Of a DNA stretch of 64,000 nt, positions 1 through 64,000 are shown piece after piece. The stretch covers positions 62,001 through 126,000 of the forward strand of contig NZ_PQVH01000013.1 of the NCBI RefSeq assembly GCF_004661485.1, read 5' to 3'. The notes beneath the pieces were generated by a model. That model was not told where the DNA came from. It saw only the letters and a list, made by a program, of their open reading frames with translations, and made no database searches. This stretch comes from Methylotenera oryzisoli (GTDB lineage Bacteria > Pseudomonadota > Gammaproteobacteria > Burkholderiales > Methylophilaceae). The stretch's first letter is position 1. Each line of letters begins with the position of its first letter. The translations under genes and the position numbers were made by a program.

Positions 1-1296
1 ATTAATTTTCTTAAAAAAATCGATATCCATCATAAAAATGGCCATCTCTTTTTGATAGCGCTGGCTTCGGCTAAGCTCTTTCTCTGCCAGCTCCATAAAA
101 TAACCGCGATTATTGAGCGCTGTCAGGTAATCAATTTGTGCCTTTTGGCTAAGCTCAAGCTCCAGCAATTTACGGCTATTAATATTGGCATGCACCCCTA
201 TCATACTCACCGGCTGGTTCTGCTCGTTAAACTCAGCAATCTTGAACACGCTACTCATCCAAACCCAATCTCCATTTTTCGCAAGGCGCCGATAATCAAC
301 AGAGGCTGAGTCACCGCCCGCCAAGCACGCATTTAATATAGACATCACTCTAGCGCTATCTTCAGGATGCAATGCTGCCTGCCACTCCTGCAAACTATGA
401 TCTAGCTCGCCTTCTGCGTAACCCAAAATTTGGGGATACTCGTCACTTGTCGTCATCTCACCCGTTTTGATATCTAAATCAAACCAAGCTTGGTTTGCCG
501 CCAGTAAGGCAAGGCGCATTCTATCTTCACTTTTACGCAGCCGCGCCTCAGCCTCCTTCAAGTCGGTAATGTCTCTGGCAATACCAAACAAACCAATAAT
601 ATTGCCGTCCTTATCTTTCATCGCATATTTTCGGTTATCAACCCAACCAAGCTTACCGTGATTATCCAGTAGCGGCTGTACCTCTTGCGCCATAGGTAAA
701 AACCCATTAAAAATCTTTTTCTCTAAGGTGTAATAAATATCGGCATATTCTCTGGATAAAACATCGTAGTCGGTCTTACCAATCAAGTCTGACCAATGCG
801 TAATACCTTGAGTGACATCCACTAGCGTTTGGCTCGCACTAGTAAACTGATGATTGATATCCTTAAAATAAATGTAATCATCCGTATTTTCCAGCATCGC
901 AAAAAAGCTGTCATACATCATGCCTTGTGCAACCTCAAGGTTGAGCTCGGGCTGAGCCAGCGTGAGCGTAATAAGTGTTTTTAATTGATCGACATCCAGA
1001 TGTTTCTGATAAGTAGCCCTCAAAATCTTAGCCTGTCCCTTTTTATCAACAATCCGGAACGTCAGGCTAACGGGCTCTATCTGGGATGAGTGTGAGAAAA
1101 TGGCATCATAAATATCCAGGTCGTCTGGATGAAATAAACTTTTGAGTGTGGGGTTAGATACGGACAGCCGCGCAGAACTCCATCCGGTTAATGGCTTGGC
1201 ATCCCCCTCTATCTGCTCGCAAACGAGCGCATCAAGCGCTAAAACAAACATGAATTTAATAGCGGATGTATTTTCTTGTTGTTTGCTAGCCATCAT
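1..1296 (-). CDS. PAS-domain sensor protein with GGDEF (diguanylate cyclase) domain, 3' part cut off
   Basis: Reading the minus strand from the double ATG at 1296/1293 gives 432 open codons that run off the window start. Residues 1-120 look like a degenerate PAS fold (LFHPDD, then a VDKKGQAKILRA strand pair). A second PAS runs from about 125 to 245 (FKDINHQF to GIARDITDLKEAEARL) and a third from about 250 to 375 (HPEDSARV, DYRRLAKNGDWVWM, GVHANIN). At about 389 the GGDEF entry motif DYLTALNNRGYF begins, and MMDIDFFKKIN is the last sequence seen. The GGDEF signature and any EAL domain lie outside the window, so cyclic-di-GMP synthesis is expected from the family but not shown. There is no signal peptide or membrane segment, so it is probably a cytoplasmic sensor. 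A purine-rich GAAAG stands 5 bases before the first ATG, and an in-frame TGA lies just upstream. Confidence 0.9.
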   Translation of the reverse strand, partial: MMASKQQENTSAIKFMFVLALDALVCEQIEGDAKPLTGWSSARLSVSNPTLKSLFHPDDLDIYDAIFSHSSQIEPVSLTFRIVDKKGQAKILRATYQKHLDVDQLKTLITLTLAQPELNLEVAQGMMYDSFFAMLENTDDYIYFKDINHQFTSASQTLVDVTQGITHWSDLIGKTDYDVLSREYADIYYTLEKKIFNGFLPMAQEVQPLLDNHGKLGWVDNRKYAMKDKDGNIIGLFGIARDITDLKEAEARLRKSEDRMRLALLAANQAWFDLDIKTGEMTTSDEYPQILGYAEGELDHSLQEWQAALHPEDSARVMSILNACLAGGDSASVDYRRLAKNGDWVWMSSVFKIAEFNEQNQPVSMIGVHANINSRKLLELELSQKAQIDYLTALNNRGYFMELAEKELSRSQRYQKEMAIFMMDIDFFKKIN

Positions 1297-1424
1297 GTTG
1301 ACTTTCAATCAATTAAACAAGCGACCATTATCAAAACCTACTGTGCTACCAGCGCTAGAGCTTGTCAAGAAATATACATCGCCGTAGCGGCTAGCTACTT
1401 TTGCCACCTCGCCCAGCCAAAACA

Positions 1425-1457
1425 AAACAGCCTAATCAGATGTCGATTAGGCTGTTT
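1425..1457 (-). terminator. Rho-independent terminator after rlmF
   Basis: A 13-14 bp stem (AACAGCCTAATC / GATTAGGCTGTT) with a 6-7 base loop is followed on the minus strand by TTTTGTTTT, as expected for the end of the rlmF transcript. The plus-strand reading also ends in a T-run, but no plus-strand gene precedes it. The rest of the 227-base gap between the two genes shows nothing else I can name. Confidence 0.8.
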
Positions 1458-1523
1458 TTTTTGTATCACATACATATAGCACTGAAGCTGGCATTCATTA
1501 TCCGGATCAGACTATCCGTCGCA

Positions 1524-2474
1524 TCACCCCAAGATGCGCCTCCGTTGGTTGGCATCTAAAAATGTCCAAGCCACGATGCGACTTTGCTTTTGGCCTTGCG
1601 TCATTTCTATCGTTTTCACCTCGTGTGCATGCACGTTTTTGAGTGCTCGATAAACGCTAGGCAAGTTTGCGGCTTTTGATACCAGTGTAGTAAACCATAC
1701 ACACTGTGCCGCAAACTGCTTACTCTCCTTCACCATGCTAGTGACGAAGGCCTCCTCACCGCCAGCACAATACAACTCGGCCCCTTGCCCACCAAAATTC
1801 AATACGGCAGACTTACCACTTACGCCAGGTTTGGCTACATGCTTACCCAAGCCTCTCCACTTACGTTGCGTACCCGCCTGTGCCTCAGCTAATGAGCCAT
1901 GAAACGGCGGATTGCACATCGTCAACGCAAATGACTCGCCCTGCTGAATCACGCCCTTAAGAATAGATGCTGGCGTAACCTGCAAACGCAGTTCAATTAC
2001 ATCCGCCAGTGCGTTCGCATCCACAATCTGCTGTGCATTCCGCAGTGCTTTAGCATCGATATCCGCACCTACAAACCGCCAGCCATATTCACGGGTACCA
2101 ATCAGTGGATAAATCATATTTGCACCTACACCGATATCCAGCACGCGCGCAGATGGCCCACGCGGCACTTCACCACCCGTCTCCCCCAACAAATCGGCAA
2201 GGTAATGCAAGTAATCTGCACGCCCGGGGATGGGCGGACATAGGTAATGTTTAGGAATATCCCAAACATCCACCGCATAAAACTGCTTAAGTAAGGCCTG
2301 ATTAAGCGCTTTAACACTTTGCGCATCTGCAAAATCAATAGAAGCATCGCCGTACGCATTTAATTGCACATGCGGGGCTAGCGCCGCGCTAGTTTGAATC
2401 AGCGCATCGAAATCATAGCGCTCGCGATGTCGATTACGCGGATGCAACGCAGATTTGGTGTTTTCAGGTTTCAC
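1524..2474 (-). CDS. rlmF: 23S rRNA (adenine-1618-N6)-methyltransferase RlmF
   Basis: The 316-residue protein starts with the family hallmark [13 protein letters not shown] (residues 11-23) and carries the SAM site [16 protein letters not shown] followed by the N6-adenine methyltransferase motif NPPFHGS near residue 189. RlmF methylates A1618 of 23S rRNA. The length is close to the roughly 310 residues of the E. coli enzyme. The start is a GTG (2474-2472). No ATG lies between it and the conserved N-terminal motif, so GTG is the best choice. It is transcribed alone, with a terminator downstream and a tRNA gene upstream on the same strand. Confidence 0.93.
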
Positions 2475-2569
2475 TAATATTTGATAGGCAGATTAAAAAG
2501 ATAAGTACCCAAAGGCTACATGTACGGATTAAATAATAGCGCTAATCGGAAGTGATCGCACAAAAGAAA

Positions 2570-2597
2570 AAGGCTTAATCATTTCTGATTAAGCCTT
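2570..2597 (-). terminator. Terminator of the tRNA-Lys transcript
   Basis: An 11 bp perfect stem (AAGGCTTAATC / GATTAAGCCTT) with a 6-base loop is followed on the minus strand by TTTTCTTTTG. It lies 9 bases beyond the CCA end of the tRNA. Confidence 0.85.
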
Positions 2598-2605
2598 ATA
2601 TATCT

Positions 2606-2681
2606 TGGTAGGGTGTGCGGGGATCGAACCCACGACAAACGGATTAAAAGTCCGCTGCTCTACCAGCTGAGCTAACACCCC
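2606..2681 (-). tRNA. tRNA-Lys (anticodon TTT)
   Basis: The minus strand folds as a complete cloverleaf. The acceptor is GGGGTGT/ACACCCT with a G-U first pair; the D-arm is GCTCAGCTGGTAGAGC; the anticodon arm is GCGGA-CTTTTAA-TCCGT with anticodon TTT; the T-arm is GTGGG-TTCGATC-CCCGC. The discriminator is A and the terminal CCA is encoded in the genome. It is a single-gene unit with its own terminator. Confidence 0.97.
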
Positions 2682-2860
2682 ATTCATTTCGTAATTAATC
2701 GTGCTACTTACGAAAGGTCGCCATTATATAGAAACTATCAGGTTGGTCAATGAAAAATTCACAAATAACTTAATTATTTTGTAAAAAAGTTTTCGCTTTT
2801 CCGTAAGAGATTGTTTTAACAAGACTTACTAAAATTATACTGATCCACCCAAACCACCCA

Positions 2861-4225
2861 TTAACGCATTCCCGGCAGTTTGCCGCCCATCAAGCCACCC
2901 ATGCTGCGCATCATTTTTGCCATGCCGCCTTTGCTAAACATCTTCATCATTTTCTGCGTTTCTTCAAACTGCTTCAATAAACGATTCACTTCCTGCACTT
3001 GCACCCCAGAACCATCCGCAATACGTTTTTTACGCGTTGCCTTAATCAGCTCTGGTTTACGACGCTCCAACGGCGTCATGCTATTGATAATACCCTCAAT
3101 GCGGCGGATGCTCTTATCTGCATCATCTGGGTTCACTTTGGCTGCCATACCTGCCAGTTGTGACGGCATTTTATCCATCAGTGCTCCCATCCCTCCCATT
3201 TTGCGCATTTGAGACATTTGCGCTTTAAAGTCATCTAAATCAAAGTTCTTACCTGATTTAACTTTATCGGCCAGCTTTTGCGCCTCAGCCATGTCTACAT
3301 TTTTATGTGCTTGCTCAATCAAGCCCAGTACATCACCCATCCCGAGAATACGGGATGCCATACGGTCTGGATAAAATGGCTCTAAGCCGTCCACTTTTTC
3401 ACTCACCCCAATGTACTTGATGGGTTTACCTGTCACATGGCGAACCGACAAAGCCGCACCGCCGCGTGAGTCACCGTCTAGCTTGGTTAAAACAACACCT
3501 GTTAATGGCAGAGTATCACCAAACGCTTTCGCCGTATTAATAGCATCCTGACCCTGCATCGCGTCGACCACAAATAAGGTCTCAATCGGGTTCAAGAAGG
3601 CGTGCAATGCTTTGATTTCAGCCATCATCGCTTCATCAATGCCTAGGCGACCTGCCGTATCGAAAATCACCACATCGTAATAACCGCGTTTTGCAAAATC
3701 CAAGGTCGCAGTGGCAATATCAAGCGGTGCCTGACTTGCATTACTGTCAAAGCACTCAATCTCCAGTTGCTTCGCCAACGTTTTAAGCTGCTCAATCGCG
3801 GCAGGACGATAAACGTCAGCACTCGCTAACAACACCTTCTTTTTTTGCTCTTTTAATAACTTTGCCAACTTGGCCGAAGTCGTGGTTTTGCCCGAACCCT
3901 GCAAACCTGCCATTAAAATAATAGCTGGCGGCACTGCTGCCAAGTTCAAGCCTTCATTCGCCTTACCCATGAGAGAGGTCAACTCATCATTCACCACTTC
4001 AATCACAGCCTGACCTGGTGTTAAGCTCTGCAACACTTCTTTACCTTGTGCACGCAGCTTCACCGCAGCAATAAAATCCTTCACTACGGGCAAGGCAACG
4101 TCAGCTTCCAGCAAGGCCATTCGAACTTCACGCATCGCATCGGCGATGTTTTCTTCAGTTAAGCGTGCTTGCCCACGTAAGTTTTTAATGACGCCCTGCA
4201 AGCGTCCGGTCAGGTTTTCTAGCAT
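2861..4225 (-). CDS. ffh: Signal recognition particle protein Ffh
   Basis: The 454-residue protein has an N domain (1-90), then the G domain with P-loop GLQGSGKTT (108-115), DTAGR and TKLDGD, and a methionine-rich M domain from about residue 330 to the end (repeated MGGM/MMKMF/MMRSMGG). It binds 4.5S RNA and signal peptides of nascent membrane proteins and docks with FtsY. The length is that of typical proteobacterial Ffh. The start is an ATG at 4225. It is divergent from the CcsA-like gene, a pairing common in proteobacteria. No strong intrinsic terminator was seen after it. Confidence 0.97.
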   Translation of the reverse strand: MLENLTGRLQGVIKNLRGQARLTEENIADAMREVRMALLEADVALPVVKDFIAAVKLRAQGKEVLQSLTPGQAVIEVVNDELTSLMGKANEGLNLAAVPPAIILMAGLQGSGKTTTSAKLAKLLKEQKKKVLLASADVYRPAAIEQLKTLAKQLEIECFDSNASQAPLDIATATLDFAKRGYYDVVIFDTAGRLGIDEAMMAEIKALHAFLNPIETLFVVDAMQGQDAINTAKAFGDTLPLTGVVLTKLDGDSRGGAALSVRHVTGKPIKYIGVSEKVDGLEPFYPDRMASRILGMGDVLGLIEQAHKNVDMAEAQKLADKVKSGKNFDLDDFKAQMSQMRKMGGMGALMDKMPSQLAGMAAKVNPDDADKSIRRIEGIINSMTPLERRKPELIKATRKKRIADGSGVQVQEVNRLLKQFEETQKMMKMFSKGGMAKMMRSMGGLMGGKLPGMR

Positions 4226-4449
4226 TTTTATACTCGTACAAATAATATTAGGCCTAATTTTACATCAAGCGCCAGACGTGTCCTATTAATACATTTGTTT
4301 AATCAATCCAATATTTTAAGTAAGTATAAGCTTTGGTACTGGTAGCTAGATTGCGTTACTGCCTACTGGCGTATTGCGCCATGTGATAAATCTTATATTT
4401 ATTAATCTCAACTATTATATTTACACGCTAATTGCGCCATAATTGCACT

Positions 4450-5268
4450 ATGCAAAAATTAATTCCTTATTTTATTGTTGCGTTCATTTATATGGCAGTG
4501 GCTATTGATTTCTGGCGCGGTGCAAAAGCACCAAACCATGCCAATATAAAACCTGATGCATTGAAACTGCACTCAGCAATGATTGCCTTGGGCTTACTGA
4601 TTCATGGTTGGCTATTACACCAAAGCATTTTCGCTATCGGTTTTAATTTAGGCTTTTATCAGTCAATTTCGGCAATACTTTGGTTAACGGTTTTGGTGTA
4701 TTGGGTAACGGACCGCAATCATCAGTTATATAGCCTGCAAGCGTTTGTATTACCACCGGCTGCGGTATTCTCATTGCTACCTGCCTTCTTCACCGAAACG
4801 CATTTCTTGCCGGAATCTGGCAACCCGCTGTTTATTGCGCATATCTGGGTAGCCATGATTGCCTACAGCCTATTTACGTTTGCTGCACTACATGCATTGC
4901 TGATGACCATTGCAGAACGAAACCTGCACCACAAAACCACGCTGATTAAACTACCTAGCTTTCCGCCATTAATGGTGATGGAAAGCCTGTTATTTAAAAT
5001 GATAGGGTTTGGATTTATTTTACTCACTGCAACGTTAGTGAGCGGTATGTGGTTCTCTGAGGCACTGTTCCACAAGCCAGTACAATTCAACCATAAAACC
5101 ATCTTTTCGATTGCCAGTTGGTTTATCTATGCAGGGCTATTATTTGGCAGATACCAATACGGCTGGCGTGGATTAAAAGCCATTCGCTGGACCCTCACCG
5201 GGTTCGTCCTGCTGGTGCTGGCTTATATCGGCAGTAAGTTTGTTTCGCAGATTCTATTAGGACACTAG
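4450..5268 (+). CDS. CcsA/YpjD-like cytochrome c assembly-type membrane protein
   Basis: The protein of about 272 residues consists of eight or so hydrophobic helices and contains a cytochrome c assembly-type segment (IAHIWVAMIAYSLFTFAALH) with histidines at helix ends. Members next to ffh are usually called YpjD, CorE or CcsA-like. Their function is not established; a haem or metal role is suggested by similarity to haem-handling CcsA/CcmC. I chose the ATG at 4450 because the longer TTG-started frame from 4432 adds six residues without a membrane feature. It is alone on its strand and convergent with the HAD gene. Confidence 0.82.
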   Translation: MQKLIPYFIVAFIYMAVAIDFWRGAKAPNHANIKPDALKLHSAMIALGLLIHGWLLHQSIFAIGFNLGFYQSISAILWLTVLVYWVTDRNHQLYSLQAFVLPPAAVFSLLPAFFTETHFLPESGNPLFIAHIWVAMIAYSLFTFAALHALLMTIAERNLHHKTTLIKLPSFPPLMVMESLLFKMIGFGFILLTATLVSGMWFSEALFHKPVQFNHKTIFSIASWFIYAGLLFGRYQYGWRGLKAIRWTLTGFVLLVLAYIGSKFVSQILLGH

Positions 5269-5371
5269 GCGGCTGGAACAACAAGCGCTAGAAGCATCGG
5301 CGGCCTCTAGCGTAAACGTTGTGTAGATTATTAATCAGCGTAGTATGAATACGCCGACTATGCAGAACGCC

Positions 5372-6061
5372 TTATGAGCGCAAGCTAATACGCGGCCAAT
5401 CATGTTGCTCCGCATAGCTAGCAAGTGTAGCATCCGCATCAACAGCGACAGGGTTGGTCACTAACTTCATTAACGGCAAATCATTGTGTGAATCACTGTA
5501 AAAATAGCTTTTCGCGAAATCACCTAATTGCTGACCTCGCGCATTTAACCAAGCATTAATACGCGTTACCTTACCCTCTTGAAAGCTCGGCACGCCTTGC
5601 ACGCCTCCCGTGTATCGGCCATTGACCATTTCCGGATCGGTACCAATTAAATGCTCAATCCCATATGCACTGGCAATCGGCTTTGTGACAAAGCTATTGG
5701 TTGCCGTAATCACAACGCATAAATCTCCTGCCGCCTTATGCTGATCTACTAGCTCTTGCGCCCTCACGGTCATCATCGGGCGAATCACTTGCTCCATATA
5801 TTTCAAATGTAGCGTATCTAAAAACTCTTTAGAGTGTTCACTTAACGGCTTTAGCTGAAACTCAAGAAATTTATAAATATCCAGATTGCCGTTTTTATAA
5901 TCTTGATAAAACTGGTCGTTGCGCGCTTGGTGTGTCTTACCATCCAGCAAGCCTTCACCAATCAAAAACATGCCCCAGTTGTAATCACTATCACCAGCCA
6001 GCAAAGTATTATCTAAGTCAAACAACGCTAAATTCTGCGCTGGAGTTACGTCTTGTTTCAT
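5372..6061 (-). CDS. HAD-superfamily IB phosphatase (SerB-like)
   Basis: The 229-residue protein shows HAD motif I as LFDLDNTLLAGDSD (13-26), with the DxDxT-type nucleophile aspartates, motif II TATNS, and motif III/IV SYFYSDSHNDLPLM. This places it in the IB subfamily that includes phosphoserine phosphatase. The exact substrate is unknown; betaproteobacterial members of this length are annotated only as HAD-IB hydrolases. The ATG at 6061 is one base past the stop of the DMT exporter gene, so the two are almost certainly co-transcribed. Confidence 0.85.
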   Translation of the reverse strand: MKQDVTPAQNLALFDLDNTLLAGDSDYNWGMFLIGEGLLDGKTHQARNDQFYQDYKNGNLDIYKFLEFQLKPLSEHSKEFLDTLHLKYMEQVIRPMMTVRAQELVDQHKAAGDLCVVITATNSFVTKPIASAYGIEHLIGTDPEMVNGRYTGGVQGVPSFQEGKVTRINAWLNARGQQLGDFAKSYFYSDSHNDLPLMKLVTNPVAVDADATLASYAEQHDWPRISLRS

Positions 6062-6062
6062 A

Positions 6063-6947
6063 TTAAATATCTTTATCGTTCGTTACAGAAAGTACTAAAA
6101 ACACACCGACCAAAATCACACCCAATGCGACCATTTCAACCATGGTCACATGCTCCCCCGCCCACCAAATCCCCACAGCAAACGCCACGATCGGGTTTAC
6201 AAAAGTATTACTGCTGGCAACCAAAGGCCGCACCGTTTTCAGCAAGTACTGGTATGCACTGTATGCAACTAACGACCCCAGTACAATCAAAAACAACAGC
6301 GCGCCCCATGACTTAGGCGACACTTGCTGAGGCCATGCCTCACCAGCGTAAGCACTTGCTAACAACAGCGCCAGCCCTCCTACAAGCATCTGGCACGCGG
6401 CGCCCATCAAACCCGCCGGCATCGCTAAATGCTTACCCCAAACCGAGCCAAACGACCAACTCGCCGCAGCAAATATCAGTAAGAAGGCGCTAGTAAAATC
6501 ACCTTCAAAACTGCCGCCCAAGTTCAGCAACACAATACCCGCTAGACCGATGGCAATACCTAACCACTCTTTTAGCGTAATTTTATGCCCCCAAATTGAG
6601 GAAAAAATTGCCATCCAGATCGGTGCGGTGGCAATTGATAGCGCAGCAACGCTGGATGAAATCGTTTGCTGCACATAACACACAGTACCATTACCCAATG
6701 CAGGCAGCAGTAAACCGACCACGCCCGCACCAAGCCATTCACGCCCAGAGGGCATAGCCGCACCCAAGTAACGCATCACCACAAACAAAACTACGCCGGC
6801 GACAGTGAAGCGTATTCCTCCCATTAAAAATGGCGGAAAGCTTTCTATCCCAAAACGAATGGCTAAATAGGTTGAGCCCCAAATAAAGTAGGTGCAGAAC
6901 AGTGCCAATACAATCAAAAGCGATTGCCGACTCATACGTAGACGCAT
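6063..6947 (-). CDS. EamA-family (DMT) transporter
   Basis: The 294-residue protein has about ten transmembrane helices in two EamA repeats (roughly 10-140 and 150-285), with the family entry TYFIWGSTYLAIRFGIESFPP. It resembles YedA-type exporters of metabolites or amino acids; the substrate cannot be read from sequence. A second in-frame ATG at 6935 (MSRQSLLIVLA) would also give a complete first helix. It ends one base before the HAD phosphatase start and begins 12 bases after the unknown gene upstream, so the three probably form one unit. Confidence 0.88.
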   Translation of the reverse strand: MRLRMSRQSLLIVLALFCTYFIWGSTYLAIRFGIESFPPFLMGGIRFTVAGVVLFVVMRYLGAAMPSGREWLGAGVVGLLLPALGNGTVCYVQQTISSSVAALSIATAPIWMAIFSSIWGHKITLKEWLGIAIGLAGIVLLNLGGSFEGDFTSAFLLIFAAASWSFGSVWGKHLAMPAGLMGAACQMLVGGLALLLASAYAGEAWPQQVSPKSWGALLFLIVLGSLVAYSAYQYLLKTVRPLVASSNTFVNPIVAFAVGIWWAGEHVTMVEMVALGVILVGVFLVLSVTNDKDI

Positions 6948-6959
6948 ATTGTTACTCTG

Positions 6960-7616
6960 CTAGAACTTAGCAAGTTTCCAAAAAAAATTGTCCTGCCCTA
7001 GCAGTAGTTTAGAAAGCTCATCCAAGAATGTTGCATCCACCTGATCAAAAGGCATTTCCAATTCCATCTCACCTAGCTTTGCAATATTTTTTAAGGAAAA
7101 ATGCAACACTTCAGAATCAGATAATGCCGTGACCAGGATTGAACCTTTGACTTGCCAGGGAATAGTAAAAGAGACCCCGGCCACCCGTGCATACTCATTT
7201 TTCACATCTTCTGCAGTATGCACAATGCCATAACGCCACAACACATCTTTAACGCGCTGCGCAATACCTAACTCCCGCTCAAACTTAAAAACCTGAGGCG
7301 CTTTGTAAAAATAGAACAATGAAACATGACTAACCTCGTCAGAGAAAGTCTCATTACTCAAGAGCTTATATCGGTACTCAGCAAAAGGCTCGGTCACTCT
7401 TAACCCGGACAAATCACCGATGCTAGGTAATGAAATTACATGGGCGAACTCAGGCTCAATTACTCTAATTAGCTCAGAGAATTCACGCCAATAATTGAAA
7501 ACCTCTTTAAGCTTTGCATTGCGCAAAGCGAGCGAATCAGCACTTAGTTTGCTTTGATTGCTTTTCTCCTCAAGCGTTTGCTTCGCTTGAAGCTTCATCT
7601 GCCCTAACAAACTCAT
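6960..7616 (-). CDS. Conserved hypothetical protein, soluble, 218 residues
   Basis: I do not recognise this family. The N-terminus is a charged, probably coiled-coil stretch (residues 1-45, rich in K, E, Q, S), followed by a mixed alpha/beta region with no cysteine and no membrane segment. Notable parts are VFKFERELGIAQRVKDVLWRYG and VSFTIPWQVKGSILV. It sits between leuA and the EamA gene on the same strand, with 43 bases to leuA. Codon use looks like its neighbours. No function is proposed. Confidence 0.7.
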   Translation of the reverse strand: MSLLGQMKLQAKQTLEEKSNQSKLSADSLALRNAKLKEVFNYWREFSELIRVIEPEFAHVISLPSIGDLSGLRVTEPFAEYRYKLLSNETFSDEVSHVSLFYFYKAPQVFKFERELGIAQRVKDVLWRYGIVHTAEDVKNEYARVAGVSFTIPWQVKGSILVTALSDSEVLHFSLKNIAKLGEMELEMPFDQVDATFLDELSKLLLGQDNFFWKLAKF

Positions 7617-7659
7617 GGATTCGCCCGACTTAGTTTAACAACACATGCGCACTCAAAAA

Positions 7660-9198
7660 CTACACTTGAGGATGCGCACGCTCTAGCTTGCTATGTAACT
7701 TATTCAAACCATTTAAATAAGCTTTTGCTGAGGCCACCACGATATCAGTGTCCGCACCTTGACCATTGACAATACGCCCACCCTTAGAAAGACGTACGGT
7801 AACTTCGCCTTGGGCGTCTGTGCCGCTGGTAATGTTATTCACGGAGTAAAGCAATAACTCAGCACCGCTATTTACAATATGCTCAATCGCCTTGAATGTG
7901 GCATCTACAGGGCCACTGCCATCAGCCTCAGCTTTTTTCTCACTGCCGTTATCACTCACTGTAATCAAGGAGTGTGGCACTTCACCTGTTTGTGATGCTA
8001 CTTGCAAATACACCAACTTATAATTTTCGCTTGCTTCAGATATAAACTCATCGCTTACCAAAGCATGTAAGTCTTCATCAAAAATTTCAGATTTTTTGTC
8101 TGCCAAATCTTTAAAGCGTGCAAACGCTGCATTTAACAAATCATCAGTTTCAAGTTCAATGCCTAACTCTTTCAAGCGAGTTCTAAATGCATTGCGGCCA
8201 GACAATTTACCCAAGGTTAATTTATTTGCGTTCCAACCCACATCTTCAGCTCGCATAATTTCGTACGTTTCACGATGCTTCAACACGCCATCCTGATGAA
8301 TGCCAGACTCATGCGCAAAGGCATTAGCCCCTACAATCGCCTTGTTAGGCTGCACCGGATAGCCAGTGATAGAAGAAACCAACTTACTGGTTGGTACGAT
8401 TTGTGTTGCGTCAATGCTTGTCGTTAAATTAAAGATGTCACCGCGTGTTTTCACCGCCATGACCACCTCTTCCAAACTTGCATTACCTGCACGTTCACCC
8501 AAACCATTAATCGTACACTCAACCTGACGTGCACCAGCCATCACCGCAGCCAAGGAGTTTGCCACCGCCATGCCAAGGTCATTATGGCAATGCGTAGACC
8601 ACACCACCTTGTTACTGTTAGGCACACGTGCAATCAATTCACGCATACGCTCGCCCCATGCCGCAGGGATAGAATAGCCTACGGTGTCTGGCACATTAAT
8701 GGTTTTGGCGCCGGCTTGAATCACTGCGTCGAATACACGAATCAAAAAATCTACATCTGAGCGCACAGCATCTTCAGCAGAGAACTCAACATCATCTGTA
8801 TATTCCAACGCCCATTTCACCGCCTGCACCGCGCGCTCAACCACTTGATCTTCTGTCATACGGAGTTTATTTTCCATATGGATTTTGCTGGTGGCGATAA
8901 ATGTATGAATACGTCCTTTTGCAGCAGGTTTAATTGCTTCACCGGCACGGCGTACATCGTTCTCGCTGGCACGCGCCAATGAGCAGACTGTTGAGTTTTT
9001 AATGATTTTTGCAATTTCATGAATCGCATCAAAATCGCCAGGGCTTGCCGCCGCAAAACCTGCTTCAATCACATTCACACCCAACTTCTCAAGCTGGCGT
9101 GCAATACGGATTTTTTCTTCTTTGGTCATTGCTGCACCTGGGCTCTGCTCGCCATCACGCAATGTCGTATCGAAAATAATAATTTGGTCTTGTGTCAT
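7660..9198 (-). CDS. leuA: 2-isopropylmalate synthase
   Basis: LeuA condenses acetyl-CoA with 2-oxoisovalerate in the first committed step of leucine synthesis. The 512-residue protein shows the family motif [15 protein letters not shown] near the N-terminus, the metal-binding HCHNDLGMA near residue 206, GLGERAGN, and a C-terminal LeuA regulatory domain (about 365-505) that binds leucine in the family. The ATG at 9198 is preceded by AAGG with an 8-base spacer. The next leu genes are not beside it. Upstream lies a candidate leucine leader peptide and RNA structures (separate entries). Confidence 0.97.
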
Positions 9199-9203
9199 GA
9201 TAA

Positions 9204-9254
9204 TTACCTTAAGTTTTTATTTTGTTTGAGCCTGTCACTACAAGGCAACAGGCT
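9204..9254 (-). promoter_or_regulatory. Candidate RNA switch over the leuA ribosome-binding site
   Basis: In the leuA 5' leader a hairpin AGCCTGT / ACAGGCT (9254-9229) holds a 12-base loop. The sequence TTGCCTT, starting at the last T of the stem and running into the loop (9248-9242), is complementary, with one G-U pair, to AAGGTAA (9210-9204). The latter contains the Shine-Dalgarno bases of leuA. The hairpin is followed by A-rich sequence, not a T-run, so it is not a normal intrinsic terminator. That the pairing controls translation is inference. Confidence 0.35.
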
Positions 9255-9321
9255 GCTAGCTGGCATCTCATGCAAACAATGGATGCGCGTAAGTAATACT
9301 TGAATTGGGGGTATGTTTTAG

Positions 9322-9339
9322 TCTGCGCACTAGCGCAGA
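9322..9339 (-). promoter_or_regulatory. Hairpin enclosing the leader-peptide stop codon
   Basis: TCTGCGC-TAGT-GCGCAGA forms a perfect 7 bp stem whose tetraloop contains the TAG stop of the leader reading frame. A second small perfect hairpin, ATTTGC-TAC-GCAAAT, lies over its first leucine codons (9378-9364). A ribosome stalled on the leucine codons would mask or melt these stems. Confidence 0.5.
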
Positions 9340-9437
9340 AAGCTAAGAAGGCGTAAAGCAGATAATTTGCGTAGCAAATCGGCGCTGGCATATTGATGCA
9401 GCGCATACTGAGTAAATGTAATATTAAAATTAAACAT
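9330..9437 (-). CDS. Putative leucine leader peptide upstream of leuA
   Basis: A 35-codon reading frame starts at ATG 9437 and ends at TAG 9332-9330. Its last 16 residues are DLLRKLSALRLLSFLR, so seven of the final 15 codons are leucine (TTG, CTA, TTA, TTA, CTT, CTT, CTG). This is the pattern of a ribosome-stalling leader peptide for a leucine biosynthetic gene, and it lies 131 bases before the leuA start. No Shine-Dalgarno is visible; the promoter predicted at 9447-9475 would start transcription about three bases before the ATG, so it may be translated as a nearly leaderless message. A longer overlapping frame (9475-9209, 88 codons, hydrophobic N-terminus) competes with this reading. No database comparison was possible. 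Confidence 0.5.
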   Translation of the reverse strand: MFNFNITFTQYALHQYASADLLRKLSALRLLSFLR

Positions 9438-9446
9438 AGTACTAGC

Positions 9447-9475
9447 AATATAATGTTTTTTAAGTGGTTTCGCAA
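9447..9475 (-). promoter_or_regulatory. Sigma-70 type promoter for the leuA leader
   Basis: On the minus strand TTGCGA (9475-9470) and TATATT (9452-9447) are separated by 17 bases, close to consensus. Transcription would begin near 9440. A second possible promoter (TTGCTA, 17 bases, AATATT) begins eight bases downstream and would omit the leader start codon. Confidence 0.5.
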
Positions 9476-9551
9476 GTGCTTAAGTATTTGAATTTATTTA
9501 TCATGATGATCAATAAATCTTAATTAACCTTGTGTATTACTTAAGCACTTG
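9473..9551. repeat. Perfect 14 bp inverted repeat upstream of leuA
   Basis: CAAGTGCTTAAGTA at 9473-9486 is repeated in inverse orientation as TACTTAAGCACTTG at 9538-9551, 51 bases apart. The first arm overlaps the proposed -35 element of the leuA promoter. Between the arms is a second imperfect inverted repeat (ATTTATT...AATAAAT around ATCATGATGAT). It could be a pair of operator sites or a structured 3' end of the pssA-side DNA. The rest of the 397-base interval between leuA and pssA holds no other gene. Confidence 0.6.
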
Positions 9552-9595
9552 GACTTGGGGATCAATTCACCAGATTCAAACCAAGGAGATTTAAA

Positions 9596-10378
9596 TTATC
9601 TGGCAGTAAATTTCCCACGTAGCCACATCACATAGCCTGAAAGTGCATAGATTGCCATGATCAGAAACAATACTTCAGGCGGGCTATATGAAATCAGCAC
9701 AAAGCCCAACATAATGCCGAGGATGACAAAAAACGGCACGCTCGCTTTCAGGTTGATATCTTTACCGCTGTAATAACGTAGATCACTTACCATAGAGGCG
9801 CCAGCAAATACCGTGATGCACCATGCCATCCATTTCATTTGCAACACGCCAAAAAACACATCGCGGCCATTTACGCCATACTCATAAGACACCCATACGA
9901 AGCCAGCCAGCAAAGCGGCAGCCGCAGGGCTAGGCAAACCTTGGAAATAGCGCTTATCTTGATTCACATCATCCAGCTTGGTATTAAATCTAGCCAAACG
10001 CAGTGCCGCACAAGCACAATAAATAAATGCTGCAATCCAACCCAGCTTACCTAAAGGCTTAAGTGCCCAAACATACAAAATAAGTGCCGGAGCAACACCA
10101 AACGACACCATATCTGACAAGCTATCGTACTCCGCACCAAAAGCACTCTGTGTATTCGTCATCCGCGCGACCCTACCATCTAAGCCATCCATCACCATTG
10201 CGATAAAAATTGCAACAGCAGCCTGCTCAAAGTTACTATTCATGGCTTGTACAATTGCGTAGAAACCAGCAAACAAAGCCGCAGAAGTAAATAAATTAGG
10301 TAATAAATAAATACCACGTTCACGTAAAGATGGTGAGTCAGCGTTACGACGAAGTGTTTTTTGTTTAGGTTCAATCAT
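9596..10378 (-). CDS. pssA: CDP-diacylglycerol--serine O-phosphatidyltransferase
   Basis: The 260-residue integral membrane protein carries the CDP-alcohol phosphotransferase signature DG-x2-AR-x8-G-x3-D-x3-D (DGLDGRVARM...GAEYDSLSD, about residues 64-87). It has some six to eight hydrophobic helices and a basic N-terminus (KQKTLRRNADSPSLRERGIYLLP). It makes phosphatidylserine, the precursor of phosphatidylethanolamine, in the inner membrane. This is the membrane-integral type II enzyme, unlike the peripheral E. coli form. In many betaproteobacteria it lies in the ilv/leuA neighbourhood, as here. Confidence 0.95.
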   Translation of the reverse strand: MIEPKQKTLRRNADSPSLRERGIYLLPNLFTSAALFAGFYAIVQAMNSNFEQAAVAIFIAMVMDGLDGRVARMTNTQSAFGAEYDSLSDMVSFGVAPALILYVWALKPLGKLGWIAAFIYCACAALRLARFNTKLDDVNQDKRYFQGLPSPAAAALLAGFVWVSYEYGVNGRDVFFGVLQMKWMAWCITVFAGASMVSDLRYYSGKDINLKASVPFFVILGIMLGFVLISYSPPEVLFLIMAIYALSGYVMWLRGKFTAR

Positions 10379-10540
10379 GTTTTACATCATACCTTTATAT
10401 ATGATCATATTTAAATTTTTGATTAGTATAGCAAAGCCTGTTGCGATACTCGAAATCAAATTTCAGGACTACTGACTTTAAACTTTTTCTAAAACACTGA
10501 CCTTTAATCTTAATGCTGATACCAAGGTGACCTACAAAAC

Positions 10541-10563
10541 AAAGCCGGCAAATAGCCGGCTTT
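10541..10563 (-). terminator. Terminator after the OmpA-like lipoprotein gene
   Basis: AAAGCCGGC / GCCGGCTTT, 9 bp with a 5-base loop, is followed on the minus strand by GTTTTG. It lies 45 bases past the stop codon of the lipoprotein gene. Confidence 0.8.
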
Positions 10564-10607
10564 GTTTTAGCGCCTATTGCTCACCATAAAACAAGCGAGC
10601 GCCTACA

Positions 10608-11261
10608 TTACTTAGCTGGTTCAGCTACAAAAATTTCGACACGACGATTTTTTGCACGATTTGCAGCAGTATCATTGGCGAACAAGGGCTCACGAGAACC
10701 TCTGCCTTCAATTGCAATACGGCTGGAAGCCACACCACGTGCTGCAACATAATCACGCACACTCGCAGCGCGATTTAACGATAGCGGGTTATTAACAGCG
10801 TCGCTACCTGTACTGTCCGTATGGCCAATCACAGTCACGTTACTTGCCGGATTATCCATCAAACTGGTGGCAAAAGTATCCAGCACAGTTCTAAAATTTG
10901 ATTTGATGTCGGCACGACCCACATCAAAGGAAATATCACTAGGAATGTCTAGCTTCAAGCGATTATCTGCGGTCTGTGTCACACCTACCCCAGTACCAGC
11001 TGTCGCCTCCTCCATTTTCTTTTTTTGCTCTTCTTGACGTTTCGTCCAGACGTTGCCAGCAACGGCACCTGCAGCAGCGCCAACTGCTGCGCCAATTGCA
11101 GCACCTTTACCTTTACCCGCAATCGCACCTACAACGGCACCTGCACCCGCACCAATCGCAGCACCTTTGGCCGTCCCTTTTTGGGTTTCTGTCATATTGG
11201 CACAACCACCAAGCACCAAAGCCAATATTACCGAGCTTACTACCATTTTATTTTTCATCAT
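10608..11261 (-). CDS. OmpA-family lipoprotein with glycine-zipper region (YiaD-like)
   Basis: The 217-residue protein begins with a lipoprotein signal peptide ending in the lipobox LGGC (Cys about 20). Residues 30-70 are a glycine/alanine zipper (GAAIGAGAGAVVGAIAG and a second copy). A charged linker follows, and the C-terminal half is an OmpA peptidoglycan-binding domain (VIGHTDSTGS, LSLNRAASVRDYVAARGV, NRRVEIFV). It is expected to sit in the outer membrane and bind peptidoglycan. Two ATGs are adjacent. The GGAGG box at 11268-11264 is only 2 bases from the first and 5 from the second, so initiation at 11258 is possible. A terminator follows. Confidence 0.92.
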   Translation of the reverse strand: MMKNKMVVSSVILALVLGGCANMTETQKGTAKGAAIGAGAGAVVGAIAGKGKGAAIGAAVGAAAGAVAGNVWTKRQEEQKKKMEEATAGTGVGVTQTADNRLKLDIPSDISFDVGRADIKSNFRTVLDTFATSLMDNPASNVTVIGHTDSTGSDAVNNPLSLNRAASVRDYVAARGVASSRIAIEGRGSREPLFANDTAANRAKNRRVEIFVAEPAK

Positions 11262-11356
11262 ATCCTCCAGATATTTATATTAATGCTAACCGTTGGATTG
11301 CAGCCAGCCAAAATAGTTTTAATAAGGCTCAACATTCAGAATATTTAAGTCCCTAA

Positions 11357-12547
<1,191 letters not shown>

Positions 12548-12654
12548 GTCAACTGAACGAAAATCTACACCGTCTGCATTCAGATACAGTATGTGCTAGA
12601 ATTCAAGGCTAATTTTTAGATCATTTTTTAAGTTTTTTTAAAGAGAGTTATATC

Positions 12655-12969
12655 GTGTTTATTTCAAATGCTTATGCTGCAACAGCGCCTGCTACAGATT
12701 TCACTAGCTTTTTACCACTAATCGTAATCTTTTTACTGTTCTTCTTTATGATTATTCGTCCGCAGATGAAACAAGCAAAAGAGCAACGTAACATGATTGC
12801 TGCACTACAAAAAGGTGATGAAGTAGTTACTTCTGGCGGCATTGTTGGCAAGGTTACTAAGGTAACTGATGCATTTATTACGCTGGAAATTGCAGCTAAC
12901 ACTGAAATTACCGTGCAAAAGCATGCAATTCAAAGCGCATTGCCAAAAGGTACAATTAAAAGCATCTAA
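12655..12969 (+). CDS. yajC: Preprotein translocase subunit YajC
   Basis: The 104-residue protein has one N-terminal transmembrane helix (about 18-38, FLPLIVIFLLFFFMIIRPQ) and the YajC core (KGDEVVTSGGIVGKVTKV). It associates with SecDF-SecYEG. The start codon is GTG at 12655, preceded by AAAGAGAG at good spacing. It precedes secD by 98 bases. Confidence 0.95.
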   Translation: MFISNAYAATAPATDFTSFLPLIVIFLLFFFMIIRPQMKQAKEQRNMIAALQKGDEVVTSGGIVGKVTKVTDAFITLEIAANTEITVQKHAIQSALPKGTIKSI

Positions 12970-13067
12970 GCCCAAGGCTTTTAATCCCTAAGCACCATCC
13001 TAAATTTAACTAAACATTTTGCATCACTGCTTTTAAGTACCTGCAAACCGTTGACTAGAGTCTGACT

Positions 13068-14897
13068 ATGAACCGCTACCCACTGTGGAAAAACATTTTT
13101 GTTGTCTTCATGATTCTGATGGGGTTGATTTACGCCATCCCCAATCTGTTTGGTGAATCACCCGCAATTCAAGTCACACCTGCAAAAAGTACCAGCAAGG
13201 TTGACCCTACTTTACTTGCGCAAGTAGAACAGATTCTGCAAAAAGAAAAAATTGCATACGACGGCATTTATTTAGATGCACGTGGTGTAAAAGCGCGCTT
13301 TGCAAATACCGACACGCAAATCAAAGCCAAAGACCTGCTACAAGCAAACCTAAGCAGCGACTATACTGTTGCCTTAAACTTGCTATCACGCTCGCCAGAC
13401 TGGCTACGCAGCATAGGCGCTAAACCTATGTACTTGGGCTTAGACTTACGCGGCGGCGTGCACTTTCTGCTTCAGGTGGACATGAAGGCCGCACTAGACA
13501 AAGCCGCAGAACGCTTTGTTGGTGACTTCAGAACGGCATTGCGTAAAGAGCGTGTTTCATACGCTGGCGTAACGCGCGAAGGTCAAACCGTACAAATCCG
13601 CTTCACCAGTGCGACTGAACTAGCAAAAGCCAGAAAAATCATCAGCAATCAATATCCTGACCTTACGCTTAAAGATAGCGTCAATGGCGAAGATATTGTA
13701 CTTAGCGCTTCATTGAATGCGATTGAGCAAAAACGTATTCAGGAATTTGCACTAAAACAAAATATTCAAACACTGCACAACCGAATCAACGAACTAGGTG
13801 TTGCTGAGCCTATTATTCAACAACAAGGCACAGACCGTGTGGTCGTGCAGTTACCTGGCGTGCAGGATACCGCCAAAGCTAAAGAAATTTTAGGCCGTAC
13901 TGCTACGCTTGAGATTCGTTTGGTAGATGAAGAAAAGTCAGATGCCATGACTTTAGAAAAAGCTGAGAAAGGGCAAGCACCTGTTGGTACCGATGCCTTT
14001 AAAGACCGCGAAGGTCGTGCGATTCTCGTGAAAAAGAACGTAGTACTCACCGGCGACTACATTACCGATGCCGGCCCTGGCGTGAATGGGCAAACAGGGC
14101 AATCAGTGGTGAACGTAACACTGGACGCACGCGGCGCTCGCGTATTCCAACAAGTCACACGTGAAAACGTGGGCAAACGTATGGCCATTTTGCTAATTGA
14201 AAAAGGCAATACCGAAGTAGTCACCGCACCAGTGATTAACGAAGAAATTGGTGGCGGCCGTGTACAAATCTCAGGTATGGCTAACACACAAGAGGCAACT
14301 GACATCTCTTTACTATTACGTGCCGGTGCATTGGCTGCGCCAATGGACATCATTGAAGAACGTACCGTTGGCCCAAGCATGGGTGAAGAAAACATCAAAC
14401 GCGGCATGCACTCTACCTTGTGGGGTTTCGCAGCGATTGCGGTATTCATGATTATTTATTACCTAGCATTTGGTGGCATTTCAGTACTGGCGCTAGGCAT
14501 TAACCTACTACTACTCGTGGCTATACTTTCCATGCTGCAAGCAACATTAACCTTACCTGGATTGGCGGCGGTAGCACTAACGCTGGGGATGGCGATTGAC
14601 GCCAACGTATTGGTTAACGAGCGTATCCGCGAGGAGTTGCATAGCGGCAATACGCCGCAAGCTTCAATCCATATCGGCTATGACCGTGCTTGGGATACGA
14701 TTCTAGACTCTAACGTCACCACTATGATCGCCGGCATTGCCTTATTCTTATTCGGCACAGGCCCAGTGAAAGGCTTTGCAGTTGTACACGTACTAGGCAT
14801 CCTCACCTCTATGTTCAGTGCGGTAGTGGTTTCACGTGCGATTGTTAACTGGGTTTACGGTAGCCGTCGTAAAACAACACACCTTTCAATTGGTTAA
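13068..14897 (+). CDS. secD: Protein translocase subunit SecD
   Basis: The 609-residue inner-membrane protein has an N-terminal helix, a large periplasmic P1 region (including LGLDLRGGVHFLLQVDM at about 124-140), and a C-terminal bundle of five helices with the RND-type SecD motif GMAIDANVLVNERIREE. With SecF it uses the proton motive force to complete protein export. The length matches E. coli SecD (615). It has an ATG start, 49 bases before secF. Confidence 0.97.
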   Translation: MNRYPLWKNIFVVFMILMGLIYAIPNLFGESPAIQVTPAKSTSKVDPTLLAQVEQILQKEKIAYDGIYLDARGVKARFANTDTQIKAKDLLQANLSSDYTVALNLLSRSPDWLRSIGAKPMYLGLDLRGGVHFLLQVDMKAALDKAAERFVGDFRTALRKERVSYAGVTREGQTVQIRFTSATELAKARKIISNQYPDLTLKDSVNGEDIVLSASLNAIEQKRIQEFALKQNIQTLHNRINELGVAEPIIQQQGTDRVVVQLPGVQDTAKAKEILGRTATLEIRLVDEEKSDAMTLEKAEKGQAPVGTDAFKDREGRAILVKKNVVLTGDYITDAGPGVNGQTGQSVVNVTLDARGARVFQQVTRENVGKRMAILLIEKGNTEVVTAPVINEEIGGGRVQISGMANTQEATDISLLLRAGALAAPMDIIEERTVGPSMGEENIKRGMHSTLWGFAAIAVFMIIYYLAFGGISVLALGINLLLLVAILSMLQATLTLPGLAAVALTLGMAIDANVLVNERIREELHSGNTPQASIHIGYDRAWDTILDSNVTTMIAGIALFLFGTGPVKGFAVVHVLGILTSMFSAVVVSRAIVNWVYGSRRKTTHLSIG

Positions 14898-14946
14898 GCG
14901 CTCCAGTTAATTTAGCGCCCTCAGACAAAAATATAGAGTAAAAACT

Positions 14947-15912
14947 ATGGAATTTTTTAGAGTAAAAAAAGACATCCCCTTCATGAGCTATGGCCGTTTA
15001 ACCACAGCCATTTCCATGATTACCTTTGTACTCGCAGTTGTGTTTCTTGCTACACGTGGGTTGAATTTTGGTGTGGACTTCACCGGCGGCACCATGATTG
15101 AAGTGAACTACCCGCACGCCGCAGACCTGAACAAGATCCGCACCACGATTGATAGCATCGGCTTGAAAGATGCAACCGTACAAAACTTTGGTACTAGCCG
15201 TGACGTGCTGATTCGTTTACCAGTCAGAACGGGTCTTACTGGTGCACAGCTTTCAGACAAAGTACTCGGCTCACTTAAAGCAGTTGATGACTCAGTACAA
15301 ATGAGCCGCATTGAGTTCGTAGGCCCGCAAGTGGGTACCGAGCTATATGAAAAAGGCTCGCTAGCCCTGTTGTTGGTGATTGCAGGCATTATGATTTATC
15401 TAGCACTACGTTTTGAATGGCGCTTTGCAGTTGCGGCAATCATTGCAAATATGCATGATGTAGTTATTATTTTGGGCTTTTTCGCGTTCTTTCAATGGGA
15501 GTTCAACCTGACAGTACTGGCAGCAGTACTCGCAGTATTAGGTTACTCAGTGAACGAATCTGTGGTGGTGTTCGACCGAGTGCGTGAGAACTTCCGCAAA
15601 ATGCGTAAAGCTACTGTCACCCACGTGATTGATAATGCGATTACACGCACCATGTCACGCACTATCATCACGCACTTTTCTACACAGCTGATGGTGCTGT
15701 CTATGTTGCTATTTGGCGGTGAAGTGTTACACAACTTTGCCCTCGCACTGACCATTGGTATTTTATTTGGTATTTACTCATCAGTGCTGGTAGCTTGCCC
15801 GATTGCCATGTGGTTGGGTGTTAGTCGTGCCAACCTAATGAGTGATGTGGAAAAGAAAGACAGCGATAAAAAAGAAACGCATCCTGATCCAGACCCATCA
15901 GAGTTTGCTTAA
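14947..15912 (+). CDS. secF: Protein translocase subunit SecF
   Basis: The 321-residue protein has six transmembrane helices, the first periplasmic motif GLNFGVDFTGGTMIEV (36-51) and the SecF signature GYSVNESVVVFDRVRENFRK. It partners SecD. The hydrophilic tail (KKDSDKKETHPDPDPSEFA) is cytoplasmic. A strong hairpin without a T-tract follows at 15923-15963. Confidence 0.97.
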   Translation: MEFFRVKKDIPFMSYGRLTTAISMITFVLAVVFLATRGLNFGVDFTGGTMIEVNYPHAADLNKIRTTIDSIGLKDATVQNFGTSRDVLIRLPVRTGLTGAQLSDKVLGSLKAVDDSVQMSRIEFVGPQVGTELYEKGSLALLLVIAGIMIYLALRFEWRFAVAAIIANMHDVVIILGFFAFFQWEFNLTVLAAVLAVLGYSVNESVVVFDRVRENFRKMRKATVTHVIDNAITRTMSRTIITHFSTQLMVLSMLLFGGEVLHNFALALTIGILFGIYSSVLVACPIAMWLGVSRANLMSDVEKKDSDKKETHPDPDPSEFA

Positions 15913-15922
15913 AACAACGATA

Positions 15923-15963
15923 GCGCTACAACAACCTAACAAATCTAAAGGTTGCTGTAGCGC
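15923..15963 (+). terminator. Strong hairpin after secF, no T-tract
   Basis: GCGCTACA-A-CAACCT pairs with AGGTTG-C-TGTAGCGC, 14 pairs with one mismatch and an 11-base loop, 11 bases after the secF stop. It is not followed by a T-run, so it could protect the mRNA 3' end or act with Rho rather than as a classical intrinsic terminator. Confidence 0.45.
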
Positions 15964-16114
15964 ATTGCATTCCCTATACAAAGCATTTTAGCCACTTCCG
16001 CTTCTTAGCCATTCAGTATAAACCCCTCTCAGTATGGTGCAGAGAATCACGGCACTTGTTCTAACCCCTTATCACGTATACACTACCTCTTCGTAGTAAC
16101 CATCACATCATACT

Positions 16115-17386
16115 TTGGACAACATACCCATTTCTTGGCAGCTTGGCGCCTTAGCCGTTCTGCTGTTAATTTCAGGCTTTTTCTCACTAGCTGAAACCAG
16201 CTTGATGTCGGTTAACCGCTATCGTTTAAAACATTTAGCGAACCAAGGGCATCGTGGAGCAAGGCTAGCAACATTTTTGCTGCTAAAAACCGACAAGCTG
16301 CTAGGGGTAATCCTACTCTGCAATAACTTTGCCAATGCAGCATCCGCTACTTTAGTCACCATTATCGTCGTTGAGCTGTTTGGTGAAGGGGAATGGACCC
16401 TGATGTTTGGCACCATGACCGTGACTTTTGCTATTTTAGTGTTTAGTGAAATCTCGCCCAAAGTCATCGCAGCGGCATACCCAGAAAAGCTAGCGTTTTT
16501 CGCAAGCTACATTTTGTACCCATTACTAAAAGCCCTATATCCAATCGTATGGTTTGTTAACTTGTTTGTTGTGGGCTTATTACGCATACTTAGAGTTAAA
16601 GTGAATTTTGATGCGCAAGCACAATCACTCACCATGGACGAACTACGCAGCATTGTGACTGACGCTGGCCACTTTATGCCAAAGAAGCACCGCACAATAT
16701 TGTTAAACCTGTTTGAGCTAGAAAAAATCACTGTAGATGATGTCATGACGGCGCACACCATGATTGAAAGCATTAACTTTGACGCGCCATTAGAAGATAT
16801 CCTGAGCCACATTACCAATACACACCACACGCGTCTGCCTGTGCGCCAGGGCGAGTCTGAAGAAATCATTGGTATTTTGCATGTACGTAGAGTGATCAAT
16901 CAACTGCGTGAGCACTACCTACGAGATGACTTTAGTAAAGCCGCGCTGCTTGAAGTGATTGATGATTCTTACTTCATTCCATCCGGCACACCTTTATTTA
17001 CGCAAATCCAGCAATTTCAGGAGAACCACGAGCGGATTGCGCTGGTGGTGGATGAATATGGTGAGCTAAAAGGCTTGGTCACCTTAGAAGATATTTTAGA
17101 AGAAGTGATTGGTGACTTTAATACCCAATTGCCTTCCAGACTTGGCAGCTACCACCAAGAAGAGGACGGTAGCTGGCTAGCTGATGGCACCAGCACACTA
17201 CGCGACCTTAATAAAAAATTAAATCTTGAATTGCCACTGGATGGCCCTCGCACGCTCAACGGCCTGATTCTTGAACATTTTGAAGACATCCCCGAGCCTA
17301 ACACCAGCTTCAAAATTGGCCCACACCGTCTCGAGATATTGCAGACACAAGATAGAATTGTAAAAAGCGTCAAAATCTTCCCTTAG
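16115..17386 (+). CDS. CNNM/CorC-HlyC family transporter-like protein with CBS domains
   Basis: The 423-residue protein has an N-terminal DUF21/CNNM membrane domain (about 1-185, four hydrophobic stretches, SGFFSLAETSLMSVNRYRLKHLA), a CBS pair (about 205-335, VDDVMTAHTMIESI and LVVDEYGELKGLVTLEDILEEVIG), and a C-terminal CorC_HlyC domain. Relatives act in magnesium/cobalt efflux or tolerance. The start is TTG at 16115; homologues begin at this point, just before the first helix, and no ATG fits. It is monocistronic, with 101 bases before clpS. Confidence 0.9.
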   Translation: MDNIPISWQLGALAVLLLISGFFSLAETSLMSVNRYRLKHLANQGHRGARLATFLLLKTDKLLGVILLCNNFANAASATLVTIIVVELFGEGEWTLMFGTMTVTFAILVFSEISPKVIAAAYPEKLAFFASYILYPLLKALYPIVWFVNLFVVGLLRILRVKVNFDAQAQSLTMDELRSIVTDAGHFMPKKHRTILLNLFELEKITVDDVMTAHTMIESINFDAPLEDILSHITNTHHTRLPVRQGESEEIIGILHVRRVINQLREHYLRDDFSKAALLEVIDDSYFIPSGTPLFTQIQQFQENHERIALVVDEYGELKGLVTLEDILEEVIGDFNTQLPSRLGSYHQEEDGSWLADGTSTLRDLNKKLNLELPLDGPRTLNGLILEHFEDIPEPNTSFKIGPHRLEILQTQDRIVKSVKIFP

Positions 17387-17486
17387 CCTAAGCAGTCACT
17401 GATTGCCTGTTCGCAACAATATCTCTTGAAGATACACCAAATTACACTTGAATTTTTTTCAGTTTGGCTCAAAATAGACTCATACT

Positions 17487-17798
17487 ATGGCAAATAAACC
17501 GCACGAAAATGACATTGCACTTAAGCCTGAGGTTGCAAAACCAAAATTACCCCCCATGTTTAAAGTGCTACTGTTAAATGACGACTACACCCCAATGGAG
17601 TTCGTTGTTGAAGTAATTGAGCGTTTTTTTAACAAGAGTCGTGAACAAGCAACGCAAATTATGCTCAAAGTACATACTGAGGGTGCTGGTATATGCGGCA
17701 TTTACCCACAAGACATTGCAGAAACAAAGATGAATCAAGTAGTGAGCTATGCAAGGCAATCGCAACATCCATTGCAGTGCATCATTGAAATGGCATAA
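17487..17798 (+). CDS. clpS: ATP-dependent Clp protease adaptor ClpS
   Basis: The 103-residue protein contains the ClpS core ([20 protein letters not shown], then [20 protein letters not shown]) with the DDYTPMEF N-degron pocket residues. It delivers N-end-rule substrates to ClpA, encoded 38 bases downstream. The N-terminal tail (about 25 residues) is flexible, as usual. Confidence 0.97.
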
Positions 17799-17836
17799 AT
17801 GTAGGCGAGATACATAATAGAAAGTTAGGTACCGAG

Positions 17837-20110
17837 ATGATAGCGCAGGAATTAGAAGTTAGTTTGCACATGGCGTTTATGGACGCAAGACAAAAACGCC
17901 ACGAGCTCATCACGGTTGAGCATTTGCTGCTCGCAATGATTGATAATCCAACCGCGGCAGAGGTTTTGCGTGCCTGCGGCGCAAAATTAGAGACATTACG
18001 TACCGAGTTAAACCAGTACATTGAAGAACACACCCCAACCGTGATTGGGCAGGATGATGTGGATACGCAACCAACACTGGGCTTCCAACGTGTAATCCAG
18101 CGCGCTATGTTGCATGTACAGTCCTCAGGTAAAAAAGAAGTGACGGGCGCGAACGTGCTCGTAGCCATTTTTGGTGAAAAAGATTCACACGCGGTATTCT
18201 TCTTGCATCAGCAAGGCATTACTCGCCTAGACATTGTCAACTTCATTTCACATGGCGTTTCAAAAATCGGTGAAACTGCTAAACCAGAAGGTGGTGAGCA
18301 AGAAGCCGAGCCAGAGGCCGCGCCGAATGGCGCACTTGAGAACTACACCCTCAACCTGAACTTACAGGTTGTCGCTGGGAAAATAGACCCGCTGATCGGC
18401 CGCGCATCTGAACTGGAGCGCGTGGTACAGACCTTATGCCGCCGCCGCAAAAACAACCCATTACTGGTAGGTGAAGCTGGCGTTGGTAAAACGGCGATTG
18501 CTGAAGGTCTGGCTCGCCGTATTGTAGAAAAAGATATTCCAGACGTACTTGCCAACGCAGTGGTGTACTCACTCGACATGGGTGCCTTGCTTGCCGGCAC
18601 TAAATACCGTGGCGACTTTGAACAGCGCTTAAAAGCGGTAATGAAACAGTTGGAAGAAAAACCTGACGCGATTTTGTTTATTGATGAGATTCACACACTG
18701 ATTGGCGCAGGCTCTGCCAGTGGCGGCACATTGGATGCAAGTAATTTACTGAAACCGGCATTATCTAATGGCTCACTTAAATGCATAGGTGCAACCACTT
18801 ACCAAGAGTATCGCGGTATCTTTGAAAAAGACCACGCGCTATCTCGCCGCTTCCAAAAGGTAGATGTAGTAGAACCTAGCGTAGCTGAGACAATTGAGAT
18901 CCTCAAAGGGCTTAAATCACGCTTTGAAACGCATCATAGCGTGAAATACACAGCGGCGGCGCTCACCACAGCGGCAGAGTTGTCTGCTAAATATATCAAT
19001 GACCGTCACCTGCCAGATAAAGCGATTGATGTGATTGATGAGGCGGGCGCGGCACAACGCATCTTGCCAAAATCGAAACAGAAGAAAGTCATTGGCAATA
19101 AAGAAATTGAAGACATTATTGCCAAAGTGGCACGTATTCCGCCCAAAAACATTTCTTCAGACGACCGCAACGCGCTAAAAACACTAGAGCGCGACTTGAA
19201 AGCCGTGGTATTTGGTCAAGACAAAGCCATTGAAGCGCTATCTTCTGCCGTTAAAATGGCACGTAGCGGCTTGGGGCAAAATAACAAACCTATTGGTAGC
19301 TTCCTGTTCAGCGGCCCAACTGGTGTGGGTAAAACAGAAGTCGCCAAGCAATTAGCTTATATTATGGGTATTGAGCTGATTCGTTTTGACATGAGCGAAT
19401 ACATGGAGCGCCATGCGGTTTCACGCCTGATTGGTGCGCCTCCAGGCTATGTAGGGTTTGAACAAGGTGGCCTAATGACAGAGGCGATTACGAAGCATCC
19501 GTACTGCGTATTGCTATTAGATGAAATTGAAAAAGCGCATCCAGATATTTTTAACATCTTATTGCAAGTGATGGATCACGGTACGCTCACAGATAACAAT
19601 GGCCGCAAAGCTGACTTTAGAAACGTTACCATCATTATGACTACCAATGCTGGTGCTGAGAGTTTATCTAAATCCAACATGGGCTTTACCACTGCGAAAC
19701 AAGCTGGTGATGAACAGGCTGATATCAAACGCTTATTCTCTCCAGAGTTCCGTAACAGGTTGGATGCTACCGTTTCATTCACAGCGCTATCGCACGACAT
19801 CATTATCCGCGTTGTGGATAAATTCCTGATTCAGTTGGAAGACCAGTTGCATGAGAAAAAAGTTGAGGCAACATTTAGTGATGCTCTCAAGACCTACCTC
19901 GGCAAAAAAGGGTTTGATCCACAAATGGGTGCTCGCCCAATGGCAAGGCTGATACAAGACACTATCCGTAAAGCGCTGGCTGATGAATTGCTATTTGGCA
20001 AACTGGCTAATGGCGGCAGTGTACATGTGGATATTGATGACAAAGACGAAGTAAAACTCATCTTTGAAGAAAATAATCAGAACGAAGCTAAAGACTTAGC
20101 AACCACTTAA
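17837..20110 (+). CDS. clpA: ATP-dependent Clp protease ATP-binding subunit ClpA
   Basis: The 757-residue AAA+ unfoldase has an N domain (1-145, SLHMAFMDARQKRHELITVEHLLLA cut short here), AAA-1 with Walker A GEAGVGKT (near 212) and Walker B LFIDEIH, and AAA-2 with GPTGVGKT (near 493) and LLLDEIEKAHPD. It feeds proteins to ClpP (not in the window). The length equals E. coli ClpA (758). The ATG is at 17837. A hairpin follows. Confidence 0.97.
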   Translation: MIAQELEVSLHMAFMDARQKRHELITVEHLLLAMIDNPTAAEVLRACGAKLETLRTELNQYIEEHTPTVIGQDDVDTQPTLGFQRVIQRAMLHVQSSGKKEVTGANVLVAIFGEKDSHAVFFLHQQGITRLDIVNFISHGVSKIGETAKPEGGEQEAEPEAAPNGALENYTLNLNLQVVAGKIDPLIGRASELERVVQTLCRRRKNNPLLVGEAGVGKTAIAEGLARRIVEKDIPDVLANAVVYSLDMGALLAGTKYRGDFEQRLKAVMKQLEEKPDAILFIDEIHTLIGAGSASGGTLDASNLLKPALSNGSLKCIGATTYQEYRGIFEKDHALSRRFQKVDVVEPSVAETIEILKGLKSRFETHHSVKYTAAALTTAAELSAKYINDRHLPDKAIDVIDEAGAAQRILPKSKQKKVIGNKEIEDIIAKVARIPPKNISSDDRNALKTLERDLKAVVFGQDKAIEALSSAVKMARSGLGQNNKPIGSFLFSGPTGVGKTEVAKQLAYIMGIELIRFDMSEYMERHAVSRLIGAPPGYVGFEQGGLMTEAITKHPYCVLLLDEIEKAHPDIFNILLQVMDHGTLTDNNGRKADFRNVTIIMTTNAGAESLSKSNMGFTTAKQAGDEQADIKRLFSPEFRNRLDATVSFTALSHDIIIRVVDKFLIQLEDQLHEKKVEATFSDALKTYLGKKGFDPQMGARPMARLIQDTIRKALADELLFGKLANGGSVHVDIDDKDEVKLIFEENNQNEAKDLATT

Positions 20111-20132
20111 ATCTCACTGGCTGTTTGCTGAC

Positions 20133-20160
20133 CAGCATCGTGCTGCAACGCACGATGCTG
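20133..20160 (+). terminator. Candidate terminator after clpA
   Basis: An 11 bp perfect stem CAGCATCGTGC / GCACGATGCTG with a 6-base loop lies 22 bases past the clpA stop. The tail TTGTATTGTT is only moderately T-rich, so termination strength is uncertain. Confidence 0.55.
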
Positions 20161-20213
20161 TTGTATTGTTGAGTAAGCAAACAGTCACCCACTTGTTATT
20201 AAGGTATTAAGCC

Positions 20214-20855
20214 ATGGTTGATGTCACTGCATCCACGCTACAAGTGGCTATTGAGATTTTTGCCACCTCAGCTTTTGCGCTTTCTGGGCTGGTTGCTGGC
20301 GCTAGAAAAAAGCTAGATGCCTTTGGCGTGTTTGTCGTCACCGGGGTGGCGGCCTTTGGTGGCGGCACTTTACGCGACGTACTGCTTGATCGGCGCCCCT
20401 TCTTCTGGGTTGATCATGCCAACTGGATATGGCTCATGTTATGCGTATGTATGCTGGCCATGTTGTTCATGCGCAATAAACATATACAACTTACCGAGCG
20501 CGCCATTCTCATCCCCGATGCATTAGGCTTAGGTTTATATGCCGCACTAGGCACACAAATCGCATTACAGCAGCAACTGCCTGTGATTGTTTGTACCTTA
20601 ATGGGGGTAATGACTGCGGTGTTTGGAGGTGTATTACGAGATATTTTTTGCGACGAAATCCCCAAAGCTTTCAGTGATTACCAGCCATATGCGGTGATTG
20701 CGTTTTTAGGTGGCTTGCTGGTGTGTTTGCTTAACCAGCTCAATCTGGCATCCTGGCTTTGTATCTTTATTCCTGCTGCCTTGATGACGATATTACGTAT
20801 CTTGGCGATTTATTTTGAATGGCGCCTACCGCACTGGAAAACAGAGTCGAACTAA
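20214..20855 (+). CDS. TRIC/YicG-family (UPF0126) membrane protein
   Basis: The 213-residue protein has six or seven hydrophobic helices in two glycine-rich repeats. The first contains GARKKLDAFGVFVVTGVAAFGGGTLRD (in pieces) and the second FGGVLRDIFCDEIP. This is the bacterial trimeric intracellular cation channel-like family; some members conduct potassium or glycine-related solutes, but physiological roles are unsettled. It is a single gene between clpA and the convergent GST gene. Confidence 0.9.
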   Translation: MVDVTASTLQVAIEIFATSAFALSGLVAGARKKLDAFGVFVVTGVAAFGGGTLRDVLLDRRPFFWVDHANWIWLMLCVCMLAMLFMRNKHIQLTERAILIPDALGLGLYAALGTQIALQQQLPVIVCTLMGVMTAVFGGVLRDIFCDEIPKAFSDYQPYAVIAFLGGLLVCLLNQLNLASWLCIFIPAALMTILRILAIYFEWRLPHWKTESN

Positions 20856-20881
20856 ACGTTGGCGATTGATAGCCAACTGAC

Positions 20882-21496
20882 TTAGGGCGCAGCGTAGACC
20901 GGATGCTTCTCCATAATGCTATTAAACAGCACAGACGACAGCATCAAATCAAGCCATGCCTTTAACTTAGGATAGCTTGCGTACTCAAACCACGCAGCAT
21001 CTACCGCAGAAAATTGGCGAATAAATGGAAAGATAGCAATATCGGCTAAGGTCAGCTTAGCTCCCATCAAAAAGGCTGTTTGGCTTAGCTTCTGCTCCAG
21101 CTTGGCTAAATACACCTCACCAAGTGAACGATAGTCCTCCATCGCTTGCTCAGGAAAGCGTATCGCGTACTTATAGCGATCTAAAGCCTGCTTAAAACTG
21201 GTATCGTTCTCAGTAATGAGCTGTTGTGTTTGCGCTACGTCTGCCGAGAGCCAGCCGTCTGGATCGTTTTGTTGCAATGCCCAATGCATGATATCCAAGC
21301 TTTGTTCAAATACCGCACCATGGGCTGTCACTAATACAGGGACGGTACCCTTAGGTGAAACTTCGAGCAAATGCGCAGGTTTATCACGCAATGATATCTC
21401 GCGTATTTCTACTGCAATACCGGCATACTTTAATGCCATGCGGGCACGCATGGCATAAGGACAACGGCGATACGAATATAAAATCGGCAGGGTCAT
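20882..21496 (-). CDS. Glutathione S-transferase-fold protein
   Basis: The 204-residue protein has a thioredoxin-like N-terminal domain with a Cys motif YSYRRCPYAMRARMAL (7-22; CPYA, single Cys), the cis-proline region GTVPVLV, and a helical GST C-terminal domain (about 85-200, LTLADIAIFPFIRQF). It may have glutathione-linked redox or transferase activity. The substrate is unknown. It lies 16 bases after pyrD on the same strand and is probably co-transcribed. Confidence 0.88.
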   Translation of the reverse strand: MTLPILYSYRRCPYAMRARMALKYAGIAVEIREISLRDKPAHLLEVSPKGTVPVLVTAHGAVFEQSLDIMHWALQQNDPDGWLSADVAQTQQLITENDTSFKQALDRYKYAIRFPEQAMEDYRSLGEVYLAKLEQKLSQTAFLMGAKLTLADIAIFPFIRQFSAVDAAWFEYASYPKLKAWLDLMLSSVLFNSIMEKHPVYAAP

Positions 21497-21512
21497 CGAC
21501 AGAAAACGGAAA

Positions 21513-22529
21513 TTAGCCCAATGCCTGCGCTACGTCACGAATAAGCTGCGGGCCTTTATAGATTAAACCACTGTACAACTGCACTAAGCTCGCACCGGCC
21601 GCAATTTTCTCTACCGCATCAGCACCACTTAAAATACCGCCTACCCCAATAATCGGTAACGCGCCTTGCAGGCGCTGCGATAACTGCTGAATCACTACTG
21701 TAGATTTATCTCGCACTGGCGCACCAGACAAGCCACCAGTTTCTGCCGCGTTTTGCATGCCTTGTACCGCATCACGCGAGAGCGTGGTATTGGTGGCAAT
21801 CACACCATCAATTTTATGCGTCATGAGCAAATCTGCAATTTCATTGACTTGTGCCAGCTCTAAATCTGGCGCTATTTTTAAAGCGATTGGCACATACCGG
21901 CCATGCTGTTCAGCAAGCTTTAACTGCTCGGCTTTTAATGTTGCCAGCAAGTCAGACAACGCCTCTTTTTCTTGTAGCGCACGCAGGTTTTTTGTATTTG
22001 GTGAAGAAATGTTCACCGTGATATAGCTAGCATACGCATATACTTTACGCATACAAATCAAATAATCACTCACCGCATTTTCATTGGGTGTATCAAAGTT
22101 TTTACCGATATTAATGCCAAGCACGCCTTTGTACTTAGACGCCTTCACATTTGCTATCAGGTTATCTACACCTAGGTTATTAAAGCCAAAGCGATTAACG
22201 ATGCCTTGTGCTTCAGACACACGGAATAAGCGTGGCTTAGGATTACCAGGCTGCGGTCTTGGTGTAACAGTGCCGACTTCAATAAAGCCAAAACCTAAGG
22301 CAGCCATCCCATCAATCACCGCTGCATTTTTATCTAAGCCAGCCGCCAAACCAACTGCATTAGGAAAGGTAATGCCCATCACTGTGCGAGGCTGACAAAC
22401 AGGCGGGGATGCACACAACTTTAGAACGCCTAACCGCTCGGCGGTTTTTAAGCTTTTTAAAGTAAAATCGTGAACAGATTCAGCATCAAACTGAAATAAT
22501 AAAGGACGAGCAAGCGAGTAAATATTCAT
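21513..22529 (-). CDS. pyrD: Dihydroorotate dehydrogenase (quinone), class 2
   Basis: The 338-residue protein has the class 2 N-terminal membrane-association helix ([22 protein letters not shown]) and an FMN barrel ([40 protein letters not shown] with the catalytic serine, [20 protein letters not shown]). It oxidises dihydroorotate to orotate with ubiquinone in pyrimidine synthesis at the inner membrane. The length matches E. coli PyrD (336). Confidence 0.97.
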
Positions 22530-22639
22530 AACATGATTTTACTGCATTCTTGAACATCCCCAAAATCAAGGTGTGTGCTCCTTGCAAAATATGAGAGCTA
22601 TACACTGCCAACTAATGGAGCTATTTTTACGCCACTAGC

Positions 22640-24775
22640 TTACCCCAACGCCACTTCCACCAAATTATCACTAAAGGTAGTGGAGTGCCCCATATCCCCA
22701 AACTCAGCCGAACTAATACAGTTCACCGTCCCATTATTCAACTGCCGCCAATAACCTAGTGTCGCTACCACAATCCCAGCGTTAACATCGTCTGAAATTC
22801 TCGCCACACCTTCAAATGCACCACGGTCGTTGAACACTTTTACGACATCACCTGCTTTAATATTGCGCGCTGTAGCATCTAGCTGATTAATCATTACAAA
22901 CTGCTCGCCTTGACCCTTAATTTTTTCTGTGACATTGGCATAGCATGAGTTTAGAAAGCCATGACTCTTAGGTGAAATTATATTCAAAGGATACTTGGCG
23001 GCAAGTTCAGGGTTGGTTGCCGGCGTTTCACGTGATGGCACATAGTCTGGCAGGCTATCTAAATCTTCGCCCGGTTGGAAACCATCATACATTTGGCGGA
23101 AAGGCCCTGCCACAAAGTTTTTTGCCCCTTCCACTAAGAAATGGCACTTGCCACTAGGCGTAGGAAACTCACCTTTTGCATGGCGCGCGCGCGTATCTTT
23201 ATCACCAAACGCCTTTAAACGTGCAAAGCCGTGTTGCCGTAAATAATCTAAATCGATACCGTCACAGGTAGGTGAATCCCAATCTACATAATTCTCTAAG
23301 CACTCAGTATCATTCCACTGGAAATTAGCATCGGTGTAACCCATGCGCTTGGCTAGCTGTCTAAATATCTCATTATTTGGAAGCGCTTCCCCTGGTGGAT
23401 CTATGCATTTTTGATTGTAAGTCAGGTACAAATGCCCCCATGAGAGCACCATATCCTCCATCTCAGCGCCCATCGCAGCTGGCAAGATAATATCCGCGTA
23501 GGCAGCAGTGTCGGACATAAAGTGCTCAGCCACTACCAAGAATAGGGCCTCACGCTCCAGGCCTTTGACTATTTTGTCCGTTTCCGGTGCTTGAGTGAGT
23601 GGGTTGGTGTTCCACACCATCATCGATTTAATCGGTGTTTTAAGATCTAGTTCACCTGTAAGCGCCCGCCCTAGTTGCAGGTTATTGACTACAGGGGTTC
23701 CTTCGGGAATTAGATCTGGGCGGGAAATCACATCGAATTTATATGGATGCTCCCATACCGGAAACTGTAGTGCACCGCCACCCACATGGCGCCATGCGCC
23801 AATAAGTGCAGGCAAACTTGTGACAGCACGAATGGCTTGGCTACCACCGTAACTTCTTTCTAGCGCAACGCCTAGGCGGATTACGGCTGGCGGTGTGGTC
23901 GCATATTCACGAGCAAACTTTCTAATATCATCAGCGGAGATGCCGGTGATTTCTGCAGCCCACTCTGGCGTTCTGGTTTTAGCACGTTCGGCTAACTCTT
24001 GATAACCTATGGTGTAATGATCGATGTAGTCTTGGTCTGTTAAGCCTTCACTAATAATCACATGCATCATTGCCATCGCTAAGGCACCATCAGTACCCGG
24101 TTTAGGCGCAATATGCCAATCTGCCTCTTTGGCCGTTTTAGAGGCATAAGAGTCCACTACCACCACTTTAGCACCTCGTTTTTGTGCCTCATGAATGATG
24201 TGCCAGTGGTGTAAGTTAGTACTCACTGAGTTACAAGCCCAGATCACAATATACTTAGCGTGCGCAAAGCTTTCTGGGTCTACTCCTGCTGTAGGCCCTA
24301 CCGTCAGCAGCCAGGCTGTACATGAGCCTTCGCCACAGAAAGTACGCTCACACACCGTTGCACCCATACGATTAAAAAATGCATCACCACCATTGAGCCC
24401 ATGCACCAAACCTTGGTTACCTAAGTAACTATTTGGCATGATGGCGTGCGGCCCGTCTGTATCAATAATCGCTTTCCACTTATTTGTAATCTCATCCAAG
24501 GCCTCATCCCAAGAGATACGCTTGAATTGCTTACTACCCTTGGTGCCGATACGTTTTAGCGGGTAGAGCAAACGGTCTGGGTGATAATGACGCTTTTCGT
24601 AATCTTTTAATTTCACACACAAGCCGCCACGCGTCATAGGGTGAGATTTATTACCCGTCACTGAAATGAGTTTTTTATCTTTAACCGTGTACACCATTGA
24701 GCAGGTGTCTGGACAATCATGCGGACATCCGCCATGAAAGGTTTGAACAGAAGAGTCAGTAGGAGCGCTCATCAT
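22640..24775 (-). CDS. Molybdopterin oxidoreductase, single-subunit type
   Basis: The 711-residue protein begins with a [4Fe-4S] motif HGGCPHDCPDTC plus a fourth cysteine in GGLCVKL, followed by the molybdopterin-binding domains (HYHPDRLLYPLKRIG, NSYLGNQGLVHGLNGGDAFF, VVVVDSYASKTAKEADWHIAPKPGTDGALAMA, WNTNPL, DIILPAA) and a C-terminal dinucleotide-binding domain (SPKSHGFLNS...ATLGYWRQLNNGTVN). It belongs to the DMSO reductase/formate dehydrogenase superfamily. There is no Tat signal, so it is probably cytoplasmic. The likely metal-ligand region is ERTFCGEGSCTAW. No electron-transfer or membrane-anchor subunit lies beside it, and the substrate is unknown. It is divergent from roxA. Confidence 0.9.
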   Translation of the reverse strand: MMSAPTDSSVQTFHGGCPHDCPDTCSMVYTVKDKKLISVTGNKSHPMTRGGLCVKLKDYEKRHYHPDRLLYPLKRIGTKGSKQFKRISWDEALDEITNKWKAIIDTDGPHAIMPNSYLGNQGLVHGLNGGDAFFNRMGATVCERTFCGEGSCTAWLLTVGPTAGVDPESFAHAKYIVIWACNSVSTNLHHWHIIHEAQKRGAKVVVVDSYASKTAKEADWHIAPKPGTDGALAMAMMHVIISEGLTDQDYIDHYTIGYQELAERAKTRTPEWAAEITGISADDIRKFAREYATTPPAVIRLGVALERSYGGSQAIRAVTSLPALIGAWRHVGGGALQFPVWEHPYKFDVISRPDLIPEGTPVVNNLQLGRALTGELDLKTPIKSMMVWNTNPLTQAPETDKIVKGLEREALFLVVAEHFMSDTAAYADIILPAAMGAEMEDMVLSWGHLYLTYNQKCIDPPGEALPNNEIFRQLAKRMGYTDANFQWNDTECLENYVDWDSPTCDGIDLDYLRQHGFARLKAFGDKDTRARHAKGEFPTPSGKCHFLVEGAKNFVAGPFRQMYDGFQPGEDLDSLPDYVPSRETPATNPELAAKYPLNIISPKSHGFLNSCYANVTEKIKGQGEQFVMINQLDATARNIKAGDVVKVFNDRGAFEGVARISDDVNAGIVVATLGYWRQLNNGTVNCISSAEFGDMGHSTTFSDNLVEVALG

Positions 24776-24925
24776 TAATAATCCTTAAAAAATAATATAG
24801 CGATGATTCGTGATATTAGATTGCAACAGATTGATTTAATTTTTACACTTTTTCACTAATATATACTCACCTGTATAGTAATGCAATGGCATAATTATTC
24901 ACTGAACTATTAATCAATCAAGCAC

Positions 24926-26113
24926 ATGCATAATCTTAACCAACCACTACAGCTACTAGGCGGTATCACTGCCAGCGAATTTTTAGAACACTATTGGCAT
25001 AAAAAACCTTTACTGATTAAAAATGCCATTCCAGAATTTAAGGGACTATTGAGCCCAGATGAGCTAGCAGGGCTAGCTTGCGAAGAAGAGGTTCAATCCC
25101 GCATCGTGGAGGAAATTAAAGGAAAATGGCATGCAAGTCATGGTCCATTTGATGAAAGTGACTTCGCGAACCTTCCTGAAAAACCAGACCCTAAGCACCG
25201 CTGGACCTTGCTGGTACAGAGTGTGAATCATCACTTACATGAAGCCGCTGAACTGCTGAGCCAATTTAATTTTATTCCACATGCGAGGCTAGATGACCTA
25301 ATGGTGAGCTACGCACCGGATGGCGGTGGTGTAGGGCCGCATTTTGATAGCTATGACGTATTCTTACTGCAAGGCCAAGGCAAGCGGCTATGGCGTATTA
25401 GCGAGCAAACCGATTTAAGTTTGGTCGAAGGCGCACCATTACGCATTTTAAAAAACTTTGATACTGCACAAGAGTGGCTAGTGGAATCCGGCGACTTGCT
25501 CTATTTACCGCCACACTTAGCACATTGGGGCATCGCCGTGACAGATGGCAATACGGACTGCATGACCTACTCCATTGGGTTTAGAGCACCCAAAGTGCAA
25601 GAACTAGCCACAGAGTTTCTTGGCTTTTTGCAAGATAAACTCAATAAAGATGCAAACGCCTTGCCTGGTATCTATCAAGATGCCGATTTAACTCTACAAG
25701 AACACCCAGCCGAAATTGGCGGCGAGATGATTAGCAAAGTAGCCGATATTTTAAAAACTATTCAATGGTCAGATCAGCATGTGGCAGATTTCTTAGGGTC
25801 TTACTTGTCCGAACCTAAAGTTGACGTGTTTTTTAATCCAAACAAAAAAATATCTTTACGTAAATTCCATGAAAACCTGCTGCAGCAAGGTATCTGCCTA
25901 GATTTAAAAAGCCAAATGCTGTTTTCTGCGCAGTATTTTTATTTAAACGGTGAATCTATTGCGGCGACAGGCGGGTCAGCAAAGTTACTCACCGCACTGG
26001 CCGATTATCGTAAATTGACTAGCGACGATATTAAACAAGCAGGCGAGATAGAGACCACAATCATTGAGCAATTACATGCATGGTATCTGGCTGGTTACCT
26101 TTACTTCAATTAA
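24926..26113 (+). CDS. roxA: Ribosomal protein uL16 arginine hydroxylase (JmjC/cupin, YcfD-type)
   Basis: The 395-residue protein is a JmjC-fold 2-oxoglutarate/Fe(II) oxygenase. It shows the iron-binding H-x-D in GPHFDSYDVF (near 139-141), the distal histidine in LPPHLAHWGIAV, and a C-terminal winged-helix dimerisation part (about 265-395). In E. coli YcfD hydroxylates an arginine of ribosomal protein L16. The start MHNLNQPLQLLGGITASEFL matches the family beginning (FLxxYWxKKPLLIKNA). It is followed closely by two small genes. Confidence 0.93.
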   Translation: MHNLNQPLQLLGGITASEFLEHYWHKKPLLIKNAIPEFKGLLSPDELAGLACEEEVQSRIVEEIKGKWHASHGPFDESDFANLPEKPDPKHRWTLLVQSVNHHLHEAAELLSQFNFIPHARLDDLMVSYAPDGGGVGPHFDSYDVFLLQGQGKRLWRISEQTDLSLVEGAPLRILKNFDTAQEWLVESGDLLYLPPHLAHWGIAVTDGNTDCMTYSIGFRAPKVQELATEFLGFLQDKLNKDANALPGIYQDADLTLQEHPAEIGGEMISKVADILKTIQWSDQHVADFLGSYLSEPKVDVFFNPNKKISLRKFHENLLQQGICLDLKSQMLFSAQYFYLNGESIAATGGSAKLLTALADYRKLTSDDIKQAGEIETTIIEQLHAWYLAGYLYFN

Positions 26114-26136
26114 GCATAGCGCGTATTATTAACATC

Positions 26137-26628
26137 ATGGACAGCATATTAATGCCGGATAAAATCATGGTAGGAGAGCATTTGTATAACGAGGCCATGC
26201 AACTCATTATACAAAGTGCAGAGCATGAGCTTTTAATCTTTGACCAAGATTTAAAGCGAGGTGAATTCTCCAGCTTGGCTACCTATGAGTTGTTACAACA
26301 ACTCTTAAGCCAGCAGATTACCAGCCGTGTATCGATTATTCTGCAAGATAGCGCTCATTTCCAAGATAAATGCCCTAGGCTACTTAATCTGCTTAAAACC
26401 TTTGGGCACAAAATGAGTGTACATGTCACCAACCAGTCCGCAAAGCATGCGAAAGACTGTTTTATTCTGGCGGATGGCAAACACTACATTAAGCGCATAC
26501 ATATCGACCAAGCACGATTTAAGTATGCTTATGATGACGTCGCAACGGTTAAAGCACTTCACACCAGATTTGAGGAACTGACAGAGGCAATCCAAGACAC
26601 AGTAAGCATCACACCATTAGGGTTATAG
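26137..26628 (+). CDS. Conserved hypothetical protein, PLD-like/DUF7931-type fold suspected
   Basis: The protein of about 163 residues starts at ATG 26137 (MDSILMPDKIMVGEHLYNEA); the open frame from 26080 overlaps roxA and is less likely. The pattern IIQSAEHELLIFDQDLKRGEFS...LLQQLLS...VSIILQDSAHFQDKCPRLLNLL...DCFILADGKHYIKRIHID resembles a single phospholipase D-like half, similar to small proteins placed after roxA-type or acetyltransferase genes in betaproteobacteria. The HKD catalytic motif is not present. It has no signal or membrane segment. Function unknown; the family guess is weak. Confidence 0.65.
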   Translation: MDSILMPDKIMVGEHLYNEAMQLIIQSAEHELLIFDQDLKRGEFSSLATYELLQQLLSQQITSRVSIILQDSAHFQDKCPRLLNLLKTFGHKMSVHVTNQSAKHAKDCFILADGKHYIKRIHIDQARFKYAYDDVATVKALHTRFEELTEAIQDTVSITPLGL

Positions 26629-26637
26629 GGCATCAAC

Positions 26638-27468
26638 ATGATACGACTATTGATAAAAAATCGCTGGCTATGGCTGTTATTGGCATTAAGCCTCACGCTG
26701 CAAAGCCATGCCGCTAATGACTTCAAAATTTTCACCCTGCAGCATCGCTTTGCGGAAGAGGTGCTACCAACGATACAAGCTGTCATTGGCAACCATGGAA
26801 CAGCATCCGCCATACAAAACCAGCTTATCGTCCGCACCGATAGCAAAACGATGGCCGAAGTTGAGCAAACCATTGCCACACTAGACACTGCACGAGAAAA
26901 TTTCACCATTAGCGTAAAGCGCCAGAATAACGTTACAGGCACTAGTCGTAACACTACAGTAAAAGGCCGCACCCGCATTGGCAATGTCGCCATACAGACG
27001 GAAAATGATGCTAGAAGCGGCAGGGATGGCATCCAAATAGGCCTAGAAGATAACCAAACCAGCTCACGACAAAGTAGCCAACAGTTTATTCGGGTTACAG
27101 ATGGCGCACCTGCCTATATCAGTGTCGGTGAATCCATTCCCTACACCAGTGAATGGGTAATGCTCACTCGCCGCTACGCAGTTAGGCAAGTCAGTACGGA
27201 ATTTGTAGATATTGGCACAGGTTTTACAGTGCGCGCTCGTAGCATAGGCAGCCAAGTTGAGCTTGAAATCACCCCGACATTTTCTAGCTTGCAGCAGAAT
27301 GGTCGCATAGAGTTTGAGCAACTCTCGTCTACAGTACGGGCACAACGTGGTGAGTGGGTCAATCTAGGTGGCATGATGCAAGACAAAGATGAGGTGAGTC
27401 GCGCGATATTGGCCAGCAGTAGCGGGCAATCTTCCCAAAATAACCAGCTTTTTATTCGTGTTGAATAA
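26638..27468 (+). CDS. Secretin-like exported protein (short, single N domain plus partial secretin domain)
   Basis: The 276-residue protein has a cleavable signal peptide (MIRLLIKNRWLWLLLALSLTLQSHA). It then has a secretin N-type domain (FTLQHRFAEEVLPTIQAVIGNHGTAS cut here, NQLIVRTDSKTMAEVEQTIATLD), a basic low-complexity segment, and a beta-rich part like the start of a secretin C domain (ISVGESIPYT, VELEITPTFS, WVNLGGMMQD). Full secretins are about twice as long, so it cannot form the usual gated channel by itself. No type II/IV secretion genes are adjacent. It lies 9 bases after the preceding gene and is probably co-transcribed with it. Confidence 0.78.
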   Translation: MIRLLIKNRWLWLLLALSLTLQSHAANDFKIFTLQHRFAEEVLPTIQAVIGNHGTASAIQNQLIVRTDSKTMAEVEQTIATLDTARENFTISVKRQNNVTGTSRNTTVKGRTRIGNVAIQTENDARSGRDGIQIGLEDNQTSSRQSSQQFIRVTDGAPAYISVGESIPYTSEWVMLTRRYAVRQVSTEFVDIGTGFTVRARSIGSQVELEITPTFSSLQQNGRIEFEQLSSTVRAQRGEWVNLGGMMQDKDEVSRAILASSSGQSSQNNQLFIRVE

Positions 27469-27540
27469 TCATTTTCAGGTAAGCTATACGAAAGCGGGAA
27501 CTTTTTTACTATATTTCAGCTTAATATTTGAAATGTAGTG

Positions 27541-27566
27541 TTTTTTTTTTTAATTCCTGCTAGAAT
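27541..27566 (+). promoter_or_regulatory. Promoter with 11-base T tract before the mini-lipoprotein gene
   Basis: A run of eleven T (27541-27551) is followed by TGCTAGAAT (27558-27566), an extended -10 element. No good -35 is visible at 17 bases; an extended -10 does not need one. The resulting 5' leader would be about 80 bases and includes a possible TCGATA/TATCGA stem. The T tract may bend the DNA or vary in length. Confidence 0.4.
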
Positions 27567-27653
27567 TTGCGCCACTCGATATAGTTATTAGTCACTTTTT
27601 AAGTAGTATCGAAAACAGTTTTTTAACCAGTTAAACTCATAAGGAAATTTAAA

Positions 27654-27878
27654 ATGACACGTTCTGTTTTGTTAGCTGCATTGTTAGCTCTTGCTGTTAC
27701 TGCTTGTGGTGAAAAAGCTGCTGAAGCTCCTGCTGTTGAAGCTCCTGCTGTTGAAGCACCAGCTGCTGAAGCTGCTCCTGCTGAAGCACCAGCTGCTGAA
27801 GCTGCTCCTGCTGCTGAAGCACCAGCTGCTGAAACTGCACCAGCTGCTGAAGCTGCTCCTGCTGAAGCTGCAAAATAA
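27654..27878 (+). CDS. Small Ala/Pro/Glu-repeat lipoprotein
   Basis: The 74-residue protein has a lipoprotein signal peptide MTRSVLLAALLALAVTAC with a lipobox at Cys18. From residue 22 to 72 it is a chain of EAPA(V/A), EAAPA and EAPAAEA units with no folded domain in sight. The DNA is made of near-perfect repeats of gctgaagctgctcctgctgaa-like units, and this also keeps a second frame open (a leucine-rich shadow). It is probably a membrane-anchored flexible periplasmic spacer; function unknown. AAGGA precedes the ATG, and a strong terminator follows. Confidence 0.8.
   Translation: MTRSVLLAALLALAVTACGEKAAEAPAVEAPAVEAPAAEAAPAEAPAAEAAPAAEAPAAETAPAAEAAPAEAAK
27723..27871 (+). repeat. Low-complexity tandem repeat inside the mini-lipoprotein gene
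   Basis: About 150 bases consist of alternating GCTGAAGCACCAGCT and GCTGAAGCTGCTCCT units encoding the EAPAAEAAPA chain. The units are in multiples of three, so length changes would keep the frame. Confidence 0.75.
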
Positions 27879-27902
27879 TTTATTGTTTAATCAATAGTTA
27901 TT

Positions 27903-27930
27903 AAAAAAGCCGACGCAAGTCGGCTTTTTT
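27903..27930 (+). terminator. Rho-independent terminator after the mini-lipoprotein gene
   Basis: AAAAAAGCCGAC-GCAA-GTCGGCTTTTTT: a 12 bp perfect stem, stable GCAA tetraloop and six T. It also works in reverse for the convergent gene at 27984. Confidence 0.92.
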
Positions 27931-27983
27931 ACGTCTGAGCACTGAACCTCAGCAATTAGCATCAGCTTTATTCACCAGGCAAA

Positions 27984-28757
27984 CTAGCTAATTTGACGCC
28001 AGTCAAATCCCAAGGCCTGATCAGCAACACCAATCCAATCCAGCGCACAGTCAGCAACCCCTGCTAACGCAGATTTCGCAAGCAACGGCGTATTATTTTT
28101 TGCGCTTAGGTGCGCAGCTAGCAGATGCTGCAATTTGGAACGATCTAACTTCGCGAGCAAATCAGCTGAGGCTGAGTTCTCCAAATGCCCCCATTCACCC
28201 CCTACCCGCTTTTTTAAAGAGGCGGCATATGGTCCATTGCGTAGCATAGCGCTATCGTGATTACATTCCAGCACCAGCGCATCACAACCGCTCAACTGCT
28301 GCTCAATATGCAAGGTAGTACGCCCAACGTCTGTCAGCACCCCTAGGCGATGCTGACCATCACCAAATACACACTGCACTGGCTCACGCGCATCATGCGG
28401 GACAGGGTATGGGCACACTTCAATATCAGCCACGTTAAATGGCGTGTGACTATCAATCACATTAAGTTGCAGGTCGTGCTGATTCGGAAAATATCGCTCG
28501 GCCATTTTGAGTGTGCCATAGGTGAGCCAAACGGGGATGTGATGCTTAGCCGCAAACTTAAAAGCGCCGCCAGCGTGATCGTCATGCTCGTGCGTAATGA
28601 CAATGCCGGCCAGATCTTCAGGCTTTAAATTCAAACGTGCCAGTCTACTGGTGGTTTCCTTAATGCTAAAGCCACAGTCCAGCATCAAGCGCGTGTTATT
28701 GACCTCAACCACTAGCGCATTGCCAGCGCTGCCACTTCCGAGCGAAGCAAAGCGCAT
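27984..28757 (-). CDS. Metallo-beta-lactamase-fold hydrolase (YycJ/WalJ-like)
   Basis: The 257-residue protein begins with SLGSGSAGNALVVEVNNTRLMLDCG, carries the metal motif THEHDDHAGG (near 54-63), and has later ligands VPHDARE, LVLECNHD and AAHLSAKNNTP. This is the YycJ/WalJ group of MBL-fold proteins, some of which are 5'-3' exonucleases. The substrate is not proven for this group in Proteobacteria. It is cytoplasmic, with no signal. It lies downstream of the bamC terminator. Confidence 0.87.
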   Translation of the reverse strand: MRFASLGSGSAGNALVVEVNNTRLMLDCGFSIKETTSRLARLNLKPEDLAGIVITHEHDDHAGGAFKFAAKHHIPVWLTYGTLKMAERYFPNQHDLQLNVIDSHTPFNVADIEVCPYPVPHDAREPVQCVFGDGQHRLGVLTDVGRTTLHIEQQLSGCDALVLECNHDSAMLRNGPYAASLKKRVGGEWGHLENSASADLLAKLDRSKLQHLLAAHLSAKNNTPLLAKSALAGVADCALDWIGVADQALGFDWRQIS

Positions 28758-28916
28758 CTTTGATCTCTCTTCTATAAACTGACAATAAACAAAGGTAAGT
28801 TAGCCAAGCTATTAAGAAAGTAAAAGCCTGAGAACATATAAATCCAAGAACTACAAATCATGGCAAATAGCGGTAGCCCTATTCTTACCCTAAAACTTGC
28901 CGCATCACCAACAAAA

Positions 28917-28938
28917 AAGGCGGCCAATAAGCCGCCTT
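28917..28938 (-). terminator. Terminator after dapA-bamC
   Basis: AAGGCGGC / GCCGCCTT with a 6-base loop, followed on the minus strand by TTTTTTGTTGG, starting 9 bases after the bamC stop. Confidence 0.85.
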
Positions 28939-28946
28939 ATATTTAG

Positions 28947-30242
28947 TTAGCGTAACTGCTCATACATCAGGGCAATAATTCTATTTGCCGTTGTGGTACG
29001 CACGCGTGCACCTTCGGTATCAACCACGGTCACCACTGCACCGTTATCACCGTCACTCACTTTGATGCGGTATTGACGATCGCGATTCGCCTTTTGTTTG
29101 TCGTCACTACCCCAGAACTTTAAGCTATCTACGATGCTTTTATCTTCTTTTTTAGCGACTGACTCAGGCTTTTTCTCTTCGTCATCACCCCAGAATTTAA
29201 TGCTCTCGATCAAGCCTTTCTTTTTCTTAGGTGCATCATCAATATCTACATCAGCATAGCGCACAAAGAAAAGGCCATTAGAGCGATCTCTGTCTTCGAT
29301 TACAAAGCCAACGCGGTCTAGAGCCAACCCTACACGACGCCATGCACGGTCAAACTGGTCAGTCAGCAACAATCTAGCACTACCGTCAGCCTCCTTCACC
29401 ACCTCGGCATGTTTAGCAGCTGTTGCATCAGCAAGAATCGTTTGCGATTTTTTCTCTTCTACCCCTAACTTCACCATCAAGCGGCGCAATAGCTCAGCAT
29501 CAAGCTCCGCATCGAACGCATCACCTCTAGGGTTAGTTGCCGCTTCGGCTTTGTAACCGGTTTCAATTTCACCCAATTGGGTTCTAATGCGGGTTTTACC
29601 GTCGTCTGGCGCACCAACCACTGAACGGTGCGTCATATAAATCTCAGTTGTGCCAGTATCGTTACCATGCTCCAAACGTGTACGGAATTTTCTCTTATCA
29701 GCAAACCCAGATAATTTATCCAGCCATTTGTCAAACTTATCTAAAGCGTTGCCTGATTCATCTTTTTTCAGTGCTTCAGCATCAATCCACTCTGTTTCCA
29801 TCACGCCAATCTGTGGGTTCTCTACACGTACAGCAAAGCCCATGTCGGTCCAGAAGTCACGAATCACCGGCCATATTTTGTCAGCTGGCGCATTTACCAC
29901 CAACCAGCGCTGTGTGCCTGACTTTTCCATGCGTACACCATCAGGGTTTTGCAGCACTTTCTCAACACCGACTTCTTGCCCCTCTTGCGCTTGGCTATAA
30001 CTAGAGTAACTTGCGCTACCTGGCACGGCATAGGCATCACTCACTGGACTTGCGGTTAAATCAGGCGGCACTTCCAATGGGCGTGAACGGCCTGCGCCTT
30101 TGTAATCTGATTTTGTATCAATAAAAGGAATAGAATCACAAGCACTTAAACTTGCCATTAAAAACAAAGGTAGCACTAAAGACTTTGCTTTACGCAACAC
30201 GCCTAGACGATAAACGCCTGCGTTGAAATTAACTTGTTTCAT
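28947..30242 (-). CDS. bamC: Outer membrane protein assembly factor BamC
   Basis: The 431-residue lipoprotein has a signal with lipobox SLSAC (Cys about 35) and then the unstructured conserved segment SDYKGAGRSRPLEVPPDLT that binds BamD in the family. Two helix-grip domains follow (about 100-225 and 280-430, ending in GARVRTTTANRIIALMYEQLR). A lysine/glutamate-rich insertion with two SLKFWG(S/D)D-like repeats lies between 330 and 385. It is longer than E. coli BamC (344), which is usual in betaproteobacteria. It lies 29 bases after dapA, the same arrangement as dapA-bamC in E. coli. Confidence 0.93.
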   Translation of the reverse strand: MKQVNFNAGVYRLGVLRKAKSLVLPLFLMASLSACDSIPFIDTKSDYKGAGRSRPLEVPPDLTASPVSDAYAVPGSASYSSYSQAQEGQEVGVEKVLQNPDGVRMEKSGTQRWLVVNAPADKIWPVIRDFWTDMGFAVRVENPQIGVMETEWIDAEALKKDESGNALDKFDKWLDKLSGFADKRKFRTRLEHGNDTGTTEIYMTHRSVVGAPDDGKTRIRTQLGEIETGYKAEAATNPRGDAFDAELDAELLRRLMVKLGVEEKKSQTILADATAAKHAEVVKEADGSARLLLTDQFDRAWRRVGLALDRVGFVIEDRDRSNGLFFVRYADVDIDDAPKKKKGLIESIKFWGDDEEKKPESVAKKEDKSIVDSLKFWGSDDKQKANRDRQYRIKVSDGDNGAVVTVVDTEGARVRTTTANRIIALMYEQLR

Positions 30243-30271
30243 TCAAACCTCGTGTAGAACTCTATTGTTCG

Positions 30272-31147
30272 TTATAGAATTTGTGCAGGCTCACAAGCCT
30301 TGCGCAATACTTCATGATACTGAGCTGATAAATTAACCATTGGCAATCGAATGCCAGTTTTAATCATGCCCATCTGTGCCAATACCCATTTAACCGGGAT
30401 TGGGTTCGCCTCTACAAACAACTTCTGATGTAAACCGAACAGTTTGGCATTGATTTCACGTGCGACTTTTACATCTCCAGCCAACGCAGACACACACATG
30501 TCGTGCATCAACTTAGGCGCAACGTTGGCGGTGACTGAAATCACGCCATGCCCACCTAACAACATTAAAGACAATGCGGTTGCATCATCACCACTGTAAA
30601 TAGCGAACTCTTTTGGAGCACGTAATAACAAGTCAGTTCCACGCTCAATACCACCTGTCGCATCTTTGATACCTACAATATTGGCATGGGTGGCTAAGCG
30701 CAGCACCGTGTCATTGCTGATATCACAACCCGTACGACCAGGTACGTTATACAGAATTTGTGGAATAGCTACAGCATCTGCCACAGCTTTAAAATGCTGG
30801 TACAAACCCTCTTGTGTTGGCTTGTTGTAATAAGGTGCAACCAAAAGACAAGCATCAGCGCCCAGCTCTTTTGCCTTTTGTGTCAGCACAATAGCTTCTT
30901 TGGTTGAGTTAGCGCCTGTACCCGCAATCACTGGCACGCGGCCAGCCACTTGGGCCACGGCTGTTTCAATCAGCAAACAATGCTCATCAAAATCTACAGT
31001 AGGTGACTCCCCCGTAGTGCCAACAATCACAATACCATCCGAGCCTTGATCAATATGAAAATCAATCAATGTTTTTAAAGATGGGATATCTAAACGCCCA
31101 TCTTCAAACATGGGCGAAACAATAGCAACTAAACTGCCTTGCAACAT
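30272..31147 (-). CDS. dapA: 4-hydroxy-tetrahydrodipicolinate synthase
   Basis: The 291-residue TIM-barrel protein shows [14 protein letters not shown], the catalytic tyrosine in [11 protein letters not shown] and the Schiff-base lysine in VGIKDATGG. It condenses pyruvate with aspartate semialdehyde in lysine and peptidoglycan precursor synthesis. The ATG at 31147 has AGGAAA-type purines upstream. It is first in the dapA-bamC unit. Confidence 0.97.
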
Positions 31148-31488
31148 AGGAAATCTACCTGATTCATAATGTTATATTTTAACCTGAATGTTTCATAATT
31201 TTCTGTATTTATTACGCACAATTTCCATTTGACGATGATTTTATAGAAACATTCGCCAGCATCTTTTCAGCAGACGTCGCCAATCGTAAAGCTTATCGCA
31301 CTTGCAGCACTAAATCACATAGGTAGATTACCACTACCAGTATCAACCTGCAGCCAACTCAATGATAGTCAAAACTTATGACAGCATTTATATATCAAAC
31401 ACTTAACTCAAGTGCGTCCTTAACTGATTTACACCGTAACAAACGCTGTATAATCTAAAAAATTATCGCTGAAACCCATATTTAAAAT
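31148..31488. promoter_or_regulatory. Divergent regulatory region between dapA and rsxA
   Basis: This 341-base gap contains no supportable gene. For rsxA a perfect -10 TATAAT lies at 31449-31454 with a weak -35 (GATTTA/TTTACA at 31426-31433), giving a start about 30 bases before the rsxA ATG. No convincing riboswitch was recognised upstream of dapA; a lysine-type leader is not apparent. Confidence 0.5.
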
Positions 31489-32082
31489 ATGACTTTCGAT
31501 TTTCATCATTACATCATGATTTTGATTGGCACCGTGTTTGTAAACAACATCGTGCTAGTAAAGATTTTGGGCTTGTGCCCATTCATGGGTGTTTCTAAAA
31601 AATTAGAAGCGTCTATCGGAATGGCAGGTGCCACTGCGCTGGTGTTAAGCGTGGGCTCAATGACAAGCTGGGGCATCAATCACTACCTGCTAGAACCGAA
31701 TGGCCTGTTTTATCTGCGCACACTATCTTTCATTGTGATTATTGCTGGCGTTGTGCAGCTAACAGAAATGGTCATGGAAAAGAACTTCCCTACCCTACAC
31801 CAAGGCTTAGGCATCTTTCTACCGTTAATCACCACAAACTGCGCGGTGCTTGGCATTCCACTCCTCAATGCACAAGCAAGCCATAGCTTTTTAGAATCAC
31901 TGTTCTTTGGGCTAGGTGGCGCACTTGGTTTTTCATTGGTGCTGATCCTGTTTGCGTCCATGCGAGAACGATTAGAAGGTGCAGACGTGCCTGCTGCATT
32001 TAAAGGTTCGGCTATCGGGATGATTACCGCTGCATTAATGAGCTTGGCATTTATGGGATTTATGGGCCTAGATAAATACTAG
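31489..32082 (+). CDS. rsxA: Electron transport complex subunit RsxA (RnfA)
   Basis: The 197-residue protein has six transmembrane helices with the family pattern [20 protein letters not shown] and [12 protein letters not shown], including the half-helix cysteines that hold an iron-sulfur centre between RnfA and RnfE. It is the first gene of rsxABCDGE, encoding the membrane ferredoxin/NADH-linked complex that in E. coli keeps SoxR reduced. A preferred promoter precedes it. Confidence 0.96.
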
Positions 32083-32104
32083 ACTCAAAGATAAATACTA
32101 GACT
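32070..32104 (+). repeat. Short tandem duplication of the rsxA 3' end
   Basis: AGATAAATACTAGACT occurs at 32070-32085 and again at 32089-32104, so the last two codons and stop of rsxA are copied directly behind it. It does not change the protein. Confidence 0.7.
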
Positions 32105-32232
32105 TAAGCACTCAATCTTCAGCCGCTAAAAAACATTGTATTAAAAGATTTGGGTGTCGCCAAACCTCGTTAAACAACATAAAGAACTACTAAAATATTA
32201 GCCACTTTATTTAAAGATAATCAAAAAGCGAT

Positions 32233-32811
32233 ATGTTATTAACCTCCATCTACGTCATGCTTGGGCTAGCCTTAGTGCTGGGTGCCTTGTTAGGCATTGC
32301 GGCATTACTTTTTAAAGTAGAGGGCGACCCAGTGGTGGCACGTATAGATGCCATTCTGCCTCAAACACAATGCGGCCAATGTGGCTACCCCGGCTGCAAG
32401 CCATACGCTACCGCCATCGCCAATGGTGAAGCAGATATTAACCAATGCCCGCCAGGCGGTGACGCCGGTGTGCATGCGCTGGCTGATTTGCTGGGCGTCG
32501 AGTATAAACCCCTCAACGCGGAGCACGGCTTGCCTAAACCCAAGTCTGTCGCCTTCATTGATGAGGCCACTTGTATTGGCTGCACTTTATGCATACAAGC
32601 GTGCCCAGTCGATGCCATCTTAGGTGCGGCTAAACACATGCATACGATTATTGCATCAGAATGCACTGGCTGCGAGCTATGTTTGGCACCCTGCCCGGTA
32701 GACTGCATTAGCATGGTAGCGCTGGCTGAAACGCCTGATAACTGGAAGTGGAAGTATCCAGTGTTCCCCATCAAGGCATTGCCTGTAGATTCCGGCAAGG
32801 TGCCTTCATGA
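32233..32811 (+). CDS. rsxB: Electron transport complex subunit RsxB (RnfB)
   Basis: The 192-residue protein has an N-terminal membrane helix (1-25), a [4Fe-4S] domain with CGQCGYPGC (about 49-57) and a later Cys in NQCPPGG, and two ferredoxin-type motifs [16 protein letters not shown] and [16 protein letters not shown] (about 115-160). It passes electrons within the complex. Its stop overlaps the rsxC start (ATGA). Confidence 0.96.
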
Positions 32812-34745
32812 ATACCATTATTCAATTTGCCAGCAAGCTGATTAAAAACCTCGCTACCAACACTGCAAATGATATACATAAGTTTCATGGTGGCGTGCAC
32901 CCGGATGGTCACAAATATGAATCAACCACACGCCCGATTGCGCAACTCCCGATTCCACAGACGCTCACGCTACCATTACGTCAGCATGTGGGCTACATTC
33001 CTAAACTAAAAGTTAAAGTAGGCGATTACGTTTTAAAAGGGGAGATGCTTGCCGAGGCGGAAGGCACAGTATCTGCCGCCATCCATGCACCGACTTCCGG
33101 CACCATTACTGCTATTGAGGAAGCAGTGATTCCGCACCCGTCCGGCTTGCCTGACATGTGTGTGACTTTGACACCAGATGGTAAAGATCAATGGAAACCA
33201 TTAACACCGATAGACTGGAAAAACACTGCGCACAGCGAACTGATTAGCAGCTTACGTACATCGGGCATCGTGGGCTTAGGTGGTGCGACATTCCCCACAC
33301 ATATTAAGCTGCGTAAGGATAGGTCATCAGCTATCCACACCCTGATTATCAATGCAGCGGAGTGCGAGCCTTACATTACATGTGATGACATGCTCATGCG
33401 TGAACGTGCTGAGGAAATCATTCAAGGAATAGCTATTGCCCAGCATCTACTGGGTGCGGCTAAAGTCGTCATCGGTATTGAAGATAACAAGCCTGAGGCC
33501 ACTCAGGCGATGGCTGGCGCTAGCCAAAGCCTGACCAATGCAGTTGTGACAACCGTGCCGACTCTCTACCCTAGTGGCGATGCACGCCGGCTCATTCACT
33601 TATTACTTGGCGTAGAGGTGCCGCATCACAAACGCTCAACTGAAGTCGGCATTCAAGTATTTAACGTAGCAACCGTATTGGCGATTTATCGCTATTTCGC
33701 CTTTGGCGAGCCCAGTGTCAGCCGCATCGTCACTGTCACCGGCAATGTCACAACCCCACAGAACTTTGAGGTCTTGTTAGGGACACCAATCCCATTACTC
33801 ATGGCTGCTGCCGGCGGTGCAAAACCAGACACCACCCACTTTGTGATGGGCGGGCCCATGATGGGTTTTGACTTACCTACGCTCAATGTGCCCGTGACCA
33901 AAGCTGCTAATTGCATTATTGCCGCTAGCCCAGCCTTGTTTGCACCGCCGCCGCCAGCTCAGCCCTGCATACGTTGCACACGTTGCGCGGACGCGTGCCC
34001 AGTTAATTTACAGCCACAAGAGCTGTATTGGTTTGCGAAGTCTGACAATTTTGAAAAAGCACGAGATTACAACTTATTTGATTGCATCGAATGTGGTTGC
34101 TGCACTTATGTTTGCCCCAGCAATATCCCGCTCGTGCAATACTACCGCTACGCAAAAAGTGAAATTATTGCCCTCGACAAAGCCCAAGAAGCAGCAGATT
34201 TGGCACGTGAACGCAATGACTTTAGGCTAGCTCGCATTGAGCGCGAAAAACTGGAACGCGCGCAAAAACATGCAGAACGGGCAGCCAGCGCTAAAAACAA
34301 CGAAGCTAAACCAGAGCTAGCAGAAACAGAAAAAACCACTAGCAATCCAGATGCTGTTGAAGCGAAAAAAGCCGCAATTGCTGCAGCTGTAGAGCGCGCA
34401 AAAGCACTAAAGCTGGCGGCGGCCAACATTGATGCAGCCAAAACAGGCACAGACCTACCAGTACAAGCTGAATCAACTCCAGATAACACATTGCCTAATA
34501 TAGCTGAGGCAAAGCCTGATGCCACAACATCGGCAACTAATGAGGCGCAAGCCAAAGCAGACAAGCAAGCACTGATTGCCGCGGCGATTGAACGTGCCAA
34601 GGCGCAGAAGCTAGCTGCTGCGCAAACTGGCGCTACACCTAAAAATACAGAAAACCTGAGTGCCAAGGTCAAAGCTGAAATCGATGAAATCGAAGCTATA
34701 CGCACTAAAGCACAACAAATGATTAAAAGTAAAGCACCTGATTAA
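32808..34745 (+). CDS. rsxC: Electron transport complex subunit RsxC (RnfC)
   Basis: The 645-residue protein begins at ATG 32808, overlapping the rsxB stop. It has the RnfC N-terminal domain ([40 protein letters not shown]), an NADH/FMN-binding Rossmann-like region ([30 protein letters not shown]), and two [4Fe-4S] motifs [14 protein letters not shown] (near 387) and [14 protein letters not shown] (near 426). An Ala/Lys/Glu-rich tail of about 195 residues holds two IAAA(V/I)ERAKA-KLAAA repeats. Such tails are typical of gamma- and betaproteobacterial RsxC and vary in length. Confidence 0.95.
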
Positions 34746-34782
34746 TGACTATACCCACTCTATTGTTATTAGGATACGACGA

Positions 34783-35802
34783 TTGAACCGCTCACCTTAC
34801 ATCACTGATGCACCTAGCGTAAGCATGATTATGCTCAAGGTGCTGCTTGCGCTGGTACCGGGCATCATCGCTTACACTTGGGTCTATGGCGGTGGTATTT
34901 TAATTTCGCTCACGCTGGCCACAATCACCGCATTAATCACCGAAGCTGCTATTTTAAAAATTAGACAGCGTCCGATAGCGCCTAGCCTAGCAGACCTTAG
35001 TGCTGTGGTAACGGCATGGCTATTGGCACTAGCACTACCACCGCTCGCACCATGGTGGCTAGTGGTGGTAGGTACACTATTTGCGATTGCAATAGCTAAA
35101 CAACTCTACGGCGGATTAGGCTACAACCCGTTTAACCCAGCCATGGTTGGCTACGCTGTACTATTAATCTCCTTTCCGGTAATCATGACCAAATGGCCAG
35201 CGCCACTAGCACTGGCAACAACACCATTAGCATGGACTGAACAATTTAGATTAATTTTTGGCAACATACTGCCCACTGGCGTGCCACTGGATGCCGTGAC
35301 CTCGGCCACACCGCTGGACTACCTTAAAACTCAGCGCATGCTGCAGCAAGAAGTAACCACCATTTCACAAGCATCCATTTTTGGTCATTTTGGTGCAAAA
35401 GGAGGGGAGTGGGTCACTGCGGCGTATTTGCTCGGCGGCCTATATTTAGTGCAGCAACGCATTATCTCCTGGCATTTACCCACGGCATTTATCGCAGCCC
35501 TAGCGTTCATTTCCTTTATTTTTAATATCGCGCAACCTAGCCAATTTGCCGGCCCTGGCCTGCATTTAATGGCTGGTGCTACCATGCTGGGCGCGTTCTT
35601 TATTATTACCGATCCGGTCAGCGGCCCAACCACACCTAAAGGCAAACTATACTTTGCGGCAGGTGCAGGTGTACTCACTTATTTAATTCGCGTATATGGT
35701 GGCTATCCAGATGGCGTTGCATTTGCAGTATTAATCATGAATATGTGCGTGCCACTGATTGATGCGCACACCCAGCCGCGTGTATTTGGGCATAAGCGTT
35801 AA
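34783..35802 (+). CDS. rsxD: Electron transport complex subunit RsxD (RnfD)
   Basis: The 339-residue protein has about nine membrane helices (NQR2/RnfD family). The covalent-FMN attachment motif appears as DAVTSATPLD with the threonine at about residue 176. LYGGLGYNPFNPAMVGYA and ITDPVSGPTTPKGKL are family motifs. The start is TTG (34783), with AGGA at a suitable distance; no ATG fits before the conserved SPYI motif. Confidence 0.95.
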   Translation: MNRSPYITDAPSVSMIMLKVLLALVPGIIAYTWVYGGGILISLTLATITALITEAAILKIRQRPIAPSLADLSAVVTAWLLALALPPLAPWWLVVVGTLFAIAIAKQLYGGLGYNPFNPAMVGYAVLLISFPVIMTKWPAPLALATTPLAWTEQFRLIFGNILPTGVPLDAVTSATPLDYLKTQRMLQQEVTTISQASIFGHFGAKGGEWVTAAYLLGGLYLVQQRIISWHLPTAFIAALAFISFIFNIAQPSQFAGPGLHLMAGATMLGAFFIITDPVSGPTTPKGKLYFAAGAGVLTYLIRVYGGYPDGVAFAVLIMNMCVPLIDAHTQPRVFGHKR

Positions 35803-35824
35803 TTCATCATCAACAGGCTGAAGA

Positions 35825-36487
35825 ATGTCAGAAACCATTATTAAACACGCCATTAAAACAGCAGGCACGCTCACTGCATTTGCGCTAGTGGGAACGGCCA
35901 TACTTGCTTATATATTCATCATCACGCGCGCGCCAATAGAGGCAAGTGAAGCCGAGGCACGCCTGGCTCTGTTTTCGCAGATTTTGCCGCATAACACTTA
36001 CAACAATAATCTACTGAAGACAGAACTTACTATCCCGCCTAACCCCCTACTGGGGAACCGTGTTCCTAGTAAAGCCAATATTGCCAAATTAGGAGATGAA
36101 ACTGTGGGCGTCATCCTAGAGGCAATTGCACACGATGGTTACGCTGGTGACATTAAGCTATTGCTGGCCATCCGTGCAGATGGCGCTATCAGCGGCGTAC
36201 GCGTGCTCGCACACAAAGAAACACCGGGACTTGGTGATTATATAGAAATTGAACGCAATACCTGGATCACACAGTTTAGCAATGAATCTTTAACTAAAAC
36301 CGTTGCCAAAGATTGGGCGGTGGTTAAAGATGGCGGCAAGTTCGAATACATGGCAGGTGCTACAATTACACCGCGCGCGGTCGTTAAAGCAGTGGCTAAG
36401 GCATTGCAGTTTTTTAATGAAAACAAACTCTTGTTATTAGAAAACAAAACTGCAGATAAAGTAGCGCAAAGTAAGGACGCGACATGA
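35825..36487 (+). CDS. rsxG: Electron transport complex subunit RsxG (RnfG)
   Basis: The 220-residue protein has one N-terminal helix (about 13-35) and a periplasmic FMN-binding domain with the flavinylation motif AGATITPRAV (Thr180). GYAGDIKLLLAI and HKETPGLGDYI are conserved. It overlaps the rsxE start by 4 bases (ATGA). Confidence 0.95.
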   Translation: MSETIIKHAIKTAGTLTAFALVGTAILAYIFIITRAPIEASEAEARLALFSQILPHNTYNNNLLKTELTIPPNPLLGNRVPSKANIAKLGDETVGVILEAIAHDGYAGDIKLLLAIRADGAISGVRVLAHKETPGLGDYIEIERNTWITQFSNESLTKTVAKDWAVVKDGGKFEYMAGATITPRAVVKAVAKALQFFNENKLLLLENKTADKVAQSKDAT

Positions 36488-37176
36488 GCATCTATAAAGA
36501 AATTACCCTGAATGGGATCTGGAAGCAAAACCCGGGCGTAGTGCAATTATTGGGCTTGTGCCCAACGCTGGCCGTCACCACTAGTGTCGTCAACGGAGTC
36601 AGCCTTGGCTTAGCAACAGTATTGGTCATGGCGGCAGCCAATGGCACCATTTCCCCTGTGCGTAAATATGTTCCCAACGAAATTCGCGTACCTGTATTTA
36701 TTTTAGTGATTGCAGCGTTAGTCACTGTGATTGATTTATCGATCAATGCGTTTGCACACCCACTGCATAAAGTGCTGGGGATATTTATCCCATTAATTGT
36801 AGTAAATTGCATCGTATTAGCACGCGTTGAGTCATTTGCTGCCAAAAATGCGCCAATACCATCGATTCTAGACGGATTTATGATGGGGATAGGCTTAACC
36901 TTAGTATTAGGATTGTTAGGCGGGATGCGCGAACTTGTAGGTAAAGGTACCTTATTCTCAGGCCTAGACCTTGTGTTTGGCCCAGCAGCCAAACAGTTTG
37001 TACTCACGATCATCCCGGATTATCACGGGTTCTTATTGGCAGTGTTACCACCAGGGGCATTTCTAGGCCTAGGCATGTTGATTGCGGCACGTAATTGGAT
37101 GGATATTAGAAACAAAGCAAAATCAGCTGACGAGCATACAACTACATCTGCACTGCAACCAGCGCTCCACCCCTAA
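36484..37176 (+). CDS. rsxE: Electron transport complex subunit RsxE (RnfE)
   Basis: The 230-residue protein has six helices homologous to RsxA with inverted topology (GIWKQNPGVVQLLGLCPTLAVT, LIVVNCIVLARVESFA) and the paired membrane cysteines. It is the last rsx gene; nth follows 16 bases later, as in E. coli. Confidence 0.95.
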   Translation: MSIYKEITLNGIWKQNPGVVQLLGLCPTLAVTTSVVNGVSLGLATVLVMAAANGTISPVRKYVPNEIRVPVFILVIAALVTVIDLSINAFAHPLHKVLGIFIPLIVVNCIVLARVESFAAKNAPIPSILDGFMMGIGLTLVLGLLGGMRELVGKGTLFSGLDLVFGPAAKQFVLTIIPDYHGFLLAVLPPGAFLGLGMLIAARNWMDIRNKAKSADEHTTTSALQPALHP

Positions 37177-37192
37177 CCTGTCAATACAACCT

Positions 37193-37858
37193 ATGAATGC
37201 AGAAAAACGCTTAGAGATATTTAAACGCTTAAAGTTAGCCATCCCTAATCCAGCCACAGAACTAAATTACAGCACGACTTTTGAATTGCTGATTGCGGTA
37301 ATGCTGTCAGCACAGGCCACGGATAAGAGCGTGAATCTAGCCACAGATAAGCTTTTTCCTATCGCCAACACGCCAGAAAGCATTTTGGCATTGGGACTTG
37401 AAAATTTAGAGCATTACATTAAAACCATCGGCTTGTACCACTCTAAAGCCAAAAATGTATTAGCTACCTGCCAAATATTGATACAAAAACACCAATCGCA
37501 AGTGCCACATTCGCGCAGCGCATTAGAGGCGTTGCCAGGCGTTGGCCGTAAAACTGCCAACGTGGTGTTAAATACAGCATTTGGTGAACCTACCATCGCT
37601 GTGGATACGCATTTATTTAGGCTGGGCAACCGCATCAAGCTCGCTACAGGCAAAACCGTGCTGGATGTAGAAAAAAAATACATTAAAACCATTCCGGCAG
37701 AGTTCATGCAGGATGCGCATCATCTGCTTATTTTACATGGGCGCTATGTCTGCACTGCACGCAAACCTAAGTGTGCAGAATGCTGCATAGAAGACCTATG
37801 CGAATATCAGGCCAAAGAATACTACCTGCCACCTAACGCTGGCGTCACCAAAGAATGA
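37193..37858 (+). CDS. nth: Endonuclease III
   Basis: The 221-residue DNA glycosylase/AP lyase has the helix-hairpin-helix LPGVGRKTANVVLNTAFG with the catalytic lysine, the catalytic aspartate in AVDTH, and the [4Fe-4S] motif C-x6-C-x2-C-x5-C (CTARKPKCAECCIEDLC). It removes oxidised pyrimidines. I use ATG 37193 (MNAEKRLEIFKRLK); the longer frame overlaps rsxE. Its stop overlaps the FIST gene start (ATGA). Confidence 0.97.
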   Translation: MNAEKRLEIFKRLKLAIPNPATELNYSTTFELLIAVMLSAQATDKSVNLATDKLFPIANTPESILALGLENLEHYIKTIGLYHSKAKNVLATCQILIQKHQSQVPHSRSALEALPGVGRKTANVVLNTAFGEPTIAVDTHLFRLGNRIKLATGKTVLDVEKKYIKTIPAEFMQDAHHLLILHGRYVCTARKPKCAECCIEDLCEYQAKEYYLPPNAGVTKE

Positions 37859-38934
37859 AAGTCGCCACCAGCATTGTATTGGGGCGTCAGGCACAGCCTG
37901 CACTTGCTGCGCAGGCCGTGAACAATGCCATGAGCAAAGCTGGAATCACTAGCGCCAACGCTGTGATACTGTTATTGACCTCAGAGTTTGCAAGCAACCC
38001 GCAAGCTGCTATTAAAGCCGCGGCCAAGGCTGCAGCTTGCACGCAAGTCACGGGTTGCTCGGCAACTGGCATCTTTACTGAAGAAGACTGGGTGTTGGAT
38101 ACGCCTGCAGCCGCAGCAATGGTGTTTGGCGGCGATATCAAGCTCGAGTTGGCACGCCACAACCATAACCTGCAGCCACTGTTGACGATTGCAGCACCGA
38201 GTGCAATTAATAGTACATGGCTCGACCACCACACGCGCTATGGCGGTATTTCTGGCGACGTTACCGGACAAGGGCCATTCTCGGTATGGCAAAATGCAAA
38301 AGGGGATGTAACAGGCCATATCGAGATGTTTATATCTGGAGTAAAGATGGCAACTCAGGCCGCGCATGGTTTAAGCTTGCTTAGCCCCCCCAAGCTGATA
38401 CAGACCAGCCAGCAGTTTGATGTGCAGCAGCTAGGCAAACATAAAGCGCTTAGATCCTTACAAAAAGCTTGGGATAGCTACCGCAAGACACCAGAGCCCT
38501 TACCGCTACATTTAATCATGGCGGTATATGGTGATAGTGAAAAGGCGATTCTGCAGGGGAATTATCATCAAACCACGATTATCAGTTGTGACGAAGCTGA
38601 CGGCAGCGTCACACTCGCACACACCTTGCCCGTGGGGCAATATTTAAGCTGGGCACTGCGTGATGCCAACAGCGCCCAAGCGGACATGCTGCTAGCGACA
38701 GACGCACTATCAACAGCGCTAGGCAGCACCCCAGACTTTGGCCTACTATTTTCCTGCCTAGGGAGAGGACCATACTTATACGATGGAGAAGACCTAGACC
38801 TAAAAGTCGTGACCAAGCGCTTCCCAAACATGCCATTATTAGGCTTTTATGGTAACGGTGAAATTGCCTGTATCAATGGGCAGAATCAGCTACTCCCCTA
38901 CTCTACCGTTCTTTCATTATTTTCAGCGTTATAG
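37855..38934 (+). CDS. FIST-domain protein
   Basis: The 359-residue soluble protein shows the FIST N domain (about 20-190: VILLLTSEF, QVTGCSATGIFTEEDW, MVFGGDI) and FIST C domain (about 200-355: LPLHLIMAVYG, LFSCLGRGPYLYDGEDLD, LLGFYGNGEIACING). FIST is a sensory, probably small-ligand-binding fold often linked to signal transduction. Here it stands alone without an output domain, overlaps nth and lies 16 bases before the DUF1841 gene that leads to an ECF sigma factor. That context makes a sensory role in the same unit possible, which is inference. Confidence 0.85.
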   Translation: MKVATSIVLGRQAQPALAAQAVNNAMSKAGITSANAVILLLTSEFASNPQAAIKAAAKAAACTQVTGCSATGIFTEEDWVLDTPAAAAMVFGGDIKLELARHNHNLQPLLTIAAPSAINSTWLDHHTRYGGISGDVTGQGPFSVWQNAKGDVTGHIEMFISGVKMATQAAHGLSLLSPPKLIQTSQQFDVQQLGKHKALRSLQKAWDSYRKTPEPLPLHLIMAVYGDSEKAILQGNYHQTTIISCDEADGSVTLAHTLPVGQYLSWALRDANSAQADMLLATDALSTALGSTPDFGLLFSCLGRGPYLYDGEDLDLKVVTKRFPNMPLLGFYGNGEIACINGQNQLLPYSTVLSLFSAL

Positions 38935-38949
38935 CGCAATAGGTATTTT

Positions 38950-39387
38950 ATGAGTTTATATAACCCGAGCCGCGACCAAGCCAGACAGTTTTTATTTGAC
39001 GCATGGGCAAAGTTTAAACAACACGTCCAGCTCTCAGATTTAGAGAAAATTGCGATCGAGGTGATGCAAATGCACCCCGAATATCACACGATACTAGATG
39101 CGCCAGAGCGCTATATGCAGCAACAGTACTTTCCAGAAATGGGGGAAACCAATCCGTTTCTGCATTTAAGCCTGCATTTATCTGTGATTGAGCAAATATC
39201 CATCAATCAACCCATCGGCATTCATGGTATTTACGAACAGCTCAAACAAAAACATCAAGACCAACACCTTGCACAACACGATATCTTAGAATGCCTCGCC
39301 GAAACCATATGGCAATCACAGCGCAATAACACACCATTAGACTCTGCGCACTACCTGAGCCTATTACAACAAAGAGTGGCGGCTTGA
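38950..39387 (+). CDS. DUF1841 family protein
   Basis: The 145-residue protein has the family features NPSRDQARQFLFDAWAKF, ILDAPERYMQQQYFPE and GETNPFLHLSLHLSVIEQ (His-rich helix). It is soluble and largely helical; the function is unknown. It is conserved in betaproteobacteria. One base separates its stop from the sigma factor start, so the two are co-translated. Confidence 0.85.
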   Translation: MSLYNPSRDQARQFLFDAWAKFKQHVQLSDLEKIAIEVMQMHPEYHTILDAPERYMQQQYFPEMGETNPFLHLSLHLSVIEQISINQPIGIHGIYEQLKQKHQDQHLAQHDILECLAETIWQSQRNNTPLDSAHYLSLLQQRVAA

Positions 39388-39388
39388 T

Positions 39389-39946
39389 ATGCACAGCAAT
39401 GTTCACGACTGGCTGAATGAACATGGGGATTACTTATATCGCTTTGCCCTAGCGCGATTAAAAGATACGCATCAGGCAGAGGACGCCGTACAAGAAACCA
39501 TGCTCGCAGCAATTAAGCACAATAGTTTTGCAGGTGATTCATCAGTACGCACCTGGCTCACCGGCATACTCAAACATAAAGTAGTGGATATGCAGCGCAA
39601 GCTGATCCGTGAACAGCCGATATCAGACATTATTGATTTAGATGCTGGCGAAGAAAGCATGGATGACTTCTTTGACAAAACCGGGCATTGGCTAGACAAG
39701 CCGCAATCTTTTGACATGCCAGACCATGCGCTAGAGCAAAGCCAGTTTTTAAGTGTACTGGATGCTTGCATGCAAAAACTACCAAAGAAACTTAAAGCCA
39801 TTTTTATGTTAAGAGACGTACATGAAATGGAGAATGAAAATATTTGTAAGGAACTCGATATTACGCCGACCAATGCTTGGGTAATGTTGTATAGAGCTAG
39901 GATGGTGTTAAGAAAATGTTTAGAGATGAACTGGGTTAAAGGCTAG
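39389..39946 (+). CDS. ECF-type RNA polymerase sigma factor
   Basis: The 185-residue protein has region 2 (DYLYRFALARLKDTHQAEDAVQ in pieces, then ETMLAA and FAGDSSVRTWLTGILKHKVVDMQRK) and region 4 (LPKKLKAIFMLRDVHEMENENICKELDITPTNAWVMLYRARMVLRKCLE, quoted by its ends). A variable acidic linker lies between them (about 75-115). It should direct RNA polymerase to a small regulon, most likely including the metal-peptide operon just downstream. It is followed directly by its likely anti-sigma factor. Confidence 0.93.
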   Translation: MHSNVHDWLNEHGDYLYRFALARLKDTHQAEDAVQETMLAAIKHNSFAGDSSVRTWLTGILKHKVVDMQRKLIREQPISDIIDLDAGEESMDDFFDKTGHWLDKPQSFDMPDHALEQSQFLSVLDACMQKLPKKLKAIFMLRDVHEMENENICKELDITPTNAWVMLYRARMVLRKCLEMNWVKG

Positions 39947-39949
39947 GTG

Positions 39950-40213
39950 ATGAATATGATGACCTGTAAACAAGCCAGCAAACTCATCTCGCAATCTCTG
40001 GACCGTCCGTTATCTTGGTCTGAACTTATGCAGTTAAAACTGCATCTCATGATTTGCGGTGCATGTAACCGATTCAAAAAACAATTGAATCTACTGCGTG
40101 TAGCACTGCAAAGCATCAGAACCAATATGGAAAACAATAGTGCTATTACGCTCCCATTAGCAGCAAAGGCGAGAATAATTGATCAGATAGAATCTGATCA
40201 GCAATCTCAGTAA
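39950..40213 (+). CDS. Putative zinc-type anti-sigma factor
   Basis: The 87-residue protein has Cys6 and the H-x3-C-x2-C motif HLMICGAC (His32, Cys36, Cys39) of ZAS/zf-HC2 anti-sigma factors. There is no membrane segment, so it would be a soluble sensor, possibly of metal or thiol stress. A GTG at 39947 lies immediately before the ATG and either could be used; AAAGG precedes them. Its position directly after the sigma gene is the classical sigma/anti-sigma arrangement. Confidence 0.82.
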   Translation: MNMMTCKQASKLISQSLDRPLSWSELMQLKLHLMICGACNRFKKQLNLLRVALQSIRTNMENNSAITLPLAAKARIIDQIESDQQSQ

Positions 40214-40263
40214 CTTTCGTTAATTGCAATTAGCGGTAACTCTTTAAATTAAAGGAAACGATA

Positions 40264-40590
40264 ATGAACAAAACACAAAAAACCATTTCTCTTGCTATCG
40301 GTGGCGCATTAGCGCTTTCAGTTGCAGCAACCACAGTCAATGCGGCAGAAAACCCATTTACATTAAAAACGCTTGCTAATGGCTACCAAGTAGCTGATGC
40401 GCACGATGCAAAATCTGCCGATGGCAAATGTGGCACAGGTAAGTGTGGCACCGCTGAAAAAGCCAAAGAAATGAAAATGCAAGATGCAAAATGTGGCTCC
40501 AGCAAGACCAGCAGTGCAGAAAAAGCAAAAGAAGGCTCATGTGGCGGTGAGAAAGCCAAAGAGGGCTCTTGCGGCGGTGAGAAAAAATAA
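40264..40590 (+). CDS. hvfA: HvfA/bufferin-like cysteine-rich precursor peptide
   Basis: The 108-residue protein has a Sec signal peptide (cleavage near VNA-A27/A28), then FTLKTLANGYQVADAHD, and a low-complexity tail with five cysteines (56, 61, 77, 93, 103), each followed by glycine: DGKCG, TGKCG, DAKCG and two EGSCG repeats spaced by EKAK. In the HvfA/bufferin family such EGKCG-like cysteines are converted by a DUF692 enzyme to oxazolone-thioamide or thiooxazole groups that bind copper. Modification here is inferred from the adjacent hvfB- and hvfC-like genes. GGAAACG precedes the ATG. It is likely transcribed from its own sigma-dependent start and with the upstream genes. Confidence 0.88.
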   Translation: MNKTQKTISLAIGGALALSVAATTVNAAENPFTLKTLANGYQVADAHDAKSADGKCGTGKCGTAEKAKEMKMQDAKCGSSKTSSAEKAKEGSCGGEKAKEGSCGGEKK

Positions 40591-40613
40591 GCACCAGCAG
40601 ATTGATATAGTGC

Positions 40614-41525
40614 ATGATGAATCGTAGTCCAATTCATGGCGCAGGTCTGGGGTTGAAGCGTGAGCTGATACCCCAGATTCAGTCACTCGACAACCAAACA
40701 TTAATTTCCAATCTCCAGTTTGTAGAAATAGCACCAGAAAATTGGATAGATGCGGGCAGCAAAGCAAGCAAACAGCTAGATTGGTTTGCAGCACGCTATC
40801 CTATCGTATGTCATGGTCTTTGCTTATCCCTAGGCGGCATCAGCCCGCTAAATATTGATTTCCTGCAACAAGTGAAGCAGTTCTTAAACCAGTATGACAT
40901 TGATATCTACACTGAGCATTTAAGCTATTGCACAGATGGTTACCAAGGTAAGCAGGGCTATTTATACGACCTGTTACCCATCCCATTTACCGAAGAAGCT
41001 GTACATTATGTAGCAAAGCGCATTCGCCAAACCCAAGACATACTAGGCAGGCGCATCGGCATAGAGAACGCCTCGTTTTATGCGGCGGCTCCAATCTCAG
41101 AAATGAGCGAGCTAACCTTTCTTAACGCAGTGCTAAGTGAAGCAGATTGCCTGTTGCACCTGGATATTAATAACATATACGTCAACAGCGTGAATTTCAA
41201 TTTTGATGCACCTTCATTCTTGCGTGGCATACCGCATGAGCGCATTATTTATAGCCATATCGCAGGGCACTATCAACAATCGCCAGATTTACTCATTGAT
41301 ACGCATGGTGAAGATGTCATCGACCCGGTTTGGGCGCTCTTAAAAGACGCTTACGACTTATTTGGCGTGTTCCCTACCTTACTAGAGCGCGATAGCAATA
41401 TTCCAACGCTAGGCACCTTGATACATGAAGTGAACAAAATCGCTGATTTGCAGCGTCAGGCGATACCACGCCCCAGTAAGCTTGATGGAAATCGGCCTAC
41501 ACCTCTGACCATTTCAATCAGTTAA
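40614..41525 (+). CDS. hvfB: DUF692 (MNIO) peptide-modifying enzyme, HvfB-like
   Basis: The 303-residue TIM-barrel protein shows the multinuclear non-haem iron ligands of the family: the histidine in IVCHGLCLSLGG, the glutamate in IGIENASFY, the aspartate in LLHLDINNIYVNS, the histidines in YSHIAGHY, the DTHGEDV motif and the glutamate of LERDSNIP. Such enzymes oxidise cysteines of precursor peptides. The probable substrate is the peptide encoded 24 bases upstream. The next gene, 6 bases away, is the DUF2063 partner. Confidence 0.94.
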   Translation: MMNRSPIHGAGLGLKRELIPQIQSLDNQTLISNLQFVEIAPENWIDAGSKASKQLDWFAARYPIVCHGLCLSLGGISPLNIDFLQQVKQFLNQYDIDIYTEHLSYCTDGYQGKQGYLYDLLPIPFTEEAVHYVAKRIRQTQDILGRRIGIENASFYAAAPISEMSELTFLNAVLSEADCLLHLDINNIYVNSVNFNFDAPSFLRGIPHERIIYSHIAGHYQQSPDLLIDTHGEDVIDPVWALLKDAYDLFGVFPTLLERDSNIPTLGTLIHEVNKIADLQRQAIPRPSKLDGNRPTPLTISIS

Positions 41526-41530
41526 CCATC

Positions 41531-42283
41531 ATGACCAACGAACTGCCCAGCTTTCAGCAATATCAATTAGCCTTTACTGCACGCTTACGCGACACACGCA
41601 ACCAACCGATTCCGGTGGGGGTTGCGCCTGAACGCATGGCAATTTATGACGAAATTGTATTTAACAATCTGTTGGAATCTGTCTCTGCATGTTTTCCAGT
41701 CGCACGTAAGACCATCGGTAAAGCTGACTGGCTAAAGTTGGTACGAGCTTTTTTAAAAGAGCACGCTGCAGATTCGCCACTATTCCGCAAAATTCCAGAA
41801 GAGTTCTTAGCCTTTTTGCAGCACACCAATCTGGCGTTGCCACCTTATTTGCAGGCGCTATGCCACTATGAATGGATAGAGCTTTACCTGAGTGCCTTAC
41901 CCGCACCCAATCATCAAGATGTAGACATACATGGTGATATAGCGCGCCAAGTTTTAATATTTACACAGACTATGCAGCTGCTGGCGTACGACTACGCCGT
42001 GCACAAGATATCCCCTAGACATAAACCTAAGGATAAAGCGCCCACGTCTCTGCTGGTACACCGTGATATAAACGACAAAATTAAATTTATCGAGCTAAAT
42101 CCGATGACATTTAAATTGATTACGCTATTAAAATCTGGAGAGTTGACTGCACAACAAGCACTAAACATGCTTGCGGATGAATTAAAACACCCCCAACCAC
42201 AAATCATCATGCAATTTGGATTAGGAGTTTTACTAGACTTGAAAAACCAAGGAATTATTCTTGGTACAGCACCACAGGTATGA
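41531..42283 (+). CDS. hvfC: DUF2063 protein, HvfC-like RiPP recognition partner
   Basis: The 250-residue protein starts with the DUF2063 N-terminal helical domain (LPSFQQYQLAFTARLRDT, ERMAIYDEIVFNNLLESVSACFPVARKTIG) and has a C-terminal region (about 150-245) resembling a winged-helix peptide-binding part. In this family it binds the precursor and the DUF692 enzyme. No DoxX-type HvfD follows; the next gene is on the other strand. Confidence 0.9.
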   Translation: MTNELPSFQQYQLAFTARLRDTRNQPIPVGVAPERMAIYDEIVFNNLLESVSACFPVARKTIGKADWLKLVRAFLKEHAADSPLFRKIPEEFLAFLQHTNLALPPYLQALCHYEWIELYLSALPAPNHQDVDIHGDIARQVLIFTQTMQLLAYDYAVHKISPRHKPKDKAPTSLLVHRDINDKIKFIELNPMTFKLITLLKSGELTAQQALNMLADELKHPQPQIIMQFGLGVLLDLKNQGIILGTAPQV

Positions 42284-42321
42284 TCATCGACGCCTGCCGA
42301 AGAACATACCATTGCCCTTAT

Positions 42322-42516
42322 TTAATCGAAACTAACGGTCTCGCCCTGGCGCGTTTCTAACACAGAAAGCAAGCTCTGCTGCTCAGATGGGTGCATATCC
42401 CACCACCCCTTAATTTCTGGAATGGTACGATAACATCCATGGCAAAAGCCTGTTGTTTCATCAATGCTACAAACCCCGATACAAGGGGATTGCACTTCTA
42501 CTGTATTGTCTGACAT
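42322..42516 (-). CDS. DUF1289 family small protein
   Basis: The 64-residue protein has the cysteine pattern [22 protein letters not shown] (C-x3-C...C-x2-C) and the GWW motif of the family, probably a small metal-binding module. I start it at ATG 42516 (MSDNTVEVQ); the longer frame overlaps secA. It lies 14 bases after secA on the same strand. Function unknown. Confidence 0.85.
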
Positions 42517-42530
42517 TGCTAACCCTATTC

Positions 42531-45260
42531 TTAACTTAATACGCCATGGCACTGCTTGTATTTTTTACCCGAACCGCATGGGCATAGGTCATTACGGCCT
42601 ACTTTAACGCCATCACGCACCATCGGCTGCTGCGCAGCAACATTCGTCTCAGCGGCATCTGATGTATCACCTGCCAGCGCTTCTGCATAGTCTGCATGTT
42701 GGTATTGTACGTTTTCAACTTCTACTGGTCTTTCCACCGCCTCAACATCCGCCTCAGTTTTCACCTGTACCAACATAGTCACTTTGGTTACTTCTGTTTT
42801 GATGATATTGAGCAAGCCTTCAAAGAGTTCAAATGCCTCACGTTTATATTCCTGTTTAGGATTTTTCTGTGCATAAGAACGTAAATGAATTCCTTGGCGC
42901 AGATGGTCCAACGCAGCCAAATGTTCACGCCAGTGGTTATCTAGACTTTGCAACATCACTGAACGTTCAAACTGACGCAAGATATCTGGGCTAGCCAAAT
43001 CTTCTTTTGCTTGATACGCCGCATTGGCCGCTGCAAGGATGCGCTCACGCAATGTTTCTTCGTGCAGGTCGGGGTTCTCTTCCAACATTTTCTGCAATGG
43101 AACCTCTAACCCAAGATCAGCCTTCAACTCACGCTCTAACGCTGGCACATCCCACAGTTCTTCCACGCTATCAGGCGGAATATGGGTAGCCACCATGGTC
43201 ACAATCACGTCTTCACGCATGGCTTTAATGGTTTCACCGACATCCGCAGCTTCTAGCAGCTCATTGCGTTGCTCGTAAATTACTTTACGTTGGTCATTCG
43301 ATACATCATCAAACTCTAATAATTGCTTACGAATGTCAAAGTTACGGCCTTCAACCTTACGTTGTGCGTTTTCAATCGCACGCGTGACCCAAGGATGCTC
43401 AATAGCCTCGCCATCCGGCATATTCAGCTTGCCCATAATCGCTGAAACGCGATCAGAAGCAAAGATTCTTAGTAATTGGTCTTCTAAAGATAAATAGAAG
43501 CGGCTAGAGCCCACGTCACCTTGGCGACCTGAACGTCCACGTAGTTGATTATCTACACGACGTGATTCATGGCGTTCGGTACCTACGATATGTAAACCAC
43601 CGGCTGCCAACACAGCATCATGCACCTGCTGCCAAGCAGCTTTAATCTCGGCCACGCGGCTTTCTTTTTGCGCAGCGGTCAATGACTCATCATCATGCAC
43701 TGCAGCGATTTCAGGCTCAGGATTACCACCCAACACAATATCGGTACCGCGGCCTGCCATATTGGTAGCAATGGTAATTACACCCGGACGCCCTGCTTGT
43801 ACAATAATATGTGCTTCACGCTCATGTTGCTTCGCGTTTAATACCTGATGTTCCAGATTAGCCTCAGTCAATAATTTAGAAATCAGCTCGGAGTTCTCAA
43901 TTGAGGTCGTACCCACCAACACTGGCTGTCCGCGGCTTTGGCAATCTTTAATATCTAAAATTACCGCCTCGTATTTCTCACGTGAGGTTCTGTACACTTT
44001 ATCCATTGCATCCTTACGTTGCATCGGGCGATGTGTAGGAATCACAACGGTTTCTAGGCCATAAATCTGGTTAAATTCGTAAGCTTCGGTATCGGCAGTA
44101 CCTGTCATCCCAGACAGCTTGTTGTACATACGGAAGTAATTCTGGAAAGTAATGGATGCCAGCGTTTGGTTTTCTTTTTGAATCTCAACGCCTTCTTTAG
44201 CCTCAACGGCTTGGTGCAGACCATCAGACCAGCGGCGGCCAGCCATCATACGGCCAGTAAACTCATCCACAATCACGATTTCACCATCACGCACAACATA
44301 GTGCTGGTCGCGATGGTAAAGGTTACGTGCACGTAGCGAAGCATATAGATGATGCACTAAAGTAATATTAGATGCCTCATATAAACTTGAGCCTTCAGCT
44401 AATAAACCAGCCTCGGCCAACACCGCCTCAGCATGCTCATGGCCTTGTTCAGACATCACCACATTCTGTGCTTTTTCATCCACCCAGAAGTCGCCTTCGC
44501 CTTCTTCCTCTTTTTGCGGAATCAGTTTGGCAGCCACTTCATTGATTTGCGTATACAGGGCAACGCTATCATCTGCCTGACCTGAAATAATCAGCGGCGT
44601 ACGTGCTTCGTCAATTAAAATCGAATCTACTTCATCGATCAATGCATAGTTCAACCCACGTTGCACGCGCTCTTCACGGCTATACACCATGTTGTCACGC
44701 AGGTAGTCAAAACCAAACTCGTTATTGGTACCGTAAGTAATGTCTGCCGCATAAGCTGCACGTTTAGCTTCATTAGGCATTTGCGATAAGTTAATACCGA
44801 TTGATAATCCTAAAAAGTTATAAAGCTTACCCATCCACTCCGCGTCACGCTTTGCTAGGTAATCATTCACTGTAATGACATGTACGCCTTTACCAGTGAT
44901 CGCATTCAGGTAGGTAGGCAAAGTTGCTACCAAGGTTTTACCTTCACCAGTACGCATTTCAGAAATTTTGCCAGCGTTCAGCACCATCCCGCCGATGAGC
45001 TGTACATCAAAGTGGCGCATCCCTAAAGCACGGCGACCGCCTTCGCGTACCACAGCAAATGCTTCTGGAAGCAATTTTTCCAAAGATTCGCCATTGGCAA
45101 AACGTTGCTTAAACTCCTCTGTTTTCGCGCGTAGGCCATCATCACTCAACGCCTGCATTGCAGGCTCTAATGCATTAATTTGCTCTACTTTCTGTGCATA
45201 TTGCTTAACCAGCCTATCGTTACGGCTACCGAATAATTTTTTGAACAACGTAGATATCAT
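42531..45260 (-). CDS. secA: Protein translocase ATPase SecA
   Basis: The 909-residue motor protein has Walker [18 protein letters not shown] (101-117), Walker [20 protein letters not shown], the preprotein cross-linking domain, the second helicase domain ([40 protein letters not shown] cut short here) and a C-terminal zinc motif [14 protein letters not shown]. It drives export through SecYEG. The length fits E. coli SecA (901). It starts with ATG 45260. Confidence 0.98.
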
Positions 45261-45403
45261 GAAATGAAATACTTTCCGCTAGAGGATAAACAACTTTAAA
45301 TTGAGTAAAGATTGAAGTTAAGTGTGAGATTGTAAACTCGAAATGCCTGACAGGTAATAAATCATAAGGTATTAAGTGGGGTTTATTTTTACTATTTCAA
45401 TAG

Positions 45404-46372
45404 TTAGCGCGATGCACTAAGATATTTTCTTGGGTCTAACGGGTTACCATTTAACCTGATTTCATAATGCAAATGCGGTCCGGTTGAGCGCCCGGTACTT
45501 CCCACCTCGGCAATAACTTGTCCTTTTGCCACACGCTGCCCCACAGTCACCAGCAACTTGGAAGCATGAGCATAACGTGTTTCCAAGCCAGAGCCATGGT
45601 CAATCTTGACAATTTTACCATAATCAGGGGTCTGCTCTGCCGTTGAGACAATACCGCCAGCGGCAGCGTAAATCGCAGTACCGGTTGCTGCAGTAAAATC
45701 CAAGCCTTCATGAAAAGCTTTACTGCCATTAAAAGGGTCTAAACGCCAGCCAAAACTAGACGAATTAAATGCGGCATCCACTGGGCTACTGTTTGGTAAA
45801 GTGTTTTTTAACACACTTTGCTGTAGCAGCTTTGCTTCGATATCGCTTAAATATTCGGTTTTAAGCTCGATTTTCGCCATCAAGTCGGCAATCTTAGCTT
45901 GCAGCTCCGCTTCGGACAACGGCGCACTTTGCACTAACGGCCCACCCTGATTAGCGCCGATTGAGGCATTTACTACAGGGTTAGCAAGTGCTGAATCAAG
46001 GCTGGAAGTCGGTGAGTAATTTGGTTTAGGAGTGATGCTGGGTTCAACTTTATTATTGCGTATGTTTTTCTTCTCACCTGCCAGCTTGGCCAGACGCTCG
46101 CTTTGCGCGTCCAAACGCATCATACGTGCCTGCATTTCACCTAACTGCACTGCGTAAGCATCCAGATGTTTTTGTGGATTATTGAAAGAAAAACGTAAAT
46201 GATGTGGAATCAGTGACTTTACGCCCTTCTGTGCAGACGGCTCCTGTGGCACAATGAACATAAGCATGAACATGACTGGCAACATTACTAGTGCAAACAC
46301 GATCATACTGACTTGCAGTATAGACAGCGTTTTGGCTTTTGCCATATTGTTTGAGACTAAAATGATATTCAT
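45404..46372 (-). CDS. M23-family peptidase with N-terminal membrane anchor
   Basis: The 322-residue protein has one N-terminal helix (about 20-42), a coiled-coil-like region (75-105, 155-190) and a C-terminal LytM domain with the zinc ligands FHEGLDF and GPHLHYEIRLNG. It is expected to act on peptidoglycan or regulate amidases in the periplasm. All the visible catalytic ligands are present. It is divergent from the DciA-like gene; this arrangement beside secA is common in betaproteobacteria. Confidence 0.9.
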   Translation of the reverse strand: MNIILVSNNMAKAKTLSILQVSMIVFALVMLPVMFMLMFIVPQEPSAQKGVKSLIPHHLRFSFNNPQKHLDAYAVQLGEMQARMMRLDAQSERLAKLAGEKKNIRNNKVEPSITPKPNYSPTSSLDSALANPVVNASIGANQGGPLVQSAPLSEAELQAKIADLMAKIELKTEYLSDIEAKLLQQSVLKNTLPNSSPVDAAFNSSSFGWRLDPFNGSKAFHEGLDFTAATGTAIYAAAGGIVSTAEQTPDYGKIVKIDHGSGLETRYAHASKLLVTVGQRVAKGQVIAEVGSTGRSTGPHLHYEIRLNGNPLDPRKYLSASR

Positions 46373-46424
46373 ACTACCCCTAATCCCTGCCAGTCACTTA
46401 TAAAAGCACTTAACTACAAGCACT

Positions 46425-46844
46425 ATGCAAAGATTTAATACATTACTTAAGCAGCCTGAGTTAAACGAGCTGAATCAACGCACCCTGGAAGCACAGGCTT
46501 CGCAAAAACTTTGGGCGGAGATTGCGCCTGACGGCATGGCAAATTATAGCCATATCAGCGGCATCAAAAACAAACAATTTACCGTGTATGCAAACAACAA
46601 CGCGGTGGCTGCGAAAATTAAACTTTTAATTCCTAGCTTATTGATTAAGCTAGAAAAGCAAGGGTACGAAGTTACTGCAATTCGCATAAAAGTGCAAGCA
46701 AAATCTAACCCGCTACCCACGCCAAAATCCACAAAATCACTGAGTTCAGAGGCCATTAGTCAGCTGCAAAAACTAGAACTAAGACTATCTGGCACTACCT
46801 TAGGTGACTCACTCACCAAGCTCCTCAAGAACGCAAACAAGTAA
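46425..46844 (+). CDS. DciA-like (DUF721) protein
   Basis: The 139-residue basic protein has the DUF721 core (LWAEIAPDGMANYSHISGIK, FTVYANNNAVAAKIKLLIPSLLIKL). In the DciA family this module helps load the replicative helicase. It has no signal or membrane segment. The assignment rests on core pattern and neighbourhood. Confidence 0.78.
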   Translation: MQRFNTLLKQPELNELNQRTLEAQASQKLWAEIAPDGMANYSHISGIKNKQFTVYANNNAVAAKIKLLIPSLLIKLEKQGYEVTAIRIKVQAKSNPLPTPKSTKSLSSEAISQLQKLELRLSGTTLGDSLTKLLKNANK

Positions 46845-47057
46845 CTGGGCACGCTACAATCAATCGTTAGCAAGTACTGCTATTGTTGACCTAGCCTAAT
46901 AGTGCAATAATGAAGTCATGTTACATTTTATTTACAAATTTTAAGGAGCACTAAACCTCAACTTAAGCTTTATCTGCCACAGATGTTTAGCACTTGGTTT
47001 CGTTTTCACACTAGTTTTATTTTGCAGTTTTAATAAAAATTTAGATAGGGAGAAGTC

Positions 47058-49085
47058 ATGTCAGTCGAACTAATGATTGCCATAGGGGCCGCGTTATTAG
47101 CGGTACTGTACGGCGCAGTAATGAGTAAGTGGATTACAGGTTTACCTGCTGGCAATGCACGTATGCAAGAAATTGCCAGTGCAATTCAACAAGGGGCAGC
47201 CGCATACCTTGCCCGCCAATACAAAACCATCACCATCGTTGGTATCGTCCTAGCCGTTTTAATTGGTATATTCCTAAACATCACCACCGCCATTGGCTTT
47301 GTGATAGGTGCAGTGCTATCGGGCGCATGTGGCTTTATCGGCATGAACGTCTCGGTCAAGGCCAATGTACGCACTGCCCAAGCGGCTACTAACGGCATTG
47401 CCCCTGCGCTTAATGTAGCATTTAATGGCGGCGCAATTACAGGCATGCTGGTAGTAGGCCTAGGCTTATTAGGTGTGACTGGCTTTTATGCTTATCTGGG
47501 CGGGGAGGCAGCGACCAATCTGAACCCCTTAATCGGCTTGGCGTTTGGTTCGTCGCTTATCTCAATTTTTGCCCGTTTAGGCGGCGGTATTTTTACCAAA
47601 GGTGCGGATGTTGGTGCCGACCTGGTAGGTAAAGTGGAAGCCGGCATCCCGGAAGATGACCCACGCAACCCGGCGGTAATTGCCGATAACGTAGGGGATA
47701 ATGTGGGCGACTGTGCTGGCATGGCAGCTGACTTGTTCGAAACCTACGCTGTAACCTTGATTGCAACAATGGTACTAGGTAGCTTACTGCTCACCAGCGC
47801 AGGCGCTAATGGCGTCATTTACCCACTGATGTTGGGCGCAGTTTCTATTGTGGCATCTATTATTGGCTGCTTCTTTGTCAAAGCCTCCCCTGGCATGAAA
47901 AACGTCATGCCAGCGCTTTACAAAGGCTTAGCGGTAGCTGGCCTACTATCACTGATTGCCTTTTACTTTGTCACCACCAAAATGTTCCCAAATGGCGTGA
48001 CTGCTGGCGAGCTAGCTATTTCTGCCAATCAACTATTCGGCGCTTGTGCTGTTGGTTTAGTACTAACCGCCGCTTTGGTGTGGATTACTGAATACTACAC
48101 TGGTACGGATTACGCACCGGTTAGGCATGTGGCACAAGCCTCTACTACCGGCCACGCAACCAACATTATTGCCGGTATTGGTATTTCCATGAAATCTACC
48201 GCATTACCTGTTATTTCGGTATGTGTGGCCATCTACACCTCATACCATTTAGCCGGTTTGTATGGCGTTGCAACTGCGGCAACGGCAATGCTGAGCATGG
48301 CAGGCATAGTGGTAGCGCTAGATGCCTATGGCCCCATTACCGATAACGCTGGCGGTATTGCAGAAATGGCCGAATTACCTAGTAGCGTGCGTGATGTGAC
48401 TGACCCATTGGACGCCGTAGGTAACACCACCAAAGCCGTCACTAAAGGCTACGCCATTGGCTCAGCCGGTTTGGCTGCGTTAGTGCTATTTGCTGACTAC
48501 ACGCACAAACTGGAAGGCGCAGGCATTGCGGTCAAATTTGATTTAAGTGACCCAATGGTGATTATTGGTTTATTTATTGGTGGTTTGATTCCGTTCCTGT
48601 TTGCGGCGATGGCAATGGAGGCTGTAGGTCGTGCCGCAGGTGCCGTAGTTGAAGAAGTTCGCCGCCAATTCCGTGACATCAAAGGCATTATGGAGGGCAC
48701 GGCAAAACCAGAATACGGTAAAGCAGTAGACATGCTCACCACCGCTGCAATCAAGGAAATGATGATTCCTTCACTGTTACCAGTGGCTGTACCGGTGGTC
48801 GTAGGCTTGACACTCGGCCCGGTCGCCCTTGGCGGTTTACTCATGGGAACCATTGTGACCGGTTTGTTTGTTGCAATCTCCATGTGTACCGGTGGTGGCG
48901 CTTGGGATAACGCCAAAAAATATATTGAGGATGGCAATCATGGCGGCAAAGGCTCTGAAGCGCACAAAGCCGCGGTGACCGGTGATACAGTGGGTGACCC
49001 ATACAAAGATACCGCAGGCCCTGCCGTGAATCCATTGATTAAAATTATCAATATCGTGGCATTGCTGATAGTACCTTTACTATAA
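47058..49085 (+). CDS. hppA: Membrane H+-translocating pyrophosphatase, K+-independent type
   Basis: The 675-residue protein has about 16 helices, the substrate motif [30 protein letters not shown], and [18 protein letters not shown] near the C-terminus. It pumps protons with PPi hydrolysis. The determinant [10 protein letters not shown] (Lys459, Thr462) is that of potassium-independent enzymes; potassium-dependent ones carry Ala at the lysine position. GGGAGAAG precedes the ATG. Confidence 0.95.
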
Positions 49086-49099
49086 ACACCAACGCACAG

Positions 49100-49122
49100 A
49101 GGGCGGCTTAGGCCGCCTTTTT
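49100..49122 (+). terminator. Terminator after hppA
   Basis: GGCGGC-TTAG-GCCGCC with flanking A/T pairs and TTTTTA following, 15 bases past the stop codon. Confidence 0.88.
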
Positions 49123-49238
49123 ATTCGCCTTATTAGTTTACGAGCATTACAGAAATGGATAGAGCAGCAGCAATTTAAACATATCCAAACTTACGTTATA
49201 CAATAACACTACGTTTAACTTTAAGTGAAGAACCCTTC

Positions 49239-49931
49239 ATGCGACACTCAGAATTTCACCGCTCACACCTTATCGGATGGCTGCGCGCTGCGGTACTCGG
49301 AGCGAATGATGGCATCATCTCTACCGCCAGTTTAATCATAGGCGTGGCATCGGCTGGCGTATCGAACAGCAGCATAGTCATTACCGGTGTTGCTTGCTTA
49401 GTTTCAGGATCAATGTCGATGGCGGCAGGTGAGTATGTTTCTGTGAGCTCGCAAGCCGACACTGAAACAGCAGACCTAGCGCGGGAACGCTTAGAATTAG
49501 CCAGCGACCACGAAAGCGAACTAAAAGAACTTACGGGCATTTATATCAACCGCGGCTTAACACCAGAGCTGGCGCATCAGGTAGCCGTGCAACTCACCCA
49601 TCATGATGCCTTGGGCGCACATGCCAGAGATGAGCTTGGCATTACCGAAACCATGAACGCGCGCCCGATGCAGGCAGCGCTGGCCTCTGCCGCAACCTTT
49701 GCAGTCGGCGCTTTATTACCGCTACTGGTCACTTATTTTTCACCTGTAGCTAGTACCACACTGTACGTAGGCACATCCTCCCTTCTATTCTTGGCAATAC
49801 TAGGCGGGCTAGCGGCACAGGCTGGTGGTGCTAATATTATGGTAGGCGTGGCGCGAGTCGCCTTTTGGGGAGTGGTAGCCATGGCTGCCACGGCCATTGT
49901 GGGTAAACTATTTGGCGTGGTGACGGCTTAG
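49239..49931 (+). CDS. VIT-family (CCC1/VIT1) metal transporter
   Basis: The 230-residue protein has five membrane helices and the family motifs SHLIGWLRAAVLGANDGIIS (near 8-27) and SMSMAAGEYVSVSSQADTE, plus a hydrophilic metal-binding segment (ARERLELASDHESELKEL, QLTHHDALGAHARDELG). Relatives move Fe2+ or Mn2+. It is monocistronic. Confidence 0.9.
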   Translation: MRHSEFHRSHLIGWLRAAVLGANDGIISTASLIIGVASAGVSNSSIVITGVACLVSGSMSMAAGEYVSVSSQADTETADLARERLELASDHESELKELTGIYINRGLTPELAHQVAVQLTHHDALGAHARDELGITETMNARPMQAALASAATFAVGALLPLLVTYFSPVASTTLYVGTSSLLFLAILGGLAAQAGGANIMVGVARVAFWGVVAMAATAIVGKLFGVVTA

Positions 49932-49972
49932 CCTTTTAATATCAGAATCGTCTAAAACCATACCTTAAATGC

Positions 49973-50000
49973 AAAAAAGGCAGCTTACGCTGCCTTTTTT
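49973..50000. terminator. Bidirectional terminator between VIT gene and ppa
   Basis: AAAAAAGGCAGC-TTAC-GCTGCCTTTTTT: a 12 bp perfect stem and tetraloop, with T-runs on both strands between convergent genes. Confidence 0.93.
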
Positions 50001-50018
50001 TATTTAAACCTATGTTAA

Positions 50019-50567
50019 TTAAAACGCTGGCTTAACTTGTGCATTATTGTAATTCTCTACACTGTTCAGGATTTCTTGTTTAGCGGCTTCGATATCGCCC
50101 CAGCCATTAATCTTAACCCATTTGCCTTTATCTAAATCTTTGTAATGCTCAAAGAAGTGAGCGATCATGTTCAAACGCCATTCTGATACATCAGTATGTG
50201 CTTTCAAATGACCATATAAACCACAAACTTTATCGACAGGCACTGCCAACACTTTTGCGTCCATACCTGCTTCATCTTCCATCAGCAGCACACCTAATGG
50301 ACGGCAACGCACAACCACACCAGGAATCAACGGCACAGGTGTCATCACCAATACGTCAACAGGGTCGCCATCATCTGACAATGTGTGCGGCACGTAACCA
50401 TAGTTGGTTGGGTATTGCATTGCAGTACCCATGAAGCGATCAACAAAGATTGCTCCGCTCTCTTTATCTACTTCATATTTTACTGGATCACCCTGCATTG
50501 GAATCTCAATAATTACATTGAAATCGTTAGGGACATCTTTACCGGTTGGCACTTGGTTTAATGACAT
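50019..50567 (-). CDS. ppa: Inorganic pyrophosphatase (soluble, family I)
   Basis: The 182-residue enzyme has [30 protein letters not shown] (metal-binding aspartates) and [13 protein letters not shown]. It hydrolyses PPi in the cytoplasm. It lies close to hppA, so both PPi sinks are encoded near each other. Confidence 0.97.
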
Positions 50568-50672
50568 GGTCTATTCCTAAATATAAATACTACTAATGAA
50601 TTTTTGTAGGCGCAATTATAGCAAGCCCACAATAAACGCACAGAAAAAAGTCGTAACAAAGTGTAGTGGCGC

Positions 50673-50972
50673 CTAAATCTCTTTTGCCATGGCTGCTGCG
50701 TGTTGCACTTGCTCTCGGCAGGCCAGTACTACACTGTGAGGAATTAATAACAAGGCAAAGTACAATAAAGCTGGAATAATCACCAACTCATCAAGCTGAC
50801 CTAATATTGGGATAAAGTCTGGGATTAAATCAAACGGCAGTAATAAATAACCCACAGCCAGCCATAGCAAGCATTTTGCCAGCCAAGGAGTTTGTGGGTG
50901 CTTTAGTACCAAACGATAAACAGCTAGCTCTTGCTTGAGCTGCTTGGCCAATGATTTCAGTTTTTCTAACAC
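50673..50972 (-). CDS. YkvA-like (DUF1232) membrane protein
   Basis: The 99-residue protein has the DUF1232 motif LLPFDLIPDFIPILGQLDELVIIPALL with one or two hydrophobic segments (about 28-80). Function unknown. It lies 34 bases after purC on the same strand and may be co-transcribed. Confidence 0.85.
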   Translation of the reverse strand: MLEKLKSLAKQLKQELAVYRLVLKHPQTPWLAKCLLWLAVGYLLLPFDLIPDFIPILGQLDELVIIPALLYFALLLIPHSVVLACREQVQHAAAMAKEI

Positions 50973-51006
50973 GTTACAAATACAGTGATTGACTAAAAGT
51001 AATCAC

Positions 51007-51909
51007 CTATTTAAGCGTCAATGGCTGACCAGTTAAACGCTCAAACGCTTCCATGTATTTTTCGCTGGTTTTGCTGGCAACATCTGCTGGCAATGTTGGT
51101 GCTGGCGGGGTTTTATCCCAGCCACTAGCTTCTAACCAATCACGTACGTATTGCTTATCGTAACTAGGTGGATTTTTACCTACTACATAACTCTCGGCCG
51201 GCCAGAAGCGTGAAGAGTCGGGTGTTAAAACTTCATCCATCACATGCAACACACCGTTTTCATCTAATCCAAACTCAAACTTAGTATCGGCAATGATAAT
51301 ACCGCGTGTAAGCGCATACTCAGCAGCCTGCGTGTACAAGGCAATGGCGGCTTTGGCCACCTGTGCAGCCATCTCTTCACCAATCAGCGCTGCGCATTGC
51401 GCCAAGCTGATATTTTCATCATGCTCACCCACCGCTGCTTTGCTAGATGGTGTAAATAATGGCTCAGGCAATTTAGAGGCCTCTTGCAAGCCCTCTGGCA
51501 ACGGGATATCACACACGGTGCCTTTGGCTTTATATTCTTTCCAGCCGCTACCAACCAAGTAGCCCCGTACAATCGCTTCTATCGGCAATGCCTTGAGCTT
51601 TTTGACTACTACAGCACGATTGGCTAGCTGGGCCTTTTCAGCTGGGTCAGTCACCACACTAGTTGGCTCAATACCGGTTAAATGATTAGGCACTACATCT
51701 TTTAACTGCTCAAACCAAAAATTAGCCATTTGCGTTAGCATTGCGCCTTTATTAGCAATACCCGTAGGCAAAATAACATCAAATGCCGACAATCTATCTG
51801 TAGATACCAGCAACATCGTGTTGGCGTCGATATCATAAATATCACGCACCTTACCTTGATGGATACGTTTTAAACTTTGAATGCTGGTTTCTAATAGTGG
51901 ATTATTCAT
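51007..51909 (-). CDS. purC: Phosphoribosylaminoimidazole-succinocarboxamide synthase
   Basis: The 300-residue protein shows QGKVRDIYDID (9-19 region), VSTDRLSAFDVILPTGI, RGYLVGSGWKEYKAKGTVC and IADTKFEFG, the SAICAR synthetase family. It is the longer eukaryote-like type common in betaproteobacteria. It ligates aspartate to CAIR in purine synthesis. In many betaproteobacteria it follows pyk-fba; here fba is absent. Confidence 0.96.
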   Translation of the reverse strand: MNNPLLETSIQSLKRIHQGKVRDIYDIDANTMLLVSTDRLSAFDVILPTGIANKGAMLTQMANFWFEQLKDVVPNHLTGIEPTSVVTDPAEKAQLANRAVVVKKLKALPIEAIVRGYLVGSGWKEYKAKGTVCDIPLPEGLQEASKLPEPLFTPSSKAAVGEHDENISLAQCAALIGEEMAAQVAKAAIALYTQAAEYALTRGIIIADTKFEFGLDENGVLHVMDEVLTPDSSRFWPAESYVVGKNPPSYDKQYVRDWLEASGWDKTPPAPTLPADVASKTSEKYMEAFERLTGQPLTLK

Positions 51910-52085
51910 GAGTGATGATGACTATATAAATGGGTAAATTAACCTAAGCAGATATTATAAACGTAGTTTAATTCTGATGAATTTAAAATGCAGAATCCAG
52001 CACAAAAATATTGGAATAAATTAAGCTTGTGGGACTAGCAACCACAAACACGGCAAAGTGTTATCCACGATAGTGTAAATAGGCC

Positions 52086-53522
52086 TTAATCTTTCCGATT
52101 TTCGCCAATTCTAATGATTTTAAGCGTATTGGTACCGCCCGGATGGCCAATCGGCTCACCAAAGGTTAACAATACCAGATCCCCCAGATTGACGACACGT
52201 TGCCTGAGCAATACTTGCTCCATCTCCATGATAATCTCATCTCGATTTTTACCGGCCTGCTCAATTGGGTAAGGATACACACCACGATGCAAAGTGAGCT
52301 TTCTACGTGCGTACTTGTCTGGTGACAAGGCGTAAATCGGCACCTCGGCATCAGCACGTGACAGCCATTGCGCAGCATTGCCGGATTGTGTCAGCGCGGC
52401 TATCGCCTTTACTTTTAGGTGTTGCGCGGTATAGATTGCAGCGGCAGCCAAAGCCTCATCGGTTTTAATAAACACCTGATCAAGCTTTTGTGCATGGTGC
52501 TGGCTAAAGTACTCTTTCTCTGCCTCAAGGGCTACGCGATGCACCGCCTCCACTGTTTCTAGCGGGTATTGCCCTGCTGCAGTCTCAGCAGACAACATCA
52601 CCGCATCTGTGCCATCCAGCACTGCGTTGGCAACATCAGAAACTTCCGCCCGGGTTGGAATTGGGCTGGTAATCATCGACTCCATCATCTGCGTTGCGGT
52701 AATCACTAATTTATTTTGCGCGCGCGCCATGCGTATCATGCGTTTTTGCAGGCCAGGCACGGCGGCATCGCCTACCTCAACGCCCAAATCACCGCGCGCC
52801 ACCATGATGGCATCTGAAGCATCAATAATTGCTTCTAAGTCATTAATCGCCTCGGCTCGCTCAATTTTGGCAACAATACTTGCGGTACCACCAGCCTTGC
52901 GCACCAAAGTTCTTGCCAACTCAACATCCAGTGCAGACTTAGGAAATGAAATTGCAATGTAATCCGCATCAAGCGCCACCGCAGTTTTAATATCTTCTCG
53001 GTCTTTTTTTGTTAACGCATCTGCAGACAAGCCGCCACCTTGCAGGTTAATCCCTTTGTTATTAGATAACACACCGCCGCTCAGCACTACGCAATGAATC
53101 TGGTTGCCTTTCACACGATTAATTTGCATCGTAATGCGGCCATCATCTAGCAATAAGATTGCATTCTCCACCACCTCTTGCGGCAACGCTTTGTAATCTA
53201 ATCCAACGTGATATTGGTCGCCTAGCTCACAATCGGCATCCAGAATAAAGATATCACCAGTCTTGAGCGTAATTTTACCCAGCTCAAATCTGCCAATGCG
53301 GATTTTAGGGCCTTGCAAATCACATAACACCCCGACAGGGCGGCCTAACTTCATCGCAATATTACGGACAATCTCGGCGCGCTTGATGTGGTCTTCCGCA
53401 TTACCGTGTGAAAAGTTCAAGCGTACGACATTGACTCCGGCAGTGATCATCCTTGCCAACATCTCATCACTACTGGATGATGGGCCTAATGTCGCTACAA
53501 TCTTTGTTTTACGTAGTGTCAA
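52086..53522 (-). CDS. pyk: Pyruvate kinase
   Basis: The 478-residue enzyme shows TKIVATLGPSSSSDEML, NFSHG, VKGNQIHCVVLSGG, SIVAKIERAEAI with the catalytic lysine, MVARGDLGVEVG and GTDAVMLSAETAAGQYP. The C-terminal allosteric domain runs about 350-478. It makes ATP and pyruvate from PEP. A terminator separates it from pgk upstream, so it probably has its own promoter. Confidence 0.97.
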   Translation of the reverse strand: MTLRKTKIVATLGPSSSSDEMLARMITAGVNVVRLNFSHGNAEDHIKRAEIVRNIAMKLGRPVGVLCDLQGPKIRIGRFELGKITLKTGDIFILDADCELGDQYHVGLDYKALPQEVVENAILLLDDGRITMQINRVKGNQIHCVVLSGGVLSNNKGINLQGGGLSADALTKKDREDIKTAVALDADYIAISFPKSALDVELARTLVRKAGGTASIVAKIERAEAINDLEAIIDASDAIMVARGDLGVEVGDAAVPGLQKRMIRMARAQNKLVITATQMMESMITSPIPTRAEVSDVANAVLDGTDAVMLSAETAAGQYPLETVEAVHRVALEAEKEYFSQHHAQKLDQVFIKTDEALAAAAIYTAQHLKVKAIAALTQSGNAAQWLSRADAEVPIYALSPDKYARRKLTLHRGVYPYPIEQAGKNRDEIIMEMEQVLLRQRVVNLGDLVLLTFGEPIGHPGGTNTLKIIRIGENRKD

Positions 53523-53563
53523 ACTGTTACCTTAATTTCTCAAAAAATAACGCTCGCAAAATA

Positions 53564-53590
53564 AAAATGGGGCTACTAGCCCCATTTTTA
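53564..53590 (-). terminator. Terminator between pgk and pyk
   Basis: AAAAATGGGGCTA / TAGCCCCATTTTT, 13 bp perfect, with a 1-base centre (effective loop 3), followed on the minus strand by ATTTTG. It ends the gap-pgk transcript. Confidence 0.88.
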
Positions 53591-53625
53591 AAGTCTTACT
53601 TTTTAGCACTAAAGGTTCGAGCTAG

Positions 53626-54807
53626 TTAACTTTTAGCACGTAATTCCAAAATCTCCACTGCTGGTAATTTTTTACCTTCTAAAAACTCCAAGAAAGCCCC
53701 ACCCGCAGTTGAAATGTAATCTACTTTACTTTCAATACCGTACTTTTGAATCGCAGCGATCGTGTCACCACCACCCGCCAATGTAAATGCGTTTGTGTTT
53801 GCAATCGCATGCGCAATCGTTTTAGTACCTTCACCAAACTGATCAAACTCAAACACACCCACTGGGCCATTCCATACCACAGTGCCTGCATTTTTAATGA
53901 TCTCTGCTAATTCATTAGCAGATTTCGCGCCAATATCAAAAATCATATCATCTGCTGCCACATCAGCCACGTCTTTCTTGACTGCTGGCTCATTTGCATC
54001 AAATTTCTTAGCACAGACTACATCAACTGCCACTGGCACGGCTGCGCCTCTTTGGGACATTTTGTCCATTAAGGTGCGTGCTACCGGCGCTAAATCATCT
54101 TCACACAATGATTTACCCACTTCAAAACCAGACGCTTTTAAGAAGGTATTGGCGATACCACCCCCGACTACTAGCTGATCTACTTTTTCAGACAAGCTCT
54201 CAAGCACTGTCAGCTTAGTTGAAACTTTGCTGCCGCCAACAATCGCCACCATCGGACGTGCCGGACTCAACAACGCCTTAGTCAGTGCTTCTAACTCATT
54301 TACCAGTAGTATGCCGGCAGCTGCCACTGGTGCAAACTTTGCAACACCATGTGTGCTGGCTTCCGCACGATGTGCCGTGCCGAAAGCATCCATCACAAAA
54401 ATATCGCATAGCTTGGCATATTTTTGTGACAATTCATCGTTACTTTTTTTCTCGCCTTTGTTAAAGCGGCAGTTTTCCAATACCACCAACTCCCCCGCAG
54501 CTACATCAAAGCCACCGTCCACCCAATCCTTAATCAGGCGTACAGGTTTTGCCAGCTTTGCTGAAATCACATCGACCACTGGCTGCAATGAGTTTTCTGC
54601 TGAGTAAACGCCTTCTTCAGGGCGGCCTAAATGCGATGTCACCATCACTTTTGCGCCGGCCTTCATGGCAAACTCTATCGTTGCCATTGAAGCAGTAATA
54701 CGCGCATCTGATGTCACTTTACCATCAGCAACCGGTACGTTAAGGTCGGCGCGGATCAATACGCGCTTGCCGCTCAAATCCAGATCTGTCATTTTGATCA
54801 CGTTCAT
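53626..54807 (-). CDS. pgk: Phosphoglycerate kinase
   Basis: The 393-residue enzyme has [20 protein letters not shown] (cut short here), [18 protein letters not shown] and GGGDTIAAI with a normal length. It converts 1,3-bisphosphoglycerate to 3-phosphoglycerate. It lies 11 bases after gap. Confidence 0.97.
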
Positions 54808-54818
54808 GACAAATCTCC

Positions 54819-55838
54819 TTATTTAGCCGACATCATAGCGACAACGTTATCTAACATACGACAGCTAAAGCCCCACTCATTGTCATACCATGCACATACT
54901 TTTACCAACATACCATCTTTAGTGACTTTGGTTAGGGTTGCATCAAAGTTAGATGAGAAATCAGTGTGGTTGTAATCCACAGAAACCAATGGTGCCTCGT
55001 TGTAAGACAATATACCTTTTAACGCAGCACTATTTGCCGCTTCGTGCATAATATGGTTCACTTCTTCTTTGGTGGTTGGACGTGATGGTGTGAATGTTAA
55101 ATCTACCAATGACACGTTAAGCGTTGGTACACGAATTGCGAAACCATCCAACTTGCCGTTCAACTCTGGCAACACTAAACCTACCGCTGCTGCTGCACCT
55201 GTTTTGGTTGGAATCAGTGAAGTCGTTGCAGAACGTGCACGACGCATATCTTTGTGATGCGCGTCAGTCAGCACTTGGTCATTAGTGAAAGAATGGATAG
55301 TATTCATCAAACCATTCACGATACCTATCTTCTCGTGCAACGGTTTTACCATAGGCGCCAAGCCGTTTGTGGTACATGATGCATTAGAAACTACAGTATG
55401 GCTTGCTTTAATGACATCATGATTCACACCATAAACGACGGTTGCATCTACATCTTTATCGCCAGGTGCTGATAACAATACTTTTTTCGCGCCTGCGTCG
55501 ATATGTGCTTGCGATTTGGCTTTGCTATTGAAGGCGCCGGTACATTCCAGCACGACATCAATCCCTAAATCACGCCATGGTAGCTCAGCTGGGTTACGCG
55601 TTGAAAATGTTTTGATTTTATGGCTATTGATAATCATGTCATCGCCATCAACACCTACATCGAATGGGAATCTGCCATGCGCACTGTCATAACGCGTCAG
55701 ATGGGCATTCGCCTCCGCATCTCCGCCTGAACTGTTGATCGCGATAATCTCAATATCTTTACGACCAGACTCATATAAAGCACGCAACACCATGCGTCCA
55801 ATACGACCATAACCATTAATTGCCACTCGAATTGCCAT
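54819..55838 (-). CDS. gap: Glyceraldehyde-3-phosphate dehydrogenase
   Basis: The 339-residue type I enzyme has [17 protein letters not shown], the catalytic cysteine in [13 protein letters not shown] (Cys155) and SWYDNEWG-like [15 protein letters not shown]. The cysteine four residues later found in most homologues is glycine here (Gly159). It belongs to the gap-pgk unit and makes 1,3-bisphosphoglycerate with NAD. Confidence 0.96.
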
Positions 55839-55956
55839 GATAATTCCTAAATATTTTCAATTAACTGCAAGCCAGTTAAAGCCATACATAGCTTAAATTC
55901 ATCTACTACTTAAAGCTAGATACCCGCTACAAAAAACATCAGCTCTATAAAAAATT

Positions 55957-55982
55957 AAGGCACCCCAAACATGAGGTGCCTT
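55957..55982 (-). terminator. Terminator after tkt
   Basis: AAGGCACC / GGTGCCTT with a 10-base loop, followed on the minus strand by AATTTTTTAT; it lies about 55 bases past the tkt stop. Confidence 0.85.
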
Positions 55983-56037
55983 TTAAAAACTAACTGACCA
56001 AACTTAATGACTGATGAGCTTGGTCAGCAGTAGTGTA

Positions 56038-58023
56038 TTAAAGCACCGATTTAACAGTTGCAACTACGTTTTCAACTGTGAAGCCAAAATGCTTCATCAA
56101 TACACCACCAGGTGCTGATTCGCCGAATGTAGCGATACCAACTACAGCACCTTCTAAACCAACATATTTACGCCAGAAGTCTGGGTGAGCAGCTTCCACA
56201 GCAACACGTTTAACGCCAGCTGTTAATACGCTGTCTTTGTATGCTTGATCTTGACGATCGAACACGTTAGTTGATGGCATTGAAACCACACGTACTTTAG
56301 TACCAGCAGCATTCAATTCAGCAGCAGCTTTAATTGCCAAATCTAACTCTGAACCGTTAGCGATGATGATTACGTCAGCTTTACCAGCCACGTCTGAGAA
56401 CACATAACCACCCTTACGGATTAGGTCAAAGTCTTTAGCATCATGTTTGATACCAGGCACGTTTTGACGGCTTAATACCAAGCTTGATGGACCATTTTTA
56501 CGTTCTACAGCAGCAACCCAAGCGATTGCAGTTTCTACTGAATCAGCAGGACGCCATACATCCATGTTAGGAATGTAACGTAAACCTGATGTGTTTTCGA
56601 TTGGTTGGTGAGTAGGACCATCTTCACCTTGGCCGATAGAGTCATGTGACAAAACAGCGATAGTACGTTGCTTCATCAACGCAGCCATACGCAATGCGCT
56701 CTTCGCGTAGTCAGAGAACATGTGGAATGTACCGCCGAATGGAATCAAACCACCGTGCAATGCCATACCGTTCATGATTGCGTACATACCGAACTCACGT
56801 ACACCGTAAGAGATGTAGTTACCTGGCTCTTTACCAGATACGTGTTTGAAGCTAGCAGCTGCAGTCAGGTTAGAACCTGTCAAATCAGCAGAACCGCCCA
56901 AGAACTCTGGCAATAATGGTGCTAGTGCAGTAATTGCATTTTGTGAAGCTTTACGTGTTGCAACGCCTTCTGCTTTTTCGTTTGTAGCAGCGATAAATGC
57001 ATCAGTTGCTTGTTTCCAGTTAGCTGGCAAGTCACCTGCCATACGGCGTTTGAATTCTGCAGCTTCAGCTGGGAATGCAGCAGCATATGCAGCAAATTTT
57101 TCGTTCCAAGCAGCTTCAGTTGAAGCGCCTTTAGCTTTTTGATCCCAACCAGCGTAAACGTCAGCAGGAATAACAAATGGCTCATGTGGCCAGCCGATGT
57201 TAGCGCGAGTAGCCGCAACTTCTTCTAAACCTAATGCAGAACCGTGGCAGTCATGTGAACCAGATTTGTTTGGTGAACCCATGCCGATGATGGTTTTACA
57301 GCAGATCAATGATGGTTTGTCTGTCACTGCTTTAGCCGCTTTAACCGCTGCGTCGATAGCAGCAGAATCGTGACCATCTACTGATTGAACGTGCCAGCCG
57401 TAAGCTTCAAAGCGCTTAGCTGTGTCGTCTGTGTACCAGCCTTCAATGTGACCATCGATAGAAATACCGTTGTCATCCCAGAAAGCAACCAATTTACCTA
57501 AGCCCCATGTACCAGCCAAAGCACAAGCTTCGTGTGATACACCTTCCATCATACAGCCGTCACCTAAGAAGCAATATGTGTAGTGGTCAACGATGTCGTG
57601 ACCTGGTTTGTTGAATTGGTCAGCCAATAGTTTTTCCGCCATTGCGAAACCAACTGCGTTGGTGATACCTTGACCTAATGGACCTGTCGTTGTTTCAATG
57701 CCTGGCGCGTAGCTGTACTCTGGGTGACCAGCACATTTTGAGTGCAACTGACGGAATGTTTTGATTTCATCCATAGGCAAGTCGTAGCCTGTTAGATGTA
57801 ACAATGAGTAGATCAACATTGAACCGTGGCCGTTAGAGAGCACAAAGCGGTCACGATCAGCCCAGTTTGGATTTGTTGGATTGTGACGCAAGTGGTGATT
57901 CCACAATACTTCTGCGATTTCAGCCATGCCCATAGGCGCACCTGGGTGGCCTGAGTTAGCTTTTTGCACTGCATCCATAGATAACGCACGAATTGCATTA
58001 GCTAGGTCTTTACGTGTTGCCAT
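56038..58023 (-). CDS. tkt: Transketolase
   Basis: The 661-residue enzyme has the N-terminal [20 protein letters not shown], the thiamine diphosphate motif [13 protein letters not shown], and the pyrimidine-domain [18 protein letters not shown]. It links the pentose phosphate/RuMP rearrangement reactions with glycolysis. It precedes gap-pgk on the strand but a terminator lies between them. Confidence 0.97.
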
Positions 58024-58247
58024 TGTTTTCTCCCTAATGATTAATACTTGAGGACTTATAAAGATAGCGTTTTGCGCGAAACCTCATAAACCTTAATTGA
58101 AGTTTTCAAAAAGACAGCAAAATCCACTGCTTTTCCGTGAAAGCTAAATTATTGCTTAGATAGCTTTTTTCGGCAAGTACAACATAAGAAAAGTGGCGAC
58201 CTCCTGCAAAGCCCCACTTTCAAAATATTGGCTAAATGCCGTTGAAT

Positions 58248-59321
58248 TTAATCCATTTTAACCAAGCGCTGGCTGGCAACAGATTGCAGTACCGCCTCAA
58301 TTGCTTTGCAGTTTGCTTTTGCATCTGAAAAAGTAAGATGTGTAGGTTGGTTGTTGAGTACACAATCACTGAAGTGCTCAATTTCCAAATTAAAGTGGTT
58401 GCTTGGCGCAAAGCGCTCTTCAGCATATTTACCATCTTCAGTCGCCCACGACACAACAGGCACGTCATTCTGGAACACCCATGCGGCATGGCATTTCACC
58501 CAGCCCTTAGTACCGATGATTTCATACTCCGATTTGCGTGAGCGTTCAAAACTCACATCAAAATGACCAAATAGCGCGCGGCCTTCTGTATCGCGTCCAA
58601 AATCCAGCACGCCACTGGTAACAGTGTCTGCACCCACGTCGTTCAATTTGGCGTGCGCCATCACCGATACCGGCTCTAGCGGCTGCACATTATTGCTGCC
58701 AGCCTGCAAACCCATCACCCAACGTAAAGAGTGGATGGCATAAGGGCCAATATCCCACATCGCGCCGCCGCCTTGTGCGACACCACTGGCAATACGGTAC
58801 ATACGCGCAGGGCGCATTAAAAATGAGTAACTGGCACGTGCAGATAACACATCACCAATCAAGCCAGACGCCACTATCCCCTGAATACGCGCATGTTGCG
58901 GATGAAAGCGATACATAAAGCCTTCCATCACTTTTACATTATTCTTTAGTGCTGCTTGTTCAATCCTCTCGATATCGGCTACGGTCAGCGCCATCGGCTT
59001 CTCAATCAGCACATGCTTACCGGCATTGATTGCCTTAAGCGCCCACTCTGCATGCTCATTATTGGCCATCGGACAATAAACAGCCTCGACATTAGCATCG
59101 TTAATCAGCGCGTCCATCTCGTCATAACACTGCACTTCACTCGCATGACATGGCGCATACTTTTGCAAGGTAGCGTTGGCTGCGCCAGCACGACGGCTGG
59201 CAATCGCTACCAGCTGGGCATTAGGCGCTTCGATAATCGCTGGCAGCAAACGCTCGTTCACACGCGCTGCTCCTAATATACCCCAGCGTAATTTCCTATG
59301 TTCAGTCACGGTCTGCGTCAC
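58248..59321 (-). CDS. Gfo/Idh/MocA-family oxidoreductase
   Basis: The 357-residue protein has the Rossmann start RWGILGAARVNERLLPAI, CPMANNEHAEWALKAINAGKHVLIEKPMALTV (quoted by its parts; EKP is the family hallmark) and a C-terminal substrate domain (about 130-345). It oxidises a sugar or cyclitol-type substrate with NAD(P) in the family; the substrate here is unknown. It is probably monocistronic. Confidence 0.88.
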   Translation of the reverse strand: MTQTVTEHRKLRWGILGAARVNERLLPAIIEAPNAQLVAIASRRAGAANATLQKYAPCHASEVQCYDEMDALINDANVEAVYCPMANNEHAEWALKAINAGKHVLIEKPMALTVADIERIEQAALKNNVKVMEGFMYRFHPQHARIQGIVASGLIGDVLSARASYSFLMRPARMYRIASGVAQGGGAMWDIGPYAIHSLRWVMGLQAGSNNVQPLEPVSVMAHAKLNDVGADTVTSGVLDFGRDTEGRALFGHFDVSFERSRKSEYEIIGTKGWVKCHAAWVFQNDVPVVSWATEDGKYAEERFAPSNHFNLEIEHFSDCVLNNQPTHLTFSDAKANCKAIEAVLQSVASQRLVKMD

Positions 59322-59441
59322 AATCTATCCTTTATTCTCATTAAACCAACTTAAAAAGTGCGCTCTAGCTGGCTAGCCAGACACACGATAAAACATATTG
59401 CCACTTAGAATATCACCACTTAGCCAGACAAAGCTCTCAGA

Positions 59442-61262
59442 TTAAAACTTAAAGCCTTGATAAAGTTTCTCATACTGCGCAGCATACTCCTGCAAAATTA
59501 GGTGTCGCTTAATTTTCAAGGTGGGCGTGAGCAGGCCATTTTCTATGGTCCACGGTGTAGACAGCAAAGCGATTTTTCTTACTTTGGCATAACCGGGGAA
59601 AGACTTCATCTGCGCCGCCACGCGTGTAAGAGCAAACGCACAGACCTGACGATCTGCCAGCCCTTCAGGCCAAGCGCTAGGCAAATGATGCTTTTGCGCC
59701 AACGCCAGCCACTTTTCCTGATTCACCACCGCTAGCAAGCCTAAATACGGCCTACCCTCACCAACCAGCATTACCTGCTCAAACAAATGGTCTGCCATAA
59801 TTGCAGCCTCAATATCAGTGGGTGGCACTTTCTCGCCATTGGAAAGCACAATAATCTCTTTAATCCGCCCGGTAATAGTAATACGACCACTTTGGTCAAT
59901 ACTTGCCACATCTCCGGTTTTCAGCCAACCATCGGCGGTAAATATGGCGTTGTTTGCATCCGGGTTATTCCAATAACCCGGCATCACATTGGGGCCACTC
60001 ACCTCTAAGCCACCGGATACATCCAGACGCACCTGCACACTTGGTAAAGCTTGCCCCACGCTGCTTGGCACATTATTCTCTGCCTTATTTACGCTAACCA
60101 CCGGGCTGGTTTCAGTCAACCCATAGCCCTGAACAATGGGCACGCCCAAGCCAATAAAAGTACGCGCACTATCTGCCGACAAGGCAGCACCGCCAGCAAC
60201 GGCCAAACGTAAGCGTCCACCTAAACGCGCTTGTAATTTGCTGGCAACCAAGCATTTTAAGATTGGCCACAACAAATGCCGCCAATGCCACTTGGCTCGA
60301 CCCTGCGCATATTCAAAACGGCGATAACCCACATCCACCGCCAATGCAAATAAACGTAGCGCATAAGCCGGCCCCGCCTCCAATTTACTGCGTAACGCAA
60401 GCTGGATCCGCTCAAAGATGCGCGGCACGGTGACGATGATAGTGGGACGCACTTTCAGCAAATCATCCTGCAACTGCTGCACGGAGCGTGCAAATGCAAC
60501 AGTGGCGCCAGACATCATTGGCAAACAATACCCAGCCATCCGTTCCAACGCATGCGACAGCGGTAAGAAAGACAGAAACACATCATGCGGGTAAACAGCG
60601 AAATACACTAACGCATCACTAGCGTTATGCATGAGGTTGCTGTGCGTAAGCATCACACCTTTCGGCCTACCAGTCGTGCCTGATGTATAAATGATGGTTG
60701 CTAGCGTATTAGCGTCTGATACGCGGTGCTCAAACTCATTTTGTGCGACTGAAGCTGGCAGCCATGCATCTAGGCTAGAGATGCGCTGATCACCATTATC
60801 TGCTGGCAAAGGCTTGCAGACAACTACACGCTGCAAGCTTTTGAAATCAACACCAAGCGCACCAACTGCCTGCCAATCGCTAGCACAATTAACCAGCAAT
60901 AATTTGGCGCCGGAATCCTGCAGCACATGCGCGATATTTTCAGCTCGATCGGAGACATAAAGCGGCACTGTGACCAGCCCCAAGCCTAAGGCAGCCTGAT
61001 CAAAAATGACCCAACTCGGGCAATTTTTAAGCATAATGGCAACGCGGTCGCCAATTGCCAAGTTCTCACGCAACAACGCCTGCTGCCACCTAACTGCCTG
61101 CTGCATGGCAGATTGCCAGGTGATCTCGCGCCAATCACCCGCGGCTTCATCAAAATAGCGATACGCGACATGATGGGGCGAGCGCCTGACCCGCTCATGA
61201 AACAAGCCATCTAGCGTGAATGCAGCCTCAGGTGAAATGTAATCCACAACACACGGATTCAT
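59442..61262 (-). CDS. AMP-forming long-chain acyl-CoA synthetase
   Basis: The 606-residue adenylating enzyme shows IIYTSGTTGRPKGVMLTHSN (P-loop), QGYGLTETSPVVSVN, and WLKTGDVASIDQSGRITITG then KEIIVLSNGEKVPPTDIE with the catalytic lysine region. It resembles FadD15-type acyl-CoA ligases. It is expected to activate fatty acids for lipid metabolism. It lies 9 bases after the redoxin gene. Confidence 0.9.
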   Translation of the reverse strand: MNPCVVDYISPEAAFTLDGLFHERVRRSPHHVAYRYFDEAAGDWREITWQSAMQQAVRWQQALLRENLAIGDRVAIMLKNCPSWVIFDQAALGLGLVTVPLYVSDRAENIAHVLQDSGAKLLLVNCASDWQAVGALGVDFKSLQRVVVCKPLPADNGDQRISSLDAWLPASVAQNEFEHRVSDANTLATIIYTSGTTGRPKGVMLTHSNLMHNASDALVYFAVYPHDVFLSFLPLSHALERMAGYCLPMMSGATVAFARSVQQLQDDLLKVRPTIIVTVPRIFERIQLALRSKLEAGPAYALRLFALAVDVGYRRFEYAQGRAKWHWRHLLWPILKCLVASKLQARLGGRLRLAVAGGAALSADSARTFIGLGVPIVQGYGLTETSPVVSVNKAENNVPSSVGQALPSVQVRLDVSGGLEVSGPNVMPGYWNNPDANNAIFTADGWLKTGDVASIDQSGRITITGRIKEIIVLSNGEKVPPTDIEAAIMADHLFEQVMLVGEGRPYLGLLAVVNQEKWLALAQKHHLPSAWPEGLADRQVCAFALTRVAAQMKSFPGYAKVRKIALLSTPWTIENGLLTPTLKIKRHLILQEYAAQYEKLYQGFKF

Positions 61263-61271
61263 CGCTAACTT

Positions 61272-61838
61272 TTAAATGGACTCCTGCGGGAACCATTTAA
61301 TACTACAGCCGATACTTGCTATTTGCTCTTTAGGTCCCTCACCGGTTTCAGCGATTAGCTTCATTGCGTTAAACAAGTCTCTAGGATGATTTTCATCTGA
61401 TTGACGGCGCCCAGCTGCATCAAACCGCCCACGATACTGCAACTCCAAGTCTGCATTAAAACCAAAAAAATCAGGGGTACAGACAGCACCGTAAGCTTTT
61501 GCCACTTCCTGTGTTTCATCCAGCACATAAGGGAAAGGGAAGTTGAATAATTTAGCCTCCTCCATCATGCGCTCGAATGAGTCTTCCGGGTAGTTCTCTG
61601 TGTCGTTACTCTGAATCGCAATCGTGTTGATTCCATATTGCAAAAGCTCTCGGCAATCGTCAACGAGACGGGTTTTAATGGCTTTCACATAAGGACAGTG
61701 GTTACAGATAAACATCACTAGCAAGCCGTTTTTACCTGCGCTATTTGCTAACGTGTATCGCTTGCCATCCACCCCTAGCAAATCGAAATCTACCGCTGGT
61801 TGACCAAAATTACAGACTGGGGGATTTAAGCTAACCAT
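61272..61838 (-). CDS. Thioredoxin-fold redoxin (AhpC/TSA-like)
   Basis: The 188-residue protein has VMFICNHCPYVKAI with a CxxC site (near 50-53), LQYRGRFDAAGR and a redoxin core; no signal is visible. It is expected to be a cytoplasmic thiol-dependent reductase or peroxidase-like protein. Its substrate is unknown. It begins the unit that contains the acyl-CoA synthetase gene. Confidence 0.85.
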   Translation of the reverse strand: MVSLNPPVCNFGQPAVDFDLLGVDGKRYTLANSAGKNGLLVMFICNHCPYVKAIKTRLVDDCRELLQYGINTIAIQSNDTENYPEDSFERMMEEAKLFNFPFPYVLDETQEVAKAYGAVCTPDFFGFNADLELQYRGRFDAAGRRQSDENHPRDLFNAMKLIAETGEGPKEQIASIGCSIKWFPQESI

Positions 61839-61940
61839 TTTATTCTCCTTATTTCGTTATACTTATTACTCTGACAACGTTAATGTTTATATTATCACTT
61901 TTGTTTTATTGTTTGCTTTACTTTTGGAGTCGCCCGCTTT

Positions 61941-62675
61941 ATGGCTAATTTGCGCTTTTACACCCCTTCAACTTTAGCACTTGGTGCATTGGTTCAACTC
62001 TCAGAAAGTGCGGCCGCGCATGCCACACGTGCGCTACGCCTTAACGTTGGCGATGATGTAGTTTTGTTTAATGGTGATAGCTTTAATTACAGCTGCACAC
62101 TCACCGATATCAAAAAAAATAGCGTGACAGCAATTGTGAACAGCGCCACCGAGGTGCATAACGAATCACCACTCAACATCACGTTGGTGCAAGCGATTTC
62201 CAGTGGGGACAGAATGGACTTTACCATTCAAAAGGCAGTGGAACTTGGCGTAAAAAACATTCAGCCAATTAGCAGCAAACGTAGTGTAGTAAAACTATCA
62301 GCCGAACGTGCGGAGAAACGTACCGAACATTGGCAAAACATTGCCATTTCGGCTTGTGAACAATCTGGCCGTGCTTATGTACCCAACGTACTCGCCCCCA
62401 CATCACTTGAACAGTGGCTGAGCAAAAACCCTAGTGCCAATAGCACGCGTATTTTACTTAATCCAATTGGCGCGATACGACTGACAGAAATCCCCAAACC
62501 CACAGATGAGATTCAGCTATTGATTGGCGCAGAGGGGGGGCTTAGCCAGGAAGAAATTGATTTAGCCACCTCACATCACTTTCAGTCTATTGTATTGGGC
62601 CCACGCATTTTACGTACAGAAACCGCTGCCTTAACTGCAATAGCCGCTATGCAGTTAGCTTGGGGGGATTTTTAG
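61941..62675 (+). CDS. rsmE: 16S rRNA (uracil-1498-N3)-methyltransferase
   Basis: The 244-residue SPOUT-fold protein has an N-terminal PUA-like domain (AHATRALRLNVGDDVVLFNG) and the knot motifs LVQAISSGDRMDFTIQKAVELG, LIGAEGGLSQEEI and LGPRILRTETAALTAI. It methylates U1498 of 16S rRNA. It is divergent from the redoxin gene. The length fits E. coli RsmE (243). Confidence 0.96.
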   Translation: MANLRFYTPSTLALGALVQLSESAAAHATRALRLNVGDDVVLFNGDSFNYSCTLTDIKKNSVTAIVNSATEVHNESPLNITLVQAISSGDRMDFTIQKAVELGVKNIQPISSKRSVVKLSAERAEKRTEHWQNIAISACEQSGRAYVPNVLAPTSLEQWLSKNPSANSTRILLNPIGAIRLTEIPKPTDEIQLLIGAEGGLSQEEIDLATSHHFQSIVLGPRILRTETAALTAIAAMQLAWGDF

Positions 62676-62725
62676 TTAGTCAAAGCCATGTACCTGAGAA
62701 TAGGCACTTAGATTACCAAGCTCAG

Positions 62726-63106
62726 CTAGCGGCTACATATGACGTTAGCCTTCACTTCGCCTATGCTATACGGCACCACGTCTGACCAACTGGTCTCTGC
62801 TTCTGGCAGGCGATAGGTCGTTAACACATCGCCTTGTGCCATATTGCCAACATAATATTGGATAGATAGCGCTTTAAATTTCTTATTTTTACAATCATGC
62901 AACTCCAGCCACTGTGACGACATTTCGCCCTTGACCTGCTGCACATAATAGTCATTCAAGGTTGATACCGTCACTAAACCCGCAGACTTCTGCACTGTAT
63001 CAAAATCAATATACATATTGCCATTATCGTTAGTTTGAACCATGGTCCAATCAGCCAGCGCTTGGCCAGACCACACAACGAACACGACCATTAAGAATTT
63101 ATGCAT
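62726..63106 (-). CDS. Small exported protein, surface-adhesin E-like
   Basis: The 126-residue protein has a signal peptide (MHKFLMVVFVVWSGQALA) and a beta-rich mature part (MYIDFDTVQKSAGLVTVSTLNDY, cysteine pair Cys97?/near C-terminal ICSR and HDCKNKK). The pattern resembles the surface-adhesin E domain of small periplasmic or outer-surface proteins. Function unknown; the family match is by eye. Confidence 0.72.
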   Translation of the reverse strand: MHKFLMVVFVVWSGQALADWTMVQTNDNGNMYIDFDTVQKSAGLVTVSTLNDYYVQQVKGEMSSQWLELHDCKNKKFKALSIQYYVGNMAQGDVLTTYRLPEAETSWSDVVPYSIGEVKANVICSR

Positions 63107-63262
63107 GCTTTACCTTGGCGCCTTAATATAGATTGCAACTCTGATGCTGGATTTTATAGGATTTAAGCCTGATACAAACTAAAAATAACGCATCAAATAG
63201 GGCATACAAGCTGCTCTTCTATAAAATACCGACGCAACAGCATTATTAACTCAAGGCTCAAT

Positions 63263-63775
63263 ATGCAAGAATCTCCTTCATCATGGATTGTAAAATTTGC
63301 ACCACTCATCAAAAGCCAAGGGCTCGTATTAGATTTAGCGTGCGGCAGCGGACGCCACGCTAAATGGCTAGCGCAGCAAGGCTACCAAGTGGATGCACTA
63401 GATCGCGACCCGATTGCAACTTCTAGCATGCAAGGCATTGACGGCATACGTATCCAACTGACAGATCTAGAAACGACTGAGCCGCCAAGTTTTGAGCACA
63501 GTTATGACGGCATTATCGTCAGCCGCTACCTGCATAGACCCATATTGACCTCACTGGCAACAATACTCAAACCGGGCGGCATCCTGATTTATGAAACCTT
63601 TATGCGCGGCAATGAGCGCTATGGAAAACCTAGCAATCCTGACTTTCTATTAATGCCAGATGAACTACTGAACACCTACTCACCACTACTCAATATAATT
63701 AGTTTTGAACAAGGTGAAGTAGTGGAACCCAAACCAGCGATGTTGCAGCGAATTTGCGCACAAAAGAACATTTAG
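63263..63775 (+). CDS. Class I SAM-dependent methyltransferase
   Basis: The 170-residue protein shows SAM motif I LDLACGSGRHAKWLAQQGY (residues about 22-40), DALDRDP, and LKPGGILIYETFM. The substrate is not determinable. It is smaller than typical 200-260-residue enzymes but contains the core motifs. Its start is ATG 63263. Confidence 0.88.
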   Translation: MQESPSSWIVKFAPLIKSQGLVLDLACGSGRHAKWLAQQGYQVDALDRDPIATSSMQGIDGIRIQLTDLETTEPPSFEHSYDGIIVSRYLHRPILTSLATILKPGGILIYETFMRGNERYGKPSNPDFLLMPDELLNTYSPLLNIISFEQGEVVEPKPAMLQRICAQKNI

Positions 63776-63811
63776 CCCACGCGCATGGCAAACCGCGCAT
63801 AAACCACATGT

Positions 63812-63866
63812 TTAATTTGTATTTTTTACATTTTTAATTTACATTAATGTAAATAATACAAATTAA
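63812..63866. promoter_or_regulatory. Nested palindromes before the XRE-type regulator (likely operator)
   Basis: An 18 bp perfect palindrome ATTTACATTAATGTAAAT (63837-63854) lies inside a 12 bp inverted repeat TTAATTTGTATT (63812-63823) / AATACAAATTAA (63855-63866). They precede an XRE gene by 27 bases and are well placed to be its own operator. A TTTACA copy is also at 63825-63830. Confidence 0.6.
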
Positions 63867-63893
63867 CTCTCAGGCACAAACTAAGGTTTAATC

Positions 63894-64000
63894 ATGTCAC
63901 TTGGTCAATGCATACGCAATAAACGTAAATCACTCCACTTAACGTTACAACAGCTCGCGTCCAAAATTGATGCGGATGCGGGCAATTTGTCACGTATTGA
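63894..64000 (+). CDS. XRE-family transcriptional regulator, 5' part only
   Basis: The first 35 codons from ATG 63894 read as a helix-turn-helix start (CIRNKRKSLHLTLQQLASKI DADAGNLSRI, written in two parts). The pattern of IRxxRKxxxLTLQQLAxKI...NLSRIE is the lambda-repressor-like domain. The rest lies beyond the window. The palindromes upstream suggest autoregulation. Confidence 0.85.
   Translation, partial: MSLGQCIRNKRKSLHLTLQQLASKIDADAGNLSRI

Follow-up and report, generated by a model that had tools for sequence, protein, structure and literature searches.

Cytoplasmic zinc (ZAS) anti-sigma factors over genes of the kind described here are known from Neisseria meningitidis (MseR, PMC2893595) and Haemophilus influenzae (HrsE, PMC7907618). 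The Neisseria sigma-E/MseR operon (NMB2140-2145, NGO1948-1943) unites an ECF sigma factor, a ZAS protein, a DoxX protein, and peptide-maturation genes in one polycistronic operon that includes rpoE and is autoregulated (PMC2893595). NGO1945 is a DUF2063/RRE protein (PMC12452194, where NrsF is also named). The captophorins fontiphorin, gonophorin, and oxazolin (FonABC, NgoABC, and HvfABC) combine a precursor bearing repeated xGKCG with an MNIO enzyme and PME1 (DUF2063), as the present cassette does, and copper binding is supported for one of them, gonophorin (PMC13097082). In that work two repeats give a mass loss of 8 Da, which corresponds to about 4 Da for each modified Cys (PMC13097082). The bufferins Buf1 and Buf2 of Caulobacter likewise have an MNIO enzyme, a DUF2063 protein, and an exported cysteine-rich precursor, all of which recur at the present locus. 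The Caulobacter bufferin anti-sigma factor, NrsF, belongs to a different anti-sigma family.

Gene content and conservation of the cassette

All five open reading frames that the earlier note had listed in order (ECF sigma factor, anti-sigma factor, precursor, HvfB, HvfC) were recovered on the + strand of the window, the whole stretch of 64,000 nucleotides that was analysed (Table 1). The note's family assignments, including HvfABC, held in family scans. The ECF protein (Sigma70_r2 and r4_2) reached NCBIfam TIGR02943 at 197.8 bits (cut-off 162.2), the anti-sigma protein zf-HC2 (PF13490) at 34.1 bits (cut-off 22.2) and NF052368 at 76.5 (cut-off 50), HvfB PF05114 at 325 bits and NF003818 at 390.8 (cut-off 360), and HvfC NF050145 at 249.6 (cut-off 142) as well as DUF2063 and NGO1945_C. 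An alignment of HvfB with PDB 3bww covered residues 8-285 in two segments, and HvfC was matched to PDB 3dee.

Table 1 Features of the cassette and its borders (positions in the window)
Feature	Positions	Strand	Basis
DUF1841 gene	38950..39387	+	PF08897, 188.8 bits
ECF sigma factor, TIGR02943 family	39389..39946	+	profile scans
Candidate embedded sigma-dependent promoter, TGTAAGG-N15-CGACCA	39845..39872	+	inside ECF gene; motif and synonymous-site conservation
Soluble ZAS anti-sigma factor, C-x25-H-x3-C-x2-C	39947..40213	+	profile scans; spacing from translation
HvfA-type precursor	40264..40590	+	ORF, repeat-domain scan, leader/core motifs
HvfB, MNIO (DUF692) peptide maturase	40614..41525	+	profile scans; PDB 3bww alignment
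HvfC, DUF2063 + NGO1945_C (peptide-recognition) partner	41531..42283	+	profile scans; PDB 3dee
DUF1289 gene, downstream border of the cassette	42322..42552	-	family scan, locus context

The translated anti-sigma protein reads Cys7-x25-His33-x3-Cys-x2-Cys, in agreement with the ZAS motif C/H-x23-26-H-x3-C-x2-C, and no membrane segment was seen in the translation by eye; its start codon is uncertain (GTG at 39947 or ATGs at 39950-39959). The earlier note had taken this soluble anti-sigma factor as a departure from described systems, a claim that is not supported, since MseR (PMC2893595) and HrsE (PMC7907618) are cytoplasmic ZAS proteins too. The new part is the wiring of the cassette, and the soluble anti-sigma factor itself is not new.

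The precursor has a signal peptide (judged by eye), a conserved leader (NPF...K.L..GYQVA), and a core with five cysteines, in DGKCG, TGKCG, DAKCG, EGSCG, and EGSCG. It narrowly reached the KCGExKCG repeat domain (NF050137, 20.0 against a cut-off of 19.5) and scored below the HvfA equivalog model (NF050188, 28.3 against 95). Two of the five cysteines thus lie in EGSCG, which goes unmentioned in the available text of the captophorin work, where A, R, and T are tolerated at that place (PMC13097082). A Bufferin 1 identity was rejected, no DUF2282 precursor match being found at E ≤ 1, and a BufB identity for HvfB was likewise rejected (NF050167, 255.8 against a cut-off of 310); in both respects the locus differs from the bufferins. 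From its predicted products, the cassette is of the HvfABC (captophorin) peptide type, with an ECF sigma factor and a zinc anti-sigma factor of the cytosol as its predicted regulators.

HvfB orthologs (E ≤ 2.8e-75) were collected from 85 genomes, a set that leaves out MNIO paralogs about 40% identical that are present in the same genomes. Eighty relatives and the window were examined in wider context (G042, G061, G101, and G082 being left out), and the order ECF-ZAS-HvfA-HvfB was kept in 73 of these 81 loci, so the cassette is not a chance assembly. The ECF frame is split in three of the 73 (L063, L067, and L071), and one of the eight loci without the full order is a contig beginning at HvfA (L108). 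The sigma factor had no match at the cut-off used in 12 of the 85 HvfB-bearing genomes, in some of which the locus is at a contig end or the genome is incomplete, and the peptide genes can therefore have other control.

A displaced HvfX/HvfD gene behind msrPQ

DoxX (HvfD) had been recorded in the earlier note as absent, which is correct for the locus but not for the genome. An HvfX/HvfD gene lies on another contig, behind msrPQ, under the same promoter-like motif as is found with the ECF gene. Its product scored 127.5 bits with the HvfX model NF050144 (cut-off 80), the msrP and msrQ products pass the MsrP and MsrQ models, and the displaced HvfX/HvfD is 60-64% identical to cassette-borne copies in seven relatives. 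A loss of DoxX is thus ruled out; the partner is displaced from the cassette rather than lost. MsrPQ is a periplasmic methionine sulfoxide repair system. Among 150 genomes of the family, the basis of all family-level counts, 59 HvfX/HvfD places were found, 46 as msrPQ-hvfD and 7 behind hvfC.

The motif TGTAAGG-N15-(C/A)GAC(T/C)A precedes msrPQ and hvfD. When the 2.66 Mb genome was scanned with TGTAAGG-N16-GACYA, exactly two perfect matches were found, in the ECF gene and ahead of msrP; hvfD is preceded, at 31 bases, by a copy with one mismatch, a stringency at which genome-wide matches are at background (15, the reversed control giving 14). The motif stood before msrP in all of the first 20 msrPQ-hvfD loci by a loose pattern and in 17 by a strict one, with 35 matches on the + strand and none on the - strand over 201,555 bases. 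A further 32 hvfD places gave 44 matches on the + strand and none on the - strand over 165,423 bases, and the lone hvfD copies L283, L287, L296, and L302 retain a match. Each match was attributed to msrP or hvfD according to how far it lay from stop-to-stop frames, for which reason those of L125, L285, and L294 were missed; no match was assigned before msrP in 6 of the 26 msrPQ-hvfD loci among the further places, and hvfD places L300 and L301 had no match at all.

A promoter-like element within the ECF gene

The most unusual feature of the locus is a promoter-like element inside the sigma gene. Its -35-like half (39845-39851) and -10-like half (39867-39872) lie 74 bases before the anti-sigma gene and coincide with codons of the region-4 helix-turn-helix (Cys153-Lys154 ... 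Pro160-Thr161). The exact pattern ending in GACTAA had no match within the window, since the embedded copy reads GACCA. The element does not figure in the earlier note. Across the cassette loci the motif lies inside 63 of 70 ECF genes, against five other + strand matches and none on the - strand over 670,049 bases (Fisher tests on these counts ignore relatedness). In the family, CGACCA is the usual form of the embedded -10, CGACTA being commoner before hvfD, and CGACGA is read in six of the seven family loci that lack the embedded motif. In G143 the motif occurs between genes, ahead of a thioredoxin gene and of hvfA. Motif-bearing loci are titled Betaproteobacteria and, in a few cases, Gammaproteobacteria, Mariprofundaceae, Desulfobacterales, Deltaproteobacteria, and Acidobacteriota.

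An ordinary cassette, read by one upstream transcript through sigma, anti-sigma, and hvfABC, in which the motif is a coincidence of the conserved residues Cys-Lys-Glu ... Thr-Asn, would agree with the junction to DUF1841, with the short gaps that make read-through likely, and with the conservation of the encoded residues themselves. A conserved protein sequence leaves the choice among synonymous codons free. Codons were compared in 201 ECF genes (188 after removal of identical 450-base 3' ends), with other columns and other cysteine codons of the same genes as controls. Outside-family loci were selected by sigma protein similarity, independently of the motif (the 30 best of 399 genomes, 20 more hand-chosen from the same list, and the 80 best), and codon usage was taken from the six longest frames of at least 200 codons at each locus plus the ECF gene rather than from whole genomes. 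The motif was present in 62 of 68 eligible family genes, where codon usage predicts 1.4, and in 78 of 86 eligible outside genes, where it predicts 2.7; the full motif is missing in the other 6 and 8, and 30 of the 116 aligned outside genes were not eligible by protein. No P values are given because related sequences are not independent.

Single codons point the same way. Ala, Pro, Thr, and Ser all occur at residue 160, yet 69 of the 70 family genes have CG as the last two bases of its codon. Among outside genes, TGT encodes the motif Cys in 89 of 90 with Lys or Gln next and in only 9 of 21 with another residue. At outside loci of at least 60% G+C, TGT is the codon of the motif Cys in 47 of 48 genes with Lys or Gln in the next place, while two further conserved cysteines in these genes use TGT in only 10 of 55 and 13 of 54. 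Against these figures an ordinary cassette with a coincidental motif is improbable.

Conservation alone would also suit some other nucleic-acid signal, such as an RNA fold, a binding site for a repressor or another protein, or translation control of the anti-sigma gene. A second synonymous-site outlier, the unexplained Leu of GILKHK, extends the codon constraint beyond the motif and makes other overlapping signals possible. Such a signal is nevertheless very unlikely to account for the element, as both half-sites recur at the same spacing ahead of msrP and hvfD and are similar to the sigma-E promoter published for Neisseria; moreover, no conserved RNA fold was found in 68 aligned stretches (a weak test, the column-shuffled control also being near zero), and Rfam gave no match at gathering scores in 36000-43500.

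The element thus appears to be a candidate sigma-dependent promoter for the anti-sigma gene and hvfABC, an arrangement that appears to be kept in many bacteria. It is rather likely that in this ECF family the helix-turn-helix-coding stretch doubles as a promoter read by the very sigma factor it helps to encode, with the anti-sigma gene and in many cases a metallophore operon under it. Such an overlap would be old, may have fixed part of the protein sequence (the Cys-Lys/Gln pair), and would provide a brake without sigma autoactivation, uniting copper-peptide synthesis, a DoxX-type partner, and MsrPQ in one regulon.

The ECF start codon lies 2 bases past the end of the DUF1841 gene, so the sigma gene is probably transcribed by read-through from upstream. 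A promoter scan of 37000-42600 found no + strand sigma-70-like promoter (four sites, all on the - strand; shuffles, 10.2), so that we can only infer the upstream supply of sigma; terminator-like sites in this interval numbered 7 (shuffles 6.3, sd 2.9). ECF promoters placed just ahead of hvfA or of the sigma gene were rejected: an initial candidate at about 40209-40240, in the gap that precedes hvfA in the window, proved not to be conserved, and no shared motif was seen by eye either just upstream of hvfA in 29 loci (28 with the anti-sigma gene) or at the DUF1841/ECF junctions.

Proposed regulation and comparison with described systems

We hold with good confidence that the cassette is an HvfABC thiooxazole-peptide (captophorin/oxazolin-type) operon whose ECF sigma factor and cytosolic ZAS protein are wired to it by way of a promoter lying within the sigma gene. 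The sigma product, supplied by upstream read-through, would be held by the zinc protein and released when the zinc-cysteine site was oxidised or attacked by a metal. Free sigma would then use three kinds of promoter: the first, inside its own gene, driving the anti-sigma brake together with hvfABC, the second before msrPQ-hvfD, and the third directly before hvfD. HvfB and HvfC would convert cysteines of the exported precursor to 5-thiooxazoles that bind copper in the periplasm, where MsrPQ would mend oxidised methionines.

A tentative alternative is that the cassette serves mainly oxidative or chlorine-stress repair, the peptide handling oxidised thiols or metals other than copper. The regulon partner here is msrPQ, Neisseria sigma-E controls msrAB (PMC2893595), and Haemophilus rpoE2 expression is raised by HOCl and H2O2, with RpoE2 controlling msrAB, mtsZ, and the DoxX/DUF2063 cluster (PMC7907618). 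On the other side, gonophorin made with added copper carried 1 or 2 Cu and its authors favour copper detoxification (PMC13097082). In E. coli, copper induces MsrPQ, which has the copper chaperone CusF as a substrate (PMC9302797), and the copper and stress-repair readings therefore overlap.

If the embedded-promoter reading is true, a class of sigma/anti-sigma pairs carries a feedback promoter inside conserved codons, invisible to searches limited to regions upstream of operons. It would account for the activation of hvfABC genes that show no promoter of their own, and would provide a 28-base signature for finding more regulon members. It would also join a copper-binding peptide, a DoxX-type partner, and periplasmic methionine repair in an environmental methylotroph, a link that Neisseria and Haemophilus show piecemeal.

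Haemophilus RpoE2/HrsE shares with this system a soluble ZAS anti-sigma factor and the pairing of a DoxX/DUF2063 cluster with periplasmic methionine sulfoxide repair; there rpoE2 lies beside msrAB and the DoxX cluster elsewhere, whereas here sigma, anti-sigma, and hvfABC form one cassette and hvfD lies elsewhere (PMC7907618). The Neisseria regulon likewise holds a methionine sulfoxide reductase, MsrAB in place of MsrPQ, and its promoter consensus is of the same type and spacing (PMC2893595). The motif cores match that consensus (GTMAGBWTT-N12/13-CGTCTAAH) except at one -10 base: if the -35 is counted as 9 bases, the spacer in TGTAAGG-N15-CGAC(T/C)A is 12 nt, and the third -10 base is A where Neisseria has T. 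The embedded copies do not retain the WTT with which the Neisseria -35 ends. Unlike in Neisseria, the motif lies inside the sigma gene with no copy found close upstream, and HvfX/HvfD is located with msrPQ.

A promoter inside an ECF gene is not described in the available portions of PMC10771440 and PMC13171946, and in the literature searched there is one precedent for a sigma-dependent promoter inside its sigma gene, Corynebacterium SigH-RshA. In C. glutamicum the SigH-dependent promoter PrshA lies in the sigH coding region and drives the ZAS gene rshA, sigH itself having housekeeping promoters, an arrangement contrasted there with S. coelicolor and M. tuberculosis; codon-level conservation is not discussed in the available text (PMC3489674). 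PrshA has another consensus and serves rshA only, with no target operon attached, whereas the element described here would serve the anti-sigma gene together with hvfABC (PMC3489674).

Cassette identity and gene order

All five cassette genes of the earlier note were confirmed with unchanged boundaries, and their families were upheld by curated models: the ECF sigma factor belongs to the TIGR02943 family and the zinc anti-sigma factor (ZAS) to zf-HC2, the third gene encodes an exported cysteine-rich precursor, and the enzyme (DUF692) and its partner are an HvfB-type MNIO protein and an HvfC-type DUF2063 protein. The label "HvfABC, bufferin-like" stood in its first half and fell in its second; because the bufferin maturase model scores the MNIO enzyme under its cut-off, the cassette was grouped with HvfABC-type systems, lately named captophorins (PMC13097082, in part).

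Features discussed, in window positions unless a contig is given
Feature	Position	Strand	Details
ECF sigma gene	39389-39946	+	
Leu codon of GILKHK	39569-39571		
Embedded motif	39845-39872	+	TGT AAG GAA ... CCG ACC A = Cys153-Lys154-Glu ... Pro160-Thr161
Thr161 codon	39869-39871		
ZAS anti-sigma gene	39947-40213	+	
HvfA-type precursor	40264-40590	+	
msrP	upstream of msrQ-hvfD		NF003767 478.9 bits, cut-off 207
msrQ	between msrP and hvfD		NF003831 182.6 bits, cut-off 130
HvfD/HvfX	C14:214306-214827		174 aa; NF050144 127.5 bits, cut-off 80

The genome measures 2.66 Mb, and its contig C19 contains the window. Conservation was read around the HvfB ortholog in the window and 80 relatives. The order ECF-ZAS-HvfA-HvfB was kept in 73 of these 81 loci (three with a split ECF frame), with a DUF1841 gene upstream in 71 of the 73, and a DUF1289 gene on the opposite strand formed the downstream border in 44 of the 81, as far as the stretches reach. 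Among the eight loci lacking the standard order, L108 is cut by a contig end. Since the ECF start overlaps or adjoins the DUF1841 end in many loci, the sigma gene is probably transcribed from upstream genes. At L044, L068, L089, L098, L099, L100 and L104, hvfABC stands without adjacent ECF and anti-sigma genes, and the DoxX-type partner HvfD was not found in the genomes behind these loci (G070, behind L068, is 48% complete). The ECF gene is apparently broken into several frames at L063, L067 and L071, with hvfABC retained and HvfD again not found in their genomes.

Within the precursor, the leader NPF...(K/R/Q).L..GYQ(V/I)A and the first DGKC(G/S) motif were kept in 29 of 30 sequences, the exception (L027) being a fragment. 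Later repeats vary, reading EGKCG in some loci and EG(S/A)C(S/G) in others; the latter replaces EGKCG in many host-genus loci, several-fold in some (e.g. L012, L008, L017). DGKCG is fully modified by FonBC, with A, R and T tolerated at the position in question, and the covered sections of PMC13097082 make no mention of Ser there.

The displaced DoxX-type partner

The earlier note had taken the DoxX gene (HvfD, or HvfX) to be absent, which proved wrong for the genome. Among its three DoxX-family genes, one behind msrPQ matches the NCBIfam model "HvfX family Cu-binding RiPP maturation protein" (NF050144), and its product is 60.1-63.5% identical to the HvfDs encoded after hvfC in seven more distant relatives. 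The part missing from the cassette is present elsewhere in the genome, linked to protein repair (msrPQ encodes the periplasmic methionine sulfoxide reductase pair).

Across the 150 Methylophilaceae genomes sampled, HvfD (E ≤ 1e-30) was found in 57, at 59 places: 46 are msrP-msrQ-hvfD (20/20 in a first set of loci and 26/32 in a further set), seven follow hvfC and six lie elsewhere. HvfD co-occurs with the sigma factor and HvfB across the family. The sigma factor (E ≤ 1e-40) was present in 73 of the 85 genomes with an HvfB ortholog, and HvfD in 54 of these 73 against 1 of the 12 HvfB-ortholog genomes without the sigma factor at that threshold; contig ends and incomplete genomes are part of these counts. 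Oxidored_molybd and ferric-reductase genes occur in small numbers of such clusters in an MNIO landscape survey (PMC12452194, in part), and the same Pfam domains are found here in MsrP (PF00174) and MsrQ (PF01794). In other families of the order (L155, L158, L165, L178) the arrangement is HvfD-ECF-ZAS-HvfA-HvfB, i.e., the DoxX-type gene lies upstream of the sigma gene.

A motif shared by msrPQ-hvfD and the sigma gene

Exact matches to TGTAAGG-N16-GACYA number two in the genome, one before msrP and one within the ECF gene, ending 74 bases before the anti-sigma gene. With one mismatch allowed, 15 matches were obtained against 14 in a reversed control, which is why weight was given to exact or well-placed matches alone; a one-mismatch match, TGTAAGT...CGACTA, sits 31 bases before hvfD.

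In the first set of 20 msrPQ-hvfD loci, (T/C)GTAAG(G/T)-N15-(C/A/T)GAC(T/C)A was found upstream of msrP in 20/20 and the strict form TGTAAGG-N15-(C/A)GAC(T/C)A in 17/20, and the same script placed a copy directly before hvfD in 17 of 27 hvfD loci. All 35 matches in the 201,555 bases of the first 20 msrPQ-hvfD loci lie on the forward strand and none on the reverse, as do all 44 in the 165,423 bases of 32 further hvfD places, where a match was assigned before msrP in 20 of 26 msrPQ-hvfD loci and before hvfD in 22 of 32. Two of these further places, L300 and L301 (genomes G064 and G014), gave no match; there a second ECF-ZAS pair is followed directly by an hvfD copy.

The embedded motif was found within the ECF gene in 63 of 70 cassette loci (ECF match E ≤ 1e-40). 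Six of the other seven have the -10 form CGACGA, and the sigma gene of L109 is divergent and lacks the motif. The 670,049 bases of cassette loci hold five other forward matches and no reverse ones: two before hvfD (L102, L107), two in L109, and a single one in L103 that lies over 3 kb upstream of where the sigma gene ends. In the genome of L109 (G143) the cassette is split; one motif is intergenic, before a thioredoxin gene and then a DsbD-type membrane gene (Pfam), and a second, with the Neisseria-type -10 CGTCTAA, precedes hvfA. Such placement would be expected of a promoter once supply from inside the sigma gene was lost, and suggests that the thioredoxin and DsbD-type genes, which lie between the anti-sigma gene and hvfA, are further regulon members.

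The motif codons fall in region 4 (Pfam Sigma70_r4_2, residues 124-172), whose helix-turn-helix reads -35 elements. Judged by codon choice, the embedded motif is not explained by protein conservation alone, because its codons are among the extremes and observed counts far exceed codon-usage expectation. When synonymous choice per column was compared with locus codon usage, they ranked 1, 3, 4 and 7 of 175 columns in the family (a repeat run gave ranks 1, 3, 5 and 8 of 176) and 1, 2 and 4 of 182 outside it. Within the family, TGT and AAG were each used in 70/70 genes, and the codon ending in CG in 69/70 despite a residue varying among Ala, Pro, Thr and Ser. With the protein sequence taken as fixed, 62 of 68 eligible family genes carry the motif against 1.4 predicted from codon usage, and 78 of 86 eligible outside (116 aligned) against 2.7. 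Outside the family, in loci of at least 60% G+C, the motif Cys is TGT in 47/48 genes with Lys or Gln next, and two other conserved Cys of these genes are TGT in 10/55 and 13/54; where neither Lys nor Gln follows (all G+C classes), TGT is used in 9/21. Carriers, by metagenome-record labels, include Betaproteobacteria, Methylocaldum, Methylococcaceae, a Lamellibrachia endosymbiont, Mariprofundaceae, Desulfobacterales, Deltaproteobacteria and Acidobacteriota; the motif is absent from four loci of one family (L260, L261, L264, L274). A search of 68 aligned stretches revealed no conserved RNA fold, but the test is weak, as the column-shuffled control likewise scored near zero. Codon conservation shows constraint, for which a promoter is the candidate role.

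At Thr161 the family uses 61 ACC, 6 ACG and 2 ACT among 69 Thr codons; the embedded -10 is mostly CGACCA there, though synonymous ACT would give CGACTA, and both codons occur outside the family. Copies before hvfD end in GACTA in 13 of 17. The ACC preference may reflect a weaker, tuned promoter or a different constraint. Within the family, the Leu of GILKHK (in TWLTGILKHK) ranks second among the synonymous outliers of the sigma gene. It is encoded by CTC in 42 of 71 family genes against 7 expected, and in 69 of 115 genes outside the family against 23; no element was recognised at this codon.

Proposed regulation and known systems

The steps shown here are facts at the sequence level; regulation as a whole would probably run as follows. 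The sigma factor would be made at basal level by transcription from upstream, since no motif copy stands upstream of its gene in the stretches read, except in L103; a promoter scan of 37000-42600 gave no forward sigma-70-like site. The anti-sigma factor would hold the sigma factor, as do MseR, in which Cys4, Cys34 and Cys37 matter (PMC2893595, in part), and the comparable HrsE (PMC7907618, in part). Once released, the sigma factor would read the embedded promoter, yielding more brake and peptide enzymes, and also msrPQ-hvfD. By analogy with the captophorins (PMC13097082, in part), the peptide would be modified before Sec export and then bind copper in the periplasm. For MsrPQ, a link to copper exists in E. 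coli, in which the pair maintains CusF (PMC9302797, in part).

The soluble anti-sigma factor, which the earlier note regarded as distinguishing, is not new: this operon type with such a factor is already known from MseR and HrsE. Searches of open-licence papers turned up no description of a sigma-dependent promoter embedded in a sigma gene of this ECF family, of its conservation at the codon level, or of msrPQ-hvfD being controlled by it. The published consensus for sigma-E promoters of Neisseria is GTMAGBWTT, 12-13 nt, CGTCTAAH (PMC2893595, in part); comparing promoter sequences alone, the half-site cores are alike except for one -10 base, and the spacing is alike. In C. glutamicum, a sigma-dependent promoter inside the sigma gene drives a ZAS anti-sigma gene; there it serves rshA alone (PMC3489674, in part), whereas the candidate promoter here would supply the peptide enzymes as well.

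Follow-up and report, generated by a model that had tools for sequence, protein, structure and literature searches.

The five genes at positions 39389–42283 (forward strand) of the window, meaning the whole 64-kb stretch of Methylotenera oryzisoli DNA that was analysed, make up an HvfABC (captophorin/oxazolin) cassette that carries a SigE/MseR-type regulator. In our main reading, to which we assign a probability of about 0.78 judging from sequence comparisons, this captophorin system and its zinc-thiol anti-sigma factor would be one part of a split regulon. What appears to be new here is a putative promoter motif inside the sigma gene, the same motif before msrP and hvfX, a pattern at residue 261 of HvfB, and a conserved hairpin in hvfB.

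Gene content of the cassette

Open reading frames and profile matches agree on the order sigma factor, anti-sigma factor, precursor, HvfB and HvfC given in the original prediction, and its description of an ECF sigma, zinc anti-sigma and copper-peptide HvfABC cassette is borne out by TIGR02943, NF052368, NF003818 and NF050145, all over cut-off. The ECF sigma factor of SigE/RpoE2 type (39389–39946, +) contains Sigma70_r2 and Sigma70_r4_2 and scores 197.8 bits against TIGR02943 (cut-off 162.2), the only match over cut-off in the genome. It is followed by a soluble zinc anti-sigma factor (ZAS; 39956–40213, +, with ATG 39956 as the chosen start), which has a zf-HC2 domain and scores 76.5 against NF052368 (cut-off 50). 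The HvfA-type precursor (40264–40590, +) has a signal peptide by eye and five cysteines, each followed by glycine (KCG three times, SCG twice). A Pfam search returned no match for it, and it scores 20.0 against KCGExKCG_twice, just above the cut-off of 19.5, and 28.3 against the HvfA model, below the cut-off of 95; this last is the one exception to cassette proteins scoring above their family cut-offs. HvfB, an MNIO (DUF692) enzyme (40614–41525, +), matches PF05114 with 325 bits and NF003818 with 390.8 (cut-off 360). Its partner HvfC (41531–42283, +) scores 249.6 against NF050145 (cut-off 142), contains DUF2063 and NGO1945_C and matches 3dee, and thus has both the DUF2063 and the RRE domain of an HvfC/PME1 partner.

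All 81 aligned HvfB sequences agree at the eleven positions that we take to be the metal ligands and the catalytic base, in keeping with the metal ligands noted originally. The label ‘bufferin-like’ proved loose: the enzyme is of the HvfB type, it falls below the BufB cut-off (255.8 against 310) and the precursor lacks DUF2282. A conserved RNA hairpin with an outer stem and an inner AGC-GNRA-GCU element is predicted inside the start of hvfB (40647–40676, +); it corresponded to no Rfam family, the one match, to SNORD35, being below the gathering score.

A search of 81 Methylophilaceae loci recovered sigma and anti-sigma genes upstream of HvfB in 69, more often than chance would give. Since the stop codon of a DUF1841 gene (38950–39387, +) abuts the sigma start, the sigma factor is probably expressed together with that gene; the two are separated by at most 35 nt, overlaps counted, in 36 of 48 Methylophilaceae loci.

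HvfB residue 261 and the precursor cysteines

Ser261 of HvfB (codon 41394–41396, +), which adjoins the presumed catalytic base Asp260, is the equivalent of FonB Phe250. The latter is a published substrate-selectivity site (PMC13097082). Phe has been lost at this position in 79 of 81 Methylophilaceae loci, and its loss accompanies precursor cysteines followed by Ser, His or Asn rather than Gly, with counterexamples. When columns were ranked by association with the residue after Cys, column 261 came first of 274 overall, first of 282 inside Methylophilaceae and third of 274 outside, where it had ranked first in a smaller set and became third once 40 loci were added. Precursors were picked by rule, which left 33 of 201 rows without a precursor in the first set and 57 of 241 in the larger one, with nine more dropped as near-duplicates.

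The pattern would fit a relaxed gate, but drift at residue 261, with cysteines before Ser or His remaining unmodified free thiols, is a serious competitor to which we allow somewhat less than even odds. In double variants, FonBC tolerated nothing but Gly or Ala behind the Cys (PMC13097082), locus L259 keeps Phe despite five Cys-Ser sites, and a tree test of gate against precursor was not significant, with only five independent pairs on supported branches. Against drift stand the ranks of column 261 and the single occasion on which FonBC modified one Cys-Tyr substrate.

The zinc anti-sigma factor

The anti-sigma protein has the ZAS motif H-x3-C-x2-C together with an N-terminal Cys, and by eye no long hydrophobic stretch that would indicate a transmembrane segment. 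Counted from ATG 39956, Cys4, His30, Cys34 and Cys37 coincide with the numbering of Neisseria MseR, and they are conserved in 56, 59, 60 and 59 of 60 aligned rows respectively, the four rows that lack the first Cys being gapped at that position. Profile searches for an NrsF anti-sigma factor found no match in the cassette, the zf-HC2 protein occupying that place. The anti-sigma factor is thus soluble as originally proposed, but this is no departure from described systems, as MseR and HrsE are likewise small cytoplasmic ZAS proteins, and DoxX and HvfABC genes are among the reported targets of their sigma factors (PMC2893595, PMC7907618).

The anti-sigma factor might itself be a direct copper sensor, Cu(I) displacing Zn, with the regulon a copper response in which MsrPQ is secondary. 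We consider this rather unlikely: characterised examples of the payload do bind copper (PMC13097082) and Cys4/His30/Cys34/Cys37 form a thiol-zinc site, but rpoE2 expression in H. influenzae rises with HOCl and H2O2. Neisseria SigE is reported to show no response to H2O2, diamide or singlet oxygen.

A predicted promoter motif inside the sigma gene

A predicted SigE-type promoter motif lies within the sigma gene (39846–39873, +), with GTAAG at 39846–39850, a 16-nt spacer and CGACCAA at 39867–39873. The pattern used was GTAAG-N16-[CA]GAC[TC]AA, to which the CGACCAA form was admitted after being sighted in the window and in msrP upstream regions; the CGACTAA form alone matches 2 of 51 sigma genes. 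The motif is closely similar in sequence and spacing to the Neisseria SigE consensus, GTMAGBWTT / CGTCTAAH with a spacer of 12–13 (PMC2893595), but its putative -10 element has GAC where Neisseria has GTC. An exact search of the cassette for CGTCTAA-type sites yielded no usable site, the motif pattern with too short a spacer setting gave no match, and a sigma-70 promoter and terminator scan of 36400–42700 found fewer promoter-like sites than shuffled sequence (4 versus 11.7).

The pattern occurs within 43 of 51 sigma genes, where codon usage predicts 1.2 and none of 20000 simulations gave more than 8; this null treats related sigma genes as independent. At the site, the Cys codon is TGT in 49 of 49 genes (expected 23.1) and the Lys codon AAG in 49 of 49 (expected 16.6); other sigma codons (61 and 175) are likewise unusually conserved. 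With a relaxed motif, the copy described here is the sole match in the window, and the 1.6 kb preceding hvfB contain a match in 51 of 52 Methylophilaceae loci with a sigma gene versus none of eight without, five of the eight having enough flank for the scan. Outside the family, the internal motif is present in 6 of the 12 loci that have a sigma gene alongside. The strict pattern gives two matches in the M. oryzisoli genome versus one for a reversed control; by itself, then, the motif lacks specificity.

Because the motif sits inside the sigma gene, active sigma factor should transcribe the anti-sigma gene and hvfABC from it but not its own gene. We judge it improbable that this is instead a plain operon, with a promoter only upstream of DUF1841 or of sigma and the site conserved merely as coding sequence for region 4. 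The site does fall in the conserved CKELDITPTN segment, and the frequent abutment of sigma and DUF1841 agrees with a single upstream promoter, but amino-acid constraint leaves the codon choices behind the 43 matches unexplained, and an identically spaced copy of the motif recurs before msrP and hvfX and, where sigma is not adjacent (L228), directly before hvfA. In locus L227 it precedes hvfX.

The msrP-msrQ-hvfX locus

On another contig of the same genome the gene order is msrP-msrQ-hvfX, with profile scores of 478.9 for MsrP (cut-off 207), 182.6 for MsrQ (cut-off 130) and 127.5 for the HvfX-type DoxX protein against NF050144 (cut-off 80; L279, 5304–5828, -). MsrPQ families repair oxidised periplasmic methionine. 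Across 156 residues, HvfX shares 63% identity with the DoxX protein whose gene follows hvfC in Novimethylophilus; two further DoxX-family genes (L113, L114) were rejected as HvfX, with E-values of 0.04 and 0.025 against the Novimethylophilus protein. The window cassette has no DoxX gene, as originally stated, but the gene is relocated beside msrPQ and not absent from the genome. A DoxX-less variant with differing export or redox steps, as first proposed, is therefore very improbable: the cassettes of 71 of 81 Methylophilaceae loci, some with short flanks, yielded no DoxX-type gene, but hvfX adjoins msrQ in 28 of 32 hvfB-positive genomes with enough flank, versus 1 of 16 hvfB-negative ones.

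The motif stands before msrP in 20 of 30 Methylophilaceae loci, always 28 nt long. Among 50 msrPQ loci (the 30 best matches and 20 hand-picked to take in hvfB-negative genomes), it precedes msrP in 27 of 33 hvfB-positive versus 3 of 17 hvfB-negative genomes, and it occurs in 1 of 1000 mononucleotide-shuffled upstream regions. Those three exceptions (G107, G123, G173) are genomes 72–89% complete, and of the six hvfB-positive genomes without a counted motif one (L302) has a copy beyond the region scanned. Between msrQ and hvfX there is a second motif in 22 of the 29 loci that bear hvfX. Both hvfX and the msrP motif thus appear to be mostly missing where hvfB is missing, a new observation in which the hvfB-negative genomes come from few genera and the co-loss counts are not independent.

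Proposed mechanism

Sigma and anti-sigma factors would be produced in basal amounts through co-expression with the DUF1841 gene upstream, and the soluble anti-sigma factor, by analogy with its relatives, would hold the sigma factor until an oxidant or thiophilic metal disturbs the Cys/His zinc site. As the conserved motifs predict, free sigma factor would then recognise three GTAAG-N16-CGAC(T/C)AA promoters: one within the sigma gene, driving the anti-sigma gene and hvfABC; one before msrPQ; and one before hvfX. The internal promoter would make anti-sigma factor and not sigma factor, so that the response would carry its own brake. Characterised homologues suggest that HvfBC converts HvfA cysteines into copper-binding 5-thiooxazoles before export; HvfX is proposed to act in the membrane, and MsrPQ, from its family function, would repair oxidised periplasmic methionine.

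More tentatively, and with odds clearly against its holding in every part, the key promoter of this three-promoter Methylophilaceae regulon may be written in synonymous codons of sigma region 4 and read by that very domain, yielding the factor's own inhibitor and the copper peptide, while an HvfB gate relaxed by loss of Phe at 261 would accept Cys-Ser and Cys-His and the hvfB hairpin would set the precursor-to-enzyme ratio. Shared motifs and co-loss would tie periplasmic methionine repair by MsrPQ to captophorins and to HvfX, itself uncharacterised, suggesting one response to copper or oxidant damage of the envelope. The findings also offer a concrete promoter motif usable to find the regulon in other genomes, a candidate natural overlapping code in region-4 codons and, at HvfB 261, putative natural enzyme-substrate pairs for the selectivity rule proposed for FonB.

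Comparison with known systems

Captophorin/oxazolin clusters include H. influenzae hvf, N. gonorrhoeae ngo and F. thermophila fon (PMC13097082, PMC13419390), with which the cassette shares HvfB and HvfC over NCBIfam cut-offs, a precursor with a putative signal peptide and xGxCG repeats, and invariant presumed ligands and base. It differs in that hvfX lies outside the cluster with msrPQ, in a precursor far under the HvfA equivalog cut-off and, relative to fon, in Ser at the equivalent of FonB Phe250. Bufferin-1 systems likewise combine MNIO and DUF2063 proteins, copper peptides and sigma genes, but have a DUF2282 precursor and NrsF, neither of which is in the cassette (PMC12452194).

H. influenzae RpoE2-HrsE (PMC7907618) shares the small cytoplasmic ZAS anti-sigma factor and a regulon with methionine sulfoxide reductases and the DoxX/HvfABC cluster, although its sigma gene is not adjacent to that cluster. 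The Neisseria SigE-MseR operon NMB2140-2145 (PMC2893595, PMC3240639) shares the SigE-type sigma factor and a soluble ZAS whose Cys and His residues occupy identical positions. Also in common are DoxX and HvfABC-like genes, a regulon, predicted here, that takes in a methionine sulfoxide reductase, and a promoter consensus to which the motif found here is closely similar. There, doxX comes first and the operon includes sigma, giving positive feedback, whereas here the motif lies inside sigma, and the reductase is MsrPQ rather than MsrA/MsrB. For such an internal site the parallel is C. glutamicum SigH-RshA, in which a sigma-dependent promoter within the sigma coding region drives the anti-sigma gene; promoter motif and regulon differ, and the transcript there covers rshA only, whereas here hvfABC would follow (PMC3489674).

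Cassette conservation and loss of its regulator

The five genes originally predicted are all present, in the order given, on the forward strand at window positions 39389-42283, encoding an ECF sigma factor, an anti-sigma factor, a precursor, a DUF692 (MNIO) enzyme and a DUF2063 protein. Scores above the family cut-offs were obtained for the sigma factor (TIGR02943), anti-sigma factor (NF052368), HvfB (NF003818) and HvfC (NF050145), the last two also having PDB sequence matches (3bww and 3dee, respectively). The precursor barely reached the short KCGExKCG repeat model and fell far under the HvfA equivalog cut-off. A whole-genome search returned a single PF05114 gene and a single TIGR02943 sigma factor over the cut-off. 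Some relatives (genomes G001, G003, G007, G013, G022 and G027) have a second MNIO gene, 41-42% identical. The named relatives nearest to the window belong to Methylotenera, pointing to a Methylotenera-like genome. On the sequence evidence, the cassette belongs to a known type of system, with a regulon that appears to be split, a predicted promoter inside the sigma gene and an enzyme-substrate change particular to the family.

The same gene order recurs across the nearest of the 80 loci found with HvfB (the best 80 of 569 relatives). For Methylophilaceae we assembled 81 loci, some representing one species twice, comprising the window, L002-L057, L059, L065, L069 and L076, chosen by record label (some no finer than Proteobacteria or similar) and HvfB similarity, and L219-L238, added from a family-level search. 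Sigma and anti-sigma genes were detected without DoxX in 61 of these loci and with DoxX in 8, the sigma gene being undetected in 12, partly owing to short flanks. Among 160 non-family loci, sigma was detected in 12 and DoxX in at least 57, a lower bound as one query was used. Five loci (L009, L020, L042, L050 and L059) retain HvfABC, the adjacent sigma and anti-sigma genes being gone. No relative of the window sigma factor was found at E 1e-8 in four of these genomes, and the sole one in the L050 genome is 29% identical (several of these assemblies are small and possibly incomplete), so HvfABC can persist after regulator loss.

HvfX and MsrPQ at a second locus

The DoxX gene put down as absent lies elsewhere in the genome: of three DoxX-family genes, one on contig C14 lies after msrP and msrQ and scores 127.5 against the model of HvfX, the DoxX-type partner of HvfABC systems (cut-off 80). 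Its product shares 63% identity across 156 residues with a Novimethylophilus DoxX protein encoded after hvfC, and its neighbors are MsrP (478.9, cut-off 207) and MsrQ (182.6, cut-off 130). The HvfX cut-off was also passed by all five post-hvfC proteins scanned (L056, L057, L066, L076 and L077). The oxidored_molybd and ferric-reductase domains are those of MsrP and MsrQ, respectively; few EGKCG clusters are described as including genes for one or the other in the portion of PMC12452194 consulted, which does not name MsrP.

We compared 30 family msrPQ loci and 20 hand-picked to take in hvfB-negative genomes, with hvfB status assigned by a family-level HvfB search at E 1e-70. At loci with sufficient flank, hvfX adjoins msrQ in 28/32 hvfB-positive versus 1/16 hvfB-negative genomes. 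A sequence upstream of msrP, GTAAGG...GACTAA, was spotted by eye owing to its similarity to the meningococcal SigE consensus (PMC2893595, seen in part). The form GTAA[GC]...CTAA, with a fixed length of 28 nt, precedes msrP in 20 of the 30 family loci, and a relaxed motif does so in 27/33 hvfB-positive versus 3/17 hvfB-negative genomes (1/1000 mononucleotide-shuffled upstreams positive); for both the motif and hvfX, the hvfB-negative genomes cluster in few genera. The three hvfB-negative genomes with the motif (G107, G123 and G173) are 72-89% complete, so that hvfB may be missing from the assembly only. A second motif copy occupies the msrQ-hvfX gap in 22 of 29 hvfX-bearing loci. Two hvfB-negative loci, L294 and L299, keep this copy after msrQ with no hvfX found behind it, resembling what may be a left-over promoter. 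In G148, which has hvfB and no detected sigma gene at the cassette, the msrPQ locus lacks both hvfX and motif. A strict match elsewhere in the genome (C11:139612-139638; L310 1501-1527, reverse strand) is antisense within an ORF that we take to be lytic transglycosylase-like, and is possibly due to chance.

A conserved motif inside the sigma gene

With both strands of the 64-kb window scanned, the relaxed motif matches only once (the expectation for a shuffled strand is 0.28), within the sigma gene at 39846-39873 on the forward strand, where the sequence reads GTAAGGAACTCGATATTACGCCGACCAA and has the same spacing as the msrP copy. Of 53 sigma genes taken, with short ORFs left aside, 51 were readable (three non-family; L026 and L077 were dropped as the amino-acid pattern was missing), and 43 of these contain GTAAG-N15-17-CGAC(C/T)AA, against 1.2 expected and never more than 8 in 20000 simulations that drew codons according to the usage of the locus concerned. 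Only 2/51 match with T alone at the C/T position, and seven of the eight non-matching genes have G there. A column-wise codon test of family loci singled out Cys153 (TGT in 49/49, 23.1 expected) and Lys154 (AAG in 49/49, 16.6 expected), with codons 61 and 175 likewise standing out. Away from the motif, the sigma gene has unusually conserved CTC/ATA and AGA codons at positions 57-61 and near 175 (window numbering).

In the 1.6 kb preceding hvfB, 51/52 family loci with sigma carry the relaxed motif, versus 0/8 without (three of the eight having too little flank). The motif lies immediately before hvfA in L228, which has no adjacent sigma gene, before hvfX in L227, and ~440 nt before hvfB, the expected hvfA start region, in L146 and L259. 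Overall, 25/180 loci (a set that includes 20 from the family) have an upstream match versus 12/1800 mononucleotide shuffles. The internal copy extends to 6 of 12 non-family loci with adjacent sigma (L058, L060, L061, L068, L260 and L261) and, with the fifth -10 base left free, to 9 of 28 additional class-level TIGR02943 loci, in frame at the same peptide position, one having CGTC. Another copy in L228 (~364, reverse strand) precedes an ORF whose start resembles that of an exported protein and which may be a further member of the regulon. Separately, TGATTGAAT(A) recurs immediately ahead of the sigma gene in L019, L028, L031, L035, L040, L041 and L056, where a ribosome-binding site is not evident.

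An RNA hairpin and an enzyme-substrate association

A hairpin with a GNRA loop is predicted at 40647-40676 (forward strand; hvfB codons 12-21). Against synonymous resampling its mean z was -3.68 over 60 family loci, much stronger than predicted, versus -0.11 (sd 0.21, lowest -0.64) for other sampled 10-codon hvfB windows. Pairing was 88.3%; 300 column shuffles never exceeded 86.3%, slid versions gave 53.5%, and the GNRA loop occurs in 57/60 loci; the predicted fold deviates in L056 and L076. No Rfam model matched over threshold. Our guess is that the hairpin sets the precursor-to-enzyme ratio.

In FonB of the F. thermophila MNIO system, the consulted part of PMC13097082 describes Phe250 as adjoining the catalytic Asp and contacting substrate positions around Cys; in double variants, FonBC accepted Cys only when Gly or Ala came next, though it did modify a single Cys-Tyr substrate on one occasion. 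The equivalent window HvfB residue is Ser261 (codon 41394-41396), following an Asp260 invariant in 241 loci. Residue 261 is Phe in 143/160 non-family versus 2/81 family loci, these two being one species twice. In the 175 loci whose precursor was picked by rule, duplicates removed, at least one Cys is followed by a non-Gly residue in 63/83 lacking Phe/Tyr at 261 versus 18/92 with it; for non-family loci only, the counts are 9/12 versus 18/91 (Fisher p 2.3e-4, the rows being non-independent). By association, column 261 ranked first of 274 overall, third of 274 in non-family loci (first in a smaller earlier set) and first of 282 in the family. Phe loss accompanies Cys-Ser/His/Asn sites in the precursors of L002-L081 and L119-L278. 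Counter to the pattern, L259 retains Phe with five Cys-Ser sites and the window precursor has Gly after all five Cys; a tree-based pair test, which had 5 pairs located on supported branches, did not reach significance.

Proposed regulon and comparison with known systems

With ATG 39956 as start, the anti-sigma factor has Cys4, His30, Cys34 and Cys37, numbered as in MseR, the Neisseria anti-sigma factor of SigE (PMC2893595, in part), and conserved in 56/60, 59/60, 60/60 and 59/60 aligned rows, with a gap in four rows at the first Cys. Its solubility had been considered a departure from described systems, but is an already known state since MseR (PMC2893595) and HrsE, the H. influenzae anti-sigma factor of RpoE2 (PMC7907618), are cytoplasmic according to the parts consulted. 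Those same parts report no induction of meningococcal SigE by H2O2, diamide or singlet oxygen, and raised rpoE2 expression with HOCl and H2O2.

The sigma start adjoins the DUF1841 stop in 36/48 family loci (overlapping or at most 35 nt apart), so basal sigma factor is probably made with the DUF1841 gene. If the motif copies act as promoters, freed sigma factor would raise the anti-sigma factor with HvfABC, MsrPQ and HvfX, but not itself. The genes present, the conservation of the motif and the co-loss are direct observations; that the promoters are active, what the signal is and how the peptide is modified are inferred. An internal sigma promoter serving a copper-peptide operon was not found among the top matches listed in the literature searched. 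The design has a precedent in C. glutamicum SigH/RshA, where, according to the part of PMC3489674 consulted, a sigma-dependent promoter within the sigma gene serves the anti-sigma gene; the likeness in the window is predicted from the motif.
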